From assembly GCF_016861975.1 (NCBI RefSeq), contig NZ_BOMB01000015.1, positions 124,001 through 188,000 on the forward strand: a stretch of DNA of 64,000 bases, given 5' to 3'. This DNA is from Actinocatenispora rupis (lineage in GTDB: Bacteria; Actinomycetota; Actinomycetes; Mycobacteriales; Micromonosporaceae). Position numbers and translations under genes: made by a program. Of this stretch, positions 1-64,000 are shown one piece after another (position 1 is the stretch's first letter; each line of letters opens with the position of its first letter). The notes beneath the pieces were generated by a model. That model did no database searches. It was given only the letters and a program-made list of their open reading frames with translations, and was not told the DNA's origin.

Positions 1-2
1 GG

Positions 3-512
3 GTGAATGGCGTGGCCGAACAGCGACCGACCGTCGGCGTGATCATGGGCAGCGACTCGGACTGGCCGACGATGCGGGCCGCGGCCGACGCGCTGGCCGA
101 GTTCGACGTGGCGTACGAGGTCAGGGTCGTGTCGGCGCACCGTACGCCCGGCCTGATGCTCGACTACGCGCGCGAGGCCGCCGACCGCGGCATTCGGGTG
201 ATCATCGCCGGTGCCGGCGGCGCGGCACACCTGCCGGGCATGGTCGCGGCGGCGACGCCACTGCCGGTCGTCGGCGTACCGGTGCCGCTCAAGCACCTGG
301 ACGGCATGGACTCGCTGCTGTCGATCGTGCAGATGCCGGCGGGCGTACCGGTGGCGACGGTGTCGATCGGTGGCGCCCGCAACGCCGGCCTGCTCGCGGT
401 ACGAATCCTGTCGACCGCCGACGACGCGCTCCGCTCCCGGATGGCCGACTTCCAGCGCGGCCTCGCGGACATGGTCGCCGACAAGGACGCCGCCCTCCGC
501 GCCTCCCTCTGA
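3..512 (+). CDS. purE: N5-carboxyaminoimidazole ribonucleotide mutase PurE
   Basis: Cytoplasmic purine biosynthesis enzyme that converts N5-CAIR to CAIR. The 169-residue protein has the class I PurE signatures: GSDSDW at residues 16-21, SAHRTP at 44-49, and the glycine-rich [10 protein letters not shown] stretch at about 70-79 that binds the substrate phosphate. Length is typical of the family. The GTG start overlaps a TGA at 4-6, which fits the end of an upstream co-transcribed purK lying outside the window (inference). No terminator hairpin is obvious directly after the stop; a repeat tract follows instead. Confidence 0.96.
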
Positions 513-519
513 CGGCCAC

Positions 520-1030
520 CCGCCCACGGCCCAACCTGTCGCGCCGAGCACGCGCCCCAGCCTCACCATCCCGGTCGGCGACCAACCCGTCGGGCCGAGC
601 AAGTGCCCCCAGCTTCACCACCGCGCCCTGCGGCCCAACCTGCCTGGCCGAGGGCGTGCCCCAGTCTCACCACCGCGGCCGGTGACCAACCCGTCGGACC
701 AGCACGTCGTCACCCCGGTCGGCGAACAACCCACCCCGACCCGGCGGGCCGACACGCAGTGGGAACAGCGCGTCCCGACAGCTCAGCGTGGCAACCGAAC
801 AACCTGGCCGGGAACAAGGCGTCCCGACAGCTCAGCCGGGCAAGCGAACGACCCAGCCGGAACACCGCGTCCGGACTCCTCAGCCTGGCCCGTGAGCAAC
901 CCGACCGGCCACACAACGAAGCCCAGCCGGCCGGCGAACGGCCACCCGACAGCTCGGCCCGGCGTACGAACGACCCGGCCGGCGACGCGACGCATCCGAC
1001 GGCTCAGGCCGGCGAGCGGCTCACCAAGTT
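520..1030. repeat. Degenerate ~50-bp tandem repeat tract
   Basis: This roughly 510-bp gap between purE and the next gene is built from about ten diverged copies of a unit close to 50 bp. In the first half, units begin with CCCAG near 556, 608 and 660 (52-bp steps) and share ACCAACCCGTCGG and CTCACCA blocks. In the second half, units begin with a CCCGACAGCTCAG-like block near 774, 823, 871, 945 and 995 (48-50 bp steps, one step of about 1.5 units). No start codon plus ribosome site supports a gene here. Confidence 0.75.
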
Positions 1031-1035
1031 CCGGG

Positions 1036-1443
1036 TCAGTGCCATTCGATGGCGGGGCAGGTGTCCATGACGACGTCGAGGCCGGCGGCGGCGGCGCGTT
1101 CGGCGGCGGCTTCGTCGATGACGCCGAGTTGGAGCCAGACGGCGCGCGCGCCGATCGTGACGGCCTCGTCGACGTGTACGCCGGCCTGTTCGGAGCGGCG
1201 GAAGATGTCGACGACGTCGACGGGTCCGGGGATGTCGGCGAGGCTGGCGTACCCGGGGGAGCCGTGGACGGCTTCGGCGCGCGGGTTGACGGGGATGATG
1301 CGCTTGCCGCGGTCGAGCAGGAACCGGCCGATCCGGTACGCGGTGCGGTGCGGGTTGTCGGTGAGGCCGACGATCGCCCAGGTGTCGTGGGCGAGGACCC
1401 GGTCGATCGTGGCGGGGTCGCGGTAGTTCACGCCTGGCTCCAT
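1036..1443 (-). CDS. CoA-binding domain protein (YccU-like)
   Basis: A 135-residue single-domain protein with a Rossmann-type CoA-binding fold: TWAIVGLTDNPHRTAY near residues 21-36 and IIPVNPRAEAVHG near 49-61 are hallmarks of the CoA_binding_2 family. The biochemical role of these stand-alone domains is not established; they bind CoA or nucleotides. The start chosen is the ATG at 1443 (MEPGVNYRDP), where homology should begin; an ATG 17 codons upstream (1494) is possible. Neither start has a strong ribosome site. Confidence 0.85.
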   Translation of the reverse strand: MEPGVNYRDPATIDRVLAHDTWAIVGLTDNPHRTAYRIGRFLLDRGKRIIPVNPRAEAVHGSPGYASLADIPGPVDVVDIFRRSEQAGVHVDEAVTIGARAVWLQLGVIDEAAAERAAAAGLDVVMDTCPAIEWH

Positions 1444-1569
1444 CGTGTCGGGAATTTCGTGAAATCGATCGTGGACGATCGGTGTTCTCTGCATGATCGG
1501 AAACGGCGACCGCGGCCGGGGTCGGGGTCTGCCAGACGCAGCCGAGCATCGAGGTACGGGGGGTCCACG

Positions 1570-2664
1570 ATGCATGTCCGACGTGTGGTCCGGGTGGTAC
1601 CAGCCTTGCTCACGGTGGCGGCCGCGGCCACGGTGACGGTGCCCACGGGGGCGGGTGCGGCGCCGCCGGCGGTACCCCGGTCGGCGGTGGATGTGCTGGT
1701 CGCGTCCGGGCTGGACCGTGCGACGGCGGTACGCCGGTTGGCGGCGCAGCCGGCCCAGTCGGAGTTGGCGGAGCGGTTGACGGCGCGGCTGGGCCCGTCG
1801 CGTACGGCGGGCGGCTACCTGGACCGGGTGAGCGGCGCGCTGGTGGTCACGGTGGTGGACGCGGCGGGCGCGGCGACGGTCCGCGCGGCGGGCGCCGAGC
1901 CGCGTACGGTCCGGCACAGTGAGGCGGACCTGGCCCGGGTGGCGGAGAGCGTGGACGTACCGGTGGGTGGCAGCACGGCGGTCGATCCGGTCACCGATCG
2001 CCTGGTCGTACGGACGCCGCCGGGCGCGCCGACGCCGTCCGGCCCGCACCCCGACACGGTACGCACGGTGACCGGTCCGGCGGCCGTCACGCAGGCGCTG
2101 TACGGCGGGGAGCAGATCGACACGTCGCAGTGGACGTGTTCGGCGGGGTTCATGGTGCGCCGCGGTTCGACGTACTCGCTGCTCACGGCGGGGCACTGCA
2201 CGTCCGGCAAGCCGGCCTGGTCGCGGCGCGGGCACGCGCTCGGCCCGTCGACCCGGTCGTACTTCCCGGGCAATGACATCGGCCTGGTCACGATCAGCAA
2301 CCCCCGGTACTGGCAGCCCAAGCCGGCCGTCGTGTACCGCTCGGGGACGCGGCCGGTGACCGGCGCTGGCACGGTCCCGGTCGGCGCGACCGTGTGCAAG
2401 TCCGGCCGTACGTCCGGGACGACGTGCGGGACGGTGCAGGCGGTCGACGTGACCGTGCGGTACCAGGAGGGTCGGGTCACGAACCTGTACCAGACCAACG
2501 TCTGCACGAGGCCCGGCGACTCGGGCGGCCCGCTGTACACGGGGCGCAGCACCGGGCTCGGCATGGTGTCCGGCGGCGACGACAGCGCGTGCGGCGCGGG
2601 GTACGCGTCGTTCTTCCAGAAGCTGCGCCCGGCGCTGTCGCGCACCGGTACCGCGCTGCTCTAG
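1570..2664 (+). CDS. Secreted S1-family serine protease (alpha-lytic/streptogrisin type)
   Basis: A 364-residue preproprotein. Residues 1-30 form a signal peptide (positively charged MHVRR, then an Ala/Val-rich core). Residues ~31-165 look like a propeptide. The mature chymotrypsin-like domain has the full triad: His209 in TAGHC, Asp236 in GNDIGLV and Ser318 in GDSGGP. Six cysteines at 190/210, 276/286 and 312/341 match the three disulphides usual in this subfamily. ATG at 1570 is preceded by a G-rich ribosome site. Expected role: extracellular proteolysis; specificity cannot be read from the sequence. Confidence 0.92.
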   Translation: MHVRRVVRVVPALLTVAAAATVTVPTGAGAAPPAVPRSAVDVLVASGLDRATAVRRLAAQPAQSELAERLTARLGPSRTAGGYLDRVSGALVVTVVDAAGAATVRAAGAEPRTVRHSEADLARVAESVDVPVGGSTAVDPVTDRLVVRTPPGAPTPSGPHPDTVRTVTGPAAVTQALYGGEQIDTSQWTCSAGFMVRRGSTYSLLTAGHCTSGKPAWSRRGHALGPSTRSYFPGNDIGLVTISNPRYWQPKPAVVYRSGTRPVTGAGTVPVGATVCKSGRTSGTTCGTVQAVDVTVRYQEGRVTNLYQTNVCTRPGDSGGPLYTGRSTGLGMVSGGDDSACGAGYASFFQKLRPALSRTGTALL

Positions 2665-2707
2665 ACGGCAGGCCGGCGGCCCGGTGCGGCGCCGGCGTGG
2701 ACACGAC

Positions 2708-2743
2708 GACGGCGGTGCCCCGTTCCACCGGGGCACCGCCGTC
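2708..2743. terminator. Bidirectional hairpin terminator
   Basis: A perfect 14-bp stem (GACGGCGGTGCCCC pairing with its complement) with an 8-nt loop lies between the convergent protease gene and ugd. No U-tract follows on either strand, as is common in actinomycetes. Confidence 0.8.
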
Positions 2744-2755
2744 GCTCGGTACGGG

Positions 2756-4186
2756 TCAGACGGAGCGGCCCATGCCCCGGTAGTCCCAGCCCGCGGCGAT
2801 CCAGCTCGCGTGGTCCAGGCAGTTCATCCCGTCGATGATGCGGCGCTCGGCGGCCAGCTCGCCCACCGCGGCCGGGTCGGCCCGGCGGAACTCGTCCCAC
2901 GCGGTGACCACGCAGGTCAGCGCGGAGCCCTGCAACGCCTCGGTCATCGACTTCGCGTACGCCACGGTGGACAGCTCGCGGCGGGCGTTCTCGGTGGCCT
3001 CCGGGTCGTACACGACGACCTCGGCGTTGGTCTTGGCGAGCGCCTTGGCGACGGCCAGCCCCGGCGAGTCGCGTACGTCGTCGGTGTTGGGTTTGAACGC
3101 GGCGCCGAGCACGGCGATCCGTACGCCGGAGAAGTCGGGGCCGGCGGGGCCGATCGGGCGGTCGAGCAGGTCGGCGGCCAGCGCCAGGACCCGGTTGCGG
3201 CGCCGGGTGTTGACCAGGTCGACCTCGTGCAGGAACCGCAGCGCCTCGCCCGCGCCGATCTCCTGCGCGCGGGCCTGGAACGCGCGGATGTCCTTCGGCA
3301 GGCAGCCGCCGCCGAAGCCGATCCCGGCACGCAGGAACTTGTTGCCGATGCGCGCGTCGTACCCGATGGACTTGGCGAGCATGGTGACGTCGGCGCCGGA
3401 CGCCTCGCACACCTCGGCCATCGCGTTGATGAACGAGATCTTCGTGGCGAGGAACGCGTTCGCCGCGACCTTGACCAGCTCGGCGGTCGCGAAGTCGGTC
3501 ACCACGACCGGTACCTCGCGGTCCTCGGTGGCGGCCAGCTCGAACAGCGCCTTGTGCGCCGCGTACAGCATCTGGCGGGCCCAGTCGGTCTTCACGCCGA
3601 ACACGACCCGGTCCGGCCGCAGCACGTCCTCGCAGGCGAAGCCCTCGCGCAGGAACTCCGGGCTCCACGCCACGTGCACGTCCACCGCGTCCGGCTTGTA
3701 CTTCTGGGCCAGCTCCTCCACCCAGTTCGCCGTACCGACCGGGACGGTGGACTTGCCGACGATCAGCGCGGGCCGGCGCAGGTGCGGCGCCAGCCCCGTC
3801 ACCACGGCCTCGATGTACGACAGGTCGGCGGCCATGCCGTCCGCCCGCTGCGGCGTACCGACGCAGACGAAGTGCACGTCACCGAACTCCGCGGCCTCCT
3901 CGTACGAGGTGGAGAAGCGGAGCCGGCCGCTGGCCAGGTTGCGTTTGAGCAGCTCGTCGAGGCCGGGCTCGTGGATCGGGTTCTCGCCGGCGGCCAGCTT
4001 GGCGATCTTGGCCTCGTCCACGTCCATGCCGAGCACCTCGTACCCGAGCTCGGCGAAGCACGCCGCGTACGTCGAGCCCAGGTAGCCGGTGCCCAGGAAG
4101 GTCAGCCGCGGTTTCGGCGCGCCGGACGGCGGCGTGCTCGTTGCCTGCGGCTGCACCGGGGACGTGCTGGGGTACTGGACTGTCAC
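2756..4186 (-). CDS. ugd: UDP-glucose/UDP-sugar 6-dehydrogenase
   Basis: Oxidises a UDP-hexose to the UDP-uronic acid with two NAD+. The 476-residue protein has a ~24-residue Pro/Ser/Thr-rich N-terminal tail, an NAD-binding GTGYLGS motif at 32-38, the central dimerisation region, and the catalytic cysteine (Cys295) in FGGGCLPKD. The GTG start at 4186 is accepted; the tail is low-complexity, so a later start cannot be excluded. It is transcribed alone, divergently from the acyl-CoA dehydrogenase. Its product could supply the exopolysaccharide cluster 35 kb away, which lacks a WbpA-type dehydrogenase (inference). Confidence 0.92.
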   Translation of the reverse strand: MTVQYPSTSPVQPQATSTPPSGAPKPRLTFLGTGYLGSTYAACFAELGYEVLGMDVDEAKIAKLAAGENPIHEPGLDELLKRNLASGRLRFSTSYEEAAEFGDVHFVCVGTPQRADGMAADLSYIEAVVTGLAPHLRRPALIVGKSTVPVGTANWVEELAQKYKPDAVDVHVAWSPEFLREGFACEDVLRPDRVVFGVKTDWARQMLYAAHKALFELAATEDREVPVVVTDFATAELVKVAANAFLATKISFINAMAEVCEASGADVTMLAKSIGYDARIGNKFLRAGIGFGGGCLPKDIRAFQARAQEIGAGEALRFLHEVDLVNTRRRNRVLALAADLLDRPIGPAGPDFSGVRIAVLGAAFKPNTDDVRDSPGLAVAKALAKTNAEVVVYDPEATENARRELSTVAYAKSMTEALQGSALTCVVTAWDEFRRADPAAVGELAAERRIIDGMNCLDHASWIAAGWDYRGMGRSV

Positions 4187-4332
4187 GTTGACTCCGCTCC
4201 GCGAGGGCGCACCGACGCCGGATTTCTGAGACTGAATAGTGCCTTTTTATCGGATTTATGGGGGCTGCGTCGGCCGTTACGACGGTGACTCGGCGAGGAT
4301 AGTCCTCCTCCTGTCGAGCGACCCGACGCCGG

Positions 4333-4354
4333 GAGGCTACTCGTTGGTAGCCTC
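4333..4354. promoter_or_regulatory. Palindromic operator upstream of acyl-CoA dehydrogenase
   Basis: GAGGCTAC (4333-4340) and GTAGCCTC (4347-4354) form a perfect 8-bp inverted repeat with a 6-nt centre. It overlaps TAGCCT (4348-4353), a plausible -10 element for the plus-strand gene starting at 4394. This looks like a repressor site, but no adjacent regulator identifies the protein. Confidence 0.5.
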
Positions 4355-4393
4355 ACAGGAGTCGATGTGGACCGACCACTCTCGGAGCGAGCC

Positions 4394-5563
4394 ATGAGCC
4401 TGAACGATCCCGAATTCGCGGTGTACCAACTGCCCGAGGAGCACCAGGCGATCCGCGAGGCGGTCCGGGCCGTGTGCGACGGCAAGGTCGCCCCGCACGC
4501 CGCGGAGGTCGACGAGAAGTCCGTCTTCCCGCAAGAAGCGTACGACGCGTTGCGTGCCTCCGACTTCCATGCGCCACACATCCCCGAGGAGTACGGCGGG
4601 GCCGGTGCGGACGCGCTCGCCACCGCCATCGTCATCGAGGAGGTCGCCCGCGCGTGCGCCTCCTCCTCCCTCATCCCCGCCGTCAACAAGCTCGGCACCA
4701 TGCCGCTGCTGCTCGCCGGCTCCGACGACCTGAAGCGGACGTACCTGCCGCCGGTGGCCCGCGGCGACGCGATGTTCTCGTACTGTCTGAGCGAGCCCGA
4801 GGCGGGCAGTGACGCCGCGTCCATGAAGACCCGGGCCGTACGCGACGGCGACCACTGGATCCTCAACGGCGCCAAGCGCTGGATCACCAACGCCGGCGTC
4901 TCCGACTACTACACCGTCTTCGCCGTCACCGACCCGGAGAAGCGCTCCAAGGGCATCTCCGCGTTCGTCGTCGAGAAGGCCGACGAGGGCGTCAGCTTCG
5001 GCGCGCCCGAGCACAAGCTCGGCATCAAGGGCTCGCCCACCCGCGAGGTCTACTTCGACAACGTCCGCATCCCGGCCTCCCGGATGATCGGCGACGAGGG
5101 CACCGGCTTCCGTACCGCGATGGCCACGCTCGACCACACCCGCGTCACCATCGCCGCGCAGGCCGTCGGCATCGCCCAGGGTGCCCTCGACTACGCCACC
5201 GGGTACGTCAAGGAGCGCAAGCAGTTCGGCCGGCCCATCGCCGACTTCCAGGGGCTCCAGTTCATGCTCGCCGACATGGCGATGAAGCTCGAAGCCTCCC
5301 GCCAGATGACGTACGTGGCGGCCGGCAAGTCCGAGCGCGGCGACGACGACCTCACCTTCTTCGGTGCCGCCGCCAAGTGTTACGCCTCCGACGCCGCCAT
5401 GGAGATCACCACCGACGCCGTGCAGCTCCTCGGCGGGTACGGCTACACCAAGGACTACCCGCTCGAACGCATGATGCGCGACGCCAAGATCACCCAGATC
5501 TACGAGGGTACGAACCAGGTCCAGCGGATCGTCATGGCCCGCCAGGTCCTCACCCGCCCCTGA
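4394..5563 (+). CDS. Acyl-CoA dehydrogenase
   Basis: FAD-dependent acyl-CoA dehydrogenase of about 389 residues, the usual length. It contains the N-terminal helical domain, the beta-domain signature SYCLSEPEAGSDAAS, the second signature region QLLGGYGYTKDYPLERMMRDAKI, and the C-terminal YEGTNQVQR whose Glu is the usual catalytic base. ATG at 4394 is preferred over an upstream GTG at 4367 because GGAG lies about 8 nt before it. Chain-length specificity is not readable. A palindrome lies about 40 nt upstream and a hairpin follows the stop. Confidence 0.93.
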   Translation: MSLNDPEFAVYQLPEEHQAIREAVRAVCDGKVAPHAAEVDEKSVFPQEAYDALRASDFHAPHIPEEYGGAGADALATAIVIEEVARACASSSLIPAVNKLGTMPLLLAGSDDLKRTYLPPVARGDAMFSYCLSEPEAGSDAASMKTRAVRDGDHWILNGAKRWITNAGVSDYYTVFAVTDPEKRSKGISAFVVEKADEGVSFGAPEHKLGIKGSPTREVYFDNVRIPASRMIGDEGTGFRTAMATLDHTRVTIAAQAVGIAQGALDYATGYVKERKQFGRPIADFQGLQFMLADMAMKLEASRQMTYVAAGKSERGDDDLTFFGAAAKCYASDAAMEITTDAVQLLGGYGYTKDYPLERMMRDAKITQIYEGTNQVQRIVMARQVLTRP

Positions 5564-5575
5564 CGTACGCGGGGC

Positions 5576-5613
5576 AACGGCGGCGGGCTCCCGATCGGGG
5601 TGCCGCCGCCGTT
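5576..5613 (+). terminator. Hairpin terminator after acyl-CoA dehydrogenase
   Basis: An 11-bp perfect stem (AACGGCGGCGG with its complement, arms 5576-5586 and 5603-5613) begins 12 nt after the stop and ends in a short T run. Confidence 0.7.
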
Positions 5614-5658
5614 TCCGCATCTGCGGCAGCCTGAGCGGCGCGCTGACGTGACCCCGAT

Positions 5659-5671
5659 GTCCACTGTGGAC
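5659..5671. repeat. GTCCACTGTGGAC palindrome, copy 1
   Basis: Exact copy of a 13-bp interrupted palindrome that recurs through the window. It lies about 95 nt after the acyl-CoA dehydrogenase stop, beyond its terminator. The rest of 5614-5805 holds nothing I recognise. Confidence 0.8.
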
Positions 5672-5805
5672 GGTGAACCCACTCAAGGGCAACCTCGACC
5701 CTGGCGCTCTCTGGTGGCGCTTCCGACGACTCACGAACGTTGCGAGGCGCTGGCTGGTCCCACGTCGGTGCGCGTCCGTTGCGGGGACTGGACACACTGG
5801 TACGG

Positions 5806-6240
5806 ATGCACATACCCGATGCGTGGCGGCATGCGGCGCCCGTCCTGGCGGTTGGCGTACTTCTGCTGGCTGTCAGCTGTTTCGGTGTCATCCGATCTCG
5901 TCGCTTCCTCGCCGGCGCGGAACGCGCAACGGGGCGGATCGTCGCGGTGGAGACCAGCCGGCAGGGCGCACCGGGCTCGACGGTGAAGTACCGGGTCTGT
6001 CGCCCGGTGGTCGTCTTCACGACCATCGAGGGCGTCACGGTGAGAGCAACGGCGGTCACCGGCTCGACCATCCGGCCCGTCACGGGCACCGCGGTCGATG
6101 TCCTCTACGACCCGAGCCACCCGAACCAAGGCGCCCGGATCGACACCACCCGGGGCCGGGGTACGGCTGCGCTGGGGCTGTTGGGTGTTGCCGGCGCCGT
6201 GCTGATCCTGGTCGGGCTGCGCTTGGCCCTTCTCCGCTGA
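5806..6240 (+). CDS. DUF3592-type membrane protein
   Basis: A 144-residue protein with an N-terminal membrane segment (about residues 9-27), a soluble beta-rich middle that carries the DUF3592 pattern (RATGRIVAVE near the start and DVLYDPSHPNQ near the end), and a second membrane segment at the C-terminus. Function unknown; such proteins are small membrane-anchored domains. Start taken at ATG 5806 because the upstream codons in this frame look non-coding; the ribosome site is weak. Confidence 0.7.
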   Translation: MHIPDAWRHAAPVLAVGVLLLAVSCFGVIRSRRFLAGAERATGRIVAVETSRQGAPGSTVKYRVCRPVVVFTTIEGVTVRATAVTGSTIRPVTGTAVDVLYDPSHPNQGARIDTTRGRGTAALGLLGVAGAVLILVGLRLALLR

Positions 6241-6298
6241 ACGGGTTGACCAGGTCGCATCGTGATGGCGCGGGTGCTGCCGCCGCGGGCGCCGCGTG

Positions 6299-6311
6299 GT
6301 CCACTGTGGAC
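6299..6311. repeat. GTCCACTGTGGAC palindrome, copy 2
   Basis: Exact copy in the gap between two convergent genes, 58 nt after the DUF3592 stop and 12 nt from the GNAT stop. Confidence 0.8.
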
Positions 6312-6323
6312 AGTACGCGGGGA

Positions 6324-7235
6324 TCAGCTTGCTGGTGAAGGGATTCCGCTCAGGGGCAGCGGGGCGCGCATGGTGATGCCGACGATCCCGTACGTGAAGC
6401 CGAGGTGTTCGTTGAGGCGGCGCATCGCGTCGTTGCCGCGCTGCGTCCAGGTGTAGATCTCGGTGATGCCGTGGTCGGCGGCCCACGCCATGCTGGTGCG
6501 CTTGAGGGTCGCGGCGACCGATCTGCCGCGCCACTCCCGGCGTACGGCGGTGTACGCGACCTCGGCGCGTTCCGGCCGGTCGGCGTCGAGCTTCAGCCCG
6601 GCCACGCCGATCACCTCGTCACCGGCGACGGCCACGAACATCGCGGCCGGCTCGTTGATCCACTCCTTCGCCCATTCGGTCGCCGACACCTTCAGCGCGA
6701 CCTCGTGATCCATGTCCGGGATGGTCGGCAGCGCGACCTGGTGGTACGCGGCGGTCCACAGCTCCGGGCGTTCGGCGACCGACACGATCTCGTACTCCGT
6801 CGGCGGGGTCGGCCACGGCTCGTCGCCGATCGGCCGGACCTGTTCGACCTCCCGGTTCGTTTCCACGAAACCGAACCGTTCGGCGAACAGGCGCGACCCC
6901 TCGTCGTCGACGCTGGCGCCCGCCACGTGGTGACCCTGCGCGGCGGCGTGCCCGGCGAGTACCCGGAGGATGTCGGTGCCGACGCCGCGCCGCCGGAACT
7001 CCGGACGGACGCGCGACATCATGGACGCCCGTTCGCCGTCGCGGGAGCGGTCCGTCACGCCGCTGCCGACCACCTCGCCGTCGATCTCCGCCAGCACCAT
7101 CAGCCGGCCGGGACGGTCGAGCTCGCGGAACTCGGCGACGCTGGGGCAGCGCTCGTACGGCATCACCGCGATCCACACCGCGCGCCAGGCTTCGTAGTCG
7201 GCGTCGGTGGTCGCCGTACGGACAGTCGTGGTCAT
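6324..7235 (-). CDS. Double GNAT-domain acetyltransferase
   Basis: A 303-residue protein with two tandem GNAT folds. The first has the acetyl-CoA loop RRRGVGTDIL near residue 90; the second has EWRGRSVAATLKR near 245 followed by NEHLGFTYG near the C-terminus, a typical GNAT ending. The double-GNAT arrangement is common in actinomycetes, where the acceptor is usually unknown. ATG at 7235 is chosen because the homology (MTTTVRTATTDADYEAW) begins there. It is divergent from the arsR-type gene. Confidence 0.85.
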   Translation of the reverse strand: MTTTVRTATTDADYEAWRAVWIAVMPYERCPSVAEFRELDRPGRLMVLAEIDGEVVGSGVTDRSRDGERASMMSRVRPEFRRRGVGTDILRVLAGHAAAQGHHVAGASVDDEGSRLFAERFGFVETNREVEQVRPIGDEPWPTPPTEYEIVSVAERPELWTAAYHQVALPTIPDMDHEVALKVSATEWAKEWINEPAAMFVAVAGDEVIGVAGLKLDADRPERAEVAYTAVRREWRGRSVAATLKRTSMAWAADHGITEIYTWTQRGNDAMRRLNEHLGFTYGIVGITMRAPLPLSGIPSPAS

Positions 7236-7342
7236 GGCCTCAGCCTGCCCCAGCCCGCCGGAAAGGTCCCCCGGATTTCGCCCGGCCCCGCCGACCGGTC
7301 CGTGCGGTCCGTGGTGTCCGGTCGGGTGCGCGGCACCGCGAC

Positions 7343-7370
7343 TTGACGCATACCAATATGGGAATATGAT
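7343..7370 (+). promoter_or_regulatory. Near-consensus promoter of the ArsR gene (leaderless)
   Basis: TTGACG (7343-7348), a 16-nt spacer and TATGAT (7365-7370) form a sigma-A type promoter. Transcription should begin at about 7377-7378, on the ATG itself, so the mRNA is probably leaderless. ATATGGGAATAT inside the spacer and -10 region is a possible autoregulatory site. Confidence 0.7.
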
Positions 7371-7377
7371 GGGTGCC

Positions 7378-7719
7378 ATGGCACGAGCAGCGACGACGTC
7401 GGACGCGTTCAACGCGATCGCCGAGCCGCAGCGCCGGGACATCCTGGCGCTGCTGCGGGCGGGGGAGCGGCCGGTGACCGAGCTGGCCCGGGAGTTGGGG
7501 ATGAGCCAGCCGGGGGCGTCCAAGCATCTCCGGGTACTCCGGGAGGTGGGGCTGGTGCGGGTCCGTGGCGTCGGCAAGCAGCGGCTCTACGGTCTGGACG
7601 CCCGCGGGTTGCGGCCGGTCCACGAGTGGGTCGGCGGGTTCGAGCGGTTCTGGAGCGGGAGCTTCGACCGACTGGACGCGTACGTGCAGGACCTGAAGCA
7701 GGAACGGCAGGGGGAGTAA
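7378..7719 (+). CDS. ArsR-family transcriptional regulator
   Basis: A 113-residue winged-helix repressor: AIAEPQRRDILALL (helix 1-2) followed by the recognition region ELGMSQPGASKHLRVLREVGLVR. No metal-binding cysteines are visible, as expected for the ArsR subgroup that accompanies SRPBCC proteins. The start must be ATG 7378: earlier in-frame ATGs lie inside the -10 hexamer. The SRPBCC gene follows 3 nt after the stop, so the two are co-transcribed and probably autoregulated. Confidence 0.9.
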   Translation: MARAATTSDAFNAIAEPQRRDILALLRAGERPVTELARELGMSQPGASKHLRVLREVGLVRVRGVGKQRLYGLDARGLRPVHEWVGGFERFWSGSFDRLDAYVQDLKQERQGE

Positions 7720-7722
7720 CCG

Positions 7723-8211
7723 ATGGCAGGGCAGGAACCGGGGACGGCCGACCGGGAGATCGTGGTCTCCCGGGTGATCGACGCGCCGCGTGAGCTGGTG
7801 TTCGAGGCGTTCACCGAGGTACGCCACCTGGCGCAATGGTGGGGGCCGGACGGGTTCACCACGACGACGCGGTCGTTCGAGTTCCGCGAGCAGGGGGACT
7901 GGGACTTCGTGATGCACGGGCCGGACGGGACGGACTACCAGGAGTGGATCTCCTGGACCGAGATCGTTCCGCCGGAACGGATCGCGATGCTGCACGGCGA
8001 GTCGCAGGGCGACCCGAACGCGTTCGAGTCGGTCCTGACGTTCGAGCCCGACGGGTCGGCGACCCGGATCGTGCTGCACACGGTGTTTCCCACCAAGGCG
8101 CTGCGCGACGAGGCGGTCGAGAAGTACCACGCGGTCGAGGGCGGCCGGCAGACGTTGGGCAACCTGGCGGCGTACGTCGCCGATCTCAAGCGGAACGGGG
8201 TGCAGGGCTGA
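7723..8211 (+). CDS. SRPBCC/AHSA1-like domain protein
   Basis: A 162-residue START-like fold protein: VSRVIDAPRELVFEAFTEVRHLAQWWGP at the N-terminus and the WTEIVPPERI strand region are typical of the activator-of-Hsp90-ATPase-like (AHSA1) group. Substrate unknown; these proteins bind hydrophobic ligands. The ArsR-SRPBCC pairing is a recurrent actinobacterial two-gene unit. Its TGA overlaps the ATG of the next gene (TGATG), giving a three-gene operon. Confidence 0.88.
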   Translation: MAGQEPGTADREIVVSRVIDAPRELVFEAFTEVRHLAQWWGPDGFTTTTRSFEFREQGDWDFVMHGPDGTDYQEWISWTEIVPPERIAMLHGESQGDPNAFESVLTFEPDGSATRIVLHTVFPTKALRDEAVEKYHAVEGGRQTLGNLAAYVADLKRNGVQG

Positions 8212-8876
8212 TGGCCGGCAAGGTGTTCTTCAGCGTGTCGATGTCGCTGGACGGCTTCATGGCGCCGGAGGACGTACCCGTCGAGGACGTCTTCTCGCCC
8301 GAGGGGCAGAACGACCCGCGGGTCCAGCAGTGGATGGCGAAGTGGTCGGAACTCCAGGCGTGGTTGTTCCCGCAGCGGTGGTTCCGGGAGAACCTCCGGC
8401 TCGGCGAGGGCGGCGAGGAGGGCGTCGACAACGACGTCGCCCGGGCGACGCACGAGCGTACCGGGGTGAGCGTGATGGGCAAGCGAATGTTCGACGCGGG
8501 CGAGCTGGCGTGGCCGGAGGACGCGCCGTTCCACACCCCGGTGTTCGTGGTCACGCACACCGAGCGCGAGCCGTGGGTACGGCCGGGCGGCACGACGTTC
8601 CACTTCGTCAACGACGGCATCGTCAGCGCGCTCGACCGGGCCCGCGACGCCGCCGGCGACCGTGACGTACGCATCGCGGGCGGCGCCGAGACCATCCAGC
8701 AGTACCTGGACGCCGGGCTGATCGACGAGTTCTCGGTGACGGTCTCGCCAGTACTGTTCGGCACCGGTCTCCGGCTGTTCGACCGCCTGGACGTGTCCAA
8801 GGTCGCGCTGGAGCAGGTCCGTGCGGAGCCGTCGCCGCGGGTCACCCACCTGACCTACGCGGTACGTCCGCGCTAG
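8211..8876 (+). CDS. Dihydrofolate reductase-like (RibD C-terminal) protein
   Basis: A 221-residue protein with the RibD_C/DHFR fold: FFSVSMSLDGFMA at the N-terminus, GVSVMGKRMFD in the middle and DVRIAGGAETIQQYLDAGLIDEF near 160, the NADPH-binding segment of this superfamily. These proteins are rarely true folate reductases; the natural substrate is unknown. An insertion at about residues 25-80 (VEDVFSPEGQNDPRVQQW...) is larger than in minimal members. Last gene of the arsR operon. Confidence 0.85.
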   Translation: MAGKVFFSVSMSLDGFMAPEDVPVEDVFSPEGQNDPRVQQWMAKWSELQAWLFPQRWFRENLRLGEGGEEGVDNDVARATHERTGVSVMGKRMFDAGELAWPEDAPFHTPVFVVTHTEREPWVRPGGTTFHFVNDGIVSALDRARDAAGDRDVRIAGGAETIQQYLDAGLIDEFSVTVSPVLFGTGLRLFDRLDVSKVALEQVRAEPSPRVTHLTYAVRPR

Positions 8877-8895
8877 TCCGGTGGCTGGCCCGAAT

Positions 8896-8908
8896 GTCCA
8901 CCATGGAC
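8896..8908. repeat. Variant GTCCA-N3-TGGAC palindrome
   Basis: GTCCACCATGGAC keeps the 5-bp arms of the recurring palindrome with a changed centre. It lies 20 nt after the DHFR-like stop, between convergent genes. Confidence 0.55.
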
Positions 8909-8949
8909 AGTGCTACTCCCGGGCGCCCGCCGGCGATCCACCGCGTACG

Positions 8950-9159
8950 TCAGTCGTCGGGCTGCCAGCGCAGCAGGTCGCCCGGCTGGCAGTCGAGTAC
9001 GGCGCAGAGCGCGGCGAGCGTGGTGAAGCGGACCGCCTTCGCGCGGCCGTTCTTGAGTACGGCCAGGTTGGCGGGCGTGATGCCGACGCGGTCCGCGAGC
9101 TCGCCGACGGACATCTTCCGCCGGGCCAGCATCACGTCGATGTCGACGGTGATCGGCAT
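8950..9159 (-). CDS. XRE-family helix-turn-helix regulator
   Basis: A 69-residue protein consisting only of an HTH_XRE/HTH_26 domain (LADRVGITPANLAVLKNGRAKAVRF). It starts with an ATGA overlap on the end of the DUF2975 gene, so both are translated from one mRNA. This DUF2975-HTH pairing is widespread in bacteria; the small HTH protein most likely binds the paired palindromes upstream of the operon. Confidence 0.9.
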   Translation of the reverse strand: MPITVDIDVMLARRKMSVGELADRVGITPANLAVLKNGRAKAVRFTTLAALCAVLDCQPGDLLRWQPDD

Positions 9160-9650
9160 CAGATCACCTCGTCCAGCTCGGCGCGCAGCTCGGTCGCCTC
9201 GACCGTACGGGCGACGGCCTGGGCGAGCAGCGCCCGCAGTACGAGGACGAGGAGCGCCACGCCGAGGATGGCCACGCCGACGCCGGCCATGATGACGGTG
9301 ACGCCGGGATCGTCGCGCTGACCCGGCGCGTTGACCGCGGTGACCGCGAACCACACCAGGGCGGCGGCCACGATCGCGCCGATCACGACGTTCACGTACC
9401 GGAAGGCGGCGGGGGAGAAGACGGTGCCGCGTCGCACCATCGACACCAGCCGCCACACGCAGACCAGTACGACCTGGACCGACAGCATGCCCACGATCGT
9501 GAGCACGCGCATCGCGGTCAGCGGGTGCGACCCGTCCTCGGGATCGTTCCCGCTGACCAGGACCCACACCATCGATGCCTGGATGAACACGGTGCCGGCG
9601 GCCACCACCGCGAGCACGGCGCGCAGCGCGCCCACTGTCAGCCTGCCCAT
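9159..9650 (-). CDS. DUF2975 membrane protein
   Basis: A 163-residue protein with four predicted membrane segments (about residues 5-27, 46-67, 88-108 and 120-145), matching DUF2975. Function unknown. The ATG at 9650 is preferred over 9665 because GAGGGG lies 7 nt upstream. First gene of a two-gene operon with the downstream XRE regulator. Confidence 0.85.
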   Translation of the reverse strand: MGRLTVGALRAVLAVVAAGTVFIQASMVWVLVSGNDPEDGSHPLTAMRVLTIVGMLSVQVVLVCVWRLVSMVRRGTVFSPAAFRYVNVVIGAIVAAALVWFAVTAVNAPGQRDDPGVTVIMAGVGVAILGVALLVLVLRALLAQAVARTVEATELRAELDEVI

Positions 9651-9662
9651 GACCCGCCCCTC

Positions 9663-9698
9663 CATCGAATGACGATGGCAATCTATCGAATTACGATA
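9663..9698. promoter_or_regulatory. Twin operator of the DUF2975-XRE operon
   Basis: Two 15-bp palindromes, CATCGAATGACGATG (9663-9677) and TATCGAATTACGATA (9684-9698), have centres 21 bp apart, about two helical turns. They lie just upstream of the operon start, as expected for an autoregulatory site of the small HTH protein. Confidence 0.8.
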
Positions 9699-9792
9699 GG
9701 TACGGCAACTGCGCCGGTCGTCGGTCCCGGTGCAGGCGGGCTGGCCGGTACGAGTCCGCCGGGAGATGCGGAACCGTTGCGCATCCCGTACG

Positions 9793-10620
9793 TCAGCGGG
9801 AACCTGCGGCGACGAGTACCGCGGTGATGGGTTCGAGTTCGGCGATCAGCTCGTCTAGTTCGGCGGGGGAGAGCGCCTCGTACGGAGCGGCGGCGAGGTC
9901 GTCGGTCAGGTCCTCGATGCGCTGCTTGGTCTCGCGGCCGGCGTCGGTGAAGTGGCCGTCGGCGTCGACGAGCCCGCGCTCGCGCAGGCCGGCCATGACC
10001 GCGGCCAGCCGCTCCTTCTGCAGGTGGTGGATCCGCCCGAACGACTCCGGCGGATGGATGCCCATCTCCAGCGCGCTGAGCACGTGCGCCTCCGTACCGC
10101 CGATGCGTGCGCCGAGGAGGGCGGCGATGTGCCCGTCGGTACGGTGTTCGCGGAGCATGGTCGCGGAGTGCCACAGCCGGGCGACCGGATCGCTCGGTAC
10201 GGCGACGGACCGCATCCCCGCGTACATGACGCGTCCGGTCATCGGTGCGCTGGTCGCGGCCTTGGTGGTCAGGTCGGCGGCCCGTACCAGGCCCGGCGAG
10301 CCGGCCAGCTCGGGACCGAGGATCCGCCGTACGGAGGCCGCGCTGCCGCGTTCGCGTGCGGCGAGCGACGCCTCGGGCGGGATCGTCTCCCACGCGCTCG
10401 GGATGTGCCGCGCCGCCTCGCCCTCGGCGAAGCTGTAGAACGCCGCGTGCACCACCTCCGCCGGTACGCGTCCGAGCGGTGCGGCGCGGCTGGCGAAGTA
10501 GCCGTCCCAGTAGGTGCGGTGGCCGAGCGCGGCCAGTTCCGCGTTGGACTCGTCGGCGAAGAACGTGACGAGGCAGATCGGCTCCAGGAGCTCGAACATG
10601 CGGCGGGCGATGTGCGTCAT
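9793..10620 (-). CDS. SCO6745-family protein
   Basis: A 275-residue protein of the actinobacterial SCO6745 family, which resembles a MarR-like winged helix at its C-terminus (KERLAAVMAGLRERGLVDADGHFTDAGRE) preceded by an N-terminal helical domain. The role is unclear: DNA binding is suggested by the C-terminal region but unproven. ATG 10620 is used; an alternative ATG lies 9 nt upstream, and neither has a strong ribosome site. Confidence 0.78.
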   Translation of the reverse strand: MTHIARRMFELLEPICLVTFFADESNAELAALGHRTYWDGYFASRAAPLGRVPAEVVHAAFYSFAEGEAARHIPSAWETIPPEASLAARERGSAASVRRILGPELAGSPGLVRAADLTTKAATSAPMTGRVMYAGMRSVAVPSDPVARLWHSATMLREHRTDGHIAALLGARIGGTEAHVLSALEMGIHPPESFGRIHHLQKERLAAVMAGLRERGLVDADGHFTDAGRETKQRIEDLTDDLAAAPYEALSPAELDELIAELEPITAVLVAAGSR

Positions 10621-10698
10621 GACCCACATGATGCACACGACCACACCCCCGACGCGGTACGACGGCGCCTCCGGTCGGGAAACGCCGCCGTACTCGAT

Positions 10699-10711
10699 GT
10701 CCACTGTGGAC
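10699..10711. repeat. GTCCACTGTGGAC palindrome, copy 3
   Basis: Exact copy, 9 nt beyond the stop of the minus-strand membrane-protein gene (10721-11293). Confidence 0.8.
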
Positions 10712-10720
10712 GGCGGGGCG

Positions 10721-11293
10721 TCACGCGGTCCTGGCGGCGCGGCGGTGCAGGCGGATCGCCGAGACGAGGAAGAAGACGCCGCCGAGCGTGGCGTACCCGG
10801 CGATGGTGGTGAACGACGTGTCGTGCCCGCCCGCCCGGACGATGAAGCTGGTGCCGGCGAGGGTGGAGATCGCGCCGCTGAGGATCATCGCCCACTGGCC
10901 GCCGAGCCGGTACCGGAGGATCGCGACGATCAGCTGCACGATGCCCGCGGTGACCGCCCAGGCGCCCCACACCCGGAGCACGTTCGGTACGCCCGAGGTG
11001 GCGGCGACGGCCAGCGCGAAGAACGTGAGCAGGCTCAGCGCGACGTTGACGTACAGCGGGGTCCGCGGCCGGGTGGCGCCCGACGTACGGAAGTCGATCA
11101 CCGCGGCGGCGGCGTCGAACAGCGGGTAGATCACCAGCAGGCCGATGGTGGCCGGGTTGAGCGTCGACGCGACGAGGGCGACCAGCGCGGCCCAGACGAT
11201 CGCGAAGCCGAACCGGACGTAGTAGAGGTTTCGCAGCCCCCGGGTACCGCTGGTGGCGTCAACCGCGGCGACGGTGTCGACGGACGTGGACAT
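10721..11293 (-). CDS. Six-to-seven-pass membrane protein, unknown function
   Basis: A 190-residue hydrophobic protein with about six membrane segments in consecutive hairpins, reminiscent of DUF308/HdeD-like proteins, but I cannot assign a family firmly. ATG 11293 has GGGAG upstream. It is divergent from a TetR gene with two TetR-type palindromes in the 118-bp gap, so the TetR protein very likely represses it. Function and inducer are unknown. Confidence 0.75.
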   Translation of the reverse strand: MSTSVDTVAAVDATSGTRGLRNLYYVRFGFAIVWAALVALVASTLNPATIGLLVIYPLFDAAAAVIDFRTSGATRPRTPLYVNVALSLLTFFALAVAATSGVPNVLRVWGAWAVTAGIVQLIVAILRYRLGGQWAMILSGAISTLAGTSFIVRAGGHDTSFTTIAGYATLGGVFFLVSAIRLHRRAARTA

Positions 11294-11311
11294 CGGGACT
11301 CCCTGGCGAGA

Positions 11312-11374
11312 TAGAACGATCGGTCTACTTGAGTGTGCGACCTGATCACGTCGGAGTCAAGACCGATCGTTCTG
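11312..11374. promoter_or_regulatory. Two TetR operators in a divergent promoter region
   Basis: TAGAACGATCGGTCTA (11312-11327) and AAGACCGATCGTTCTG (11359-11374) are inverted versions of the same site, each itself near-palindromic around CGATCG. Their placement would let one TetR dimer pair control both flanking genes. Confidence 0.82.
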
Positions 11375-11411
11375 TCTGCTAGGCTCGCCACGTCACGACG
11401 GAGGAGGGCGG

Positions 11412-11969
11412 ATGTCGGAGGCGCGGGCCAGGCTGCTCAAGGCGGCGACCGAACTCTTCTACACCGAAGGCATCCACGCCGTCGGCGTCGACCGCGTCAT
11501 CGCCGCCGCGCAGGTCACGCGCGCCACCATGTACCGGCACTTTCCCAGCAAGGACGACCTCGTCGTCGCGTACCTGACCCAGGCCGACGAAGCGATCCGC
11601 GCGCGTACCGCCGCCGCGCGGGCCCAGGACGCCACACCCGAGGACATCGTCCGCGCCGTCGGCACCCACATCGCCGACGACATCCAGCGCCGCGGCTTCC
11701 GCGGCTGCGCGTTCCTCAACGCCGCCGCCGAGTACCCGGATCCGGCGCATCCGGTACACAAGGCGGTCCTGAAGCACCGGAAGTGGTTCCTCGACACCGT
11801 CACCGAGCTGCTCGCCGCCGCCGGCGAAACCCACCCCGAGCCGGCCGCCCGGCACTTCGTCATGCTCCGCGACGGGGCCATGGCCGCCGGCTGCCTCACC
11901 GACCCGAAGCCCGTCCGCGACACGTTCCTGGCCGGCATCGAGGGGCTCCTCAAGTACCGCAACCGCTGA
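11412..11969 (+). CDS. TetR/AcrR-family repressor
   Basis: A 185-residue regulator with the TetR N-terminal HTH (AATELFYTEGIHAVGVDRVIAAAQVTRATMYRHFPSKDDLV, residues ~10-50) and a variable ligand-binding C-terminal domain. ATG at 11412 has GGAGGAGGGCGG upstream. It probably represses itself and the divergent membrane protein through the two operators at 11312-11374. Confidence 0.92.
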   Translation: MSEARARLLKAATELFYTEGIHAVGVDRVIAAAQVTRATMYRHFPSKDDLVVAYLTQADEAIRARTAAARAQDATPEDIVRAVGTHIADDIQRRGFRGCAFLNAAAEYPDPAHPVHKAVLKHRKWFLDTVTELLAAAGETHPEPAARHFVMLRDGAMAAGCLTDPKPVRDTFLAGIEGLLKYRNR

Positions 11970-11989
11970 CGTACCGGGGGGATCCGGGC

Positions 11990-12511
11990 TCACGTCCACT
12001 GTGGACGGAGGCGGGGGTCGTGGGAGGGGTCGGGGTACTGGGGCGGCGGCCCGTGTACGGCGGCCTCGGGGCGGAGTTCGTAGTGCCAGGGCTCGTTGCG
12101 GTAGATCTGGCAGAGGCCGTACCGGGCGCCGTGGGTGGACAGCCAGGCGGTGGCGTCGGAGTACCCGATGTCGACGGCGTGTCCGGCCACGTGGATCGAG
12201 GTGTCCGGGGTGGCGACCCAGCGGGCGGCTTCCGTGGCCGAGCCGTACTTGGCGATGGCGCGGCGGAGCAGCTCGTTCTGGTACGCGGGGGTGCGCCAGC
12301 CGCTGTTGACGTGGAGTTCGACGCCGTCGCGGGCGGCGTCGGTGGCGGCGGCACGCAGCGCGCGGCGGAGTGCGGGGTCGAGGTTGGCGACGCCGGGATA
12401 GGTGTCGTCGAACACGGTCGCGCCGGCGGGGAGGGCACCGTCGGCCTCGGTGACCGCGGGGCGGTCGGTGGCGGGTGCGGGCTTTGGTGGTGCTGATGCC
12501 GTTTGTCGCAT
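11990..12511 (-). CDS. vanY: VanY-type D-Ala-D-Ala carboxypeptidase
   Basis: A 173-residue M15B metallopeptidase predicted to remove the terminal D-Ala from peptidoglycan pentapeptides. Zinc ligands fit the family: His107 and Asp114 in SIHVAGHAVD, and His143 with catalytic Glu140 in EPWHYE. Unlike classical VanY it has no signal peptide or membrane segment from this start, and the start is supported by a promoter block shared with vanH that reaches to the ATG. It could therefore act in the cytoplasm, like VanXY, or be exported by another route. The palindrome GTCCACTGTGGAC (11994-12006) forms its last codons. Confidence 0.85.
   Translation of the reverse strand: MRQTASAPPKPAPATDRPAVTEADGALPAGATVFDDTYPGVANLDPALRRALRAAATDAARDGVELHVNSGWRTPAYQNELLRRAIAKYGSATEAARWVATPDTSIHVAGHAVDIGYSDATAWLSTHGARYGLCQIYRNEPWHYELRPEAAVHGPPPQYPDPSHDPRLRPQWT
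11994..12006. repeat. GTCCACTGTGGAC palindrome, copy 4
   Basis: Exact copy 24 nt after the TetR stop; on the minus strand it encodes part of the last residues of VanY. Confidence 0.8.
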
Positions 12512-12544
12512 GCCGCCAGTGCAGCGGGTGTGCTGTTGCGGGGC

Positions 12545-12591
12545 CGTATCGGCTTTTCGCTATGCCGACGATATGTGCGGCCTCGTAGCCT
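12545..12591. promoter_or_regulatory. VanR box between vanY and vanR, with vanR -10
   Basis: The core 12545-12576 matches the block upstream of vanH (18199-18230) at 27 of 32 positions: CGTATC, then 13 nt, then GCCGACGATATGT. Distance to the start codon is 55 nt for vanY and 56 nt for vanH. For vanR in the other direction, TAGCCT (12586-12591) is a plausible -10 that ends 7 nt before the ATG, suggesting a leaderless vanR message. One site could thus drive both vanY and vanRS. Confidence 0.75.
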
Positions 12592-12598
12592 GGTGTGC

Positions 12599-13282
12599 AT
12601 GCGTGTGTTGGTGGTCGAGGACGAGCCGTACATGGCGGAGGCCATCCGGGACGGGTTGCGGCTGGAGGCGATCGCGGCCGACATCGCCGGCGACGGCGAC
12701 ACGGCCCTGGAACTGTTGAGCGTCAACGCGTACGACATCGCGGTGCTGGACCGGGACATTCCGGGGCCGTCGGGCGACGAGGTCGCGGCGAGCATCGTGG
12801 CGTCGGGCAGCGGTACGCCGATCCTGATGCTGACGGCCGCGGATCGGCTCGACGACAAGACATCCGGGTTCGGGCTGGGTGCCGACGACTACCTGACGAA
12901 ACCGTTCGAGTTGCAGGAGCTGGTGTTGCGGCTGCGGGCGCTGGACCGCCGGCGCGCCCACCACCGCCCTCCGGTACGCGAGATCGCGGGGTTGCGGGTG
13001 GATCCGTTCCGCCGCGAGGTGCACCGGGACGGCCGGTACGTGGGGCTGACCCGGAAGCAGTTCGCCGTACTGGAGGTGCTGGTCGCCGCCGAGGGTGGGG
13101 TGGTGAGCGCCGAGGAGCTCCTGGAACGCGCGTGGGACGTGAACGCCGACCCGTTCACGAACGCGGTACGGATCACGGTTTCCGCGCTGCGTAAGCGACT
13201 CGGCGAGCCGTGGCTGATCGCGACGGTGCCGGGCGTCGGGTACCGGATCGAGGCGCCGGCGGCCGGACGGGGCCGTGAGTAG
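12599..13282 (+). CDS. vanR: VanR-type response regulator
   Basis: A 227-residue OmpR-family regulator. Receiver domain: acidic pocket EDE at 7-9, phospho-acceptor Asp51 in LDRDIPG, conserved Thr/Lys later in DDYLTKPF. The C-terminal winged helix (LTRKQFAVLEVLV ... VRITVSALRKRLG ... GVGYRIE) is complete. Adjacent vanS and the van structural genes identify it. It should activate vanHAX-murG2 and vanY through the shared box. The vanS GTG overlaps its end by 8 nt. Confidence 0.93.
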   Translation: MRVLVVEDEPYMAEAIRDGLRLEAIAADIAGDGDTALELLSVNAYDIAVLDRDIPGPSGDEVAASIVASGSGTPILMLTAADRLDDKTSGFGLGADDYLTKPFELQELVLRLRALDRRRAHHRPPVREIAGLRVDPFRREVHRDGRYVGLTRKQFAVLEVLVAAEGGVVSAEELLERAWDVNADPFTNAVRITVSALRKRLGEPWLIATVPGVGYRIEAPAAGRGRE

Positions 13283-14360
13283 GGCGCTCGGGCTGAGCGT
13301 GCGGGCCAAGCTGACGCTCAGCTACGCCGGGTTCCTGATGCTGGCCGGGGTGCTGCTCCTGGGGGTGGTGTGGGCCTTCCTCCTGCGGTACGTCCCGAAC
13401 CACCCGATGATCGGCCCCGGTCCGATGATCCCGAACCGCGGCGACCTCGTTCGGGCGTTCGCGCCGAAGGTGTCGCTGATGCTGCTGTTCCTGCTGGCGT
13501 TCGGGCTGCTGGGCGGGTGGGTACTCGCCGGGCGGATGCTCGCGCCGCTGGCCCGCATCACCACCGCGACGCGGAAGGCGGCGGTCGGGTCGCTGTCGCA
13601 CCGGATCGACCTGGAGGGCCGCAACGACGAGTTCCGCGAACTGGCCGACAGCTTCGACGCGATGCTCGCCCGGTTGGAGGCGCATGTCGCGGAGCAGCAA
13701 CGGTTCGCGGCCAACGCCTCGCACGAGTTGCGTACGCCGCTGGCGATCACGCAGACGCTGCTGGACGTGGCGCGCAACGATCCGGACCACGACACGACCG
13801 AGCTCGTCGACCGCCTGCACTACGTCAACACCCGGGCGATCGACCTGACCGAGGCGCTGCTGTTGCTCAGCCGCGCGGACCGGCGGTCGTTCACCCGGGA
13901 GCCCGTCGACCTGTCCCTGCTCGCGGAGGAGGCCACGGAGACGCTGCTGCCGCTCGCGGAGCGCCGCGGCGTCACGATCGAGACGGCCGGCGACGCCAGC
14001 CCCACGATCGGCTCGTACGCGCTGCTGTTGCAGATGACCACGAACCTGGTACACAACGCGATCGTGCACAACCTGCCGGACGGTGGCGCCGTGTGGGTCG
14101 GCACCGCCGCCGACGCGTCCGGCGTACTGCTCATTGTCGAGAACACCGGCGGGAGGCTGGCGCCCGAGCTGGTGTCCACGTTGGCGGAACCGTTCCAGCG
14201 CGGTACGCAGCGCACGCACACCGGGCACGCCGGGGTCGGCCTCGGGCTGGCCATCGTCCGGAGCATCGCCGAGGCGCACGACGGTACGCTCGCGCTCGCC
14301 GCCCGGCCGGAGGGCGGCCTCCGCGTCACGGTGCGCCTGCCCGCCGTGCCACGCACCTGA
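13275..14360 (+). CDS. vanS: VanS-type sensor histidine kinase
   Basis: A 361-residue kinase with two membrane segments (about 14-37 and 66-88) around a short 28-residue extracellular loop rich in Pro and Met (NHPMIGPGPMIPN), then HAMP, DHp with phospho-acceptor His150 in ASHELRTPL, and a HATPase with the N box NLVHNAIVHN and GVGLGLAIV. It senses glycopeptide exposure and phosphorylates VanR; the loop and first helix are where inducer specificity would reside. The 3' end meets murG2 with a 9-nt convergent gap. Confidence 0.93.
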   Translation: MSRALGLSVRAKLTLSYAGFLMLAGVLLLGVVWAFLLRYVPNHPMIGPGPMIPNRGDLVRAFAPKVSLMLLFLLAFGLLGGWVLAGRMLAPLARITTATRKAAVGSLSHRIDLEGRNDEFRELADSFDAMLARLEAHVAEQQRFAANASHELRTPLAITQTLLDVARNDPDHDTTELVDRLHYVNTRAIDLTEALLLLSRADRRSFTREPVDLSLLAEEATETLLPLAERRGVTIETAGDASPTIGSYALLLQMTTNLVHNAIVHNLPDGGAVWVGTAADASGVLLIVENTGGRLAPELVSTLAEPFQRGTQRTHTGHAGVGLGLAIVRSIAEAHDGTLALAARPEGGLRVTVRLPAVPRT

Positions 14361-14369
14361 CTCCGGTAC

Positions 14370-15476
14370 TCACCGGCGGCGTTCGGCGATCGCGGTGAGG
14401 ACGTGGCGGGCCAGGACGACGTCCGCGTCGGGCGCCCCCGCGGCGACGGCGCGGCCGGACATGGCCGCGATCCGGGCCGGATCGGTGAGTACGGGGAGCA
14501 GGGTGGTCTCGATCCAGGCGGGGTCGAGGTCGGCGTTGTCGACGAGCAGCGCCCCGCCGGCGGCGACGATCGGTTCGGCGTTGTGCCGCTGTTCGCCACC
14601 GCGCAGCGGCAGCGGCACGTACGCGGCGGGCAGGCCGACGGCGGACAGTTCGGCGCAGGTCATCGCCCCGGAACGGCAGATCGCGACGTCGGCCGCGGCG
14701 TACGCGTGGGCCATCTCCTCGACGTACGGGACGACCACGTAGCCGTCGGCGTACGGTGGCTCGACGGTGTGCTGCGGCCCGGTGATGTGCAGGACCTGGA
14801 CGCCGGCGGCGCGGAGTGCCGGTGCGGCGCCGGACACGGCGACGTTGATGGCGCGGGCACCCTGCGAGCCGCCGGTGGCGAGCAGTACGGGGCCGTCCGG
14901 GCGCAGGCCGAACCGGCGCCGGGCCGCGTCGCGCTGCGCGGGCCGGTCGAGCCCGGTGATCGCCGGCCGCAGCGGGATCCCGATGGCGGTGGCGTGCGCG
15001 AGCCGTACGTCGGCGGTGGCGGTGAACACCCGCGTGGTGAGCCGGGCGGCGAGCCGGTTCGCGACACCGGGCTGGGCGTTCGCCTCGTGGATGACGATGG
15101 GCAGGCCGCGCCGGTGCGCGGCGAGGTACGCGGGTGCCGCCACGTACCCGCCGAAGCCGACGACGACCTCGGCGCGTACCCGGTCGAGTACGGCGCCGGC
15201 GGCCCGTACCGAGTCGCGGAGCTTGCCCGGGGTACGCAGCAGGGCGGGGTTGAGGGTGCGCGGCAGCGGCACCGGCGGGATGAGTTCGAGCGGGTACCCG
15301 CGGGCCGGGATGAGCGTGGTGTCGAGCCCGCGGACGGTGCCGAGCGCGGTGATCCGGGCCGTGGGTTCCAAGCGGCACAAGGCATCCGCGAAGTTCATGG
15401 TGGGTTCGATGTGCCCGGCCGAGTGGCCGCCGGCGACGACCACGCGCGGCTCCGGCACGGTTCTCTGCGACGTCAT
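14370..15476 (-). CDS. MurG-like UDP-GlcNAc:lipid I GlcNAc transferase (van-associated)
   Basis: A 368-residue GT28 glycosyltransferase. It keeps the MurG motifs: first glycine-rich loop AGGHSAGHIEP (16-26), HEANAQPGVAN (130-140; the usual HEQN with Gln changed to Ala), TGGSQGAR (201-208) and CRSGAMTCAEL for UDP-GlcNAc binding. It is the last gene of the vanH-vanA-vanX operon, 12 nt after vanX, and is probably a second MurG beside the division-cluster copy. Inference: it converts lipid I ending in D-Ala-D-Lac to lipid II. A GT28 tailoring enzyme is a less likely alternative. Confidence 0.85.
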   Translation of the reverse strand: MTSQRTVPEPRVVVAGGHSAGHIEPTMNFADALCRLEPTARITALGTVRGLDTTLIPARGYPLELIPPVPLPRTLNPALLRTPGKLRDSVRAAGAVLDRVRAEVVVGFGGYVAAPAYLAAHRRGLPIVIHEANAQPGVANRLAARLTTRVFTATADVRLAHATAIGIPLRPAITGLDRPAQRDAARRRFGLRPDGPVLLATGGSQGARAINVAVSGAAPALRAAGVQVLHITGPQHTVEPPYADGYVVVPYVEEMAHAYAAADVAICRSGAMTCAELSAVGLPAAYVPLPLRGGEQRHNAEPIVAAGGALLVDNADLDPAWIETTLLPVLTDPARIAAMSGRAVAAGAPDADVVLARHVLTAIAERRR

Positions 15477-15488
15477 TCCTGTCCTCGG

Positions 15489-16097
15489 CTAGGCCACGGG
15501 AAAGTCGAAGTACGTGTCCGGGTACGGTTCGCCGGTGAGCGTGTAGTGCCACCATTCCCGTTCGTACGCGGCGAATCCGCAGGCTTCCATGATGGAACGA
15601 AGCTGCCGGCGGTGCCGCGCCGCGTCCGGCGCGATGCCCGGTGCGCCGTGGTGGGAGACCGGGTCCATCAGGTCGTGACCGCCGCCCATCGCGACGGGCT
15701 CGCCGGTGTCCAGGCGGCAGAGCGTCAGATCGACGGTACTGCCGCGGCTGTGCCCGGATCTCGTTGCCACGTAACCCTGTCCGACCATCTCGGCGCGCGC
15801 GATGTTCGGGTGGTGCCGTCGCTTCGCCCGGCCGTCCTCGGGTCGCCGTGCCCAGCGCAGGAAGCAGTCCACCGCGCGCTGCGGCCGGTACCCGTCCCAC
15901 AGCAGCAGGCCGAACCCGCCGGCTGCCGCCTTGTCCCGGGCCCGCTCCAGTGCCGCGCACAACGCCGTCGTACCGACGATCCGGTTCGCCTGGTACCCGT
16001 CGACGGGCGCGCCGGTGAAGTTGTCCGCCGTGGCGTACTTGGCGTCCCACCGGATCCCGGGCACCGCCTCGTCGACGTACGCGAAGCCGCCGTTCAC
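15489..16097 (-). CDS. vanX: VanX D-Ala-D-Ala dipeptidase
   Basis: Cytoplasmic zinc dipeptidase that hydrolyses D-Ala-D-Ala so that only D-Ala-D-Lac enters the wall precursor. The 202-residue length and numbering coincide with classical VanX: His116 and Asp123 in SGHSRGSTVDL, Glu181 and His184 in EWWHY, and the conserved IRWDAKYAT start and YFDFPV end. The GTG start at 16097 overlaps the vanA stop (GTGA), giving translational coupling. Confidence 0.97.
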   Translation of the reverse strand: MNGGFAYVDEAVPGIRWDAKYATADNFTGAPVDGYQANRIVGTTALCAALERARDKAAAGGFGLLLWDGYRPQRAVDCFLRWARRPEDGRAKRRHHPNIARAEMVGQGYVATRSGHSRGSTVDLTLCRLDTGEPVAMGGGHDLMDPVSHHGAPGIAPDAARHRRQLRSIMEACGFAAYEREWWHYTLTGEPYPDTYFDFPVA

Positions 16098-17131
16098 TGG
16101 ACCTTGCCCGTCAGCGCCAGCGACACGACCCGGTCGAGCACGTCGCCGAGCGAGTACCCGGCGGCGGCCATCATGCGCGGGTACCGGCTGTACGAGGTGA
16201 GGCCCGGCAAGGTGTTGACCTCGTTGAGGATCACGGTCCCCTCGTCGGTCAGGAACAGGTCGACCCGGGACAGTCCGCGGCACCCGAGCGCCCGGTACAC
16301 GGCCTTCGCGGTGTCCTGCACCAGCGCGCGCGACTCCGCCGGGATGTCGGCGGGTACGACGGGCGTCGAGTTCTCCGAACCGGTCTCGGGCGCGCTCTCC
16401 TGGTGGATCCGGAAGAACCCGTGCGTGAGCGCGATCCGGTCGACCTCGCCGGCGATCAGCTCCGCCTCGTTGCCGAGGATCGCGCAGCCGACCTCGCTGC
16501 CGGCCACCGCCTCCTCGACCAACACCTTCGAGTCGTACCGTCGCGCGGTCTCCACCGCGTCCCGGAGTTCGGTGGGCCGGGTCACCTTGCTGACGCCGAA
16601 GGACGAGCCGGATCGGGCCGGCTTCACGAAAACGGGGTAGCTGAGCCGATCCGGGTCGACGGTGTCGGTCGCGGTCACGACCCGGAAGTTCGGCGTGGCG
16701 ATCCCCGCGGCCCGCACCACCGTGTACGTCAGCGCCTTGTCCATGGCCAGCGCAGAACTCTGCACGTCGCACCCCACGTACGGGATGCCGGAGAGTTCGA
16801 GGAGGCCCTGCGTCGCGCCGTCCTCGCCGAACCTGCCGTGCAGCACGGGAAGCACGAGATCCAGGCCGATCGCCTCGTACCGGCCGCGGTCGAGCACGAG
16901 CAGCCCGCGCACGCTGCGGTCCGGCGACAGCAGCACCGAACGCGAGCCGGTGTCCCAGTCGCCGTCGGGGCCGTCGCAGAGCTTCCACGCGCCGGAGCGC
17001 GTGATCCCGATCCAGTACGGCTCGTAGCGGTCGGGATCGAGGCTGCGCGCGACCTCCCGCGCGGACTTGACCGAGACCGGGTGCTCCTCGGACGTGCCAC
17101 CGAACAGGATTCCGACCTTCAGCTTATCCAT
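16094..17131 (-). CDS. vanA: VanA-type D-alanine--D-lactate ligase
   Basis: ATP-grasp ligase joining D-Ala and D-lactate. The 345-residue protein aligns from end to end with VanA by motif: LFGGTSEEHPVSVKSA at the N-terminus, KPARSGSSFGV for ATP binding, and the omega-loop segment FFRIHQE, where His243 corresponds to the VanA His244 linked to lactate preference. NEVNTLPG provides the magnesium ligands. It overlaps vanH upstream by 8 nt and vanX downstream by 4 nt. Confidence 0.97.
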   Translation of the reverse strand: MDKLKVGILFGGTSEEHPVSVKSAREVARSLDPDRYEPYWIGITRSGAWKLCDGPDGDWDTGSRSVLLSPDRSVRGLLVLDRGRYEAIGLDLVLPVLHGRFGEDGATQGLLELSGIPYVGCDVQSSALAMDKALTYTVVRAAGIATPNFRVVTATDTVDPDRLSYPVFVKPARSGSSFGVSKVTRPTELRDAVETARRYDSKVLVEEAVAGSEVGCAILGNEAELIAGEVDRIALTHGFFRIHQESAPETGSENSTPVVPADIPAESRALVQDTAKAVYRALGCRGLSRVDLFLTDEGTVILNEVNTLPGLTSYSRYPRMMAAAGYSLGDVLDRVVSLALTGKVQ

Positions 17132-18164
17132 GCTGTTCCCCGCTCTCGAAGTGCAGACAGTTGGTGAGACTGTTGGCGACGGTGTCGCTCAGGGCGTGGT
17201 CCGTGTAGTAGGCGGTGTGCGGGCTGATGAGCACGTTCGGCAGCCTGTGCAGGCGCAGCAACGGTTCGCTGTCGATCGGCGTGCTCCGGCGGTCGGCGTA
17301 GAAGATGCCCTCCTCGCCCTCGATGACATCCAGCGCCGCGCCGCCCAGGCGCCCGCTCTCCAGCGCGTCGACGAGCGCGGCGGTGTCGAGCAACGACCCG
17401 CGGCCGGTGTTGACGACGAGCGCGCCGTCCCGCATCGCGGCGATCCGCCGCCGGTCGAGCAGGTGGTACGTGTCCGCGGTGAGCGGCGTGTGCAGCGTGA
17501 CGATGTCGCTGCGGCGTACCAGATCGTCGAGCGGCACGTACTCGGCGGCCGCGCGCGGGTGGTTGTCGGCGGCCAGCACCCGGCAGCCGAAACCGCGGAG
17601 CCGGTCGACGACCGCCGTACCGATGCGCCCGGTGCCGACGACGCCGACGGTCAGGTCGCGCAGCTCCCGCCCGCGTACGTCACCGAGCCGGTAGTCGTGC
17701 ACGTCCGCCCGGCGGATGGTGGCCTTCGCGTGGCGTACCGCCATCAGCATGAGCATCAGGGTGTAGTCGGCGACGCTGTCCGGCGAGTAGGCGACGTTGC
17801 CGACGGCCAGCCCCACGCTCTCCGCGTACGACATGTCGATGTGGTCGTACCCGATGCTCCGGGTGGACACGTACTCGACGCCGGCGCGGCTCAGCGCGAG
17901 CAGCGCGGAGTTCGGGACGGCGGTCTTGTGGCCGACGCTGACGCACCGGTTGCCCAGCGCCAGGTCCACGTTGTCCCGGGACACCGCCGCCGCGGTGATG
18001 GTCAGCCGTACCCCGAAGCGCGGTGCCATCTCGCGGAACAGCGCGGCCTCGTCCGGGCCGCAGCCGTAGATCGTGATGCCCGTCGCCGGGATGGTCGCGG
18101 CGGACGACGACGCCAGCGATCGGGTGCGGCGGACCGCGGTCGGTGCTGGTTCGCTGAAGGTCAT
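17124..18164 (-). CDS. vanH: VanH D-lactate dehydrogenase
   Basis: NAD(P)H-dependent reductase of pyruvate to D-lactate, the substrate of VanA. The 346-residue protein carries the D-isomer 2-hydroxyacid dehydrogenase motifs: STRSIGYDHID near 120, VGVVGTGRIG near 178, NTGRG with the catalytic Arg near 263, the EGEEG segment and SPHTAYYT with the catalytic His. An N-terminal extension of about 28 residues precedes the homologous start. ATG 18164 is kept because the promoter block shared with vanY reaches it. First gene of the operon. Confidence 0.96.
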   Translation of the reverse strand: MTFSEPAPTAVRRTRSLASSSAATIPATGITIYGCGPDEAALFREMAPRFGVRLTITAAAVSRDNVDLALGNRCVSVGHKTAVPNSALLALSRAGVEYVSTRSIGYDHIDMSYAESVGLAVGNVAYSPDSVADYTLMLMLMAVRHAKATIRRADVHDYRLGDVRGRELRDLTVGVVGTGRIGTAVVDRLRGFGCRVLAADNHPRAAAEYVPLDDLVRRSDIVTLHTPLTADTYHLLDRRRIAAMRDGALVVNTGRGSLLDTAALVDALESGRLGGAALDVIEGEEGIFYADRRSTPIDSEPLLRLHRLPNVLISPHTAYYTDHALSDTVANSLTNCLHFESGEQHG

Positions 18165-18198
18165 GCCGCCCAGTCAACGGGGCGGCGTGTTGCCGGCG

Positions 18199-18230
18199 CG
18201 TATCCGGATTTCGATACGCCGACGATATGT
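18199..18230. promoter_or_regulatory. VanR box upstream of vanH
   Basis: CGTATC (18199-18204) and GCCGACGATATGT (18218-18230) with the same 19-nt offset as at 12545. In this copy CGTATC and GATACG also form an inverted repeat. The homology with the vanY promoter continues towards the start (CATGCCGCC on the plus strand in both). Confidence 0.75.
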
Positions 18231-18236
18231 ACCCGG

Positions 18237-19271
18237 TCAGCCGAGGCCGGTGTCCGGCGGCCGGGGCCACACCCGCTGCACGCCGGCGAGCGCGACGTCC
18301 ACGTCCTGCCGGCTCGGTACGGCGAGGTCACGGCCGTTGTCGAACTGGTACAGCAGGGCGAAGTCGTCCGCGCCGAACTCCCGCGCCAGGTCCTCCCAGT
18401 GCGTGGCGAGCAGCCCGACCGCGAGCGCCGTGGCGAGCGACGACAGGCCGCAGCACAGGACGACCGTCGCGCCCGCCGGGCCGAACCCGCTCACCTTCTG
18501 GAGTACGAAGTAGTCGTAGTCGGGGCCCGGGATGTCCTCCGCGGTGCCCAGGTGCTGCTCGAACGTCTGCTCGGTGCCGTCCTGCCGGTAGCCGAGCACG
18601 GAGATGCCGCGGACCTCCGTGCCCTTCTCGGTCCGCGCCACGAACCGGAACCGGGTGCGCTCGCCCAGGTGCGTCAGCGCGTAGTGCACCGCCGCGTTGT
18701 AGAAGGGCCCGCCGACCAGCACGTACGTCCCCGGGGTCGCCAGCGCGCGCCGGATCCGCTCGGCGACCTCGCCGTTCCCCGACAGGTCCGGGACCGTGTA
18801 CTCCCGCGCGCTGACCGGCCCGCCGTCCATGCTCTCCACGTACTGCGGGCTGTACGCGATGGAGCAGTCGAGCGGGTCGTACCCGGTGTCGACGAGGCCG
18901 AGCTGGTTGAGCAGCGCGCGCAGCAGCCGGGCGGCCGGCCGGGTCTGGATCGCCTCCGCCAGCCGCAGCGCCGACACGTACTCGCTCTGGTTCATGACCG
19001 GCCCGTAGAACCCGGTACTCCGCGAGCGCACGCCCAACGTGCCGCCCGGTACGACGTAGATGCTGGAGACGAGGATGACGACCGCGCGCGGGGTGCGCCC
19101 GCCGAACAGCAGGCGGCGCAGCGGCCGGGAGCGGCGGGTGAGGACGATGCGGAGGTAGCCGACCCCGAAGGTCGTCAGTACCACGATGAACAGCAGGTTC
19201 GACAGAAATCCCAGGAGCGTCTGCCCGGCGGCGGTCTGCCAGAACACCAGCACCTCCCCGTGAACCGGCAT
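18237..19271 (-). CDS. Membrane-anchored protein of unknown function
   Basis: About 344 residues: one N-terminal membrane helix (LLGFLSNLLFIVVLTTFGVGYL, about 19-40) and a second weak segment (AVVILVSSIYVV), then a soluble domain with a Rossmann-like stretch TYVLVGGPFYNAAVHYAL and a hydrophobic Cys pair VVLCCGLSSLATALAVGLLA. I do not recognise a family. A GTG at 19247 preceded by GGGGAGG is a good alternative start. It ends 6 nt from the vanH VanR box and reads in the same direction as vanH. Confidence 0.7.
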   Translation of the reverse strand: MPVHGEVLVFWQTAAGQTLLGFLSNLLFIVVLTTFGVGYLRIVLTRRSRPLRRLLFGGRTPRAVVILVSSIYVVPGGTLGVRSRSTGFYGPVMNQSEYVSALRLAEAIQTRPAARLLRALLNQLGLVDTGYDPLDCSIAYSPQYVESMDGGPVSAREYTVPDLSGNGEVAERIRRALATPGTYVLVGGPFYNAAVHYALTHLGERTRFRFVARTEKGTEVRGISVLGYRQDGTEQTFEQHLGTAEDIPGPDYDYFVLQKVSGFGPAGATVVLCCGLSSLATALAVGLLATHWEDLAREFGADDFALLYQFDNGRDLAVPSRQDVDVALAGVQRVWPRPPDTGLG

Positions 19272-19343
19272 CAAGCGTAAAAGCCGGCAGCAACGGTCCG
19301 AGCCGCCCGGAAGATCACGAACGGACAACTCCTCCGCCGTCCC

Positions 19344-19356
19344 GTCCACTGTGGAC
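19344..19356. repeat. GTCCACTGTGGAC palindrome, copy 5
   Basis: Exact copy between two divergent genes; the only exact copy not associated with a stop codon. Confidence 0.8.
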
Positions 19357-19421
19357 CGTGCACCTCGGCGCCCACCCGCGCTCCGGGGTGGGCGGATACT
19401 GGTCCGGTGGAAGGGGGTCGC

Positions 19422-19664
19422 GTGGGCGACGGACAGGAGTGGGTCGCGGTCGTGGTCGACGACGAGGGCGGGTACAAGTTCCTCGGCTCGGCGGACCGCA
19501 GGGCGGCCGGCGGCAAGGACTTCACCCGGCACCGCGGTCGTGCCGCGCGCTTCGACAGCGAGGTGGCCGCGCTCGCCGCCGCGCAGGACCTGCGCCGGGA
19601 GTACGAGGGGCGCGCCGGGTACCGCGGGTGGATCACCCGCGTCGAGGCCCGGCCCGTCGACTGA
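19422..19664 (+). CDS. Small hypothetical protein
   Basis: An 80-residue soluble protein (VGDGQEWVAVVVDDEGGYKFLGSADRR...) with a likely beta-beta-alpha fold, similar in feel to DUF1508/YegP-like domains but not assignable. The GTG at 19422 has AAGGGGG upstream; a GTG at 19407 is also possible. High GC at third positions supports coding. Confidence 0.6.
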   Translation: MGDGQEWVAVVVDDEGGYKFLGSADRRAAGGKDFTRHRGRAARFDSEVAALAAAQDLRREYEGRAGYRGWITRVEARPVD

Positions 19665-19755
19665 CCGGACGGGGCTGGACCGACGGGCCGGCGCCTGGTG
19701 TGCTCGTGGGCGCGGCGCCGCGGCGGCGCCGACCGTACGGACCGGAGGTGCAGGG

Positions 19756-20532
19756 TTGGTCGACCTGACGGAACTGCTGGCGGACCTCGCCGACGAGGCG
19801 CGGGACCTCGACCTCCTCGTTGCCGACCTGCCGGCCGCGCGGTGGTCCACGCCGACACCCGCGCCGGGCTGGAGCATCGCGTACCAGATCGCGCACCTGG
19901 CATGGACCGACGAGACGGCACGGCGCGCGGTCGAGGACCCGGACGGGCTGCGCGCGCAGCTCGCCGGCGTGGACGTCACCGCCTGGGTCGAGGCCGGTGC
20001 GGCGCGCGGCGCGTCCGTCGACCCGGCCGTACTGCTGGCGCGGTGGCGGGCCGGGCGGACCCGGCTCGCGGCGGTCCTCGCGACCGTGCCGCCCGGCGTA
20101 CGACTGCCCTGGGTGGGGACGGACATGGGCGCGGCGTCCATGGCCACCGGCCGGCTGATGGAGACGTGGGCGCACGGCCAGGACGTCGCCGACGCGCTCG
20201 GCCACACCCGTACGCCGACGTCGCGGCTCCGGCACGTCGCCCGCATCGGCGTCCGCGCCCGCGACCACGCGTTCGCCGCGCACGGCCTGCCCGTACCGGA
20301 GAGTGCGGTGCGGGTGGAACTGACCGCGCCCGACGGCGAACTCTGGACGTACGGGCCGCCGGACGCGGCGCAGCGGGTGGTCGGCCCGGCGCTCGACTGG
20401 TGCCTCGTCGCCACCCAGCGCCGGCACACGGACGACACGGCGCTGGTCGCCACCGGCGCCGACGCGACGGCGTGGCTGCGCGTCGCCCAGGCGTTCGCCG
20501 GCCCGCCCGGCGCCGGCCGCGCCCCCCGCTGA
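19756..20532 (+). CDS. TIGR03084-family DinB-like metal-binding protein
   Basis: A 258-residue actinobacterial protein with the mycothiol maleylpyruvate isomerase-like DinB four-helix bundle: TPAPGWSIAYQIAHLAWTDE near 35-55 supplies one metal histidine, and METWAHGQDVADALG near 135 supplies another. It then has the TIGR03084-type C-terminal domain. The reaction is unknown; mycothiol-dependent chemistry is inferred from the family. The start is TTG 19756, chosen because GGAGG lies 7 nt upstream and no ATG/GTG fits. Confidence 0.82.
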   Translation: MVDLTELLADLADEARDLDLLVADLPAARWSTPTPAPGWSIAYQIAHLAWTDETARRAVEDPDGLRAQLAGVDVTAWVEAGAARGASVDPAVLLARWRAGRTRLAAVLATVPPGVRLPWVGTDMGAASMATGRLMETWAHGQDVADALGHTRTPTSRLRHVARIGVRARDHAFAAHGLPVPESAVRVELTAPDGELWTYGPPDAAQRVVGPALDWCLVATQRRHTDDTALVATGADATAWLRVAQAFAGPPGAGRAPR

Positions 20533-20553
20533 CCCGCTGCCCCGGGGCGGGTC
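20531..20553. terminator. Hairpin between convergent genes
   Basis: GACCCGC pairs with GCGGGTC (arms 20531-20537 and 20547-20553) right after the TIGR03084 gene stop and before the convergent TIGR03086 gene stop. Confidence 0.55.
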
Positions 20554-20560
20554 CTTGGCG

Positions 20561-21145
20561 TTACGCGGAAGGCGTCCAGTCGGGGCGGCGGCCCAGGTAC
20601 CGGAGCAGCAGCGCGAGGTCGTCGTCGCCGGGCTGCGGGTCGAGGGCCGGGGCGTACGCACCGTAGGCGCGGAGCGGTTCGACGATGGCGCGGGCCACGG
20701 GCAGCAGCTCGCGCGCCAGGTCGGCGGTGAGCGGCGACGGGGCGCCACTGGCGACTGCCAGGTCCCACGCGTGCACGCCGGCGTCGAGCGCGCACGCCCC
20801 GACCCCGATCTCGGCCGGCAGCGCGTTCGGCGGTACGGGAACGGGCACGTCCTGCGCGTCCGCGGCGACGCCGGCCCACGCGTCGGCTGCCCGGGTCAGC
20901 GCCTCCTCGGCGAGCGTCGCGGGCGCGTCGTCGAGCGTGCCGCTGGGTGCGAACGGGTCGCCGTCCGGGCCGGGCCCGCCGGTGAGGAACATCGCGTACG
21001 CCAGCTGGTCGCCGGCGGCGTGCTGGAGTACCTGGGCGGCGGTCCACTGCGCGCAGGGCGTCGGACCGTCCCAGTCCCGTACGCCGGCGACCGCGGTGCG
21101 GAGGGCGTCGTGGGCCTGGGTGAGGGTCGGCCAGGTGGTCGTCAT
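20561..21145 (-). CDS. TIGR03086-family DinB-like metal-binding protein
   Basis: A 194-residue DinB-like protein: DGPTPCAQWTAAQVLQHAAGDQ (about 25-46) and ALDAGVHAWDLAVASG (about 115-130) contain the histidines that bind metal in the family. Possible mycothiol-dependent transferase; substrate unknown. ATG at 21145 is preceded by GAGGAG. Divergent from a TetR gene with shared operators, so probably TetR-controlled. Confidence 0.85.
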   Translation of the reverse strand: MTTTWPTLTQAHDALRTAVAGVRDWDGPTPCAQWTAAQVLQHAAGDQLAYAMFLTGGPGPDGDPFAPSGTLDDAPATLAEEALTRAADAWAGVAADAQDVPVPVPPNALPAEIGVGACALDAGVHAWDLAVASGAPSPLTADLARELLPVARAIVEPLRAYGAYAPALDPQPGDDDLALLLRYLGRRPDWTPSA

Positions 21146-21193
21146 GCGGTACTCCTCTGCGAACGGTCGGCTCCGCCGAGCCGGCCCCACTGG

Positions 21194-21243
21194 AACGGAA
21201 TGCCTTGTTCCGTTGACAGTATCAGAGCGGAACGGTCCGTTCC
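21194..21243. promoter_or_regulatory. Two TetR operators in a divergent promoter region
   Basis: AACGGAA-N7-TTCCGTT (21194-21214) and GGAACGGTCCGTTCC (21229-21243) share the AACGGAnC half-site. A TTGACA at 21213-21218 touches the first site. The arrangement points to autoregulation and control of the divergent DinB-like gene. Confidence 0.75.
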
Positions 21244-21260
21244 AGTGCTAGGGTGAGTTC

Positions 21261-21932
21261 ATGCCAGAAGAGAACGCCAGCGGCGCGGTGCCGGGATTGT
21301 CCGGGCGGCGCGGCCAGGCCCAGCGCAACGACGCCGTCATCCTCGACGCCGCCCGCGAGGTCTTCCTCGCCGACCCGCGCGCGCCCATCTCCGCCGTGGC
21401 CGCCCGTGCCGGCGTCGGCATCAGCGCGCTCTACCGCCGGCACGCCAGCAAGGAGGAACTGCTGCGCCGGCTCTGCCACGACGGGCTGCGCCGCTTCATC
21501 GCCGAGGCCGAGGCGGCCGCCGACGAGCCGACCGGGTGGGACGGGCTCGTCCGGTTCCTGACCCGGGTCGTCGACGCCGACGTCCACTCCCTCACCGTAC
21601 GGCTGGCCGGGACGTTCCCGCCCACCGCCGAGATGCGCCGGGATGCCGTTCGTTCCAACGAACTCGTCGCCGCCGTCGTCGACCGCGCCCGCGCCGACGG
21701 GCGGCTGCGCGACGACGTGGTCGTCCAGGACGTCGGCCTCCTGCTGGAGAGCTGCGCCGCGATCCGCCTCCCCGACCCCGACCGTACGAAGGAGCTGCGC
21801 CGGCGGTACCTGGGGATCCTGCTCGCCGGGCTGGCCGCGGCGGCCGATCCGCCGCTGCCCGGGCCGCCCCCGGCAGCGGGCGAACTGGCCTGGCGCTGGC
21901 GGTCCCGCGCCGCGGCCACCGACGACGCCTGA
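21261..21932 (+). CDS. TetR/AcrR-family repressor
   Basis: A 223-residue regulator: HTH region ILDAAREVFLADPRAPISAVAARAGVGISALYRRHASKEELL (about 27-68) and a C-terminal ligand domain. The N-terminal 20 residues are a flexible extension (GLSGRRGQAQRND). Its TGA precedes a 12-bp hairpin shared with the convergent PEBP gene. Likely target: the divergent DinB-like gene. Confidence 0.92.
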   Translation: MPEENASGAVPGLSGRRGQAQRNDAVILDAAREVFLADPRAPISAVAARAGVGISALYRRHASKEELLRRLCHDGLRRFIAEAEAAADEPTGWDGLVRFLTRVVDADVHSLTVRLAGTFPPTAEMRRDAVRSNELVAAVVDRARADGRLRDDVVVQDVGLLLESCAAIRLPDPDRTKELRRRYLGILLAGLAAAADPPLPGPPPAAGELAWRWRSRAAATDDA

Positions 21933-21947
21933 CCCGACGCCGCCGGC

Positions 21948-21982
21948 GACCGTCCACAGTGCACGGTCGCCTGTGGACGGTC
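21948..21982. terminator. Bidirectional hairpin containing split GTCCAC palindrome
   Basis: GACCGTCCACAG (21948-21959) and CTGTGGACGGTC (21971-21982) make a perfect 12-bp stem with an 11-nt loop between convergent stops. The arms contain the recurring GTCCAC/GTGGAC element opened by an insertion. Confidence 0.75.
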
Positions 21983-22538
21983 AGGGACGCTCGTAGAAGC
22001 CGTCGAGGCGGGCGCGGGCGGTGACGTCACCGACGGCGGCCAGTACGGTGCGGGGCTTGGCATCGGTGACCGTGTCGGCGAGCGGCGTGCCGAGGGCGAA
22101 CAGCTCGAAGACGTACCGGTGGGGGCCGTGCCCCTTGATCGGCCCGGGCCCGCGGTAGCCGCGACCGAGCGCCGACCGCAGGACGCGTACGCCGTCGGCG
22201 GGGTGCTCGGCGTCGAGCGCGCCCTGCGGGATCCCGGTGAGCGACGCGTCGAGCAGCGCGAGGGCGTGCACGATCGGCGTCGCGGTCGGCGCGTCCGGGT
22301 CCTCCACGACGAGCAGCAACGCCGCCGTGCCGGCCGGTACGCCGGACCAGGCGAGCGCGGGGGACAGGTCGCTGCCGCCGATCCGCTTCCCCGCGTGCAC
22401 GGTGGGGATCGACGTCTCGTGCCCGAAGTCGGTGCTGGTGAGGGTGACCGTCTCCGGGCCGGCCAGGTTCGCCTGGTTCCAGGCCAGACCCTCCTGCCCG
22501 GCGCGGCGGTTCTTGAGTAACTTGCCGAGGACTGCCAT
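21981..22538 (-). CDS. YbhB/YbcL-like PEBP-family protein
   Basis: A 185-residue phosphatidylethanolamine-binding/Raf-kinase-inhibitor-like protein. Motifs include LSPALAWSGVPAGTAALLLVVEDPDAP (about 58-84) and the GHGPHRYVFELFAL block (about 137-149), both diagnostic. Bacterial members have no settled function. ATG 22538 has AGGAG upstream. No signal peptide, so cytoplasmic. The following esterase gene lies 11 nt upstream on the same strand, suggesting co-transcription. Confidence 0.9.
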   Translation of the reverse strand: MAVLGKLLKNRRAGQEGLAWNQANLAGPETVTLTSTDFGHETSIPTVHAGKRIGGSDLSPALAWSGVPAGTAALLLVVEDPDAPTATPIVHALALLDASLTGIPQGALDAEHPADGVRVLRSALGRGYRGPGPIKGHGPHRYVFELFALGTPLADTVTDAKPRTVLAAVGDVTARARLDGFYERP

Positions 22539-22549
22539 CGGTACTCCTG

Positions 22550-23416
22550 TCAGGGTCGGAGCCTGCGGGTGCCCGCGGGCGTGAGCAGTGGCCCGGCGAA
22601 GCGGCAGATCTCCTCGGCCGCGTCGAACTCCCGGCAGACCGGTTCGGACCAGCCGGGGGTGGGCGGGGTGCCGGGCCAGGTGTGGCCGCCGCCGAGCACG
22701 GTCCAGGCGGCGACCCGGGTGCCGCCGTACCCACCGGACACGGTGGTACGACGGGATTCCGCGGTCTCGACGGTGTCGCCGGGGCCGGGCGGGCAGCGGT
22801 CGATGGCGCGCCAGCGGTCGGCGGTCGCGCCCAGCGAGAGGGTGCGGCCGCGCAGCTCGCCGTGCGGGCCGCGGTGCCGGGACCAGCCGCCCTCGATCGG
22901 CGAGACGCGGTCGGCGGTGCCGTGGATCAGCAGCGCCGACACCGCACACTCCGGCGTACGGTCGGCGAGCGCGGCGGGCAGCCCGCCGGCGACCGCGGCC
23001 AGTACGGCGACGTGGTCGGACGCCTCCAGCGCGAACCGGTGCGCGAGGAACGCGCCGTTGGAGATGCCGGCGACGACCACGCGGTCGGTGACCGTGCCGT
23101 ACCGCGTGGCGGACCAGTCGACGAGCGCCCGGAGGAACGCGACGTCGTCGACACCCGCCTCGTCCGCCGCGGTCACGCCGCGCCCGTCCGCCCAACATCC
23201 TTGGTACCCGTCGGGGTAGGCGGCGGCCCAGCCGAGCCGGTCGGCCTGCGCGTCGAACGTGGTCGTCTGCCGCATCACCGCACCGGTCGCGTCGGGGTGG
23301 TTCCCGTGCAGTACAAGGAGAAGCGGCGTTCCGTCGCCCACCGCGTCGGGCAGCCGCACGGTGGCGTGGCGCGCGCGCCCGCCGACGCCGAGGTCGGCGC
23401 TGACCACTTCGCCCAT
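22550..23416 (-). CDS. PHB-depolymerase-like / feruloyl-esterase-type alpha/beta hydrolase
   Basis: About 288 residues of the LpqC/PHB depolymerase group: LLLVLHGNHPDATG (oxyanion HG), nucleophile serine in VVVAGISNGAFLAHRFA (GxSxG), LIHGTADRVSP with the acid region, and GGGHTWPG with the catalytic His. No signal peptide is seen, so it may act inside the cell on small esters. ATG 23416 is used rather than an ATG 30 nt upstream. Divergent from a MarR gene. Confidence 0.88.
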   Translation of the reverse strand: MGEVVSADLGVGGRARHATVRLPDAVGDGTPLLLVLHGNHPDATGAVMRQTTTFDAQADRLGWAAAYPDGYQGCWADGRGVTAADEAGVDDVAFLRALVDWSATRYGTVTDRVVVAGISNGAFLAHRFALEASDHVAVLAAVAGGLPAALADRTPECAVSALLIHGTADRVSPIEGGWSRHRGPHGELRGRTLSLGATADRWRAIDRCPPGPGDTVETAESRRTTVSGGYGGTRVAAWTVLGGGHTWPGTPPTPGWSEPVCREFDAAEEICRFAGPLLTPAGTRRLRP

Positions 23417-23444
23417 CCGTACCCCCGGGGTGATCCCGCAAATC

Positions 23445-23468
23445 AACTGCGCAGTTTCCCTGTATTAT
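23445..23468. promoter_or_regulatory. MarR-type palindrome and leaderless -10
   Basis: AACTGCGCAGTT (23445-23456) is a perfect 12-bp palindrome in the divergent gap. TATTAT (23463-23468) lies 7 nt before the GTG of the MarR gene, suggesting a leaderless message. Binding by the adjacent MarR protein is inferred. Confidence 0.65.
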
Positions 23469-23475
23469 ATCGGTC

Positions 23476-23904
23476 GTGGTGGAACGGGATCCGGCGGCGA
23501 TCGCCGACGAACTCCAGGTGGTCGTCGGCGCGCTCGTGCGCCGCATGCGCGCGGTGTCGCCGGCCAGCGCCGTCAACCTGTCCCAGGTGTCGATCCTCAA
23601 GCGGCTCGACCGCGAGGGCCCGCACAGCGTCGCCGACCTGGCCCGGCACGACCAGCTCACCCACCAGTCGATCACCGTCTCGGTCGCCGGCCTGGTCCAA
23701 CGCCGGCTCGTGCGGCGTACCCCCGACCCGCACGACGGGCGCCGCAAGCTGCTCGCCATCACCGCCGCCGGCCGCCGGCTGCTCGCCGAGCGCCGCCTCG
23801 CCGGCCACGAGATCCTCAGCGACGCCCTCGCCACCCGGCTCAACCCCACCGAACGCGGCCAGGTCTCCCGCGCCCTCACCCTCCTCCGCCGCCTCCTCGA
23901 CTGA
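23476..23904 (+). CDS. MarR-family transcriptional regulator
   Basis: A 142-residue winged-helix regulator: NLSQVSILKRLDREGPHSVADLARHDQLTHQSITVSVAGLVQRRLVRRTPDPHDGRRKLLAITAAGR contains the recognition helix and the beta-wing (DPHDGRR) typical of MarR. GTG 23476, or the next GTG at 23479, is the start. Likely controls itself and the divergent hydrolase-PEBP pair. Confidence 0.92.
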   Translation: MVERDPAAIADELQVVVGALVRRMRAVSPASAVNLSQVSILKRLDREGPHSVADLARHDQLTHQSITVSVAGLVQRRLVRRTPDPHDGRRKLLAITAAGRRLLAERRLAGHEILSDALATRLNPTERGQVSRALTLLRRLLD

Positions 23905-24017
23905 CGCCACCCGGTGCCGACGAAACCGACGGCTCTGCTGCGGGAGCTGGACGACCGCGAGTGGTCGGAGTGGCCGCGGGACTTCGACCGGGCCGCGACG
24001 GCCGCCCGCTTCGACCG

Positions 24018-24290
24018 CTACTTCGGTTGCTGCTTCTGGGTTTCCGGCCGCGCGAGGGCCGCGACGGTCCTGGCGGTGACGGCGGTGTCGAGGGTGGGCT
24101 GGAGTACGGGGGCGAAGGCGGGACTGTGGTTCACCGGTACGTCGCGGGCGAGCGTGCCGGCGCACTCGGCCCTGGCGTGGAGCGCGGGGTCGGTGCCGCC
24201 GACGCCCCCAGTACGTGAAGCAGGCGACCATTCGACCGTACCCGTCCAAGTCGGGCGGCAGCCCGTGTTTCGCCTGGTAGGGCCGCTGCG
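24018..24290 (-). pseudogene. Remnant of an M20-type amidohydrolase (C-terminal fragment)
   Basis: On the minus strand, 24018-24209 encodes a 63-residue stretch (GGTDPALHARAECAG, then DVPVNHSPAFAPVLQPTLDT) that resembles the C-terminus of M20 amidohydrolases, where a GGTDP and NHSPxFAP pattern is common. Just upstream, a different frame encodes MVACFTYWG, so the reading frame breaks near 24210, and no N-terminal catalytic domain is present. The plus strand of 23905-24353 holds no convincing gene either. Assignment is by motif memory only. Confidence 0.45.
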
Positions 24291-24353
24291 GTGGGGGCGG
24301 GGCGGCGCGCCGGGTAGCGTGCCCGGTGGCGTACGAGTGGACCGGGGGCGGCG

Positions 24354-25235
24354 GTGGGCGAGGCGGGCGACACGCAGGATCTCGACCGGGCCGCGGAGGT
24401 CTTCACACAGGTGCGGCCGCGACTGTTCGGCATCGCGTACCGGATGCTGAGCAGTGCCGCCGAGGCGGAGGACCTCGTGCAGGAGGTGTGGCTGCGGTGG
24501 CAGGGCGCCGATCGGGCCGCGGTGGTCAACCCGGCCGCGTTCCTCGCCACGATGGCGACCCGGCTGTCGATCAACGCGCTGAAGTCCGCGCGGGCCCGGC
24601 ACGAGACGTACGTGGGGCCGTGGCTGCCGGAGCCCGTCGACACCAGCGCCGACCCGTACCTGGGGGCCGAGCGTGGCGAGGCGCTGGAGTTCGCGACGCT
24701 GCTGCTGATGGAGAAGCTCACCCCGCACGAGCGCGCCGCGTACGTGCTGCGCGAGGCGTTCGACTACCCGTACGCGCAGATCGCGGAGGTCCTGCGGGCC
24801 ACCGAGCCCGCGGTACGCCAGCTGGTGAGCCGGGCGCGCCGGCACCTCGCGGACGGGAAGCGGACCCCGGTGACCGCGGCGGCGCAGCGGGAATTGTTGA
24901 GCACGTTCGTGACGGCGGCGCGTTCCGGTGACACGACCGCGCTGGAACGCCTGTTCGCCGCGGACGTGACGAGCGTGTCCGACGGCAACGGTGCGGTACG
25001 GGTCGCGCGCCGGCCGATCGTCGGGGTACCGCGGGTGACGCGGTTCCTGGCCACCATCGCGCCGTGGTTCTGGGCCGACATCGAGGTGCGGTGGGCGCGG
25101 ACCAACGGCCAGTGGTCCGCCGTACTCCTGCACCGCGACGGCACCCGGTACGGCGTGCTCACCGTCACCGCGTCCGCCGACGGCATCGACCGGGTGCTGT
25201 GGATCGTCAACCCGGACAAGCTCACCGCGGTCTGA
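24354..25235 (+). CDS. ECF41 (SigJ-type) RNA polymerase sigma factor
   Basis: A 293-residue ECF sigma factor. Region 2 (RPRLFGIAYRMLSSAAEAEDLVQEVWLRW) and region 4 (ERAAYVLREAFDYPYAQIAEVLRATEPAVRQLVSRARRHL) are complete. They are followed by a ~100-residue SnoaL-like domain with SDGNGAV near 205 and NPDKL at the end, matching the DGGGK and NPDKL motifs by which ECF41 factors regulate themselves without an anti-sigma factor. GTG 24354 has GGGGGCGG upstream. The next gene is its probable target. Confidence 0.92.
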   Translation: MGEAGDTQDLDRAAEVFTQVRPRLFGIAYRMLSSAAEAEDLVQEVWLRWQGADRAAVVNPAAFLATMATRLSINALKSARARHETYVGPWLPEPVDTSADPYLGAERGEALEFATLLLMEKLTPHERAAYVLREAFDYPYAQIAEVLRATEPAVRQLVSRARRHLADGKRTPVTAAAQRELLSTFVTAARSGDTTALERLFAADVTSVSDGNGAVRVARRPIVGVPRVTRFLATIAPWFWADIEVRWARTNGQWSAVLLHRDGTRYGVLTVTASADGIDRVLWIVNPDKLTAV

Positions 25236-25243
25236 CCGCCCGC

Positions 25244-25270
25244 TGTCACAGATCGGGGGGCTGCGTTGTC
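25244..25270 (+). promoter_or_regulatory. ECF41-type promoter
   Basis: TGTCACA (25244-25250), exactly 16 nt, then TGTC (25267-25270). The described ECF41 consensus is TGTCACA-N16-CGTC, so only one position differs. It lies 8 nt after the sigma gene and 32 nt before the flavoprotein start. Confidence 0.75.
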
Positions 25271-25302
25271 CTCCTGGTGAGAGCGAGAGACGGGAGGACC
25301 AG

Positions 25303-26661
25303 GTGCGGACGATCCTGGTGGCCGGCGGCGGTTACGCCGGTTTCTACACGGCCTGGACGCTGGAGCGGAAGCTGCGGCGGGACGAGGCGCGGGTGGTCGT
25401 GGTCGATCCCCGCCCGTACATGACGTATCAGCCGTTCCTGCCGGAGGTACTGGCCGGCTCGGTCGAGGCGCGGCACGCGGCGGTGTCGCTGCGCCGGCAC
25501 CTGCGCCGTACGCGGGTGGTGCCGGGCTCGGTCGTCGGCATCGACCACGCCCACCGGACCGCCACCGTACGGCCGGCGGACGGGCCGGACTTCGCGCTGG
25601 CGTACGACATCCTGGTGGTGACGGCGGGTGCGGTGACCCGGACCCTGGCCGTACCGGGGGTGGCGGACGAGGCGATCGGCCTCAAGCACGTCGAGGAGGC
25701 GGTCGCGATCCGGGACCGGCTGCTCACCGCGTTCGACCGCGCCTCGGTACTCCCGGCCGGGCCGCTGCGGCGCCGGCTGCTGACGGTGACGTTCGTGGGT
25801 GGCGGGTTCTCCGGCGTCGAGGGCTTCGCCGAGCTGCTGTCGCTGGCGACCGCGCTGACCCGCCGGTACCCCGAGATCGACCCCGCTGAGCTGCGGTTCC
25901 ACCTCGTCGAGGCGCGGAGCCGGATCCTGCCCGAGGTGACCGACCGGCCCGGCCGGTGGGTGGTGCGGTCGCTGGAGAAGCGTGGCGCCCGGGTGCACCT
26001 CGACACCGAGCTGGTGTCCGCGCGCGACGGCCACGTGGTGCTGTCCACCGGCGAGGAGTTCGACTCCGACCTGATCGTGTGGACCGTCGGCAACGCCGCG
26101 AACCCGTTGGTGCACAACCACACCGACCTGCCCATCGACGGGCGCGGGATGCTCGTCGTCCGCGCCGACCTCCGCGTCGGTACGGACCGCGAGCCGGTGC
26201 CGGACGCCTGGGGAGCCGGCGACGACGCGGCCGTACCGGACCTCGCCGCGCACCGGCCGGGCGCCGCGACCGTACCCAACGCGCAGCACGCCGTACGGCA
26301 GGGCAAGCTGCTGGCCCGCAACATCGTGGCCACCCTCCGCGGTCGTACGCCGAAGCCCTACGTGCACCACAGCCTCGGTACGGTCGCCACCCTCGGCATC
26401 GGGCGCGGCATCTTCCAGTACCGCGGGATCGTGGTGACGGGGCTGCCCGCCTGGCTGATGCACCGCGGGTACCACGTGCTGGCCGTACCGAGCTGGGAGC
26501 GGAAGGTACGGGTGCTGGCGGTGTGGCTGACCGCGGCGCTGTTCGGCCGGGACATCGTGTCGCTGGCGTCGGTGCAGGACCCGCGCGGCGCGTTCGTCGC
26601 CGGCGGCGAGCCGGACGCGGCCGGATCGCGCGTGCCGTACGAGGACGCCCGGTCGGCGTGA
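25303..26661 (+). CDS. NDH-2-like FAD-dependent NADH dehydrogenase
   Basis: A 452-residue pyridine nucleotide-disulphide oxidoreductase: FAD loop VAGGGYAGFYTAW at 6-18, NAD loop VTFVGGGFSGVEGFAEL near 160-175, and the second FAD region PDAWGAGDDAAVP near 305. The C-terminal ~70 residues (YRGIVVTGLPAWLMHRGYHVLAVP ... KVRVLAVWLTAALFGRD) look membrane-associated, as in type II NADH:quinone oxidoreductases. GTG 25303 has GGGAGGA upstream. Ends 6 nt from the convergent MerR gene. Confidence 0.87.
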   Translation: MRTILVAGGGYAGFYTAWTLERKLRRDEARVVVVDPRPYMTYQPFLPEVLAGSVEARHAAVSLRRHLRRTRVVPGSVVGIDHAHRTATVRPADGPDFALAYDILVVTAGAVTRTLAVPGVADEAIGLKHVEEAVAIRDRLLTAFDRASVLPAGPLRRRLLTVTFVGGGFSGVEGFAELLSLATALTRRYPEIDPAELRFHLVEARSRILPEVTDRPGRWVVRSLEKRGARVHLDTELVSARDGHVVLSTGEEFDSDLIVWTVGNAANPLVHNHTDLPIDGRGMLVVRADLRVGTDREPVPDAWGAGDDAAVPDLAAHRPGAATVPNAQHAVRQGKLLARNIVATLRGRTPKPYVHHSLGTVATLGIGRGIFQYRGIVVTGLPAWLMHRGYHVLAVPSWERKVRVLAVWLTAALFGRDIVSLASVQDPRGAFVAGGEPDAAGSRVPYEDARSA

Positions 26662-26667
26662 CGCGGC

Positions 26668-27030
26668 TCAGGAGCGCAGGAAGTCGAGCGTCGAGTACTC
26701 GTCTACCACGGCGGCCAGCTCCGCGATCCGGGCCTGCCCGGCGGCGACGAGCTGCCGCCCGGCCGCGACCCAGCGTTCCAGGTCGGGGCACATGGGCGGG
26801 ATGTCGGCGAGGATCGCGGCGCTGTCGGCCAGGGTGAGCCCGACCCGCTGGGCGGCGACGGCGAGCCGGATCCGGCAGACCGCGTCGACCGTGAACCGGC
26901 GGGCGTTGCCGCTGGTGCGCTCGGCGGTGACCACGCCGTACCGCTCGTAGTAGCGGACCGCGTTGGGGGAGACGCCGGCCGCGGTGGCGACGTCCCCGAC
27001 CGTCAGTCCGGTACGCGCCGGCGCCGTCAC
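26668..27030 (-). CDS. MerR-family transcriptional regulator
   Basis: A 120-residue MerR protein: LTVGDVATAAGVSPNAVRYYERYGVVTAERTSGNARRFT is the N-terminal winged helix and the rest is the dimerisation helix. Only two cysteines (52 and 81) are present, so a classic metal or 2Fe-2S site is not evident. GTG 27030 overlaps the MFS stop (GTGA). It is the last gene of a three-gene operon whose promoter has the stretched 19-bp spacer typical of MerR activation, so it probably controls its own operon. Confidence 0.9.
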   Translation of the reverse strand: MTAPARTGLTVGDVATAAGVSPNAVRYYERYGVVTAERTSGNARRFTVDAVCRIRLAVAAQRVGLTLADSAAILADIPPMCPDLERWVAAGRQLVAAGQARIAELAAVVDEYSTLDFLRS

Positions 27031-28472
27031 GACCCGCTCCGGACGGGTGCGGCGGCAGCCGGCACGGGCCGCGTCCGCAGCCGTACGACCAGCGCAGTTG
27101 CCATGACGAGCAGGGTAACCGCCAGCGTGCCGCGGTACGCGGTGACGGCGTGCGCGGCGAGCGCCGCGTGGTCCCCGGCCCGGCCGAACGCGGCCAACCC
27201 CTGCCCGCCGGTCGCCGCCGCGGTCAGCGCGGTGAACAGCGCGCCGACCCCGGCCGTACCGACGGCGCTGGCGACCGTACTGACCAGCGGCAGGATCGCG
27301 CTGCCGGACGCCAGGTCGGATCCGTGCAGGTTGCGGCTGGCGCTGGCGATCGTGGGCATCATGACCGCCCCCGTACCGGCACCCTGGACGGCGCCCAGCA
27401 CGGCAAGCACCGCGTACGGGGTGTCGGGGCGCAGGACGAGCACGCTGGCCGTGACCGCGGCGAGTACGAGGGCGAGGCCGGTGCCGACGACGGCGCGCGG
27501 GCCGAACCGTTCGAGGAGTCGGGCGGCGACCTGGACGCTGAGGCCCATCCCGACCGCACCCGGCACCGACAGCAGCGCCGACGTGAGCGCCGGATCGCCG
27601 CGGATCACCTGCACGTACGCGGGCATCACCAGCATCGAACCGAAGTACGGCGCGGCGTACAGGGCGAGGACGGTGGCGCCGCGGCCGAACGTCCGGTCCG
27701 CGAGCAGCCGCACGTTCAGCAGCGGCGTACGGTGCCGCCACGACCGCCGTACGAACGCGGCCACCAGTAGGACTCCCGCGGTGACGAGAGCGCCGCGTAC
27801 CGGCAGGCCGGCCGAGGCCACGCTCAACCCGTACGCGACCGCGACGACGCCCGGCACGAGCAGCAGCCCGCCGGCCACGTCGACCGGGCTGCGGCCGGCC
27901 GTACCGGCGTCGGCGGGGATCCAGCGCAGCACACCGGCCGCGGCCAGCAGCGCCGGCGGCACCGTGACGAAGAACAGCACCCGCCACGACGTCGCGTCCA
28001 GCAGCAGACCGCCGAGCAGCGGCCCCGCCAGCGGCCCGACCAGCATCGGCAGTCCGGTCACCGTCGTCATCCGGGCGCGCCGTTCCGGTGGTGCCGAGCC
28101 GAATCCGAGCGCCAAGCCGAGCGGGTTGACCAGCCCGCCGGCCAGCCCCTGCACCGCCCGCGCCGCGACCAGCCACCCCAGCCCGCCGGCGAGTCCGGCC
28201 GCGGCCGACGCGCCGGCGAACACCAGCAACGCCACCAGGTACACCCGGCGGGTGCCGAAGCGCGCGGCGAGCGACGCGGCCAGCGGCATCGCCGCCACCG
28301 TGCCCAGCGCGTACGCGGTGGCGATCCACTGCACCGACGTCAGCGGCGCGCCGAACAGCGTCATGAAGCGCGGCAGGGCGACCGCGACGATCGTGGTGTC
28401 GAGTACGGCCAGCAGACCGCCGAGCGCGAGGACCGCCGCGACCCGTAGTTCGGCTCCGTTGAGCCGGGTCAC
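27027..28472 (-). CDS. MFS drug-efflux-type transporter (DHA2-like)
   Basis: A 481-residue integral membrane protein with about 12-14 helices. The N-terminal motif LAVLDTTIVAVALPRF (motif D1) and AASLAARFGTRRVYL (motif A) are typical of DHA2 proton antiporters such as EmrB/QacA. It starts with a GTG overlapping the FMN reductase stop. Likely exports a toxic compound sensed by the MerR regulator; substrate unknown. Confidence 0.9.
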   Translation of the reverse strand: MTRLNGAELRVAAVLALGGLLAVLDTTIVAVALPRFMTLFGAPLTSVQWIATAYALGTVAAMPLAASLAARFGTRRVYLVALLVFAGASAAAGLAGGLGWLVAARAVQGLAGGLVNPLGLALGFGSAPPERRARMTTVTGLPMLVGPLAGPLLGGLLLDATSWRVLFFVTVPPALLAAAGVLRWIPADAGTAGRSPVDVAGGLLLVPGVVAVAYGLSVASAGLPVRGALVTAGVLLVAAFVRRSWRHRTPLLNVRLLADRTFGRGATVLALYAAPYFGSMLVMPAYVQVIRGDPALTSALLSVPGAVGMGLSVQVAARLLERFGPRAVVGTGLALVLAAVTASVLVLRPDTPYAVLAVLGAVQGAGTGAVMMPTIASASRNLHGSDLASGSAILPLVSTVASAVGTAGVGALFTALTAAATGGQGLAAFGRAGDHAALAAHAVTAYRGTLAVTLLVMATALVVRLRTRPVPAAAAPVRSGS

Positions 28473-29101
28473 GCCGCACCGTCCGCGGACCCGCCGTCGC
28501 CCACGGCGCCGTCGTCGGCACCGCGCCCGGCCCGCCCGGCCTGCTCGGTGGCGGCGCGGCCGGCGCGCAGGGTACGGGCCCACCACAGCAGTTCGGTGAC
28601 CGTCGCGGTCAGCGCGCCGCGCTCGCCGTCCGCCGGCCGGTACCGGCCGTCCGCGCCGAGACGCGTCCACGGCAGGGCGAGCAGTACGGCCTCGCGTACC
28701 GTGGTCGCGCGCAGTTCCGGGAAGACGGCGCGCAGGTGCTCGATCGCGCGGATCCCGCCCGACCCGCCGTACCCCACGAACCCGACCGGCTTGTACGCCC
28801 ATTCGCCGTAGTGCCAGTCGATCGCGTTCTTCACCGCCGCCGGGAAACTGTGGTTGTACTCCGGGGTCAGGATCAGGAACCCGTCCGCGGCCGCCAGCCG
28901 GTGCGCGATGGCGCTCCCCGTTCCGTCCGGCCGGGCGAACGGCAACGGCAGGTCCACCTCCGCCAGATCGATCCGATCCAACCGGATCCCCTCGTACCCG
29001 TCGAGCTCGGTGACCAGCCAGTCCGCCAGCGCGCCGGCGATCCGCCGGTCCCGTACGCTGCCGACGACCAGGGCGATGCGCAGTGTCGTGTCGGTGCTCA
29101 T
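28469..29101 (-). CDS. NADPH-dependent FMN reductase / quinone reductase
   Basis: A 210-residue flavodoxin-like protein: LVVGSVRDRRIAGALADWL (FMN phosphate loop), LTPEYNHSFPAAVKNAIDW near 88-106 and GFVGYGGSGGIRAIEHL near 117-133 define the NADPH_dep_FMN_red family. The C-terminal ~35 residues are a Gly/Ala-rich tail. First gene of the MerR-controlled operon; the ATG at 29101 lies only 7 nt after the -10, so the mRNA is close to leaderless. Confidence 0.9.
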   Translation of the reverse strand: MSTDTTLRIALVVGSVRDRRIAGALADWLVTELDGYEGIRLDRIDLAEVDLPLPFARPDGTGSAIAHRLAAADGFLILTPEYNHSFPAAVKNAIDWHYGEWAYKPVGFVGYGGSGGIRAIEHLRAVFPELRATTVREAVLLALPWTRLGADGRYRPADGERGALTATVTELLWWARTLRAGRAATEQAGRAGRGADDGAVGDGGSADGAA

Positions 29102-29108
29102 GCGGCCG

Positions 29109-29139
29109 ACGCTAGGAGTTCGCCCATGGGTGAACTCAA
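29109..29139 (-). promoter_or_regulatory. MerR-type promoter with 19-bp spacer
   Basis: On the minus strand: -35 TTGAGT (29139-29134), a 19-nt spacer, and -10 TAGCGT (29114-29109). A 22-bp near-perfect palindrome, GAGTTC-N10-GAACTC (29116-29137), fills the spacer. The overlong spacer with a centred dyad is the hallmark of MerR-activated promoters. Confidence 0.82.
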
Positions 29140-29990
29140 GCCCGCGCACCGCATGACGCCCGTCACGTTGCCACGGAAGGGAATCCGGCCGGGAACGCGT
29201 CGCCCCGGCACGGCATGCCCCGGGCACTGACCGGGATCGGCGTGGCGGTCGCGGGTGGGGCCGGCCGCCCGCACCGGCGGTCGGGTGCCCGGTCCTCATC
29301 GGCCTGACGAGCCCTCTCACGCGTCGCCCCGGTCCCCGCTCCCACCGAGCCGCCGCCGACCTCCGCTGCCAGCGTGCCGCGCGCGTACTTCCGCTTAGTA
29401 CCAACGGTTTCGGGCCGGTACGGCACGCCGTGCGGGCCGGCGGTGAGCGGTGCGTGGCGGCGGGCAATTCGGGAGGCATGGGTGTGTAACGTTCCGTCCC
29501 GCCGGAACGACAACGGACCAACGACCCGTGGCGGCGGGCGACCCCGGGGAATGATGGGAGCTTCCCCCGGGGTACCCGGGACGCCGCGAGGCACCCACCG
29601 TCCGCGGGCCGGCCCGCCGCCGCGGGTCGGACCCCGATCCCTTGCGCCACAACCTGTCCCGCGGGTCGGCCGGTCGGCGCGGGCGCGCCGGCCCTCAGGT
29701 TTGCCGGCCGCACGACGCCAGCGGCGGTGACACGTCCCGTCCGGCGCCGTCCGGTCGCGCCGTGCCGCACGGACCGCTGTCCCGCGCGATCGTCGGCGGC
29801 GGTGACACAACACCCGCCCGCACCTTCGTCAGGGTGCGCCGGGCCGTCGGGCAGGATCGCGCCCGAGATTCCTTGCCGGTGGCTGCGGCCACAACGCCAC
29901 GGCCCATGCCACGGCCGGCGCCCTCGCGCGCCGGTACGGCGCCCTCGCGCGGCCCCGGGTACGTGGGCGGGGACGGCGTGTGGCACCGTG
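29140..29990. other. Long intergenic region with no recognised gene
   Basis: About 850 bp with only open frames of poor composition (long Arg/Pro/Gly runs). It contains short direct repeats: GCGGCGGTGACAC at 29721-29733 and 29796-29808, and GGCGCCCTCGCGCG at 29917-29930 and 29938-29951. I see no tRNA or conserved RNA structure. Confidence 0.6.
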
Positions 29991-29997
29991 GGGGCAG

Positions 29998-30015
29998 TAT
30001 AGTAATACCGGTATT
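29998..30015 (+). promoter_or_regulatory. Operator-like palindrome and -10 upstream of map
   Basis: AATACCGGTATT (30004-30015) is a perfect 12-bp palindrome in an otherwise GC-rich context; TATAGT (29998-30003) just before it is a possible -10. The site sits about 38 nt upstream of the methionine aminopeptidase start, so a repressor there would block transcription. The cognate regulator is not adjacent. Confidence 0.55.
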
Positions 30016-30052
30016 GTTATCGGCCCATGGCCAGCATCGCCCAGGAGACACC

Positions 30053-30826
30053 GTGATCGAGCTGCTCTCGCCGCGTCAGATCGACCAGATGCGCCCCGCC
30101 GGGCGCTTCGTCGCCGACGTACTCCAGGATCTGCGGGCCCGGGTCGAGCCGGGCGTCAACCTGCTCGACATCGACGGGTGGGCGGCGGAGATGATCCGGC
30201 GGCGCAACGCCGTGTCCTGCTACGTGGACTACGCGCCGTCGTTCGGTCGGGGGCCGTTCGGCAAGGTGATCTGCACGTCGGTGAACGACGCGGTGCTGCA
30301 CGGCCTGCCACACGACTACCCGCTGCGTGACGGTGACCTGCTCACCCTCGACTTCGCGGCGGAGGTCGACGGGTGGGTGTGCGACAGCGCGATCTCGTTC
30401 GTGGTGGGCGACGGCGGCGGCCCGGCCGACGAGCACCTCATCGACACCACCCGCGCGGCGCTGGACGCGGCGATCCCGGTCTGCGCCCCGGGCAACCGCC
30501 TCGGCGACGTCTCCGCCACGATCGGCGGCGTCCTCACCGGCGCCGGGTACGAGGTGAACACGGAGTTCGGCGGGCACGGGGTGGGGCGCACGATGCACCA
30601 GGACCCGCACGTGGCGAACATCGGACGGGCCGGGCGCGGGCTGTCGCTGCGCCCCGGGCTGGTGATCGCGGTCGAGCCGTGGGTGATGATCGGCACCAAG
30701 ACCCTCACCGTGGACCCGGACGGCTGGACCCTGCGCAGCGCCAACCACGAACGTACCGCGCACCACGAGCACACCATCGCGGTCACCGAGGACGGCCCGG
30801 TCGTCCTCACCCTCCCCGGCCAGTAA
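30053..30826 (+). CDS. map: Type I methionine aminopeptidase
   Basis: A 257-residue metallopeptidase that removes N-terminal methionine. The metal ligands of the pita-bread fold are visible: the Asp pair in LLTLDFAAEVDGWVCDSAISF (D...D), His in GGHGVGRTMHQDP, and the two Glu in VIAVEPWVMIG and HHEHTIAVTE. GTG 30053 has AGGAG upstream. It lacks the long N-terminal zinc-finger extension of eukaryotic forms and is probably one of several MAP paralogues, not the copy in the ribosomal cluster. Confidence 0.93.
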   Translation: MIELLSPRQIDQMRPAGRFVADVLQDLRARVEPGVNLLDIDGWAAEMIRRRNAVSCYVDYAPSFGRGPFGKVICTSVNDAVLHGLPHDYPLRDGDLLTLDFAAEVDGWVCDSAISFVVGDGGGPADEHLIDTTRAALDAAIPVCAPGNRLGDVSATIGGVLTGAGYEVNTEFGGHGVGRTMHQDPHVANIGRAGRGLSLRPGLVIAVEPWVMIGTKTLTVDPDGWTLRSANHERTAHHEHTIAVTEDGPVVLTLPGQ

Positions 30827-30830
30827 CGCC

Positions 30831-30843
30831 GTCCACTGTGGAC
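30831..30843. repeat. GTCCACTGTGGAC palindrome, copy 6
   Basis: Exact copy only 4 nt after the map stop; flanking bases extend it to CCGTCCAC-T-GTGGACGG. Confidence 0.8.
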
Positions 30844-30927
30844 GGTCGGGTGATCCGCGCCCAGCTGGGCGGTTGACCCGGCGGTACCCGGGGCGTGGGG
30901 CCGGCGGGTCGGGCAGGATGGGTGTCC

Positions 30928-31857
30928 GTGAAGATGCTGCCGTTTCCCACCGCCGACCGGGGCGCCTCGAACGTCGTCCTCGGTCTGATGCGGATCTCGA
31001 AGCTGACCGACGACGAGATCCGCACCCTGTACGGCACGGCCCGGGACGCCGGGGTCACCGTGTTCGACCACGCCGACATCTACGGCCCGACGAGGCACGA
31101 GTGCGAGGCGCGGTTCGGTTCCGCCGTGTCGCTGGCCGGCGCCGAGCGCGAGGCGATCGTGCTGCAGAGCAAGGTCGGCATCCGGCCGGGCTTCTTCGAC
31201 TTCTCCCGGGAGCACATCGTGCGGACCGTGGACGAGTCGCTGGCCGCGCTGCGTACCGAGTACCTGGATGTGTTGTTGCTGCACCGGCCGGACACGCTGG
31301 TGGAGCCGGAGGAGGTGGCCGCGGCGTTCGACGAGCTGGCCGACGCGGGGAAGGTCCGCGACTTCGGCGTGTCGAACCACACCCCGGGCCAGATCGAACT
31401 GCTGAAGACCGCGGTACGCCAGCCGCTCGTGGCCAACCAGGTGCAGCTGAGCATCGCGCACTGTCCGCTGATCGCGTCCGGGATCGCGGCGAACATGGGC
31501 GGCCTGGACCAGTCGGTCGACCGGGACAACGGCCTGCTGGACTACTCGCGGCTGCACGGGATGACGTTGCAGGCGTGGTCGCCGTTCCAGAAGGGCTTCT
31601 TCGACGGTGTGTTCCTGGGCGACCGGGAGCACTACGCGGAGCTGAACGACGTGGTCGACGAGCTGGCCGCGAAGTACGAGGTGACGCCGAGTGCGGTGGC
31701 GGTCGGCTGGATCACCCGGCATCCGGCGAACATGCAGGTGGTACTGGGTACGACGAACCCGGGTCGGGTGGTGGAGTCGGCGGCGGGATCGGAGCTGCCG
31801 CTGACCCGCGAGGAGTGGTACCGGCTGTTCCGCGCGGCCGGGTACGTCGTTCCGTGA
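30928..31857 (+). CDS. Aldo/keto reductase (YdhF-like)
   Basis: A 309-residue (alpha/beta)8 NADPH-dependent reductase. Catalytic tetrad elements are visible: Asp and Tyr in FDHADIYG, Lys in LQSKVGI, and His in DVLLLHRPD. It ends with the NADPH-binding LGTTNPGRV segment. It resembles the YdhF subgroup (MRISKLTDDEIRTLYGTA near the N-terminus). GTG 30928 is used; ATG 30934 is two codons later. A strong hairpin follows the stop. Confidence 0.92.
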   Translation: MKMLPFPTADRGASNVVLGLMRISKLTDDEIRTLYGTARDAGVTVFDHADIYGPTRHECEARFGSAVSLAGAEREAIVLQSKVGIRPGFFDFSREHIVRTVDESLAALRTEYLDVLLLHRPDTLVEPEEVAAAFDELADAGKVRDFGVSNHTPGQIELLKTAVRQPLVANQVQLSIAHCPLIASGIAANMGGLDQSVDRDNGLLDYSRLHGMTLQAWSPFQKGFFDGVFLGDREHYAELNDVVDELAAKYEVTPSAVAVGWITRHPANMQVVLGTTNPGRVVESAAGSELPLTREEWYRLFRAAGYVVP

Positions 31858-31863
31858 CGGAGA

Positions 31864-31896
31864 GTCCCGCCCGCCGCGCGTCGCGGTGGGCGGGAC
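31864..31896 (+). terminator. Hairpin terminator after aldo/keto reductase
   Basis: GTCCCGCCC (31864-31872) pairs with GGGCGGGAC (31888-31896), 6 nt after the stop. Confidence 0.75.
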
Positions 31897-31900
31897 GGCG

Positions 31901-31929
31901 TTGACACCGGCCCGGTCGGGCCATCTAAT
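31901..31929 (+). promoter_or_regulatory. Consensus sigma-A promoter of the beta-propeller gene
   Basis: TTGACA (31901-31906), a 17-nt spacer, and TCTAAT (31924-31929). Transcription would start near 31936, leaving a leader of about 33 nt that carries the GAAAGGGCG ribosome site. Confidence 0.85.
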
Positions 31930-31968
31930 GGGCGCGTTCCTTTTTCGGACCCGACCGAAAGGGCGCCC

Positions 31969-33876
31969 ATGGTCAGGACTCTCGCCGCCGGACTCGCGGT
32001 CGTACTCGCCGCGACGCTGGCGCCGTCGGCCGCCCGCGCCGACACGACCACCCCTCGCATCGACGACCTCGGACCGGGCATCGTGTCGGCGCCCGTCACC
32101 GGCGCCGCCCTCGACGGCGACACGCTCTACCTGGTGACCCGCGGACTCCAGCCCGCCGTCATAGCCCGGTACGACCTGGCCACGCGCCGCGTCGTCGGCC
32201 ACGCCGAGCTGCCCACCGGTACGGGCGGGTGGGCCGCGGCCGTCGACCGCGGCGCCGTGTACGCGGGGATGTACGGGGTCGCCGACATCCACCGGTACGA
32301 CCCGGCGACGGACACCGCGACCCGGCTCACCGGCCTCGGCACCGACACGTACGTGTTCGACCTGGCCGCCGCGCCGGACGGCACGCTCTACGCGGGGACG
32401 TACCCGTCGGGGAAGCTCTACGCGGTCGACCCGGACTCGGGCGCGACGCGCGACCTCGGGCAGGCCAGCCCCGGGCAGAGCTACGTGCGGTCGGTCGCGG
32501 TCGCCGACGACGGCACCGTGTACGCGGGGACCGGCGCCGCGGCCCGGCTCGTCGCGTACGACCCGGCGAGCGGGCGGCGCACCGAGATCCTGCCGCCGGA
32601 ACTGCGTACCGAGTCGTTCGTGTACGACGTGCAGGTCAGCGGCGACCTGATCGCGGTCGGTACCGAACCGTCCGGCAAGCTCGCGCTGATCGACCGGCGC
32701 GACCCGGGGCGGTACACGATCGTCGACACCGGTGACCGGACCGTCGACGCGATCACCATCGACGGCGACTCCGTGTACCTGACCGCCCGTACCTCCGGCT
32801 CGGTCTACCGGTACCGGCAGGGCACGGGAACGGTGGAACGGTTGGGAATCCCGGTACCGCAGGACGAGACGCGCGGTGTCTTCGTGTCCGGTGGCCGGAT
32901 CGTCGGGGTGGCCGGCAGCGGCGAGGTGTGGACGCTGGATCCCGACACCGGCGACACGACGGTGACCGACCTGGTGGCCGCCGGCATGCCCGCCGCGCCC
33001 GAACCGGCGCAGTCCGTCGCCGTCTCCGCCGGCCGGTACGCGTACGTCGGCGGGAACTTCGGGCTCCAGGTCCACGACCTCGCCGCCGGTACGAGCAGGC
33101 GGGTGCGTGCGTACGGCGAGCCGAAGCGGATCGTGCCCGTCGACGGGAAGGCGTACCTCGGGGTGTACCCGGGCGCGTTCGTCGACACGTACGACCCGGT
33201 GAGCGGGGTGATGGCGCGGCAGGGCGCGCTCGGCGGCGTACAGAACCGGCCGCGGGCGATGGTGTGGCTGCCGGACCGCGGGCAGCTCGCGATCGGCAGC
33301 CGGGCCGAGTACGGCACCGCCGGCGGCGCGTTCACCCTGTACGACATCGCGAGCGACACCGCGCACCGGTACGACGATCCGGTGCCGGGGCAGGGGATCA
33401 GCGCCGTCGCCGCGCGCGGGCACGTCGGGTACCTGGGGTCGGAGATCGCGGCGGACGGGGTGCCGCCGGTGGCGAAGGAGGCGCAGCTCGCCGCGGTCGA
33501 CCTGGACACCGGGCGGACGCTGTGGCGGTGGACGGCGGTGCCGGGCGCGACCGGGTACAGCGACCTGCTGGTGCACGGCACCCGGCTGTACGGGCTGACC
33601 TCGGCGGGCCGGCTCGTCGTCGTGGACCTGGTGACCCGCACCGTGCTCGGCACGTACCAGCTCGGCGACAGCGGCGGCGGGCAGCTGTTCCTGCGCCACG
33701 GCACCGTGTACGGCGTCACCCGCGGCACGCTGTTCCGCCTCACCGACCAGGGCCCCGCGACCGTACTCGCCGGACTCGGCGGTGGCTGGTTCAACGAGCC
33801 GCAGGCCACGTACGATCCGGCCGCCGACGTCGTGTACACGTTGCGCGGCAACGATCTCGTCCGCATCCACCTCTGA
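31969..33876 (+). CDS. Secreted beta-propeller (PQQ/YVTN-like) protein
   Basis: A 635-residue exported protein: signal peptide at 1-25 (VRTLAAGLAVVLAATLAPSAARA) and then repeated blade-like units with patterns such as DGTLYAGTYPSGKLYAVDPDSG and DGTVYAGTGAAARLVAYDPASG, spaced by roughly 45-50 residues. Such propellers bind ligands or scaffold; no catalytic residue can be assigned. Strong promoter upstream, hairpin downstream; single-gene unit. Confidence 0.85.
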   Translation: MVRTLAAGLAVVLAATLAPSAARADTTTPRIDDLGPGIVSAPVTGAALDGDTLYLVTRGLQPAVIARYDLATRRVVGHAELPTGTGGWAAAVDRGAVYAGMYGVADIHRYDPATDTATRLTGLGTDTYVFDLAAAPDGTLYAGTYPSGKLYAVDPDSGATRDLGQASPGQSYVRSVAVADDGTVYAGTGAAARLVAYDPASGRRTEILPPELRTESFVYDVQVSGDLIAVGTEPSGKLALIDRRDPGRYTIVDTGDRTVDAITIDGDSVYLTARTSGSVYRYRQGTGTVERLGIPVPQDETRGVFVSGGRIVGVAGSGEVWTLDPDTGDTTVTDLVAAGMPAAPEPAQSVAVSAGRYAYVGGNFGLQVHDLAAGTSRRVRAYGEPKRIVPVDGKAYLGVYPGAFVDTYDPVSGVMARQGALGGVQNRPRAMVWLPDRGQLAIGSRAEYGTAGGAFTLYDIASDTAHRYDDPVPGQGISAVAARGHVGYLGSEIAADGVPPVAKEAQLAAVDLDTGRTLWRWTAVPGATGYSDLLVHGTRLYGLTSAGRLVVVDLVTRTVLGTYQLGDSGGGQLFLRHGTVYGVTRGTLFRLTDQGPATVLAGLGGGWFNEPQATYDPAADVVYTLRGNDLVRIHL

Positions 33877-33879
33877 GTA

Positions 33880-33913
33880 CGGCGCCCGGTGGGGTGCGTA
33901 CCGCCGGGCGCCG
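33880..33913 (+). terminator. Hairpin terminator after the beta-propeller gene
   Basis: CGGCGCCCGG (33880-33889) and CCGGGCGCCG (33904-33913) form a perfect 10-bp stem starting 3 nt after the stop. Confidence 0.75.
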
Positions 33914-33971
33914 GGAGGGGTCCTCGCGCGCGGCGGTACCGTGCGGGCCTTCGCGACGAGAGGGAGCGACG

Positions 33972-34397
33972 ATGGCCGGTGCGGTGGTCCGGGCGGTACT
34001 CGGGGTGTGCGGCGCGTGCGCGCTGGTCGGCGGCGCGGTGCTGCTGTGGATGATCTGGCTCTACTTCGGCGAGAACCGCTACGCGCCGGAGCTGGAGATC
34101 GGCCAGTTCGGGATCGTCGCGCTGATGCTCGGCGCCGGCCTGTACGTGGCCGGCGCGCTCCAGATCCCCGTGGTGGGGCGGGTTCTCGTCGGGTTGATGG
34201 TGGCCGGCGCCGCGAGCGTGGTGCTCGTCCTGTTCGCTGCGGCGGTGTCGCTCGTCGGCGACCCCGGCGGAGAGCGCGGCACCCTGAACGACTGCGCGGC
34301 CGGCTTCCTCTGCGTACCGGCGGGTGCGTACCTGGTGTGGCGCGCGGTCGCCGGCCGCTGGCCCGCGACCCGCCGCAGTACCGGTCCGCGCTTCTGA
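33972..34397 (+). CDS. Small four-pass membrane protein, unknown function
   Basis: A 141-residue protein with about four hydrophobic segments (ALVGGAVLLWMIWLYF, FGIVALMLGAGLYVAGAL, RVLVGLMVAGAASVVLVLFAAAV and FLCVPAGAYLVWRAV). I do not recognise a family. ATG 33972 has GAGGGAG upstream. A hairpin follows before the next gene, so it is likely monocistronic. Confidence 0.7.
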   Translation: MAGAVVRAVLGVCGACALVGGAVLLWMIWLYFGENRYAPELEIGQFGIVALMLGAGLYVAGALQIPVVGRVLVGLMVAGAASVVLVLFAAAVSLVGDPGGERGTLNDCAAGFLCVPAGAYLVWRAVAGRWPATRRSTGPRF

Positions 34398-34464
34398 CCC
34401 GCGCGGCGACACCACGTTGCGGATCCAGTCGGCGCGTACGACGTCCGACCGGCCACGGCGGCGA

Positions 34465-34495
34465 CCCGCCCGCGGTACGGAAATCCGCGGGCGGG
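34465..34495 (+). terminator. Hairpin terminator
   Basis: CCCGCCCGCGG (34465-34475) and CCGCGGGCGGG (34485-34495) form a perfect 11-bp stem with a 9-nt loop, between 34397 and 34525. Confidence 0.75.
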
Positions 34496-34524
34496 ACGGC
34501 GGACGGTGTGCGAGGGTGACCGCC

Positions 34525-35526
34525 ATGGACAGCCAGCTCAGCCGCGGCACGCACCGGGATCCGTTGGTACCGGGGGACATCGGGTACACGGTGCTCGCGC
34601 CGGACGGTACGACGACCGGGCTGCCGCTGGTCGTACTGCTGCACGGCGCGGACTCGTCCGCGGAGACGCTCGTCCGGTTCCGCCCGCTGATCGAGGGGCT
34701 GTGGGCCGACGGGACGCTGCCGCCGGCCGTGGTGGCCTGCGCGTCGACCCCCACCGTCGGCGGGTTCTACCTGGACCGCGACGGTGCCCGGTGGGAGTCG
34801 TACGTGGCGCGGGCGTTCCCGGCGCTCATCGAGCGGGAGTACGGCACGGATCCGGCGCGGGTGGCGCTGCTCGGCTCCTCGATGGGCGGGTACGGCGCGC
34901 TGAAGATCGCGTTCGCGGAGCCGGACCGGTGGGCCGCGGTGGCCGCCGTCGCGCCCGCCCTGCTGCCCGCCGCCACCCCGGACGCGCTGCGCCCCCGCAA
35001 CACCCTCGGCGTCCTCGCCGACCTGGGCCGGGAGATGGCCGGCGACGGCACCGGCCCCGACCGGTACGCGGCGAACAGCGTGCTGCACAGGTTGCGCGCG
35101 CACGCCGACGCCGTACGCGACAGCGGCCTGCCGATCTTCCTGCGGTGCGGCGACAGCGACGTGTTCGCCATGCACGACGGCACCGAGCAGCTGCACCGCG
35201 CGCTGTGGGACCTGGACATCGGCCACGAGTACCAGTTGGTGTTGGGGGCGGACCACCTCGGGCCGGAGGCGGTCGCGGGGCCGCGGGCGGCGTTCGGGTT
35301 CGTCGGCGCGGCGCTGCGGGGGGACGACCGGCCCGCCGCCGACCGGGAACTGGCCGCGTCCTGGGCGGACTGGGACGCGTCCGGGCGGCAGGGCGCGCCG
35401 CCGGCGTTCGACGCGACCGGGCCGACCGGGCCGCTGGCGCTGCGCCTGCTGCTCGCCGACGACCTCGCCGAACGCGAGCGTCGCGACCCGACCGCCGCGC
35501 GGCGGTACGGGCGGATCGACACCTGA
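34525..35526 (+). CDS. Esterase-D/antigen-85-like alpha/beta hydrolase
   Basis: A 333-residue hydrolase: VVLLHGADSSAETL (oxyanion region), nucleophile serine in VALLGSSMGGYGALK (GxSxG), FLRCGDSDVFAM with the acid, and LGADHLGPEAV with the catalytic His. The pattern fits the esterase/tributyrin-esterase (Esterase family PF00756). No signal peptide at this start. ATG 34525 has GAGGGTGA upstream. The SDR gene follows 14 nt downstream with its own GGGAGGA, so both are co-transcribed. Confidence 0.85.
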   Translation: MDSQLSRGTHRDPLVPGDIGYTVLAPDGTTTGLPLVVLLHGADSSAETLVRFRPLIEGLWADGTLPPAVVACASTPTVGGFYLDRDGARWESYVARAFPALIEREYGTDPARVALLGSSMGGYGALKIAFAEPDRWAAVAAVAPALLPAATPDALRPRNTLGVLADLGREMAGDGTGPDRYAANSVLHRLRAHADAVRDSGLPIFLRCGDSDVFAMHDGTEQLHRALWDLDIGHEYQLVLGADHLGPEAVAGPRAAFGFVGAALRGDDRPAADRELAASWADWDASGRQGAPPAFDATGPTGPLALRLLLADDLAERERRDPTAARRYGRIDT

Positions 35527-35540
35527 GTACGGGAGGACAC

Positions 35541-36320
35541 GTGGCGTTGGGGTTGGCGGGGCGTACCGCGATCGTGACGGGTGTGAGCCGGCGGATCGGA
35601 ATCGGCGCGGCGATCGCGCGCCGGCTCGCCGCCGAGGGCGCGGACGTCCTCGTCCAGGGCTGGCGACGGCACGACGTCGAGCGCCACGAGGGCGGCGACC
35701 CGGACGGCCCGGACGCGATCGTCGCCGAACTGCGCGCCGCCGGCCGCCGCGCCGAGTACGTCGACGCGGACTTCACCGACCCGGCCGCGCCCGCCGCCGT
35801 ACTCGATGCCGGGGTCGCGGCGTTCGGCCGGGTCGACATCCTCGTCGCGAACCACGCCCGCAACACGCCGTGGGCGCCGCTGGCCGAGCTGACCGCCGCC
35901 GAGGTGGACGCGGCGTACGCGGTGAACACGCGGGCGACGCTGCTGCTGGTGAAGGAGTTCGCGGACCGGTTCGAGGCGGGCGACGGCCGGATCGTGCTGT
36001 TCACGTCCGGTCAGCAGGGCGGCCCGATGCCCCTGGAGATCCCGTACGCGTCGAGCAAGGCGGCGCTGGCCGGCATGACGCCGAGCCTGGCCGCCGCGGT
36101 CGTCGGCAAGGGGATCCGGCTCAACTGCGTCAATCCGGGCCCGACCGACACCGGCTGGGCGACCCCGGAGATCACCGCGGAAGCGTTGCGGCGCCTGCCG
36201 TTCGGGCGGTGGGGGCGGCCCGAGGACGCGGCCGCGCTCGTCGCGTTCCTCGTCGGCCCGGACGGCGGCTGGGTCACCGGCCAGGTCATCGCCTCCGAGG
36301 GCGGGTTCGGTCTCGTCTGA
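35541..36320 (+). CDS. SDR-family oxidoreductase
   Basis: A 259-residue classical short-chain dehydrogenase: IVTGVSRRIGIGAAIA (TGxxxGxG-type loop, here with the FabG-like SRRIGIG), NHA in place of the usual NAG at about residue 107, Ser in LFTSGQQGG and YASSK with the catalytic Tyr and Lys, and NCVNPGPTDTGW. Reminiscent of 3-oxoacyl-ACP reductase-like proteins; substrate unknown. GTG 35541 is chosen from the ribosome site GGGAGGA. Confidence 0.9.
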   Translation: MALGLAGRTAIVTGVSRRIGIGAAIARRLAAEGADVLVQGWRRHDVERHEGGDPDGPDAIVAELRAAGRRAEYVDADFTDPAAPAAVLDAGVAAFGRVDILVANHARNTPWAPLAELTAAEVDAAYAVNTRATLLLVKEFADRFEAGDGRIVLFTSGQQGGPMPLEIPYASSKAALAGMTPSLAAAVVGKGIRLNCVNPGPTDTGWATPEITAEALRRLPFGRWGRPEDAAALVAFLVGPDGGWVTGQVIASEGGFGLV

Positions 36321-36381
36321 CCGACGCCCGGTCCGCGCCGCCGGCCGCTCAGTCGGCGTCGGCGAGCGCGGTGCCGGCCGC

Positions 36382-37206
36382 TCAGGTGTCGGCCTCTGCG
36401 ACCGCGGTCGCGTCCCCGCCCTTGCCGGCGTTCCCGGCCGCGCCGGCGGTGGCCTTCGCGGCGCCGTCGGCGTTCCTGGCGCCGGACCGCGCCTTCGTAC
36501 GGCGACCGCGCGGTGCCGGGGCGGGCTTCGGCTCGTCCTCGGCCGCCGGCGCGTCCGGGAGTACGGCGGGGCGGGTGTCGGCGGCGCGCTTGGCGGCGGC
36601 GCGGACGTACCGGGCGCGGCGCATGTCGAGGGTGCCGCGGCGGGCCTCGCCGGTCGTGATGTCGCTGGACCAGTAGCCCTTCATGGTGCGGCGGTTGAGG
36701 GGCCGCAGCACCAGGATCCCGGTGCGCGGCTCGTACGCCTGCGACGTCTGCTCGATCTTGTACACCAGCTCCAGCCGGTCGTCGGCGTACGTGGCGCCGG
36801 CGGAGTGCACGGTGGCGAAGCAGGCGGTGACCGCGTCCGGGTCGTTGCGGACGGCGGCGAGCACGGTCTCCTCCGTCGGGTACAGCTGCACGGAGTAGCG
36901 CAGGTCGCCGCCGTGGATGTCGATGCGGGCGAGACCCCAGGTGCCGGAGGACGACTCGTACACCCAGCGGCCGAGGATGGGGCGGCCCCAGGCGCTCAGC
37001 AGCAACCGCTGGAGGGTACGCACGATCAGCGTCAGGCTGAGCGCCGCGCCGAGGAACACCACCACGTACTGCCAGGTGCCGGTGGGGTGCACGGTGCGCA
37101 TCACCACCACGGTGAGCACGCTGAACAGCACGGAGCCGAGCGCGAGCGCCACCTGGCGCACGCCGTCGATGTCCTTGTCCCGCAGGAACGCGTGGAGCGG
37201 GTGCAT
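36382..37206 (-). CDS. Two-pass membrane protein with Ala/Lys-rich tail
   Basis: A 274-residue protein: two membrane helices at about 18-37 and 46-64, a soluble beta-rich domain (about 75-190: WVYESSSGTWGLARIDIHGGDLRYSVQLYPTEE) and a C-terminal ~65-residue Ala/Pro/Lys-rich disordered tail. Not a family I can name. At the 3' end GCCGGCCGCTCAG is duplicated (36340-36352 and 36373-36385), suggesting a short duplication that moved the stop codon. Confidence 0.7.
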   Translation of the reverse strand: MHPLHAFLRDKDIDGVRQVALALGSVLFSVLTVVVMRTVHPTGTWQYVVVFLGAALSLTLIVRTLQRLLLSAWGRPILGRWVYESSSGTWGLARIDIHGGDLRYSVQLYPTEETVLAAVRNDPDAVTACFATVHSAGATYADDRLELVYKIEQTSQAYEPRTGILVLRPLNRRTMKGYWSSDITTGEARRGTLDMRRARYVRAAAKRAADTRPAVLPDAPAAEDEPKPAPAPRGRRTKARSGARNADGAAKATAGAAGNAGKGGDATAVAEADT

Positions 37207-37286
37207 CCCGCACCGTCCTCTCCGTCGTCGACCGTGCGGTACAGGGTACGAAGGGATCGGCGGTGGGCGAAACCGGGCGGCGGCGC

Positions 37287-38465
37287 TCAGCCGTGCGCGA
37301 GGCGTCCGCGGACGAAGGCGCCCCAGGTGGGGGTGGGTGTGCCGGACCAGTCGCGGACCAGGGACCAGCAGGACGGCCAGGTGTTCCACGTCCACGCGGT
37401 GTAACTGATCCGGTGCGCGTCCATCCAGTCGAACGCGGTGGTCGCCCACGCCGTGCCGTGCACCGCGTCCGGCGGGCAGTGCGCGTCGGCGGCGTCGGCG
37501 GACAGGTCCAGGTCGGGTCCGATCTCGCCGACGACCAGCGGAACCGCGGCGGCCAGCCGGCTCAGTACGGTGTCGTAGCAGCGCGGGCCCGCGCACACGG
37601 TGTTGAACGAATAGTCGTGGAACGACGCGGCCACATTGTGCGCGGGGTCCTCCGGCGCGTACCGCTGCCAGTCGTCGAGCTGCTCGGCGTAGTCGATTCC
37701 GCCGGCGAGTACGACGTTCCGGGCGCCGGTGGCGCGGACGGTGGCGATCAGCTCGTTCATCCCGGCCGCGACGTAGTCCCCGCCGCCGTTCGTGGAATGC
37801 AGCACGCAGCCGCCGTCACGCCAGCACCGCCAGGCCCTTGCGGAATTCTCCGGAGCGTACGGCGCGGGTTCGTTGAACAGATCGAACAACACCGTGGAAC
37901 TGTGCCCGAAGGTACTCGCCACGGAATGCCAGAAATCGAGGGAGTGATCGCGGTCGGGCATCGGTTCCTGGTTGAGTGAACGGGCCGTGCCCGGCGCGCT
38001 CCGGTGCAGGTCGAGAATGACCGCGAAATGCCTCGCGGAAAGCTCGGAAACCAACCCGGAAACCGCTCTCCGGTACGCCTCGCCGGAGTACCGGGGGTCG
38101 GTGCCGAGGCCGAGCCAGCACTGCTCGTTGAGCGGCAGCCGGACCGCGTTCGCGCCGGCCCAGCTCGCCATGCCGGCGGTGGGGTCGGCGGCGCCGTCGA
38201 AGATGCCCCAGCCCTCGACGCAGGCGTACTCCGCGCCGGAGTGGTTGAAACCGGTCAACCGCACCGTTTTCCCGGCGCCGTCGACCAGTTCGTTCCGCTG
38301 TACGTGGAGGCCGGTGACGGACGCCGCCAGCTCCAGGTGACGGGGCGGGCTGACGGCGCAGGCGCCGAGGACGAGCAGCAGCGCGAGCACGACCCGGACG
38401 GTACGACGGGCCGGCGGCGGTGCGTGCACGGTGCGCTGTGGCGACATCGGGTGGCGCTCGCTCAC
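37287..38465 (-). CDS. GH5-type glycoside hydrolase lipoprotein
   Basis: A 392-residue (beta/alpha)8 glycosidase of the cellulase (GH5) type. The N-terminus has a hydrophobic stretch ending in LVLGAC, a plausible lipobox with lipid-modified Cys near 36. The acid/base Glu lies in DLFNEPAPY and the nucleophile Glu in VVGEIGPD; HDYSFNT and WTWNTWP are further active-site strands. It sits divergent to the exopolysaccharide operon and probably trims or degrades that polymer (inference); plant glucan degradation is the alternative. Confidence 0.87.
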   Translation of the reverse strand: MSERHPMSPQRTVHAPPPARRTVRVVLALLLVLGACAVSPPRHLELAASVTGLHVQRNELVDGAGKTVRLTGFNHSGAEYACVEGWGIFDGAADPTAGMASWAGANAVRLPLNEQCWLGLGTDPRYSGEAYRRAVSGLVSELSARHFAVILDLHRSAPGTARSLNQEPMPDRDHSLDFWHSVASTFGHSSTVLFDLFNEPAPYAPENSARAWRCWRDGGCVLHSTNGGGDYVAAGMNELIATVRATGARNVVLAGGIDYAEQLDDWQRYAPEDPAHNVAASFHDYSFNTVCAGPRCYDTVLSRLAAAVPLVVGEIGPDLDLSADAADAHCPPDAVHGTAWATTAFDWMDAHRISYTAWTWNTWPSCWSLVRDWSGTPTPTWGAFVRGRLAHG

Positions 38466-38746
38466 GGTTTCGACCGCGGGGGTGAACCCTCACGGTACCG
38501 GAGTCGCTACGGCCGTCCGGCCCGTTCCCGCACGAAGAAAACTACGGCAAACGACGGAGGTGCCGACACACCGCGCGGCCGTAGCGTGTTGCCGAACTTG
38601 ACTTGCGCCCAACTGCACCGGTCGGAATCCGAACACCCTGGCCGAACGGATGAGAGGGCACCGGCCGAAACGTATTTGCCGGGCCCGTACGAACGGTCGA
38701 GGAAACGAATCCACCGGACCGGTGTGTCTTTGCTGCGGGGGGAACA

Positions 38747-39886
38747 GTGGGGATCAACGTGGGGCTCCGGGTCGCCGTCGTCGGCGCCGGCTACTGGGGG
38801 CCGAAACACGTCCGGGTACTGCACGGCACCGAGGGTGTGGGTGAGGTGGTGCTGGTCGACGGCCGCCCGGACCGCTTGCAGGCGCTGGCCCGGAGCTACC
38901 CGGGCGACCGTACCTGCGCCAGCCTGCCCGAGGCGCTGCCGCACGTGGACGCGGTGGTGGTCGCGACGCCGCCGAGTACGCACGTGGCGTTGGCGTCGGC
39001 GGCGATGGAGGCCGGCAAGCACGTCCTGGTGGAGAAGCCGTTGGCGCCGAGCGTCGCCGACGCGCGCCGGCTGGTGGCGCTGGCGGACGCGGCCGGCGTG
39101 ACGCTGATGGTCGGCCACACCTTCGAGTACAACCCGGCGGTACGCAAGCTGCGCGAGCTGATCGAGCAGCGCGAGCTGGGCGACCTGTTCTACCTGGACA
39201 GCGCGCGACTCAACCTCGGCCTGTACCAGAGCGACGTGAACGTCATCTTCGACCTGGCGCCGCACGACGTGTCGATCATCAACCACGTGCTCGGCACCTC
39301 GCCGGTCGCGGTGCAGGCGTGGGGCGCGCGGCACGCGCATCCGCGGTTCGAGGACGTGGCGTACCTGCGGCTGTTCTACGAGGACCACGGGCTCGCCGCG
39401 AACATCCACGTGAGCTGGCTCGACCCGGGCAAGGTACGCCGGGTCGTGGCGGTCGGCAGCCGCCGGATGGCCGTGTACGACGACCTCGCCGAGGAGCGCA
39501 TCCGGGTACTGGACAAGGGTGTTGACCCGCCCGCGTCGGCGGCGGGCGGCTCGACGCAGCCGCCGATGTCCTACCGGTACGGCGACATCGTGTCCCCGTT
39601 CCTCGCGCCCGACGAGCCGCTCGCCCTGCAGGACGCGCACTTCGTCGAGTGCGCGTCGACCGGCGCCGTGCCGCTCACCGACGGGCGCAACGGCCTGGCC
39701 GTGGTGGAGGTGCTGGAGGCGGCGCAGCTGTCGCTGCGACTGGGCCATCCGGTACTGCTGGAGGAGCTGGCCGCCGACTCCCGCCCGGTGTACGACATCG
39801 ACGCGCCGGCCCGCTTCGTCGCCGTGTCCGTCCCCTGGTACCGCCGGGACCGGTCGGGTGCCGCGCTGATCCGGGAGGGCGCGTGA
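38747..39886 (+). CDS. Gfo/Idh/MocA oxidoreductase, WbpB/WlbA-like UDP-sugar 3-dehydrogenase
   Basis: A 379-residue NAD(P)-dependent oxidoreductase: VAVVGAGYWGPKHVR at 9-23 and the EKPLAPS segment near 96 are diagnostic of the family. With the aminotransferase and acyltransferase that follow, it matches the WbpB-WbpE-WbpD trio that makes UDP-GlcNAc3NAcA-type sugars. GTG 38747 has GGGGGGAA upstream. First gene of the long exopolysaccharide operon; the 280-bp upstream gap probably holds its promoter, which I could not define. Confidence 0.88.
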   Translation: MGINVGLRVAVVGAGYWGPKHVRVLHGTEGVGEVVLVDGRPDRLQALARSYPGDRTCASLPEALPHVDAVVVATPPSTHVALASAAMEAGKHVLVEKPLAPSVADARRLVALADAAGVTLMVGHTFEYNPAVRKLRELIEQRELGDLFYLDSARLNLGLYQSDVNVIFDLAPHDVSIINHVLGTSPVAVQAWGARHAHPRFEDVAYLRLFYEDHGLAANIHVSWLDPGKVRRVVAVGSRRMAVYDDLAEERIRVLDKGVDPPASAAGGSTQPPMSYRYGDIVSPFLAPDEPLALQDAHFVECASTGAVPLTDGRNGLAVVEVLEAAQLSLRLGHPVLLEELAADSRPVYDIDAPARFVAVSVPWYRRDRSGAALIREGA

Positions 39887-41010
39887 ACGCGGGGTCGGTG
39901 CGGCCGGCGGTGCCGTTCCTCGACCTGGCGCCGATGACGCGCGAGGTGATGCCGGAGATCGTGCGCCGGTGGGACGACATCGTGGCGTCGAGCGCCTTCA
40001 TCGGCGGGCAGCTGGTGGAGCAGTTCGAGGACGACTGGGCGGACTACTGCGGCACCCGGTACGCGGTGGGGCTGGCGAACGGGACGGACGCGCTGCACCT
40101 GAGCCTGCGCGCGCTCGGCGTGGGGCCGGGCGACGAGGTGGTGCTGCCGGCCAACACGTTCGTCGCCACGGCCGAGGCGGTCGTACTCGCCGGCGCGGTG
40201 CCGCGGTTCGCCGACGTGGCCGAGGACACGCTGCTGCTCACACCGTCCACTGTGGAGGATGCGATCACCCCGCGGACCCGCGCGGTGATCGCCGTCCACC
40301 TGTACGGCCAGATGCCGGACATGGACGGGATCCTCCAGGTGACCCGGCGGGTCGGCGTACCGCTGGTGGAGGACGCCGCGCAGGCGCACGGCGCGTCGTG
40401 GCGCGGGATCCGGGCCGGCGCGTACGGGGCGGTCGGGTGCTTCAGCTTCTACCCGGGCAAGAACCTGGGCGCGTTCGGTGACGCCGGTGCGGTCGTCACC
40501 CGGGACGCCGGGCTGGCCGCGGCGCTGCGGTCGTTGCGCGACCACGGCCGGGCCGCCGGCGAGCACGTACGGCACGAGCGGATCGGTACGAACAGCCGGC
40601 TCGACGCGGTGCAGGCGGCCGTACTCGCGGCGAAGCTGCCGCACCTGGACGACTGGAACACCGCGCGCCGCCGCATCGCCACCCGGTACGCGGAAGGCTT
40701 CGCGGGGCTGCCGCTGCGGACCGTCGTGGAGAAGCCCGACGCGTACGGCGTGCACCACCTGGCCGTCGTACGGGTTCCGCAGCGGGACCGGTTCCGTGCC
40801 GCGCTGGCCGACCTCGGCGTGGCGACGGGCGTGCACTACCCGACGGCCTGCCACCGGATCCCGGCGTACCGGGAGTTCTCGACGGGTCCGCTGCCGGTGG
40901 CGGAGCGGGCGGCGGCCGAGGTCGTGTCGCTGCCGATGTACCCGCACCTGACCGACGACCACGTCCTGCGGGTCGTCAAGGCGGTCGGGGAGGCGTGCGA
41001 TGAGCGCTGA
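39883..41010 (+). CDS. DegT/DnrJ/EryC1/StrS aminotransferase (WbpE-like)
   Basis: A 375-residue PLP-dependent sugar aminotransferase: FLDLAPMTREV at the N-terminus, NGTDALHLSLRALG (phosphate binding), DAAQAHGA, and the PLP lysine in SFYPGKNLGAFGDAG. GTHYPT-like GVHYPTACHRIPAY near the C-terminus is typical. It would transaminate the 3-keto-sugar made by the preceding enzyme. The GTG start overlaps the upstream stop (GTGA). A 12/13 match to the recurring palindrome lies inside at 40245-40257. Confidence 0.92.
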   Translation: MNAGSVRPAVPFLDLAPMTREVMPEIVRRWDDIVASSAFIGGQLVEQFEDDWADYCGTRYAVGLANGTDALHLSLRALGVGPGDEVVLPANTFVATAEAVVLAGAVPRFADVAEDTLLLTPSTVEDAITPRTRAVIAVHLYGQMPDMDGILQVTRRVGVPLVEDAAQAHGASWRGIRAGAYGAVGCFSFYPGKNLGAFGDAGAVVTRDAGLAAALRSLRDHGRAAGEHVRHERIGTNSRLDAVQAAVLAAKLPHLDDWNTARRRIATRYAEGFAGLPLRTVVEKPDAYGVHHLAVVRVPQRDRFRAALADLGVATGVHYPTACHRIPAYREFSTGPLPVAERAAAEVVSLPMYPHLTDDHVLRVVKAVGEACDER

Positions 41011-41653
41011 ACTGCTCGTGGGCGCCGGACTGACGGCCGACCCCGACGTGACGATCGGATACCCGCCGAACCGGTCGGTGCACACCGGGCTCGCGATGGG
41101 CCCGGACGCCCGGCTGCGCAGCGGAACGGTGGTGTACCAGGGATCGCGGATCGGCGCGCGGTTCGAGACGGGGCACCACGTGGTGGTCCGGGAGGGCTGC
41201 ACGATCGGCGACGACGTGTCGGTGTGGAGCAACACCGTCGTGGACTACGGCTGCCGGCTCGGGCACCGCGTCAAGGTGCACTCGAACTGCTACCTGGCGC
41301 AGTACACGGAACTGGGGGACGACGCGTTCCTCGCGCCCGGCGTGACGATCGCGAACGACCTGTACCCGGGCCAGGCGGACTCCGCCCGCGTGATGTCCGG
41401 CCCGTACATCGGGGCCGGTGCGCAGATCGGCGTCAACGTCACGATCCTGCCGTACGTGCGGATCGGGGCGGGCGCGCTGGTCGGTGCGGGTGCCGTGGTG
41501 TCGCGGGACGTACCGCCGGGCGCGGTGGTGTACGGCAACCCGGCGGTCGTGCACGGCACCGTCGACGGGCTCACTGCGATCGCCGAGCGGATCGAGTCCG
41601 ACGGCTCGTCCGCGAGCCGCTTCCGCTTGGTACACAAGGGAAGTGGCGCGTGA
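41000..41653 (+). CDS. Left-handed beta-helix sugar N-acyltransferase (WbpD-like)
   Basis: A 217-residue hexapeptide-repeat protein: repeated [LIV]-G-x4 turns (DARLRSGTVVYQGSRIGARFETGHHVVVREGCTIGDDV) and a C-terminal IGAGALVGAGAVVSRDVPPGAVVYGNPA, the standard acyl-CoA-binding coil of UDP-sugar 3-N-acetyltransferases. It completes the aminosugar pathway. It overlaps the aminotransferase gene by 11 nt. Confidence 0.9.
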   Translation: MSAELLVGAGLTADPDVTIGYPPNRSVHTGLAMGPDARLRSGTVVYQGSRIGARFETGHHVVVREGCTIGDDVSVWSNTVVDYGCRLGHRVKVHSNCYLAQYTELGDDAFLAPGVTIANDLYPGQADSARVMSGPYIGAGAQIGVNVTILPYVRIGAGALVGAGAVVSRDVPPGAVVYGNPAVVHGTVDGLTAIAERIESDGSSASRFRLVHKGSGA

Positions 41654-42312
41654 TGGCCGCCGTCATCAGCCGCTTCGACGCACCCGTACGGCTGCGCGGC
41701 AAGCGCACCCTGGACGTGATCGTCGCGGCCACCCTGCTCGTCCTGCTGGCGCCGCTGCTGGCCCTGGTCTGGCTGGTGGCGTGGCTGTCCGACGGCGCCG
41801 GCGGCGTCATCTTCCGGCAGCTCCGGGTCGGCCGCGACGGCGCCCCCTTCGTCCTCTACAAGTTCCGCACCATGTACGCCGGCGCGCCGGACGACACGCA
41901 CCGCGCGTACGTGCGGCAGCTGCTGGTGTCGGCGGAGCCGGAGTGCGGCGGCAACGGCCTGTACAAGCTGGCCCGCGACCCGCGGATCACCCGGCTCGGC
42001 GCGCTGCTGCGCCGGACCAGCGTCGACGAGCTGCCGCAGCTGGTGAACGTGCTGCGCGGCGAGATGTCGCTGGTCGGCCCGCGCCCCGCGCTGCCGTACG
42101 AGACGGAACTGTTCCCGCCGGAGTACGGCGAGCGGTTCCGGGTGCCGCCCGGGCTGACCGGGCTGTGGCAGGTGTCCGGCCGCAACAAGCTCACCATGCG
42201 GCAGGGCCTCGACCTCGACCTGGAGTACGTGCGGCGGCGGACGCTGCGGCTGGACCTGGCGATCCTGCTGCGTACGGTGCCCGCCGTACTGCACATCGGC
42301 GGTGCGTCGTGA
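41653..42312 (+). CDS. Priming sugar phosphotransferase (WcaJ/ExoY-like)
   Basis: A 219-residue polyprenyl-phosphate sugar-1-phosphate transferase that starts the repeat unit on undecaprenyl phosphate. One membrane segment (about 22-45) is followed by the conserved catalytic domain: YKFRTMY, LRRTSVDELPQLVNVLRGEMSLVGPRP (catalytic Asp-Glu pair in VDELPQ) and GLTGLWQVSGRNKLT. Short form without the N-terminal multi-pass region. ATG 41653, overlapping the upstream stop; GTG 41650 is an alternative. Confidence 0.93.
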   Translation: MAAVISRFDAPVRLRGKRTLDVIVAATLLVLLAPLLALVWLVAWLSDGAGGVIFRQLRVGRDGAPFVLYKFRTMYAGAPDDTHRAYVRQLLVSAEPECGGNGLYKLARDPRITRLGALLRRTSVDELPQLVNVLRGEMSLVGPRPALPYETELFPPEYGERFRVPPGLTGLWQVSGRNKLTMRQGLDLDLEYVRRRTLRLDLAILLRTVPAVLHIGGAS

Positions 42313-44135
42313 GTCCTCGGCGTTCCGCCGGACAGCATGCTTTCCCGCGCGGGGACGGCAGAGCGGCCGTACGCCCGCACCACCGGGACGGCCCGCCAGG
42401 CGCCGTCGCGCGCCACCGCCGAGATCTCCTCCGCGGCGGTGGCGACTCGACCGGGGCGGGGTCGTGGCCGGCGCGCACCACGGGCGCGCCGGGCGACGGC
42501 GGGGCCGTCCGTACGGTGGATCTCGCGGCCGAGTCGGCACCTGCCGGCGCGGCCGGGGACTCGATCGCGGTGGCCGGAGCGACGATAGTCAGCCGGGTGA
42601 CCGGCGTCGCCCGGTTCGCCGCGATCGGGGCGGTACTCGGCCCCACGTTCTTCGCCAACACCTACCAGCTCACCAACTCGCTGCCGAACCTCGTGTACTA
42701 CGGCTTCCTCGGCGGTTCGCTGTTCTCGTCGCTGCTGGTGCCGTCGCTGGTCCGGCACATCGACGCCGGCGACCGCCGGGCCTGCGAGCGGATCGCGGGC
42801 GGGTTCCTCGGCCTGGCGCTGCTGGCGCTCGGCTGCGTCGCCCCGCTCGCCGTACTCGCCGCCCCGTACGCGCTGGCGTTCGGGCACGGTGGGCAGTCCG
42901 GAACCGGGCGCCTGCTGATCCTGATGTTCGTCCCGCAGATCTTCGGGTACGGCATCGTCGGTACGGCCACCGCCGTCATGAACGCGCGGCGGCGGTTCCT
43001 GCTCGCCGCCGCCGCGCCCGCCCTGGAGAACGTCGGCACGCTCGCCGTCCTCGGCGCCGTCGCCCTCCTGTACGGCACCGGCAACCGGGACGTCCCCACC
43101 GGCGAGCTGGTCCTGCTCGGCCTCGGTACGACCGGCGCGGTGCTGCTGCACGCCGCGGTGCAGTGGTGGGGCGCCCGGCGGGCCGGGGTGACGCTGCTGC
43201 CGCGGGCCGGCTGGCGCGAGCCGGAGGTACGCGGGATCGTACGGCGGTCGCTGGCGTCGCTGGGCCAGGCCGGGCTGGTCGCGTTGCAGACGCTGACCCT
43301 GCTGATGGTCGCGAACCGGGTCGCCGGCGGCGTCGTCGCCTTCCAGCTCGGCCTGAACTTCTACGCGCTGGCCATCGCGCTCGCCGCGCAGCCGGTCGCG
43401 CTGTCGTTGCTGCCGCGGCTGTCCCGGATGCACGAACGCGGCGACCTGCCGCTGTTCCGCGACACCCTGGCGCGCGGCGTCTCGCTCGGCCTGTTCGTCG
43501 CGGTCCCCGCCGCCGTCGGCTACCTGGTACTCGCCGGGCCGCTGGCGCACGCGGTGACGTTCGGGCGGATGGGGTCGGAGGCGGGCGTGACCATGGTGTC
43601 GATGTCGCTGGCCGGGATCGCCGTCGCGGTCGTCGGCGAGACCGTCTTCATGATCAGCACGTACGCCTGGTACGCGGGCAAGGACACCCGCAGCCCCCTG
43701 TACTCGATGCTGCTCCAGGCGGTGATCTGCCTCGGCCTGGCCGCGGCGGCGTCCCGACTGTCCGGTGTCGCGGTGCTGTTCGGGCTCGGTGTCGCGCTGA
43801 CCGTCGCGTCGCTGATCTCGTCGAGCCACCTGAGCGTACGGCTGTGGCGGGCGCTGCCGTCCGGTACCGAGCGCCTCGCGCCGTCCGTGGCGAAGGTCGT
43901 CGCCGGTGCCGTCCTGCTCGCCGGGCCGGCCTGGCTGACCGCCCGGTTGCTCGGCCCGCACGTCGGTACGCCCGCGACGCTCGCCGCGTCGATCACCGCC
44001 GGCGCCGGTACGTACCTGGCGGTGCAGGCGTTGTGGCGCGCTCCGGAACTGCGCTGGCTGGCCGGCGGGCTGCGGTACCTGCGCGGGTCCGGCCGCGCCG
44101 TCACGACCCCGGAGGGGGCACGGGCCGATGGCTGA
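42309..44135 (+). CDS. MurJ/Wzx-like polysaccharide lipid flippase
   Basis: A 608-residue MviN/MurJ-type MOP transporter with about 12-14 helices beginning near residue 85 (IVSRVTGVARFAAIGAVLGPTFFANTYQ). The first ~80 residues are hydrophilic and Arg-rich with no recognisable domain. In this cluster it most likely flips the undecaprenyl-linked repeat unit, the Wzx role. GTG 42309 gives a GTGA overlap; a start further in, near 42590, is conceivable given the poor N-terminal composition. Confidence 0.87.
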   Translation: MSPRRSAGQHAFPRGDGRAAVRPHHRDGPPGAVARHRRDLLRGGGDSTGAGSWPARTTGAPGDGGAVRTVDLAAESAPAGAAGDSIAVAGATIVSRVTGVARFAAIGAVLGPTFFANTYQLTNSLPNLVYYGFLGGSLFSSLLVPSLVRHIDAGDRRACERIAGGFLGLALLALGCVAPLAVLAAPYALAFGHGGQSGTGRLLILMFVPQIFGYGIVGTATAVMNARRRFLLAAAAPALENVGTLAVLGAVALLYGTGNRDVPTGELVLLGLGTTGAVLLHAAVQWWGARRAGVTLLPRAGWREPEVRGIVRRSLASLGQAGLVALQTLTLLMVANRVAGGVVAFQLGLNFYALAIALAAQPVALSLLPRLSRMHERGDLPLFRDTLARGVSLGLFVAVPAAVGYLVLAGPLAHAVTFGRMGSEAGVTMVSMSLAGIAVAVVGETVFMISTYAWYAGKDTRSPLYSMLLQAVICLGLAAAASRLSGVAVLFGLGVALTVASLISSSHLSVRLWRALPSGTERLAPSVAKVVAGAVLLAGPAWLTARLLGPHVGTPATLAASITAGAGTYLAVQALWRAPELRWLAGGLRYLRGSGRAVTTPEGARADG

Positions 44136-45525
44136 ACTGACGGGCGTACGCCGGCCGGTACCGCTGCTGGTGCCCGGCCTGCTGACCGGCGCCGTCGCGG
44201 TCGGCGCGGCCTCGACGTACAGCGTGAAGCTGGCGCTGGCGGGCGCGGTCGCGGCCGGGCTGGTGGCGCTGGTGTGGGCGCGGCCGGCGGTCGGCGCGTA
44301 CCTGGTGATCGCGTTGACGCCGCTGACGGTCGGCATCGACCGCGGCCTGGCGATCCCCGTACTCCGCCCGAACGAGGCGCTCGACCTGCTGGTCGGCGCG
44401 ACGCTCGCGGTCCGCGGGCTGGTGCGCGCGCGTACCGGCGGGTTGGGGCGGTTGCGGATCAGCAGGCTGGAGTGGTCGCTGGTGGCGATGGCCGTGTGCA
44501 GCTCGGTCGTGCCGCTGCTGTGGATGCTCGCCCGCAACCACCCCATCACCACCGACGACCTGATGTACGCGCTGGTCATGTGGAAGTACCTGGGCGTGTA
44601 CGCGATCGTGCGGTTCAGCGTGCGCGACGACGCGCAGGTACGCCGGTGCCTGTGGGTCGGCGTGTTCGCGGCGTCGGCGGTCGCGGTGGTCGCGATCGTG
44701 CAGTCGCTCGGCCTGTTCGGCGTACCGGGGCTGCTGGCGCACTTCTACGCGCCGTACGGGGACGCCGGGGCGACCGCGCAGGCCCGCGGCTCGTCCACGC
44801 TGGCGTTGCCGGCCGCCACCGCCGACCTGCTCATCTTCAACCTGGCCGTGGTCGCCGGCCTGTGGCTGCGGATGCACCGCCACCGCCTGGTCCTCGCCGG
44901 CATCGCCCTGGTACTCGTCCTCGGCGCGCTGTCGGCCGGCGAGTTCTCCAGCACGATCGGCCTGGTCGTCGCGCTGGTGAGCATCGCGGCGGTGACCGGC
45001 GCGCCGCGGCTGCTGCTGCTCGCCGCGCCGGCCGCGCTCGCCGGCATGACCGTACTCAAGCCGGTGGTGGCGACCCGCCTGGAGGGCTTCGGCTCGGCGT
45101 CCGGCCTGCCGGCGAGCTGGGTCGGCCGGCTCAACAACCTCCGCACGTACTTCTGGCCCACCCTGTTCAGCGACGACAACTGGACCCTCGGCGTACGCCC
45201 CTCCGCCCGCGTGCCGGTGTCCAGCCAGATCCTCGGGTACGTCTGGATCGAGTCCGGCTACACGTGGCTGCTGTGGGGCGGCGGTATCCCGCTGCTCGGC
45301 GCGTTCGTGTGGTTCGTCGTCGAGTCGGTGCGGTCCGGCTGGCGGGCCGCCCGGCACGCCGTCGGCGCGGCGAGCGTCGCCGGCATCGCGGTCGTCGTCG
45401 CCGTGCTCGTGACCGCCGTCCTGATGGCCTTCGATCCCCATCTGACCTACCGCGGTTCAGCGGACGAACTGTTCGCCCTGCTCGCGCTGACCGCAACCGC
45501 CCGGATTCGGAAGGTAGTTCGATGA
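44128..45525 (+). CDS. O-antigen ligase/polymerase-like membrane protein (Wzy role)
   Basis: A 465-residue protein with about 11-12 membrane helices and one large extracellular loop (about residues 305-360) carrying FGSASGLPASWVGRLNNLRTYFWPTL and SSQILGYVWIESGYTW, consistent with the Wzy_C/O-antigen ligase superfamily loop. Its place between the flippase and Wzz-like gene supports polymerisation of the repeat unit. It overlaps the flippase gene by 8 nt. Confidence 0.83.
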   Translation: MAELTGVRRPVPLLVPGLLTGAVAVGAASTYSVKLALAGAVAAGLVALVWARPAVGAYLVIALTPLTVGIDRGLAIPVLRPNEALDLLVGATLAVRGLVRARTGGLGRLRISRLEWSLVAMAVCSSVVPLLWMLARNHPITTDDLMYALVMWKYLGVYAIVRFSVRDDAQVRRCLWVGVFAASAVAVVAIVQSLGLFGVPGLLAHFYAPYGDAGATAQARGSSTLALPAATADLLIFNLAVVAGLWLRMHRHRLVLAGIALVLVLGALSAGEFSSTIGLVVALVSIAAVTGAPRLLLLAAPAALAGMTVLKPVVATRLEGFGSASGLPASWVGRLNNLRTYFWPTLFSDDNWTLGVRPSARVPVSSQILGYVWIESGYTWLLWGGGIPLLGAFVWFVVESVRSGWRAARHAVGAASVAGIAVVVAVLVTAVLMAFDPHLTYRGSADELFALLALTATARIRKVVR

Positions 45526-47087
45526 GTACAACCACCAACCCGGCCGCCGGCGGCGGCCAGTACCGCCCGGACGCGGAGCCGCACGGCCGTCGGTTCCTGC
45601 TCGTCAATCTCGGCTGGATCGCCCTGGTGACCCTGCTCGTGACGGCCGGCGCGGCCGTGATGTCCTGGTCGCGCACCCCGACGTACGCCTCGGCCGCGCA
45701 GGTTCAGGTCCCGCCCGGGGTCGTGGCCGGCACGACGGTCGCGCAGCCGGTCGACATGGGTACCGAGAAGGCGGTGGCGTCGTCGACCGCGGTCGTGCAG
45801 ATCGCGGCGCGGAAGCTGCACCTGCCGGTGTCCACGCTGGCGCACGGGCTGACCGTGACGGTCCCGGTCGACACGGCCGTCCTGGACATCAAGTACACCG
45901 GGTCGTCGCCGCGGATCGCGCAGCAGCGCGCGCAGGCCGTCGCCGAGGCGTACGTGTCGTACCGGACGACGAGGCAGCGTGCGGACCTGGCGACCGCCAA
46001 GAAGGCCAACCTGAAGGGCGTGACGGTGGTGCCGGCACCGTCGCCCGCGCTGATCGACGACGCGAACCTGCCGACGAAGCCGGCCTCGCCCAACCACCTG
46101 ACCGACCTGGCCGTGGCGGCCGTGATCGGGCTGGCGCTGGGTCTCGGCATCGCCCTCGTCCGGGACCGCCGCGACGACCGGGTACGCAGCGGCGCCGATC
46201 TCGCCGCCCGCGCCGGCGCGCGCCTGCTCGGCCAGATCCCCGCGTACCGGCCGGTGGGCGTGGTGGGACCGTCCCGGGCCGCCGACGCGTACCGGGCGGT
46301 GCGGGCCCGGCTGTCCCGGGTGATCGCCACCGAGCGCGCCCGTACGTTGCTGGTCACGTCCGCGTCGCAGCACGCGACCGGGGCGACGGCGGCGAACCTG
46401 GCCGCCGGGCTGGCCCGTACCGGGACGCGGACGTTGCTGGTGGGCCCGGCCGAACCGTTCGGGCTGCCGGCGGAACCGTCGCTCGGTGACGTGCTCGCGG
46501 GTACCGCCGAGGTCGGGGAAGCGGTGCGGCACACCGGGATCGACGGGCTGACGCTGTTGCCGTCCGGCGGGTACGGCGACGACGACGCGCTGCTCGACGC
46601 CGCGTCGCTGGCCCAGGTGATGCACGAACTGTGCTGGCGCTCCGACCTCGTCGTACTGGACGCGCCGCCGCTGCCGGCCGGGCCGGACGCCGAGCTGTTG
46701 GCCGCGCACGCGGACCTGGCGCTGCTGGTGGCGCGGTCCCGCCGGACCCACCGCCGGCAGGTACGCCAGGCCGTGGACCGGCTCACCGCCGCGGGCGTAC
46801 CGCTGGCGGGGTGCGTGCTCGACCACGTGGGCCGCAGCCGCCGCGCCGAGGTACTGCACCGGGCGCCGTCCCGCGGGCTGCTTCCGTTGCTGCGCCAGGC
46901 GATCGGCCGCCGCCGTACGACCGGGGCGGACGCCGCGGACGTACCGGGGACCGCGGAGCAGGGGAGTGCGCCGGAGACCCGGGCAGCGGCATCGTCCACA
47001 TCGGACGGTGCGCGCACGCCGCTGGTGCACGCCTTCGTACCCGGGCGGGACGGGTCCGACCGCGCCGCCGGGAACGGGCGGGAGTAG
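45522..47087 (+). CDS. Wzz/CapC-like chain-length protein fused to degenerate BY-kinase domain
   Basis: A 521-residue protein: two membrane helices (about 26-48 and 195-215) flank an extracellular Wzz-type domain with the NLPTKPASPN proline-rich turn before the second helix. The cytoplasmic domain has the CpsD/BY-kinase fold order, but the Walker A position reads SASQHATGATA (279-289) without the GK[ST] lysine, and the Walker A' DxD is absent (LLVGPAEPFG). Walker B (LVVLDAPP) remains. There is no Tyr cluster at the C-terminus. It probably regulates chain length without ATP-driven autophosphorylation. Confidence 0.85.
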   Translation: MSTTTNPAAGGGQYRPDAEPHGRRFLLVNLGWIALVTLLVTAGAAVMSWSRTPTYASAAQVQVPPGVVAGTTVAQPVDMGTEKAVASSTAVVQIAARKLHLPVSTLAHGLTVTVPVDTAVLDIKYTGSSPRIAQQRAQAVAEAYVSYRTTRQRADLATAKKANLKGVTVVPAPSPALIDDANLPTKPASPNHLTDLAVAAVIGLALGLGIALVRDRRDDRVRSGADLAARAGARLLGQIPAYRPVGVVGPSRAADAYRAVRARLSRVIATERARTLLVTSASQHATGATAANLAAGLARTGTRTLLVGPAEPFGLPAEPSLGDVLAGTAEVGEAVRHTGIDGLTLLPSGGYGDDDALLDAASLAQVMHELCWRSDLVVLDAPPLPAGPDAELLAAHADLALLVARSRRTHRRQVRQAVDRLTAAGVPLAGCVLDHVGRSRRAEVLHRAPSRGLLPLLRQAIGRRRTTGADAADVPGTAEQGSAPETRAAASSTSDGARTPLVHAFVPGRDGSDRAAGNGRE

Positions 47088-47096
47088 GCGAGGACG

Positions 47097-50000
47097 ATGA
47101 CCGGACAGGCACGGGGCCCGCGACGGGTCCGGACCGACCGGGCGCCGTGGCCCGCGCGGCTCGGCGCGGTACTGCACGGGCGCCGCGGCGGGGCGGTGGC
47201 GTGGCTGCGGGTGGCCGCCGCCGCGCTGCTGGCCGCGGGTCTCGTGCTGGTGCCGGCCGCGTCCGCGCCGGCCGCACCGCAGACCAGGGTGTCGCTCACC
47301 TTCGACAACGGCGCCGCCAGCCAGTACGACCTCGGGTACCAGCAGGCGCTGAAGCCGCACCACGCGACCGCCACGTACTTCGTGAACTCGGGGACGATCG
47401 GCGTCGGCACCAACATCATGACCTGGAACGAGCTGAGCACGCTCGCCGCCGACGGCAACGACATCGGCGGCAAGACGGTCGACGGCTCCGACCTGACCAC
47501 CGATCCGGATCCCAGCTCGCAGGTGTGCAACGACCGTACGGCGCTGGTGCAGCACGGTCTCGACCCCGTCGCGTTCGCGTACCCGGGCGGTGCGTTCGAC
47601 CCGACGGTCGAGAACGTCGTCAAGGCCTGCGGGTACGGCAGCGCCCGGTCGGCCGGCTCGCTGTCGCCGAACGGCCCCACGTACGCGGAGGCGCTGCCGC
47701 CGACCGACTGGTACGCCACGCGCGCGTGGGCGCCGACCGGTCAGGTGACGCTCGCGGACATGAAGTCGCTGGTGTCGGGCGCGGCGCAGGACGGCGGCTG
47801 GACGCAGATCGTGATGGATCGGGTCTGTTCGCAGACCGCCGATCCGGGCGACTACAGCGCCTGCACGTCGACCTCCGGCTGGGTCGACCTGGGCGACCTG
47901 AACTCGTTCCTCGACTGGATGGGCAACGCCGGGCAGTCCGGTGGCGCGCCCGCCGGTGCGGCGCTGAGTACGGTGCGGGACGCGGCGATCTCCGCCGACA
48001 CGACCGCCCCGTCGACCGCCGTCGCGTGCAACGGCCAGCCCTGCACGGGATCCACGTACGACCAGACGGTGTTCGTGACGCTCGCGCCGACCGACACCGG
48101 GTCCGGCGTGGCGAGCACGCACTACACCACCGACGGCACCGATCCGACGCTGTCCAGCCCGACGTACGGCGGGCGGATCGCGGTCACGCACCCGACGACC
48201 GTCAACTTCCGGTCGTGGGACAACGCCGGCAACGCGGAGGCGGTGCAGAGCCGGACGATCCAGGCCAGCCCGGCGCCGGACTCCTCGCCGCCGACGACCA
48301 CGATCTCCTGCAACGGCAACGCGTGTGACACGCCGACCACCGGCAAGGTCTCGGTCGCGCTGAACGCCAGCGACGCGTCCGGCTGGGGCGTGGACAGGAC
48401 CTACTACACCACCGACGGCACGACACCCACCACGTCGAGCCAGGTGTACTCCGGCCCGTTCACGCTGACGACCGGTACGACGACCGTGAAGTACTTCTCG
48501 ACGGATCTGGCGGGGAACGCGGAAGCGCCGCAGTCGCAACAGATCACGGTCGATCCGTACCACACGGCGGTGGCGCTCACCTTCGACGACCAGTACGCGG
48601 GCGTGTACCGGTACCTGCGGCCGATGCTGCGGTCGCATGGCATGAACGCCACCATCTACACGATCACGTCCGACTCGACGGACCAGAACGCCTGCTGCAT
48701 GACGTACGGGCAGCTGCGCACGATGCAGAGCGAGGGCGACGACATCGGCGGGCACGGCCGGGAGCACCTGGACCTGACCGACCCGGGTACGACGACGGCG
48801 CAGAAGACCGCGGACGTCTGCGAGTCCCGCCAGGACCTGCTGGACAACGGGATCTACGACCCGGTCTCGTTCGCCTACCCGTTCGGCTCGTACAACGCGG
48901 CGGCCGAACAGATCGTCAAGTCCTGCGGGTACGCGACGGCCCGGCAGGGCGGCGGTCTCGCGCAGACGACGACCACGCCGGGGCCGAAGTACGCGGACAC
49001 CCAGCCGCCGCAGGATCCGCTGGCACTACCCGCGATCGACGTGAACGCGCCGAACGCGAAGGTGCTCGGCGACCTGGAGAACTACGTCACGGCGGCCTCG
49101 TCGCACGGCGGCGGCCTGCTGGTACTGACGTTCCACGAGGTGTGCGACAAGTCGCAGTCGGACTACGGCTCCTGCATGTCGTCGTGGAGCGCGGTGGACA
49201 CCACGGTCATGTCGCAGTTCCTGACGTGGCTGGGCGGTGCCGGGCAGTCCGGCGGCGCCCCGGCCGGCGTCCAGGTCCAGACCGTACGGGCGGCGACGGC
49301 CGCGGCGCAGGACACCACGCCGCCGTCGGTCACCGCGCAGTGCAACGGCAGCGCGTGCCAGGACACCCAGTACGCGGCGCCGGTGAAGGTCGCGCTGGAC
49401 GCGACGGACAGCGGCGGCGTCGGCGTGCGGCAGGTCCACTACACGACCGACGGCTCCACGCCGACGACCGCGAGCCCGGTGTACGGCACGCCGTTGACGG
49501 TGTCGAAGACCACGACGGTGAAGTACTTCGCGGTGGACAACGACGGCAACAGCGGGCCGGTGCAGAGCCAGACGGTCACGATCGACAGCACCGCGCCGAC
49601 CACGTCGGTCAGCTGCAACGGCGCGGCCTGCGCCGCCTGGTACCAGGCGACGCCGGTGTCGGTCGGGTTGACCGCGACCGACAACGCCGGCGGCGTCGGC
49701 GGCACCAAGACGTACTACACGACCAACGGGACGACGCCGACGAAGTCGAGCCCGACGTACACCGGGCCGTTCCCGGTGTCGGTCACGACGACGGTGAAGT
49801 GCTTCTCCGTCGACGGCGCCGGCAACACGGAGGCGGTGAAGACGCAGGCGGTCCGCGTGGACGCGGCGGCGCCGACCGTCTCGATCACGTTGCCGCGCAC
49901 CGGAACCATCGTCCTGTCCGGGACGACCGTGCCGATCACGGCGAGCGCCGCGGACCGCGGTACCGGTACCGGCGCGGCGTCCGGGCTGGCGAACGTGAAG

Positions 50001-50168
50001 TTCTACCTGGACGGCACGACGCTCGTCGGCACCGACACCACGGCTCCGTACACGGCGTCGTGGAGCACCAGCGGCGTCGCGAAGGGCGTGCACACGCTGA
50101 CCGCGGTCGCCACCGACGTTGCGGGCAACGCCACCCGGTCGGCGGGCGTCCAGGTGACCATTCGGTAA
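47097..50168 (+). CDS. Large secreted protein with two NodB deacetylase domains and chitobiase-like repeats
   Basis: A 1023-residue exported protein: signal/anchor at about 36-60, first NodB domain 63-290, two ~85-residue CHB_HEX_C-like repeats (YTTDGTxPTxSSxxYxGP), second NodB domain 490-735, two more such repeats, and a C-terminal Ig-like repeat (TAVATDVAGN). The second NodB domain keeps TFDD (495-498), His553 and His557 in GGHGREH, and the late His in TFHEVC. In the first, these positions read TFDN, GGKTVDG and VMDRVC, so it should be inactive. Predicted to de-N-acetylate or bind the exopolysaccharide outside the cell. Confidence 0.87.
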   Translation: MTGQARGPRRVRTDRAPWPARLGAVLHGRRGGAVAWLRVAAAALLAAGLVLVPAASAPAAPQTRVSLTFDNGAASQYDLGYQQALKPHHATATYFVNSGTIGVGTNIMTWNELSTLAADGNDIGGKTVDGSDLTTDPDPSSQVCNDRTALVQHGLDPVAFAYPGGAFDPTVENVVKACGYGSARSAGSLSPNGPTYAEALPPTDWYATRAWAPTGQVTLADMKSLVSGAAQDGGWTQIVMDRVCSQTADPGDYSACTSTSGWVDLGDLNSFLDWMGNAGQSGGAPAGAALSTVRDAAISADTTAPSTAVACNGQPCTGSTYDQTVFVTLAPTDTGSGVASTHYTTDGTDPTLSSPTYGGRIAVTHPTTVNFRSWDNAGNAEAVQSRTIQASPAPDSSPPTTTISCNGNACDTPTTGKVSVALNASDASGWGVDRTYYTTDGTTPTTSSQVYSGPFTLTTGTTTVKYFSTDLAGNAEAPQSQQITVDPYHTAVALTFDDQYAGVYRYLRPMLRSHGMNATIYTITSDSTDQNACCMTYGQLRTMQSEGDDIGGHGREHLDLTDPGTTTAQKTADVCESRQDLLDNGIYDPVSFAYPFGSYNAAAEQIVKSCGYATARQGGGLAQTTTTPGPKYADTQPPQDPLALPAIDVNAPNAKVLGDLENYVTAASSHGGGLLVLTFHEVCDKSQSDYGSCMSSWSAVDTTVMSQFLTWLGGAGQSGGAPAGVQVQTVRAATAAAQDTTPPSVTAQCNGSACQDTQYAAPVKVALDATDSGGVGVRQVHYTTDGSTPTTASPVYGTPLTVSKTTTVKYFAVDNDGNSGPVQSQTVTIDSTAPTTSVSCNGAACAAWYQATPVSVGLTATDNAGGVGGTKTYYTTNGTTPTKSSPTYTGPFPVSVTTTVKCFSVDGAGNTEAVKTQAVRVDAAAPTVSITLPRTGTIVLSGTTVPITASAADRGTGTGAASGLANVKFYLDGTTLVGTDTTAPYTASWSTSGVAKGVHTLTAVATDVAGNATRSAGVQVTIR

Positions 50169-50183
50169 CTGAGGGGGAGAGCA

Positions 50184-51395
50184 GTGTCGGAGTACACGGA
50201 TGTGGCGATCATCGGGGCCGGACCGCACGGGCTCGCCGCCGCCGCGCACCTGCGGCGGGCGGGCGTGGAGTGCACGGTGTACGGCAAGCCGATGTCGTTC
50301 TGGCGCGGCAGCATGCCGAAGGGCATGATGCTGCGGTCGAACTGGACGGCGACGTGCATCGCCGAGTACGAGGGGCCGCTGTCGCTCGACGGCTACTGCG
50401 CCGCGACCGGGCGGACGCTGACGACGCCGGTGCCGCTGGACACGTTCGTCGAGTACGGCACGTGGGTGCAGCAGCAGGTCGCGCCGGACGTGGACGAGCG
50501 GGTCGTCACCAAGGTGGAGCCGGCGTCGGTCGGGTTCCGGCTGACGTTCGCCGACGGTACGGCGATCCGCGCCCGTCGCGTCGTGGTGGCCACCGGCATC
50601 GCCGACTTCGTCCACCGCCCCGGGTACACGGAGGGCCTGCCGGCCGAACTGGCCTCGCACACCGCCGACCACCAGGACCTGGGCGTGTTCGGCGGCCGGT
50701 CGGTACTCGTCGTCGGCGGCGGGCAGAGCGCGCTGGAGTCCGCGGCGCTGCTGCACGAGGCGGGCGCCGAGGTGAGCGTCGCGGCGCGCTCCGACCACCT
50801 GAACTGGTTGCACGGCGGCAAGTACCACCGGATGCTCGGCCGGTTCGCCAAGCTGGTGTACGCGCCGACCGACGTCGGCCCGATGGGCATGTCCCGGATC
50901 GTGGCCGTACCGGACCTGTTCCGGCGCCTGCCGCGGCAGGTACAGGATCCGATGGCGGCGCGGTCGATCCGGCCGGCCGGCGCGGCGTGGCTGCGTCCGC
51001 GGCTCACCGACGTGTCGGTGGAGATCGACCGCCGGGTACGGTCGGCCACCCCGGACGGCGACCGGCTGCGCGTCGACTTCACCGACGGCGCCGCGCTCGT
51101 CGTGGACCACCTGCTGTGCGGCACCGGCTACCGGGTCGACGTGGCGCGCTACCCGTTCCTCGACGGTACGATCGTCCGCCGGATCCGCCGGGTGAACGGC
51201 TATCCGTTGCTGCGCCCGGGAATGGAGTCGACCGTGCCGGGGCTGCACTTCCTCGGCGCACCCGCGGCGCGCAGCTTCGGGCCGATCATGCGGTTCGTCG
51301 CCGGCGGCTGGTACGGTGCCCGGTCGCTCACCCGGGCCGTGGCGGACGGCGACCACCGCCGGCGTACCCCGGTGCCGCAGGGCGCGGTGTCATGA
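50184..51395 (+). CDS. FAD/NAD(P)-binding monooxygenase-like oxidoreductase
   Basis: A 403-residue flavoprotein: FAD loop VAIIGAGPHGLAAA at 7-20, an FxGxxxHxx-like region replaced by GFADFVH context (VVVATGIADFVHRPG), and NADP loop VLVVGGGQSALESAALL near 173-189. It resembles the lysine/ornithine N-hydroxylase-flavin monooxygenase superfamily. The substrate in a polysaccharide cluster is unknown; it may oxidise a sugar- or amino-acid decoration added by the adjacent ATP-grasp enzyme (inference). GTG 50184 has GAGGGGGAG upstream. Confidence 0.82.
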   Translation: MSEYTDVAIIGAGPHGLAAAAHLRRAGVECTVYGKPMSFWRGSMPKGMMLRSNWTATCIAEYEGPLSLDGYCAATGRTLTTPVPLDTFVEYGTWVQQQVAPDVDERVVTKVEPASVGFRLTFADGTAIRARRVVVATGIADFVHRPGYTEGLPAELASHTADHQDLGVFGGRSVLVVGGGQSALESAALLHEAGAEVSVAARSDHLNWLHGGKYHRMLGRFAKLVYAPTDVGPMGMSRIVAVPDLFRRLPRQVQDPMAARSIRPAGAAWLRPRLTDVSVEIDRRVRSATPDGDRLRVDFTDGAALVVDHLLCGTGYRVDVARYPFLDGTIVRRIRRVNGYPLLRPGMESTVPGLHFLGAPAARSFGPIMRFVAGGWYGARSLTRAVADGDHRRRTPVPQGAVS

Positions 51396-52555
51396 CGGTC
51401 GGCGCACTCGTCGTCGGCGGCGACTACCAGGGTCTCGGGATCGCGCGCAGCCTCGGCCGCCGCGGCGTACCGGTGTGCGTGCTGGACGACGAGCGGTCCA
51501 TCGCCGCCGCCTCCCGGTACGTCCGCCGGACGGTGCGGGTGCCGGAGCTGCGCGACGCGGACACCACCGTCACCGCGCTGGCCGACACCTGCGACCGGCT
51601 CGGCCTGCACGGCTGGGTGCTCTACCCGACGCGGGAGGAGACCGTCGCCGCGGTCTCCACCGCCCGGGACGAGCTGGCCGGCCGGTACCGGGTGCCCACG
51701 CCGGCCTGGTCGTCGGTACGGCACGCCTGGGACAAGCGCGCCACGTACCGGCTGGCGGAGAAGCTCGGCGTTCCCACCCCGCGCACCTGGTTCCCTTGTA
51801 CCGCAGGCGATCTGGGCCAGGTGGACACGTCCGGTCCGGTCGTCGTCAAGCCCGCCGTCAAGGAGCACTTCGTCTACGCGACGGGCGCGAAGGCGTGGCG
51901 CGCCGACGGACCGGCCGAGCTGGCCGACCGGTACCGGCAGGCGTCCGCGATCGTGGCCGCGGAGGAGGTGCTGGTGCAGGAGATGGTGCCGGGCGGCGGC
52001 GACAGCCAGTTCGCGTACTGCGCGTTCTTCCGGGACGGCGAGGCGGTCGCGAGCATGACCGTACGCCGGCGCCGGCAGCACCCGTCCGACTTCGGCCGCG
52101 CCAGTACGTTCGTGGAGACGGTGGACGTGCCGGAGCTGGTCGAGCCGTCCGTGTCGTTCCTGCGCGCGATGGACTACTACGGCCTGGTGGAGCTGGAGTA
52201 CAAGCGGGATCCGCGGGACGGCGCGTACAAGCTGCTCGACGTGAACGCGCGGACCTGGGGCTACCACACGCTCGGGCGCGCGGCCGGGGTGGACTTCCCG
52301 TGGCTGCTCTACCGGGACCAGCTCGGGTTGCCGGTGGAGCCGGCGCGGGCCCGGCCCGGCGTGCGCTGGATCCGTTGGGCCACCGACCTTCCGAACGCGG
52401 CGCGCGACCTGCGCCGCGGCGCGATCCGGGCCGGCGACTACCTGCGGTCGCTGCGCGGCGTGGACACCGAGGCGGTGTTCGCGCTCGCCGACCCGCTGCC
52501 CGCGCTGTACGAGATCCTGCTGCTGCCGTACCTCGCGATGAAGCGGAGCCTGTAG
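51392..52555 (+). CDS. ATP-grasp carboxylate-amine ligase-like protein (COG3919)
   Basis: A 387-residue ATP-grasp enzyme: N-terminal Rossmann-like domain (ALVVGGDYQGLGIARSLGRRGVPVCVLDD), ATP-binding region VVVKPAVKEHF near 150 and the Mg-binding LVELEYKRDPRDGAYKLLDVNARTWG near 267-292. The family forms amide bonds between carboxylates and amines; here it may attach an amino acid or amine to a uronic acid residue (inference). ATG 51392 overlaps the upstream stop (ATGA). Confidence 0.88.
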   Translation: MTVGALVVGGDYQGLGIARSLGRRGVPVCVLDDERSIAAASRYVRRTVRVPELRDADTTVTALADTCDRLGLHGWVLYPTREETVAAVSTARDELAGRYRVPTPAWSSVRHAWDKRATYRLAEKLGVPTPRTWFPCTAGDLGQVDTSGPVVVKPAVKEHFVYATGAKAWRADGPAELADRYRQASAIVAAEEVLVQEMVPGGGDSQFAYCAFFRDGEAVASMTVRRRRQHPSDFGRASTFVETVDVPELVEPSVSFLRAMDYYGLVELEYKRDPRDGAYKLLDVNARTWGYHTLGRAAGVDFPWLLYRDQLGLPVEPARARPGVRWIRWATDLPNAARDLRRGAIRAGDYLRSLRGVDTEAVFALADPLPALYEILLLPYLAMKRSL

Positions 52556-53974
52556 ATGTTCGAGTCGTCGCACGCGTTCGGGTTCTTCGACTACTTCCGG
52601 GTACCGTACCGGGTGGTGTCGGGCGGCCCGCCCGCGTCTCTGTCCACTGTGGATGGTTCGTACCTGGGTCGGCTCTGGTGCGGCGAACGGGGCCTCCTCT
52701 GGCCCCGCGCGGGCGCGCCAGACTGCGTCACCGGCCGGTTCACGATGGCCGGGATGCCGGTGCCGGGCCGGGTGTGCACCACGCCGCCCGGCGCCGGTTG
52801 GCAGCGCGCCGAGGCGGTCACCGACGAGCGCGGCCGGCACGTCGCGTTCGTGTGGACCGACGGCGCGGGCAACACCTTCCTGCCGTACGACCCGGCCGAG
52901 GTGATGCGGTGCCTGTGGTCCGAGGCGTACACCCGGCTCGGCCGCGGCGCCGACCCGCGCGCGCTGATGCTCCGCGGGTACTACCTGGTCCGGCCGCTGC
53001 TGCCGCGGCAAGTGCAGCTCGGCCTGCGCCGGGCGTACGCGGGGCGGCAGGAGACGCCGCGGTTCCCCGCCTGGCCGGTCGAGCACGGCCTGCACGACCT
53101 GTACGACTGGCTGTTCGGGGTACTCACCGGGATCGCGGGCGCGCCCGTACCGTGGCTCGCGCCGTGGCCGCACGGCAAGTCGTGGAGCCTGGTCCTGACG
53201 CACGACGTCGAGACCGCCGCCGGTTTCCGCGACATCCCGCTGCTGCGCGATCCCGAGCGGGCCCTCGGGTACCGGTCGTCGTGGAACCTGGTCGGCGAGC
53301 GCTACCACGCCGATCCGGTCACCGTACGGCGGCTGCGCGACGAGGGTTGCGAGATCGGCGTGCACGGCCTGCGGCACGACGGCCGCGACCTCGGATCCCG
53401 CCGGCTGCTGGCCCGCCGGCTCCCCGCCATGCACCGGTACGCCGCGGAGTGGGGCGCCATCGGGTTCCGTTCGCCCGCGACGCAACGGTCCTGGGACATG
53501 ATGCGGACGCTCGGCTTCGACTACGACAGCTCGTACACCGACACCGACCCGTACGAGCCGCGGCCCGGCGGGTGCTGCACGTACCTGCCGTTCCGGAACG
53601 GGGACCTGGTGGAGCTGCCGATCACCCTGCCGCAGGACCACACCCTGTTCGAGATCCTGCGCCAGCGGGACGGTTCGGTGTGGACGGGCAAGGCGCGGGC
53701 GATCCGGGACCGCGGCGGCATGGTCCTCGCCCTCACGCACCCCGACTACGCCTCCGGCACCCGCGCGGCGAGCGCGTACCGGGCCCTGCTCACCGAGTTC
53801 GCGGGGGATCCGACCGTGTGGCAGGCGCTGCCGCGGGAGGTCTCCGCCTGGTGGCGGCGCCGCGGCGAGTCCGTCCCGGTACCGGACGGCGACGGCTGGC
53901 GGATCGACGGCCCCGCCGCCGACGACGGCCGGATCCGTTACACCGCACCGACTCTCGTCGGGGAGGCGCCATGA
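52556..53974 (+). CDS. Polysaccharide deacetylase-like protein
   Basis: A 472-residue protein. The central region has NodB-like elements: LVLTHDVETAAG (about 219-230, the Asp motif reading HDVE), EIGVHGLRHDGRDL (His pair, about 263-276) and GFRSPATQRSWDMMRTLGFDYDSSY (about 301-325). A novel ~200-residue N-terminal region precedes it. No signal peptide, so it may act on a lipid-linked or nucleotide sugar in the cytoplasm. It starts directly after the upstream stop (TAGATG). A 12/13 palindrome match lies at 52642-52654. Confidence 0.82.
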   Translation: MFESSHAFGFFDYFRVPYRVVSGGPPASLSTVDGSYLGRLWCGERGLLWPRAGAPDCVTGRFTMAGMPVPGRVCTTPPGAGWQRAEAVTDERGRHVAFVWTDGAGNTFLPYDPAEVMRCLWSEAYTRLGRGADPRALMLRGYYLVRPLLPRQVQLGLRRAYAGRQETPRFPAWPVEHGLHDLYDWLFGVLTGIAGAPVPWLAPWPHGKSWSLVLTHDVETAAGFRDIPLLRDPERALGYRSSWNLVGERYHADPVTVRRLRDEGCEIGVHGLRHDGRDLGSRRLLARRLPAMHRYAAEWGAIGFRSPATQRSWDMMRTLGFDYDSSYTDTDPYEPRPGGCCTYLPFRNGDLVELPITLPQDHTLFEILRQRDGSVWTGKARAIRDRGGMVLALTHPDYASGTRAASAYRALLTEFAGDPTVWQALPREVSAWWRRRGESVPVPDGDGWRIDGPAADDGRIRYTAPTLVGEAP

Positions 53975-55125
53975 CCCGGCACGTCGCCGTCGTCGTCGAG
54001 AACGTCCCGCTCGGGGTGGACATCCGGCTGCGCAAGCAGGTCGTCGACCTGCTCGCCGCCGGGTACCGGGTGTCGGTCGTGTCGATGCGCGACGCGGACA
54101 ACGCGCCGTACCGGCGGATGCCGGGGCTGACGCTGCTGGAGTACCCGCCGTCGCCGGAGGGCAGCGGCATGGCCGGCTACGTCCGGGAGTACGCGGCGGC
54201 GTTCGGGTGGGCGGCCGTGCACCTGGCGCGGCTGCGCGCCCGCGGCCGCATCGACGTCCTCCAGCTCTGCCAACCGCCCGACGTGTACTTCCCGCTCGCG
54301 CGGGTGCTGCGCTGGCTCGGCGCGCGCGTCGTGGTCGACCAGCGGGACCTGATGCCCGAGGTCTTCACCGCCCGGTACGAGCACCCGCGGCCCGCCGTAC
54401 TCGCCGCGCTGCGTTTCCTGGAGCGCCGCAGCCAGCGCGTCGCGCACCGTACGGTCTGTGTCAACGAGTACCTGCGGGACCGGCTCGCCGCGGCGGGCGG
54501 CCGGCACGTCGACGTCGTACGCAACGGGCCGGTGCTCGCCCGGGTCGACCAGGCGAAGCGGGATCCCAAGCTGCGCAAGGGATTCCGGCACCTGGTGGTG
54601 TGGTCGGGGAAGATGGGCCGGCAGGACCGACTCGACCTGGCGATGCGGGTGGTCGCCGAGATCGTGCACGGGCAGGACCGTACGGACTGCGGGTTCGCGT
54701 TCCTCGGCGACGGCGAGTGCCTCGACGAGATGCGCGCGCTGGCCGTCGAACTCGGCGTGGAGAAGTACGTGTGGCTGCCGGGCTGGGTGAGTGAGGAGCA
54801 GGTCTTCGCGTACCTGGCGAGCGCGTCGCTCGGCCTGGACACGACGCTCCAGGCGGAGGTCACGCCGGTGAAGGCGTTGGAGTACCTGGCTTTCGGGCTG
54901 CCGCTGGTGTCGTTCGACCTGCCGGAGACGCGGCGGATCGCGGCCGGCGCCGGCGTCCTCGTACCGCCCGGTGAGGTGGAGACGCTCGCCAAGGAGATCG
55001 TCCGGCTGCTCGACGACCGCGGCGCGCGGCGTCGGCTCGGCACGGTCGGTCGCCGCCGGCTGCGCGACGAACTCGGCTGGGAACGGCAGTCCGCCGTCTA
55101 CCTTGAGGCGATCCGACGTGCCTGA
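53971..55125 (+). CDS. GT4-type glycosyltransferase
   Basis: A 384-residue GT-B glycosyltransferase: N-terminal acceptor domain (VVENVPLGVDIRLRKQVVDLL), a middle linker (VVRNGPVLARVD), and C-terminal donor domain with GDGECLDEMRALAVELGV, LPGWVSEEQ and EVTPVKALEYLAFGLPLVSFDLPE, the E-x7-E motif. It adds a sugar to the growing lipid-linked unit; donor unknown. It is the only classical glycosyltransferase in the cluster besides the priming enzyme. ATG 53971 has GGGGAGG upstream. Confidence 0.92.
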   Translation: MTRHVAVVVENVPLGVDIRLRKQVVDLLAAGYRVSVVSMRDADNAPYRRMPGLTLLEYPPSPEGSGMAGYVREYAAAFGWAAVHLARLRARGRIDVLQLCQPPDVYFPLARVLRWLGARVVVDQRDLMPEVFTARYEHPRPAVLAALRFLERRSQRVAHRTVCVNEYLRDRLAAAGGRHVDVVRNGPVLARVDQAKRDPKLRKGFRHLVVWSGKMGRQDRLDLAMRVVAEIVHGQDRTDCGFAFLGDGECLDEMRALAVELGVEKYVWLPGWVSEEQVFAYLASASLGLDTTLQAEVTPVKALEYLAFGLPLVSFDLPETRRIAAGAGVLVPPGEVETLAKEIVRLLDDRGARRRLGTVGRRRLRDELGWERQSAVYLEAIRRA

Positions 55126-55744
55126 CCGCCCGACCCGGCTGCTCCGGCAGCGCTACCATCCCGCCGTCGTCTGCGTGGCGATCGGCGCGGTGGTCGTCAC
55201 CGCCGGCCTCGGCGCCCGGTACTCGGGCGTCGCGTCCGGCGGCCGCGACCCGTCCCTCGGCCTGTACCGGTGGCCGGCGGAGGCGTTGGTGGCGCTGGGA
55301 AGCCCGGTCGCGGTGGTGCTGGAAACCGTGGCACTGTTCGGTTTCCTGGTACGCCGCCGCTGGATCCGCGCCGCCGTCCTCGCCGCGCTCGCCCCGCCGG
55401 TCGCCACCGCGCTCACCGAGGTGGTCCTGAAACCGATCGTGGACCGTACGCGTGGTGGCAGCCTCGCGTACCCGAGCGGGCACACGACGGGCATCTTCGC
55501 GGTGGCGATGGTCGTGGTGGTGCTGATGGCCGCGTCCGTCTGGCTGTCCCCGACGGTACGAGCCGGCGTGGCCGCGGCGGCGATCGGCGTGGCGATGGCG
55601 GTGGCGGCCGCGTCGGTGGCGGTCGGCGACCACTTCGCGACGGACACCGTCGGCGGCGCCTGCGTGGCCATCGCGACCGTACTGGTGCTGGGGGTGATCG
55701 TGGATGCGGTGGCAGACCGGCGTGCCCGCGACCGCGGTGGTTGA
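55118..55744 (+). CDS. PAP2-family membrane phosphatase
   Basis: A 208-residue membrane protein with about six helices and the three-part PAP2 signature: KPIVDRTRGG (variant of KX6RP), YPSGHTTG (PSGH) and VGDHFATDTVGG (H...D). Likely recycles undecaprenyl pyrophosphate released by polymer assembly, closing the exopolysaccharide operon. GTG 55118 overlaps the glycosyltransferase gene by 8 nt. Confidence 0.88.
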   Translation: MPDRPTRLLRQRYHPAVVCVAIGAVVVTAGLGARYSGVASGGRDPSLGLYRWPAEALVALGSPVAVVLETVALFGFLVRRRWIRAAVLAALAPPVATALTEVVLKPIVDRTRGGSLAYPSGHTTGIFAVAMVVVVLMAASVWLSPTVRAGVAAAAIGVAMAVAAASVAVGDHFATDTVGGACVAIATVLVLGVIVDAVADRRARDRGG

Positions 55745-55908
55745 CGCCAGGGCGAACTACGGCCGATGGCCGAGGCGCCGCGACCGCGCCCGGCCGTACC
55801 GTGGACGTCACTCGTCGCGCCGGCGGCAGGCGCGCATCACCAGGCGCGGCAAGGGTTTTCGGGGCATGGTTCCACCGGGCGCGCCCGGCCCGCAGGGAGG
55901 AGGGCCCC

Positions 55909-56211
55909 ATGTACGCGGTGGTCAGGGAGTGGCCCTTCCACGCGGCCCGGATGGCGGAGGCGCGGGACCGGGTCGCGGCGTACGACGCCCGGATGCGGGA
56001 ACAACCCGGCTACCAGGGCTCGATCCTGATCGATCTGGGGCACGGGCACCGGGTGACGGTCACGCTGTGGCGCAGCGCGGCGCACGCCGCCGCGGCCCGC
56101 GCCGTCCTCGACCCGACCATCCACCGGCTGCTCGATCCGCTCCTGGTCGCACCGTCGCAGATCGTCGCGGTCGGCGAGGTCGTCGAGACCGACGTGGGCC
56201 CGGTGAAGTGA
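55909..56211 (+). CDS. Small antibiotic-biosynthesis-monooxygenase-like protein
   Basis: A 100-residue protein with a likely dimeric alpha/beta ferredoxin-like (ABM/Dabb) fold: YAVVREWPFHAARMAEARDRVAAYDARMREQPGYQGSILIDLG. Function unknown; some relatives are quinone-forming monooxygenases. ATG 55909 has a strong GGGAGGAGG site. The 164-bp gap before it shows no feature I recognise. Confidence 0.7.
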   Translation: MYAVVREWPFHAARMAEARDRVAAYDARMREQPGYQGSILIDLGHGHRVTVTLWRSAAHAAAARAVLDPTIHRLLDPLLVAPSQIVAVGEVVETDVGPVK

Positions 56212-56214
56212 CCG

Positions 56215-56820
56215 TCAGGGGTTCGGCGACTCGGGCGGGCGGCGGCCGATGCCCGACTCGTACCCCGGGGCGGCGGGGTTGTCGGCGGGCAGGATGCGGG
56301 TCGTCTCGTCCGTACCGGGGTCGGCGGTCGAGGCGCCCGGACGGCTGCCGGACAGCGGGAACTGCGGGCCACCGGCCACCGGGGGTGCGGTCTCGCCCCG
56401 GCCGACGGCGGACGGCCACCGCTGCCACCGTCGTACGCTGAACACGGCGACCAGCATCACCAGCCCGAGTACCGCGGCGAGCCCGCTTCGTGCGGGACGG
56501 GTCCAGATGTCGGCCTGGCCGAACACGGAGTGCGGCAGCCAGTTCAGGAAGCCGGGCCACAGCACGTACGCCAGCTGGAGCACCACGTACCCGATGCCGC
56601 CGATGAGCGGGCCGCTCGGCGAGATGCGGGTCGACGCGACGAGGCCGATCAGCAGGCCGCCGACGGCGAACAGCAGCAGCGGCAGCGAGTAGGTGCCCCA
56701 GTTGTGCCGCGAGATGCCGGTGACGGCGACGACGCCCAGTTTGGCCTGCGCCCAGCCGAGAACCGCCCAGGCGACGATCGCGACGACGATCCCGGCGATG
56801 AGACTCGTGAGGTGTCGCAT
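56215..56820 (-). CDS. Four-pass membrane protein with disordered tail
   Basis: A 201-residue protein: four hydrophobic segments (about 5-24, 44-62, 71-90 and 110-128) followed by a ~65-residue Pro/Gly/Ser-rich tail. It resembles actinobacterial YIP1-like or hypothetical membrane proteins but cannot be assigned. ATG 56820 has GGGAGG upstream. Convergent with the ABM-like gene (3-nt gap) and divergent from the thioesterase. Confidence 0.72.
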   Translation of the reverse strand: MRHLTSLIAGIVVAIVAWAVLGWAQAKLGVVAVTGISRHNWGTYSLPLLLFAVGGLLIGLVASTRISPSGPLIGGIGYVVLQLAYVLWPGFLNWLPHSVFGQADIWTRPARSGLAAVLGLVMLVAVFSVRRWQRWPSAVGRGETAPPVAGGPQFPLSGSRPGASTADPGTDETTRILPADNPAAPGYESGIGRRPPESPNP

Positions 56821-56882
56821 GGTGACCTCCCTCGGAACATCTCCGACGGAATACCTCTGTCACTGACCGTACCGTGTTCGGC

Positions 56883-57386
56883 ATGGACACGCTCGTTGGC
56901 AAACCCTCCTCGTACTCCCGGGTAACCCTCAGCCGGATCATGGCCACCACCGACGTCAACCTGTACGGCACGGTGCACGGTGGCGTGATCATGAAGTTCC
57001 TGGACGACGCGGCCGGCGCCGCCGCAGCCCGGCATTCCGGCGGGAACGCCGTCACCGCGGCGATCGACGAGATCGTCTTCGCCGCACCGGTACGCGTTGG
57101 CGACCTCGTGCACGCGCACGCCACGGTCAACTGGACCGGTTCGTCCTCCATGGAGGTCGGCGTCCGGGTCGTCGCGGAACGCTGGGACACCGCGGGCACC
57201 GACCCGGTCGAGGTGGCCACCGCGTACCTGGTGTTCGTGGGGGTGGACGTGGACAACCGGCCGCGCCGCATCCCTCCGGTACTCCCGGAGACGCCGGACG
57301 ACGAGCGGCGCTGGCGGGAGGCCGACATCCGGCGGCGGCACCGGCTCGCCCGCCGCGACGCCATCGCCGAGTCCCGCTCCGCCTGA
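56883..57386 (+). CDS. Hotdog-fold acyl-CoA thioesterase (YciA/BACH-like)
   Basis: A 167-residue acyl-CoA hydrolase: DVNLYGTVHGGVIMKFLDDAAGAAAARHSGG is the classic YciA/ACOT7 signature with the active-site Asp/Asn-type residues, followed by VGDLVHAHATVNWTGSSSMEVGVRVVAE. The C-terminal tail is Arg-rich. Start ATG 56883; GTG 56874 is nearly equivalent. Confidence 0.9.
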   Translation: MDTLVGKPSSYSRVTLSRIMATTDVNLYGTVHGGVIMKFLDDAAGAAAARHSGGNAVTAAIDEIVFAAPVRVGDLVHAHATVNWTGSSSMEVGVRVVAERWDTAGTDPVEVATAYLVFVGVDVDNRPRRIPPVLPETPDDERRWREADIRRRHRLARRDAIAESRSA

Positions 57387-57505
57387 CCGCCCGCCCGGAC
57401 CCCGGGGTACGCCCGGCGGCGTGTCCCGGTGTCCGGGCCGTGTCAGTACGGTGTCAGTCGGGTCGGGGACGGTGGCCGCATCACCCGCCACACGAAGGAA
57501 CCCCG

Positions 57506-58723
57506 ATGAGTGAAACGGCATCCGTCCCGGTCGGCCTTCCGATGCAGCGCAACGCGGGCCCGTTCGACCCGCCGCGCGAGATCACCCGGTTGCGCGAGAC
57601 GCGCCCGGTCAGTCCGATGATCTTCCCCGACGGCCACCAGGGCTGGCTCGTCACCGGGTACGAGGCGGCCCGGCAGATGCTGGCCGACACCCGGTTCAGT
57701 TCCCGGTTGGACATCGGCGTCGTCCGCGTGCCGTTCGAGACGCCGGGCATGCCGATCCCGACCGAACCGTCCCCGCAGATGCCGGGCGTGTTCATCGCCA
57801 TGGACCCGCCGGACCACACCCGGCTGCGGCGCAAGCTCACCGGCGCGTTCACCGTACGGCGGATGAGGGCGCTGGAGGAGCAGATCGTCGCCATCACCGA
57901 GGCGCAGCTGGACGAGCTGGCGCGGCTGGCCCCGCCGGTGGACCTGGTGCAGGCGTTCGCGCTGCCGGTGCCGTCGCTGGTGATCTGCGAACTGCTCGGC
58001 GTCCCGTACGAGGACCGGGAGACGTTCCAGCGCAACGCGGCCCGGTTCATGGTGCGGGACCAGTCGCTGGAGGAGAAGACGGCCGCGATCGTCGCGCTGA
58101 ACACGTACCTGGCGGGACTGGTGACGGGCAAGCGCGCCGAGCCGGGCGAGGACATCCTGTCCGACCTGGCCCGCGACGAGGACCTCAGCATCGAGGAACT
58201 GGTCGGCATGGCGTTCCTGCTGCTGCTCGCCGGGCACGAGACCACCGCCAACCAGCTCGCCCTCGGTACGTTCGCGCTGCTGGAGAACCCGGCGCAGGCG
58301 GCGGCGCTGCGGGCCGAACCGGAGCTGATGCAGGGTGCCGTCGAGGAACTGATGCGCTACCTGTCCGTCGCCGACATCTTCTACCGGTACGCGGCGGAGG
58401 ACGTGGAACTGGGCGGCGAGACGATCGCCGCGGGGTCGACGGTGGTGGTGTCGCTGCTGGCCGCGAATCGCGACCCGGCGCGCTTCGAGCGTCCGGACGA
58501 GCTGGACGTGCGCCGCAAGGCGCGCGGGCACCTGTCGTTCGGGCACGGCGTGCACCAGTGCCTCGGCCAGCAGCTCGCCCGGATCGAGATGCGCGCCGGC
58601 TTCGACGGGCTGCTGCGCCGCTTCCCGACGCTCCAGCTCGCGGTACCGGCGGCCGAGGTGCCGCTGCGTACGGACATGAACATCTACGGCGTGCACGAGC
58701 TGCCGGTGACCTGGACGGCCTGA
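57506..58723 (+). CDS. Cytochrome P450 (CYP105-like)
   Basis: A 405-residue class I P450: HxxLR-like DHTRLRRKLTGAFT, I-helix LLAGHETTANQ with the acid-alcohol pair, the ExxR region EEL..., and heme loop FGHGVHQCLGQQLAR carrying the axial Cys. The meander and C-helix fit soluble actinomycete CYP105/CYP107 enzymes. Substrate unknown and no ferredoxin gene is adjacent. ATG 57506 has GAAGGA upstream. Confidence 0.95.
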   Translation: MSETASVPVGLPMQRNAGPFDPPREITRLRETRPVSPMIFPDGHQGWLVTGYEAARQMLADTRFSSRLDIGVVRVPFETPGMPIPTEPSPQMPGVFIAMDPPDHTRLRRKLTGAFTVRRMRALEEQIVAITEAQLDELARLAPPVDLVQAFALPVPSLVICELLGVPYEDRETFQRNAARFMVRDQSLEEKTAAIVALNTYLAGLVTGKRAEPGEDILSDLARDEDLSIEELVGMAFLLLLAGHETTANQLALGTFALLENPAQAAALRAEPELMQGAVEELMRYLSVADIFYRYAAEDVELGGETIAAGSTVVVSLLAANRDPARFERPDELDVRRKARGHLSFGHGVHQCLGQQLARIEMRAGFDGLLRRFPTLQLAVPAAEVPLRTDMNIYGVHELPVTWTA

Positions 58724-58791
58724 TCCGGTACCCGGTGCCGCGGGTGGAAACCGCGGTGCCGGGTCGCCGCTCGCCCGGTACGGTGCCGGGC

Positions 58792-59540
58792 GTGCGCGTA
58801 CTCGGGATCGACGTCGACGACGTACTTCTCGGGCGGTGGCGCGGGTGGCTGATGCCGGCGCGCCAGCCGTACCGGGTGCCGCCGGGGCTGGCGCGCGAGC
58901 TGGCCTGGCGGACCGGCCGGACCTGCTGACTCCCGAGCTGCGCGACACCTTCGAGCTGTACGACCTCGCGGGTTCGGCGCTGGTCTGGCTCAACCGGGCC
59001 GAATCGCGGTCCCTGCCGCCGGAGGTACGCCGGGTGCAGCCGGCCGCGCACCGGTGGCCGTTCCGGGATGACTCGGCCACGCTGCGCCGGATCGTCGGGT
59101 ACGTGGAGTTCGGGCGGCGGCCGAGCCGGCACCGGGACGTACCGGCGGCGACGTGGCGCCGGGTGGCGGGTGCGCTGCCGGGTGCCGCGGCGCTGGCCGG
59201 CACGTTCCCGGACCGCAGCGGCCCGAACTGTTTCGGCACCGTACTCGGGGCGGCGGGGGTCGACGGGGCCGCCGGTACGTGGCTGCAACGGGAACCGTTC
59301 GAGGCGTGGCTGGCCGAGCGTACGGTGCCCGGCGGCCGGGACGACGACGCCGGCTGCGTCCTGGTCTGGCGCGGCCCGGACGGTCTCGTCCAGCACGCCG
59401 CGGTGACGCTCGGTGGCGGCTGGGCGCTGCACAAGCCGTCGCAGGGCTGGATGTCGCCTGTCAAGATCCTCCGGGTACCGGACGCGAAGCTCAGCGCCCG
59501 CGCCGCCGGCCGCCGACTGCACCGGTACCGGCTCCGCTGA
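58792..59540 (+). pseudogene. Frameshifted Cys/His protein (possible NlpC/P60-like peptidase)
   Basis: GTG 58792 opens a frame with clean GC-rich third positions (VRVLGIDVDDVLLGRWRGW ... ARELAWRTG) that stops at 58929. From about 58915 the coding pattern moves to another frame and continues to 59540 (RPDLLTPELRDTFELYDLAG ...). Joined, this gives about 249 residues. The second part has GPNCFGTVLGAAG and VQHAAVTLGGGWALHKPSQ, a Cys-His arrangement like papain-fold or NlpC/P60 amidases. A one-base sequencing error, true frameshift or separate second start are all possible. Confidence 0.55.
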
Positions 59541-59675
59541 CCGGCCCGTGACCAGCGCGAACGGGGCGAAACGGCACACCGTGCCTGCGTGCCGTCGCCG
59601 GTGGGGTACCGGAAGTGACGCCCGGTCGGCCAAGATGGTGACCGGCCGGTAGTCGCTCAGGAGGGAGTCGATCGG

Positions 59676-61631
59676 ATGGTGGCGGGTCAGGTGCTGTGGG
59701 AGCCGTCGGCGGACGCGCTCGACACCACGCGGGTCGGCGACTACCTGCGCTGGCTGCGCGAACACCGCGGGATCGACCTCCGCGACTACGCCGCCCTGTA
59801 CGACTGGTCCGTCACCGACCTGGCCGGCTTCTGGTCCTCGATCTGGGCGTACTTCGAGGTCGGTGACGATCCGGGCCCGGCGCTGACCGACGAGCGGATG
59901 CCCGGCGCCCGCTGGTTCCCCGAGGCGTCGCTGAACTACGCGGAGCGGTTGCTGCGGCTGCCCGGCCTCGCCGACGACGACCCGGTCGTACTCGGCCGGT
60001 CGCAGTCCCGCGGGCCGGTGGACCTGACCGCCGCCGAACTGCGCGACCAGGTGGCCCGCGCCCGCGCCGGTCTGGTACGGCTCGGTGTCGGCCGCGGCGA
60101 CCGGGTCGCGGCGTACCTGCCGAACATTCCCGAGGCGGTCGTGCTGCTGCTCGCCACCGCGAGCCTGGGTGCGGTGTTCTCCAGCTGCGCGCCCGAGTTC
60201 GGCACCCGCAGCGTCTCGGACCGCTGGCAGCAGATCGAGCCGACCGTGCTCGTCGCCGTCGACGGGTACGCCTACGGCAGCAAGGGCATCGACCGTACGG
60301 CCGAGGTCGCGGCGATCCGCGCGGCGCTGCCCAGCCTCCGGCACACCGTCGTACTGTCCTATTTGGACGGTGCCGCGCCGGTGCCGGACACGCTGTCCTG
60401 GCAGGAGTTCACCGCCGAGCCGGGGCCGCTGGAGTTCGAGCGGGTACCGTTCGACCATCCGCTGTACGTGCTCTACTCCTCCGGTACCACCGGGCTGCCG
60501 AAGCCGATCGTGCACGGGCACGGCGGGATCCTGCTGGAACACCTCAAGTCGCTGGCGCTGCACGTCGACCTCGGGCCCGGCGACCGGTTCTTCTGGTACT
60601 CCACCACCGGCTGGATGATGTGGAACTACCTCGTGTCCGGCCCCGCCGTCGGCGCCGCGATCGTCCTGTACGACGGGAATCCCGGCCACCCGTCCCTCGA
60701 CGCGCTGTGGACGATGGCCGCCGAGACCGGCGTGACGTTCTTCGGCACGTCCGCGCCGTACCTGCTGGCGTGCCGCAAGGCCGGCGTCGAACCGCGCGAC
60801 CTGCTCGGCCCGCATCGCCTGCGGGGACTGGGATCCACCGGCGCGCCGCTGCCCCCCGAAGGCTTCCACTGGGTGTACGACAAGGTCGGCCGCGACCTGC
60901 TGCTCACGTCGTTCTCCGGCGGCACCGACGTGTGCACCGGCTTCGTCGGCGGCTCACCGCTGCTCCCCGTGTACGAGGGGGAGATCTCCGGGCGCTGCCT
61001 CGGCTGCGCCGTCGAGTCGTACGACGCCGACGGCAAGCCGCAGCGCGACTCCCTCGGCGAGCTCGTCATCACCCGGCCCATGCCGTCGATGCCCGTCGGA
61101 TTCTGGGGCGACACCGACGGATCCCGCTACCGCGACGCGTACTTCACCGTCTACCCCGGGGTGTGGCGGCACGGCGACTGGATCACCATCACCTCCCGCG
61201 GCACCTGCGTCATCACCGGGCGGTCCGACGCCACCCTCAACCGCGGCGGCGTACGCCTCGGCACCGCCGAGTTCTACTCCGTCGTCGAAGCCCTGCCCGA
61301 GATCGTCGACTCCGTCGTGGTACACCTCGAAGACGACGAGGGCGGCGCCGGCGAACTGCTCCTCTTCGTCGTCCTCGCCGACGGCCTCGACCTCACCGAC
61401 CCGCTCCGCCGCGCCATCAACGTCGCCCTCCGCGACAACCTGTCCCCCCGGCACGTCCCCGACACCATCTACCAGGTACCCGCCGTGCCACGGACGCTGT
61501 CGTCCAAGAAGCTCGAAGTACCGGTGAAACGGATCCTCACCGGCGTGCCCGCCGAATCGGCCGCCGCCAAGGGGGCGCTCGCCAACCCGGAGTCGCTCGA
61601 CGCGTTCGAACAGGTGGCTCGGGGGCGCTGA
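59676..61631 (+). CDS. aacS: Acetoacetate--CoA ligase
   Basis: A 651-residue ANL-superfamily enzyme that activates acetoacetate to acetoacetyl-CoA. The full-length alignment includes the AcsA-type N-terminal domain (YAALYDWSVTDLAGFWSSIWAYFEV), the A3 loop LYSSGTTGLPKPIVHGHGG, the A5 motif GGTDVCTGFVGG typical of acetoacetyl-CoA synthetases, and the C-terminal lysine in LSSKKLEVPVKRIL. ATG 59676 has AGGAGGGAG upstream. Two perfect hairpins follow at 61801-61863. Confidence 0.95.
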   Translation: MVAGQVLWEPSADALDTTRVGDYLRWLREHRGIDLRDYAALYDWSVTDLAGFWSSIWAYFEVGDDPGPALTDERMPGARWFPEASLNYAERLLRLPGLADDDPVVLGRSQSRGPVDLTAAELRDQVARARAGLVRLGVGRGDRVAAYLPNIPEAVVLLLATASLGAVFSSCAPEFGTRSVSDRWQQIEPTVLVAVDGYAYGSKGIDRTAEVAAIRAALPSLRHTVVLSYLDGAAPVPDTLSWQEFTAEPGPLEFERVPFDHPLYVLYSSGTTGLPKPIVHGHGGILLEHLKSLALHVDLGPGDRFFWYSTTGWMMWNYLVSGPAVGAAIVLYDGNPGHPSLDALWTMAAETGVTFFGTSAPYLLACRKAGVEPRDLLGPHRLRGLGSTGAPLPPEGFHWVYDKVGRDLLLTSFSGGTDVCTGFVGGSPLLPVYEGEISGRCLGCAVESYDADGKPQRDSLGELVITRPMPSMPVGFWGDTDGSRYRDAYFTVYPGVWRHGDWITITSRGTCVITGRSDATLNRGGVRLGTAEFYSVVEALPEIVDSVVVHLEDDEGGAGELLLFVVLADGLDLTDPLRRAINVALRDNLSPRHVPDTIYQVPAVPRTLSSKKLEVPVKRILTGVPAESAAAKGALANPESLDAFEQVARGR

Positions 61632-61680
61632 TCTGGCTTGTGCCCGATCGGCTCCCTTGGTACTCCCTGGCTGGGTGCGG

Positions 61681-61727
61681 TGCGCTTCGCGCTGGGCATG
61701 CGCTTCGCGCTGGGCATGCGCTTCGCG
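61681..61727. repeat. 18-bp tandem repeat, 2.6 copies
   Basis: TGCGCTTCGCGCTGGGCA starts at 61681 and again at 61699; a partial third copy runs 61717-61727. It lies 50 nt after the aacS stop, in an AT-richer gap. Confidence 0.85.
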
Positions 61728-61800
61728 TGGATGTGGCGCTGTGTAACGGTTGTGTTGTTTCTACCCCGGTGTTGGTTGCCCCGTGCCGGGGCTTGGGGGT

Positions 61801-61863
61801 GCGAGAGAGGACGCTGTCCTCTCTCGCGCTCTCTCCTGCCAAAGGGGGCGGAGCCCCCTTTGG
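61801..61863 (+). terminator. Double hairpin terminator
   Basis: GCGAGAGAGGAC-GCT-GTCCTCTCTCGC (61801-61827) is a perfect 12-bp stem with a 3-nt loop. CCAAAGGGGGC-GGA-GCCCCCTTTGG (61839-61863) is a perfect 11-bp stem with a 3-nt loop. Likely terminates aacS transcription. Confidence 0.85.
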
Positions 61864-62228
61864 AAACCCCCCGAAGTAGGCAGATGCGTTCGCGTTCGCC
61901 TCTCGTCACCGGCCCAAGTCCTTGTGCGTCAACCGGACTTGGCTTGTTTCACCGGGCTTGCTGTTCGCCCTGAAAAGTAGGCGCCTTCTTCGTTGCGCTG
62001 GTCGCCACCGTTTCTTGTGCTGCTCGTTGCTCCGCCCTCTCGCTACCCGGGTGTTGTTGGCGCCTTCGGCGCCCGCCGTACCGGGGAAGGTCTTGTATGG
62101 CTTGGTTTTTGAAGTAAAGGGTGGTGTGGGGGGAGGGGAGCGAGGCGAGTCCGATTCGTTCGCTCGCAAGCCGAGACGCGGCGCCGTGTGCGTCAGCACA
62201 CAAGCCGCGGATCGGCGCCGCGAGGGGA

Positions 62229-62304
62229 CGAATCGGTTCGCCGCAGCGTCGTTGAGGGCAAAGGGTCGGTGGGGCGAGCGGGCGAATCGGTTCGCCGCAG
62301 CGTC
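62229..62304. repeat. 22-bp direct repeat pair near the TetR gene end
   Basis: A 22-bp sequence beginning CGAATCGGTTCGCCGCAG occurs at 62229-62250 and 62283-62304. Its GCGAA/TTCGC arms could form a small hairpin. The surrounding 61864-62307 region holds no gene I can support and is clearly less GC-rich than the genes around it. Confidence 0.75.
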
Positions 62305-62307
62305 CAT

Positions 62308-62895
62308 TCAAACAAGGGAGGGGAGGAGGGCGTCGACGGTGGTGGTGGCGTGGGTGCGGGCGGCGGCGGGGGTGAGGGGGTGTTGTGCGAACGAGGTGAG
62401 GAAGGCGTGGTGGAGGCAGGCGCCGAGGAGGAGGCCGGCGATGGCGTCGCAGTCGACGTGGTGGGCGACGCGGCCGAGTTTCTGTTCGGCGCGCAGGTAG
62501 CGGGCGAGGGCGGCGGAGGCTTTGTGTGGGCCGGCTTTGCGGGCGGTGAGGGCGTCGCGGTGGGCGGCGAGCAGGGTGGGTTCGGAGAAGACGGACGCGC
62601 TGATGGGGAAGCTTTCGTGGTAGAAGGCGAGGGCGCCGCGGGCGATGGCGATGAGGTTGTCCCGCAACGGATGTGCTTCGGGGTCGTGGGCGATGTCGGC
62701 GAGTACGGCGCTGAAGGACGGCACCCGTTCGGTGAGTACGGCGAGGAAGAGGTCGGTCTTGTCGCGGAAGTGCTTGTAGAGGGTGGCTTCGGAGTATCCG
62801 GCGGCGCGGGCGATCTCCTTGGTGGTGGTGCGGGCGAGGCCGCGGGTGTGCATGACCTCGGCGGCGGCGTCGAGGATCTGGTCGCGAGTGCCCAA
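62308..62895 (-). CDS. TetR/AcrR-family repressor
   Basis: A ~195-residue TetR protein: GTRDQILDAAAEVMHTRGLARTTTKEIARAAGYSEATLYKHFRDKTDLFLAVL is the N-terminal HTH. The TTG at 62895 is chosen because GTGGAG lies just upstream and the alternative ATG at 62949 lies within the operator region. Divergent from the NAD(P)-binding gene, with two operator copies between them; likely represses both. Confidence 0.85.
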   Translation of the reverse strand: MGTRDQILDAAAEVMHTRGLARTTTKEIARAAGYSEATLYKHFRDKTDLFLAVLTERVPSFSAVLADIAHDPEAHPLRDNLIAIARGALAFYHESFPISASVFSEPTLLAAHRDALTARKAGPHKASAALARYLRAEQKLGRVAHHVDCDAIAGLLLGACLHHAFLTSFAQHPLTPAAARTHATTTVDALLPSLV

Positions 62896-62912
62896 CGGAA
62901 CTCCACTTGACG

Positions 62913-62954
62913 AGTGAGTGTTTACTAACCATGATAGGTGAGTGAGCACTTACT
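62913..62954. promoter_or_regulatory. Two TetR operators in a divergent promoter region
   Basis: AGTGAGTGTTTACT (62913-62926) and AGTGAGCACTTACT (62941-62954) are related sites 28 bp apart; the second is a near-palindrome. TATCAT on the minus strand (62936-62931) lies between them as a possible -10. Confidence 0.75.
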
Positions 62955-62981
62955 TACTAGGGAAGCGAGCAGGGGGCCACC

Positions 62982-63602
62982 ATGCGGGTGACGGTTCTGG
63001 GGGCGACCGGGGGCGTCGGCACGTCCGTGGTCGGGCAGGCGCTCGACCGGGGGTACGAGGTGGTGGCGGTGGTGCGCGACCGCGCCCGGCTGTCCGTACC
63101 GGACCGCGACGGTCTGTCCGTGGTCACTGCCGACCCGCTGGACGCGCAGTCGATCGCGCCGGCGGTGAAGGACGCGGACGCGGTCGTCTCCGCGCTCGGT
63201 ACCCGGACGAAGGGGCCGACGACGGTGTGCACCGACGGCGTACGCGCGATCGTCGCGACGGGGACGACGGCGCGGGTCGTGTCGGTCAGCGCCAGCGGCG
63301 CGTACGTGGACGAGGGTGACGGGATCGCCGCCCGGTACGTGGTGAAACCGTTGCTGCGGCGGCTGTTGCGGGAGGGGTTCACCGACACCCGGCGCGCCGA
63401 CGACCTGCTGCGCGCCAGCGACACGGAATGGACGATCGTACGGCCGCCGAAGCTGACCGACGGTCCGACGCGCGGGACGTACCGGACGGCGGTGGACCGG
63501 AACGTGGGGATCCGGATCTCGCGCGGCGACGTGGCGCACGCGATCCTCGCCGCCCTGGCCGATCCGGCCACCGTACGACACGTGCTCGGCGTCGGGTACT
63601 GA
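62982..63602 (+). CDS. NAD(P)H-binding atypical SDR
   Basis: A 206-residue atypical short-chain dehydrogenase: VTVLGATGGVGTSVVGQALDRGYEVVAVVRD (TGxxGxxG loop) followed by VVSALGTRTKG and WTIVRPPKLTDG, typical of NAD(P)-binding YwnB/BVR-B-like proteins. Redox role and substrate unknown. ATG 62982 has AGGGGGCC upstream. TetR-controlled by position. Confidence 0.88.
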   Translation: MRVTVLGATGGVGTSVVGQALDRGYEVVAVVRDRARLSVPDRDGLSVVTADPLDAQSIAPAVKDADAVVSALGTRTKGPTTVCTDGVRAIVATGTTARVVSVSASGAYVDEGDGIAARYVVKPLLRRLLREGFTDTRRADDLLRASDTEWTIVRPPKLTDGPTRGTYRTAVDRNVGIRISRGDVAHAILAALADPATVRHVLGVGY

Positions 63603-63608
63603 GCCGGT

Positions 63609-64000
63609 TCAGCCGACGGTGTCGACGATCTCGCCGGTGGTGGGGTCGCGGATGTCGGAGCGCTCGATCTGCACGGTGAGCTGCGGGACGCTGCCCATCG
63701 TGACGCTGCTCTGCTTGGGGCGCAACAGATCCGCGAGTTCGGCGACGGCGTGCGGCGGCAGCGTGAGCAGCAGGTCGTCGCCGTCGGCCGTCGCGGCGAA
63801 GTCGGCGCCGGGCCGGAACGTGATCTGCCGGTGCGTACCGGCGACCGTCAGCTCCCGCCCGTACGGCAGGCGCCCGGTGAGCAGCGCAGCCACGCTGGGC
63901 GCCGGGTGCGCGCCGACGGTCACGGTGACGCGCCCGCGGCGTACCGCGAAGTCGGCGACGTCGACGTGCACGTGGCCGGTGGACGAGCCGTCGGCGGCGA
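63609..64000 (-). CDS. Hypothetical protein, 5' end outside window (possible DUF2993/LmeA-like)
   Basis: The minus-strand frame runs off the right edge without a stop: ...DGSSTGHVHVDVADFAVRRGRV..., and ends at 63609 with DPTTGEIVDTVG. The visible ~129 residues are beta-rich with a repeated amphipathic pattern, compatible with the lipid-binding DUF2993 fold, but this is weak. An internal GTG at 63971 could be the start; I judge a longer gene more likely. Convergent with the SDR gene (6-nt gap). Confidence 0.55.
   Translation of the reverse strand, partial: AADGSSTGHVHVDVADFAVRRGRVTVTVGAHPAPSVAALLTGRLPYGRELTVAGTHRQITFRPGADFAATADGDDLLLTLPPHAVAELADLLRPKQSSVTMGSVPQLTVQIERSDIRDPTTGEIVDTVG

Follow-up and report, generated by a model that had tools for sequence, protein, structure and literature searches.

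The window analysed here, meaning the whole stretch of 64,000 nucleotides, contains contiguous vanY, vanRS and vanH-vanA-vanX-murG2 genes, all with open frames and with the places and strands given in a preliminary description (Table 1). With the ligase, VanX and VanH in one run together with VanRS, the locus is of the D-Ala-D-Lac glycopeptide resistance type; this gene content has already been published. Profile searches revealed that vanA and vanX exceeded the cut-offs of NF000206 (583.9 bits, cut-off 550) and NF033115 (371.3 bits, cut-off 320), respectively, and vanH scored 524.6 bits with the generic vanH profile NF000492, slightly under the cut-off of 540. The VanO-type scores stayed below their cut-offs (VanO, 577.5 of 750 bits; VanR-O, 448.6 of 505; VanS-O, 477.5 of 720), so the locus was not classed as VanO. 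murG2 scored 231.7 bits with TIGR01133, under the curated cut-off of 250.25, as did the housekeeping MurG of the same genome (245.5 bits). With regard to key residues, VanA, VanX and VanR aligned over their length to the solved relatives 3se7/1e4e, 1r44 and 7lz9; the motifs of VanS, VanH and VanY were judged by eye, and the glycine loop of MurG2 is altered. Hydropathy revealed no N-terminal membrane segment in the vanY product of the window; the functions of murG2 and vanY in the locus are presumptive.

Table 1. Genes and predicted regulatory features of the van locus (window coordinates)
Feature	Position	Strand	Description
vanY	11990-12511	-	M15 D,D-carboxypeptidase, 173 aa; Pfam PF02557
Putative -10 of vanY	12518-12523	-	TGCACT (elsewhere consensus TTGACT); box+35..40
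Proximal element 2, vanY promoter	12535-12540	-	CGCAAC (consensus GGCAAC)
Proximal element 1, vanY promoter	12545-12550	-	GATACG (consensus CATACG); CGTATC on + strand
Predicted VanR tandem operator, common to vanR and vanY	12558-12575	+	CGCTATG-CCGA-CGATATG, 26.0 bits
Putative -10 of vanR	12586-12591	+	TAGCCT; TAGCAT-like in relatives
vanR	12599-13282	+	OmpR/PhoB-family response regulator, 227 aa; vanR-O profile, S. coelicolor VanR 7lz9
vanS	13275-14360	+	Histidine kinase; profile matches
murG2	14370-15476	-	Second MurG; GGHSAGH replaces GGGTGGH
vanX	15489-16097	-	D-Ala-D-Ala dipeptidase; NF033115 above cut-off, 1r44
vanA	16094-17131	-	D-Ala-D-Lac ligase; NF000206 above cut-off, 3se7/1e4e
vanH	17124-18164	-	D-lactate dehydrogenase; N terminus MTFSEPAPTA includes the shared leader codons
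Putative -10 of vanH	18172-18177	-	TTGACT
Proximal element 2, vanH promoter	18189-18194	-	GGCAAC
Proximal element 1, vanH promoter	18199-18204	-	GATACG (consensus CATACG)
Predicted VanR tandem operator of vanH	18212-18229	+ (opposite to vanH)	CGATACG-CCGA-CGATATG, 31.2 bits

The 32-bp stretches at 12545-12576 and 18199-18230 were found to be identical at 27 of 32 positions, as described earlier, and 200 dinucleotide shuffles of both upstream regions gave a best match of 22 of 32. Sequence comparison confirmed that the homology upstream of vanY and vanH reaches the ATG. The distances to the start given before, 55 versus 56, correctly reflect a difference of one base but correspond to neither edge of the box, the near edge being 33 (vanY) and 34 (vanH) bases away. 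Judging from the sequence, VanR most likely reads an 18-bp tandem repeat, CGRTAYG-N4-CGATATG, which is narrower than the 32-bp box. This predicted operator consists of two direct 7-bp half-sites with an 11-bp period and precedes the regulated genes, which is the OmpR/PhoB-type tandem arrangement. As had been suggested, one operator between vanY and vanR can serve both genes, and another precedes vanH. In the 7.83-Mb genome that carries the locus, CATATCGNNNNCRTATCG with at most one mismatch matched only the two van sites. The looser CGRTAYGNNNNCGATATG, also with at most one mismatch, matched five additional places, which counts against the prediction; these scored 5.9-15.8 bits, compared with 26.0 and 31.2 bits at the van sites.

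The vanR, vanY and vanH promoters are putatively leaderless, the criteria being a TANNNT-like hexamer approximately 12 bp upstream of the start codon and the lack of a Shine-Dalgarno site. In vanR, the TANNNT-like hexamer TAGCCT is located at -13 to -8, 10 nt past the operator, and 7 nt separate it from the ATG at 12599. The vanH TTGACT and vanY TGCACT are positioned as expected for a -10 element, yet they are not TANNNT; TTGACT has a T where actinobacterial -10 boxes carry an A, which counts against the assignment. TTGACT keeps a rigid distance from the repeat, which the start codon follows at 46-47 bp. Shine-Dalgarno-like 5-mers preceded none of 57 vanH, none of 64 vanY and one of 100 vanR starts versus 35 of 78 vanS starts, a contrast weaker than vanS alone suggests because the vanA (8/32) and vanX (4/24) starts are also poor in such words. 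Table 1 of PMC3160421 lists S. coelicolor vanH, vanK and vanR as documented leaderless genes. The locus L274 contains all three of these S. coelicolor start sequences, and at each of them the box is spaced as expected. The S. coelicolor van starts were reportedly mapped by Hong et al. in 2004.

A different assignment, in which CATACG is the -10 element of vanH and vanY, GGCAAC is the transcription start and a leader of approximately 26 nt contains TTGACT, would put the operator at the usual activator distance. It also draws on a vanH reporter in which the reverse primer ends right after CATACGGGACGGC, upstream of the TTGAAT element, and which was still responsive (PMC9779433); the vanH fusion was induced about twenty-fold and the vanJ fusion forty-fold, with much less response on plates. 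The induction of this truncated reporter is at odds with a promoter dependent on TTGAAT as the -10 element, unless the vector supplied one. Against CATACG stand the documented leaderless S. coelicolor vanH and vanK (PMC3160421, Table 1) and the distance between TTGACT and the operator, which is constant while the ATG moves by one base, as expected of promoter DNA. We consider this assignment unlikely and retain TTGACT as the putative -10 element. TTGACT as a -35 element was dropped, as inspection by eye revealed no suitably spaced -10 element within the genes.

The preliminary description had proposed CGTATC-N13-GCCGACGATATGT, which is present twice in the window, as the recognition sequence of VanR. 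This 32-bp sequence is what both window copies have in common, but the analysis did not support it as the recognition sequence. Its right half is one half-site, and the second half-site lies within the 'N13', where it is one base off the consensus in the vanY/vanR copy. CGTATC is part of a distinct proximal element found in promoters of the vanY/vanH type; this element (4 or 5 of 5 bases) was present in 48 of 53 vanR promoters that have a divergent partner at the fixed distance and in 7 of 30 without one, so it tracks the divergent gene and not vanR by itself. In the proposed search of other van loci, the 32-bp word was exact in only 1 of 100 vanR and 1 of 57 vanH upstream regions, and these sole matches were the window's own two. 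The tandem pattern was exact in 28 of 100 and 14 of 57, respectively, a comparison that leans somewhat to the tandem pattern because it has 14 fixed or two-fold bases versus 19 in the 32-bp word. A single 32-bp recognition sequence is thus quite improbable.

The tandem repeat was widely conserved. Its core matched at least 10 of 14 positions in 83 of 100 vanR upstream regions compared with 0.8% of mononucleotide shuffles, and 68 of the 83 had the end of the core 22-23 nt upstream of the start; the other 17 of the 100 regions had no core of 10/14, which counts against the operator. A matrix trained on vanR promoters only (n=82) gave 152 matches of at least 16 bits in 3.97 million positions of 107 loci. 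The same matrix revealed the operator before vanH, in the orientation opposite to the gene, in 37 of 40 loci and also in 20 of 20 further Streptomyces loci, taken from 30 with VanH; vanH had no box in L028, L038 and L188, which counts against the prediction. In loci with other regulators, there was one match in 9 VanR-like (46-57%) loci and none in 55 further loci. Of 84 genomes with VanR, 28 contained the exact operator word, versus 4 of 313 without a listed VanR (p = 4e-17, uncorrected for kinship among genomes that are not independent samples), and a backwards control pattern occurred in 2 of 397 genomes. Counting against the operator, 56 of the 84 VanR genomes had no exact box, 10 of the 36 exact boxes in the 397 genomes had no listed vanR within 7 kb, and the 4 box-bearing genomes mentioned above have no listed VanR. 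The VanR DNA-binding domain was nearly invariant in 11 aligned loci and S. coelicolor VanR (7lz9).

Reading of the repeat by a regulator other than VanR would be compatible with the effect of phosphate on S. coelicolor van promoters, described in PMC6001138, and binding by VanR is predicted from sequence. However, the repeat co-occurs with VanR across genomes, and in the S. coelicolor-like L274 it is located at vanR, vanJ, vanK and vanH, genes reported to be VanRS-controlled in PMC6001138 and PMC7947799; another regulator is therefore very improbable. A mere recent duplication without regulatory meaning would account for the continuous vanY/vanH homology from the box through the ATG, but is hardly credible, as the same positions are kept in loci of many genera, where some adjacent positions are near background, and also before unrelated genes.

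From sequence, spacing, conservation and co-occurrence, we propose with considerable confidence that phosphorylated VanR on the 18-bp operator co-activates vanY, vanRS and vanHAX-murG2 from leaderless promoters. We infer both the contact of VanR with the operator and the function of the proximal elements. Phosphorylated VanR would bind the two 7-bp direct half-sites of CGRTAYG-N4-CGATATG, 11 bp apart. At vanR, the operator would occupy -41 to -24, ending 10 bp before the -10 element TAGCCT, the mRNA would start at the ATG, and VanR would activate vanR in a manner similar to that of PhoB-type regulators. The same copy, read reversed, would be the upstream site of the vanY promoter (-64 to -47), and the second copy would be that of the vanH promoter (-65 to -48). 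The predicted order of both promoters is operator, AAAA, CATACG-N4-GGCAAC, TTGACT as the -10 element and ATG as the first mRNA base. CATACG-N4-GGCAAC may be a weak second VanR site; against this, GGCAAC is only weakly similar to a half-site, and the proximal pair has a period of either 10 or 11, according to the register chosen. In this way, VanR activated by VanS would turn on vanY, vanRS and vanHAX-murG2 at once. The van genes of S. coelicolor are vancomycin-induced (PMC9779433 and PMC7947799).

We also found the promoter module before vanZ, vanJ, vanK, murF2 and beta-lactamase-like genes in relatives, where it sometimes carries its first codons as an in-frame fusion or a short coupled leader frame. 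It is reasonably probable that the VanR promoter constitutes a portable, leaderless expression module put before unrelated cell-wall genes across Actinobacteria, governing a VanR cell-wall stress regulon (vanZ, vanJ, vanK, murF2, beta-lactamase-like hydrolases and alanine racemase) even without nearby vanHAX or vanY. The module would comprise the operator, the proximal elements, the -10 element, the start codon and approximately eight leader codons, M[TS]YSEPAR, in which A is frequent at the third codon position; the leader would be fused in frame or form a minicistron with its stop overlapping the next start (ATGA/GTGA). Four apparent targets opposite the murG2 strand (class u6, boxes of 13-14 bits) and a 105-aa frame in L035 were judged to be due to chance, and a 682-aa frame of L224 in the VanZ class was a wrong frame, the gene after the box being beta-lactamase-like.

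Vancomycin-type resistance is probably switched on via a short repeat, which in relatives also marks further genes for cell-wall defence, and this repeat makes the switch of glycopeptide defence directly testable. The S. coelicolor VanR structure has been solved (7lz9), and its system serves as a model of how glycopeptide resistance is induced. A defined 18-bp operator would make the regulon readable from sequence in any genome; it predicts VanR control of genes so far viewed as separate (vanZ, vanJ, murF2 and beta-lactamase-like) and would provide a clear example of a leaderless promoter that moved along with its first codons.

The actinobacterial vanHAX-vanRS(-vanY) loci (Andreo-Vidal 2021, PMC8698665) share the same gene set with vanRS and vanY as neighbours, and in a few species murG directly follows vanHAX; the main text of that paper uses neither the word promoter nor the word operator. 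The vanO operon of Rhodococcus equi is among such loci, as cited in PMC8698665, and differs in that the locus in the window stays under the NCBIfam VanO-type cut-offs. The S. coelicolor van cluster (vanRS, vanJ, vanK, vanHAX) has a VanR very similar (7lz9) to that of the window but contains vanJ and vanK where the window locus has vanY and murG2. The operator is present in L274, which has the three printed S. coelicolor start regions and the vanH primer site; the vanJ primer was not found in L274. A literature search, mostly outside subscription papers, returned no statement of what actinobacterial VanR binds, which Hong et al. 2004 may state. Papers containing phrases such as 'VanR operator' concerned, by title, gene switches and the engineering of yeast or Corynebacterium. 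The PhoB/PhoP-type tandem operators that OmpR-family regulators use consist of 7-bp direct repeats with an 11-bp period. The predicted VanR operator resembles them in its two 7-bp direct repeats, its 11-bp period and its location approximately 10 bp before the -10 element at vanR, whereas its half-site differs (CGATATG) and at vanH/vanY it has the reverse orientation and a more upstream position. Work on PHO boxes is among the references cited in PMC9739842. In enterococcal vanA/vanB, VanR likewise activates both vanRS and vanHAX (PMC8541618).

The regions upstream of vanY and vanH share a real operator, predicted to be read by VanR, but the recognition sequence drawn for it in the preliminary description, CGTATC-N13 plus a second half within a common 32-bp stretch, was misdrawn. 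The two 32-mers agreed at 27 of 32 positions, as described, compared with 22 for the best of 200 shuffles; the distances to the start codons, given as 55 and 56, are instead 33 and 34 bases. A VanR search at E values up to 1e-85 matched 84 of 397 genomes of the order and 16 of 396 of the phylum, and loci were fetched from 73 and 14 of these, respectively. Named species yielded at least 80 loci, and the set took in the 15 distinct ones whose VanR reached at least 72%. Together with an initial group of loci, the total was 108; setting aside seven in which VanR did not align from residue 1 and one duplicate left 100 distinct vanR upstream regions. In 10 aligned relatives VanR was 88-93% identical to the window's copy, and its recognition-helix region was nearly unchanged in these and in S. 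coelicolor VanR.

At least 10 of the 14 positions of CGATATG-N4-CGATATG were matched in 83 of the 100 vanR upstream regions versus 0.8% of shuffles; the 4-bp spacer was mostly CCGR, and some positions outside the operator were near background. A matrix built from 82 of the 83 core-bearing regions and scanned over 107 loci gave 168 matches of at least 13 bits: vanR promoters (most of them in the training set) accounted for 84, vanH for 42 and vanY alone for 8, leaving 34 at other places. At vanH the operator was reversed relative to the gene in 37 of 40 loci, five additional matches represented a second, divergent copy, and the matrix scan revealed no operator at vanH in L028, L038 and L188. 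Within the Streptomyces group, 30 of 295 genomes had VanH; 20 of the 30 were fetched, none used in training. At a threshold of 12 bits, these loci carried the box in the expected orientation at vanH (20/20; lowest score 14.2 bits), vanR (12/12 found), murF2 (10/17) and vanJ (4/5). Control scans showed a single match (16.2 bits) in 9 loci with VanR-like regulators and none above 15.5 bits in 55 loci of other regulators.

The exact operator word occurred in 32 of 397 genomes, of which 28 belong to the 84 that carry VanR (p = 4e-17, uncorrected for kinship). By hand count, a listed vanR stood within 7 kb for 26 of 36 exact occurrences but not for the other 10; boxes far from it in VanR genomes are possible distant regulon members or chance. 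In the source genome, CATATCGNNNNCRTATCG matched once exactly (vanH), once with one mismatch (vanY/vanR) and ten more times at two mismatches, against 8 matches in all for the backwards control. With at most one mismatch, CGRTAYGNNNNCGATATG matched five places besides the van sites, scoring 5.9-15.8 bits compared with 26.0 and 31.2 at the van sites.

The operator serves two promoter layouts. Towards vanR it is followed by 10 bp, TAGCCT (TAGCAT-like in other loci), 7 bp and ATG; in the opposite direction it is followed by AAAA, CATACG, GGCAAC, TTGACT and ATG. Before vanH, TTGACT keeps a constant distance from the operator (T at box+35, +36 and +40, 2.5-2.7 bits), whereas the ATG lies at either 46 or 47. 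Of 83 vanR promoters, 53 have a partner gene starting at this distance; CATACG-, CAAC- and TTGACT-like elements were present in 48, 53 and 52 of them, compared with 7, 8 and 4 of the 30 without one; the operator is therefore separable from the vanY/vanH promoter, with which the earlier word had merged it. The gap between CATACG and GGCAAC is four bases (period 10 as hexamers, 11 as 7-mers), and the pair ends 11 bp before TTGACT (10 as 7-mers), recalling the spacing from operator to putative -10 in the vanR promoter. Our guess from this spacing is that the pair might be a weak second VanR site. Additionally, an inverted repeat, TTACC-N4-GGTAA, abuts the operator just upstream at vanH in relatives (e.g. 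L023, L030, L190, L273) and is possibly the site of a second regulator. At one fixed distance and at least 8 of 10 bases, it was present in 19 of 57 vanH promoters, and scored as high at murF2 (4/5), VanK-like (1/11), vanY (1/64) and VanZ-class (0/12) genes and in 33 of 5700 shuffles; the window's vanH was absent from the best 28 rows.

Among 227 boxes of at least 13 bits in 127 loci, 164 had a frame of at least 80 aa starting 42-51 bp away, at 46 or 47 in 155; at 16 bits or more, this held for 149 of 154. These frames comprised vanY (64, or 63 by best match), vanH (57), VanZ-like (12, or 11 on re-check), FemAB/VanK-like (11 in 9 loci), MurF2 (5), VanJ-like (5), a probably secreted protein of no recognised class (3), S11 peptidase (1) and alanine racemase (1); five were judged chance. 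One member each of the VanK-like, VanZ, beta-lactamase-like, VanJ-like, S11 peptidase, alanine racemase, MurF2 and secreted classes was checked against Pfam, and no family was found for the secreted member. This small, probably secreted protein, whose gene diverges from vanR in three genomes (one family), carries a repeated EC-[MV]-R-x-[NH]-GV motif. Beta-lactamase-like genes adjoin the box in L194, L221, L224, L225, L229 and L234, with a partial match in L230. The VanZ genes of L232 and L233 and the hydrolase of L234 begin on the same strand as the box, as vanR does. No vanHAX or vanY match lay within about 9 kb either side in L039, L043, L044, L163, L165, L168, L220 and L221.

The gene content of the window's locus is ordinary: vanY (-), vanRS (+) and vanH-vanA-vanX-murG2 (-) are present as first described. 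By their known biochemistry, VanH produces D-lactate and VanA forms D-Ala-D-Lac; VanX clears D-Ala-D-Ala and VanY takes off the last residue. In profile searches, VanA and VanX passed the curated cut-offs for D-Ala-D-Lac ligase and VanX; we do not call the locus VanO because VanR, VanS and VanA scored below the VanO-type cut-offs. The source assembly comprises 7.83 Mb in 81 contigs, and the gene order, including murG2, is the same in three genus-mates (L021-L023). MurG2 shares 52% identity with the genome's housekeeping MurG, whose GGGTGGH loop is replaced by GGHSAGH in all 10 MurG2 found among the 108 loci; we would guess that MurG2 is adapted to altered lipid I. A murG directly behind vanHAX is already described in PMC8698665. 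By hydropathy, VanY of this genus lacks an N-terminal membrane segment, as do 19 of the 64 box-driven VanY at the threshold used, and from this absence the window's VanY may act inside the cell.

Coordinates of features in the window and in compared loci
Feature	Location	Remark
vanY	window 11990-12511	
Predicted VanR operator, vanY/vanR	window 12558-12575	
Predicted VanR operator, vanH	window 18212-18229	
MurG2 with GGHSAGH	window 14370-15476; also L021, L022, L023, L175, L184, L190, L195, L197, L200	subfamily
Large protein	window 47097-50168	polysaccharide deacetylase, chitobiase C-terminal-like repeats, Ig domain
vanR of one genus-mate	L023:6774-7450	split across two frames in assembly
Probably secreted protein	L182:9725, L186:9952, L215:9524	
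Short frame	L042:9457	perhaps related to the probably secreted protein
VanR-type promoter	L208:6162	then short frame resembling VanH start, then vanA frame; intact vanH elsewhere in locus
Exact boxes far from listed vanR (genome:contig)	G453:C10, G634:C32, G665:C27, G673:C15, G737:C2 (25961)	

Some of the genes behind the box also share their first codons. An M-x-x-S-E start was found in 22 of 57 VanH, 7 of 11 VanK-like, 4 of 5 MurF2 and 9 of 64 VanY; no VanJ, VanZ or other frame among the 164 began this way. In these 42 genes, A-ending codons made up 102 of 168 at codons 5-8 versus 31 of 378 at codons 12-20, a difference partly built in, as selection on S-E fixes Glu at codon 5. Of the 63 boxes lacking a long frame we inspected 23, chosen by hand: 21 had a start codon at 46/47, and in 12 of the 21 a leader of 9-39 codons ended in a stop overlapping, via ATGA or GTGA, the start of a frame of at least 200 aa (by first residues, 9 MurF2, 2 VanK-like and 1 beta-lactamase-like). 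It thus seems that promoter, start and leader were transferred together; in the window's vanH the leader takes the fused form, MTFSEPAPTA.

Shine-Dalgarno-like words preceded 0 of 57 vanH, 0 of 64 vanY and 1 of 100 vanR starts, compared with 35 of 78 vanS, 8 of 32 vanA and 4 of 24 vanX. In PMC9779433, a vanH reporter stopping short of the putative -10 gave a roughly twenty-fold response, below that of vanJ, which counts against the leaderless reading. What most merits pursuit is the corrected operator, together with the proposed portable leaderless module. In S. coelicolor, vanH, vanK and vanR are documented leaderless genes, according to PMC3160421 after Hong et al. 2004, and the S. coelicolor-like locus L274 contains all three sequences printed there, with a box ahead of each.
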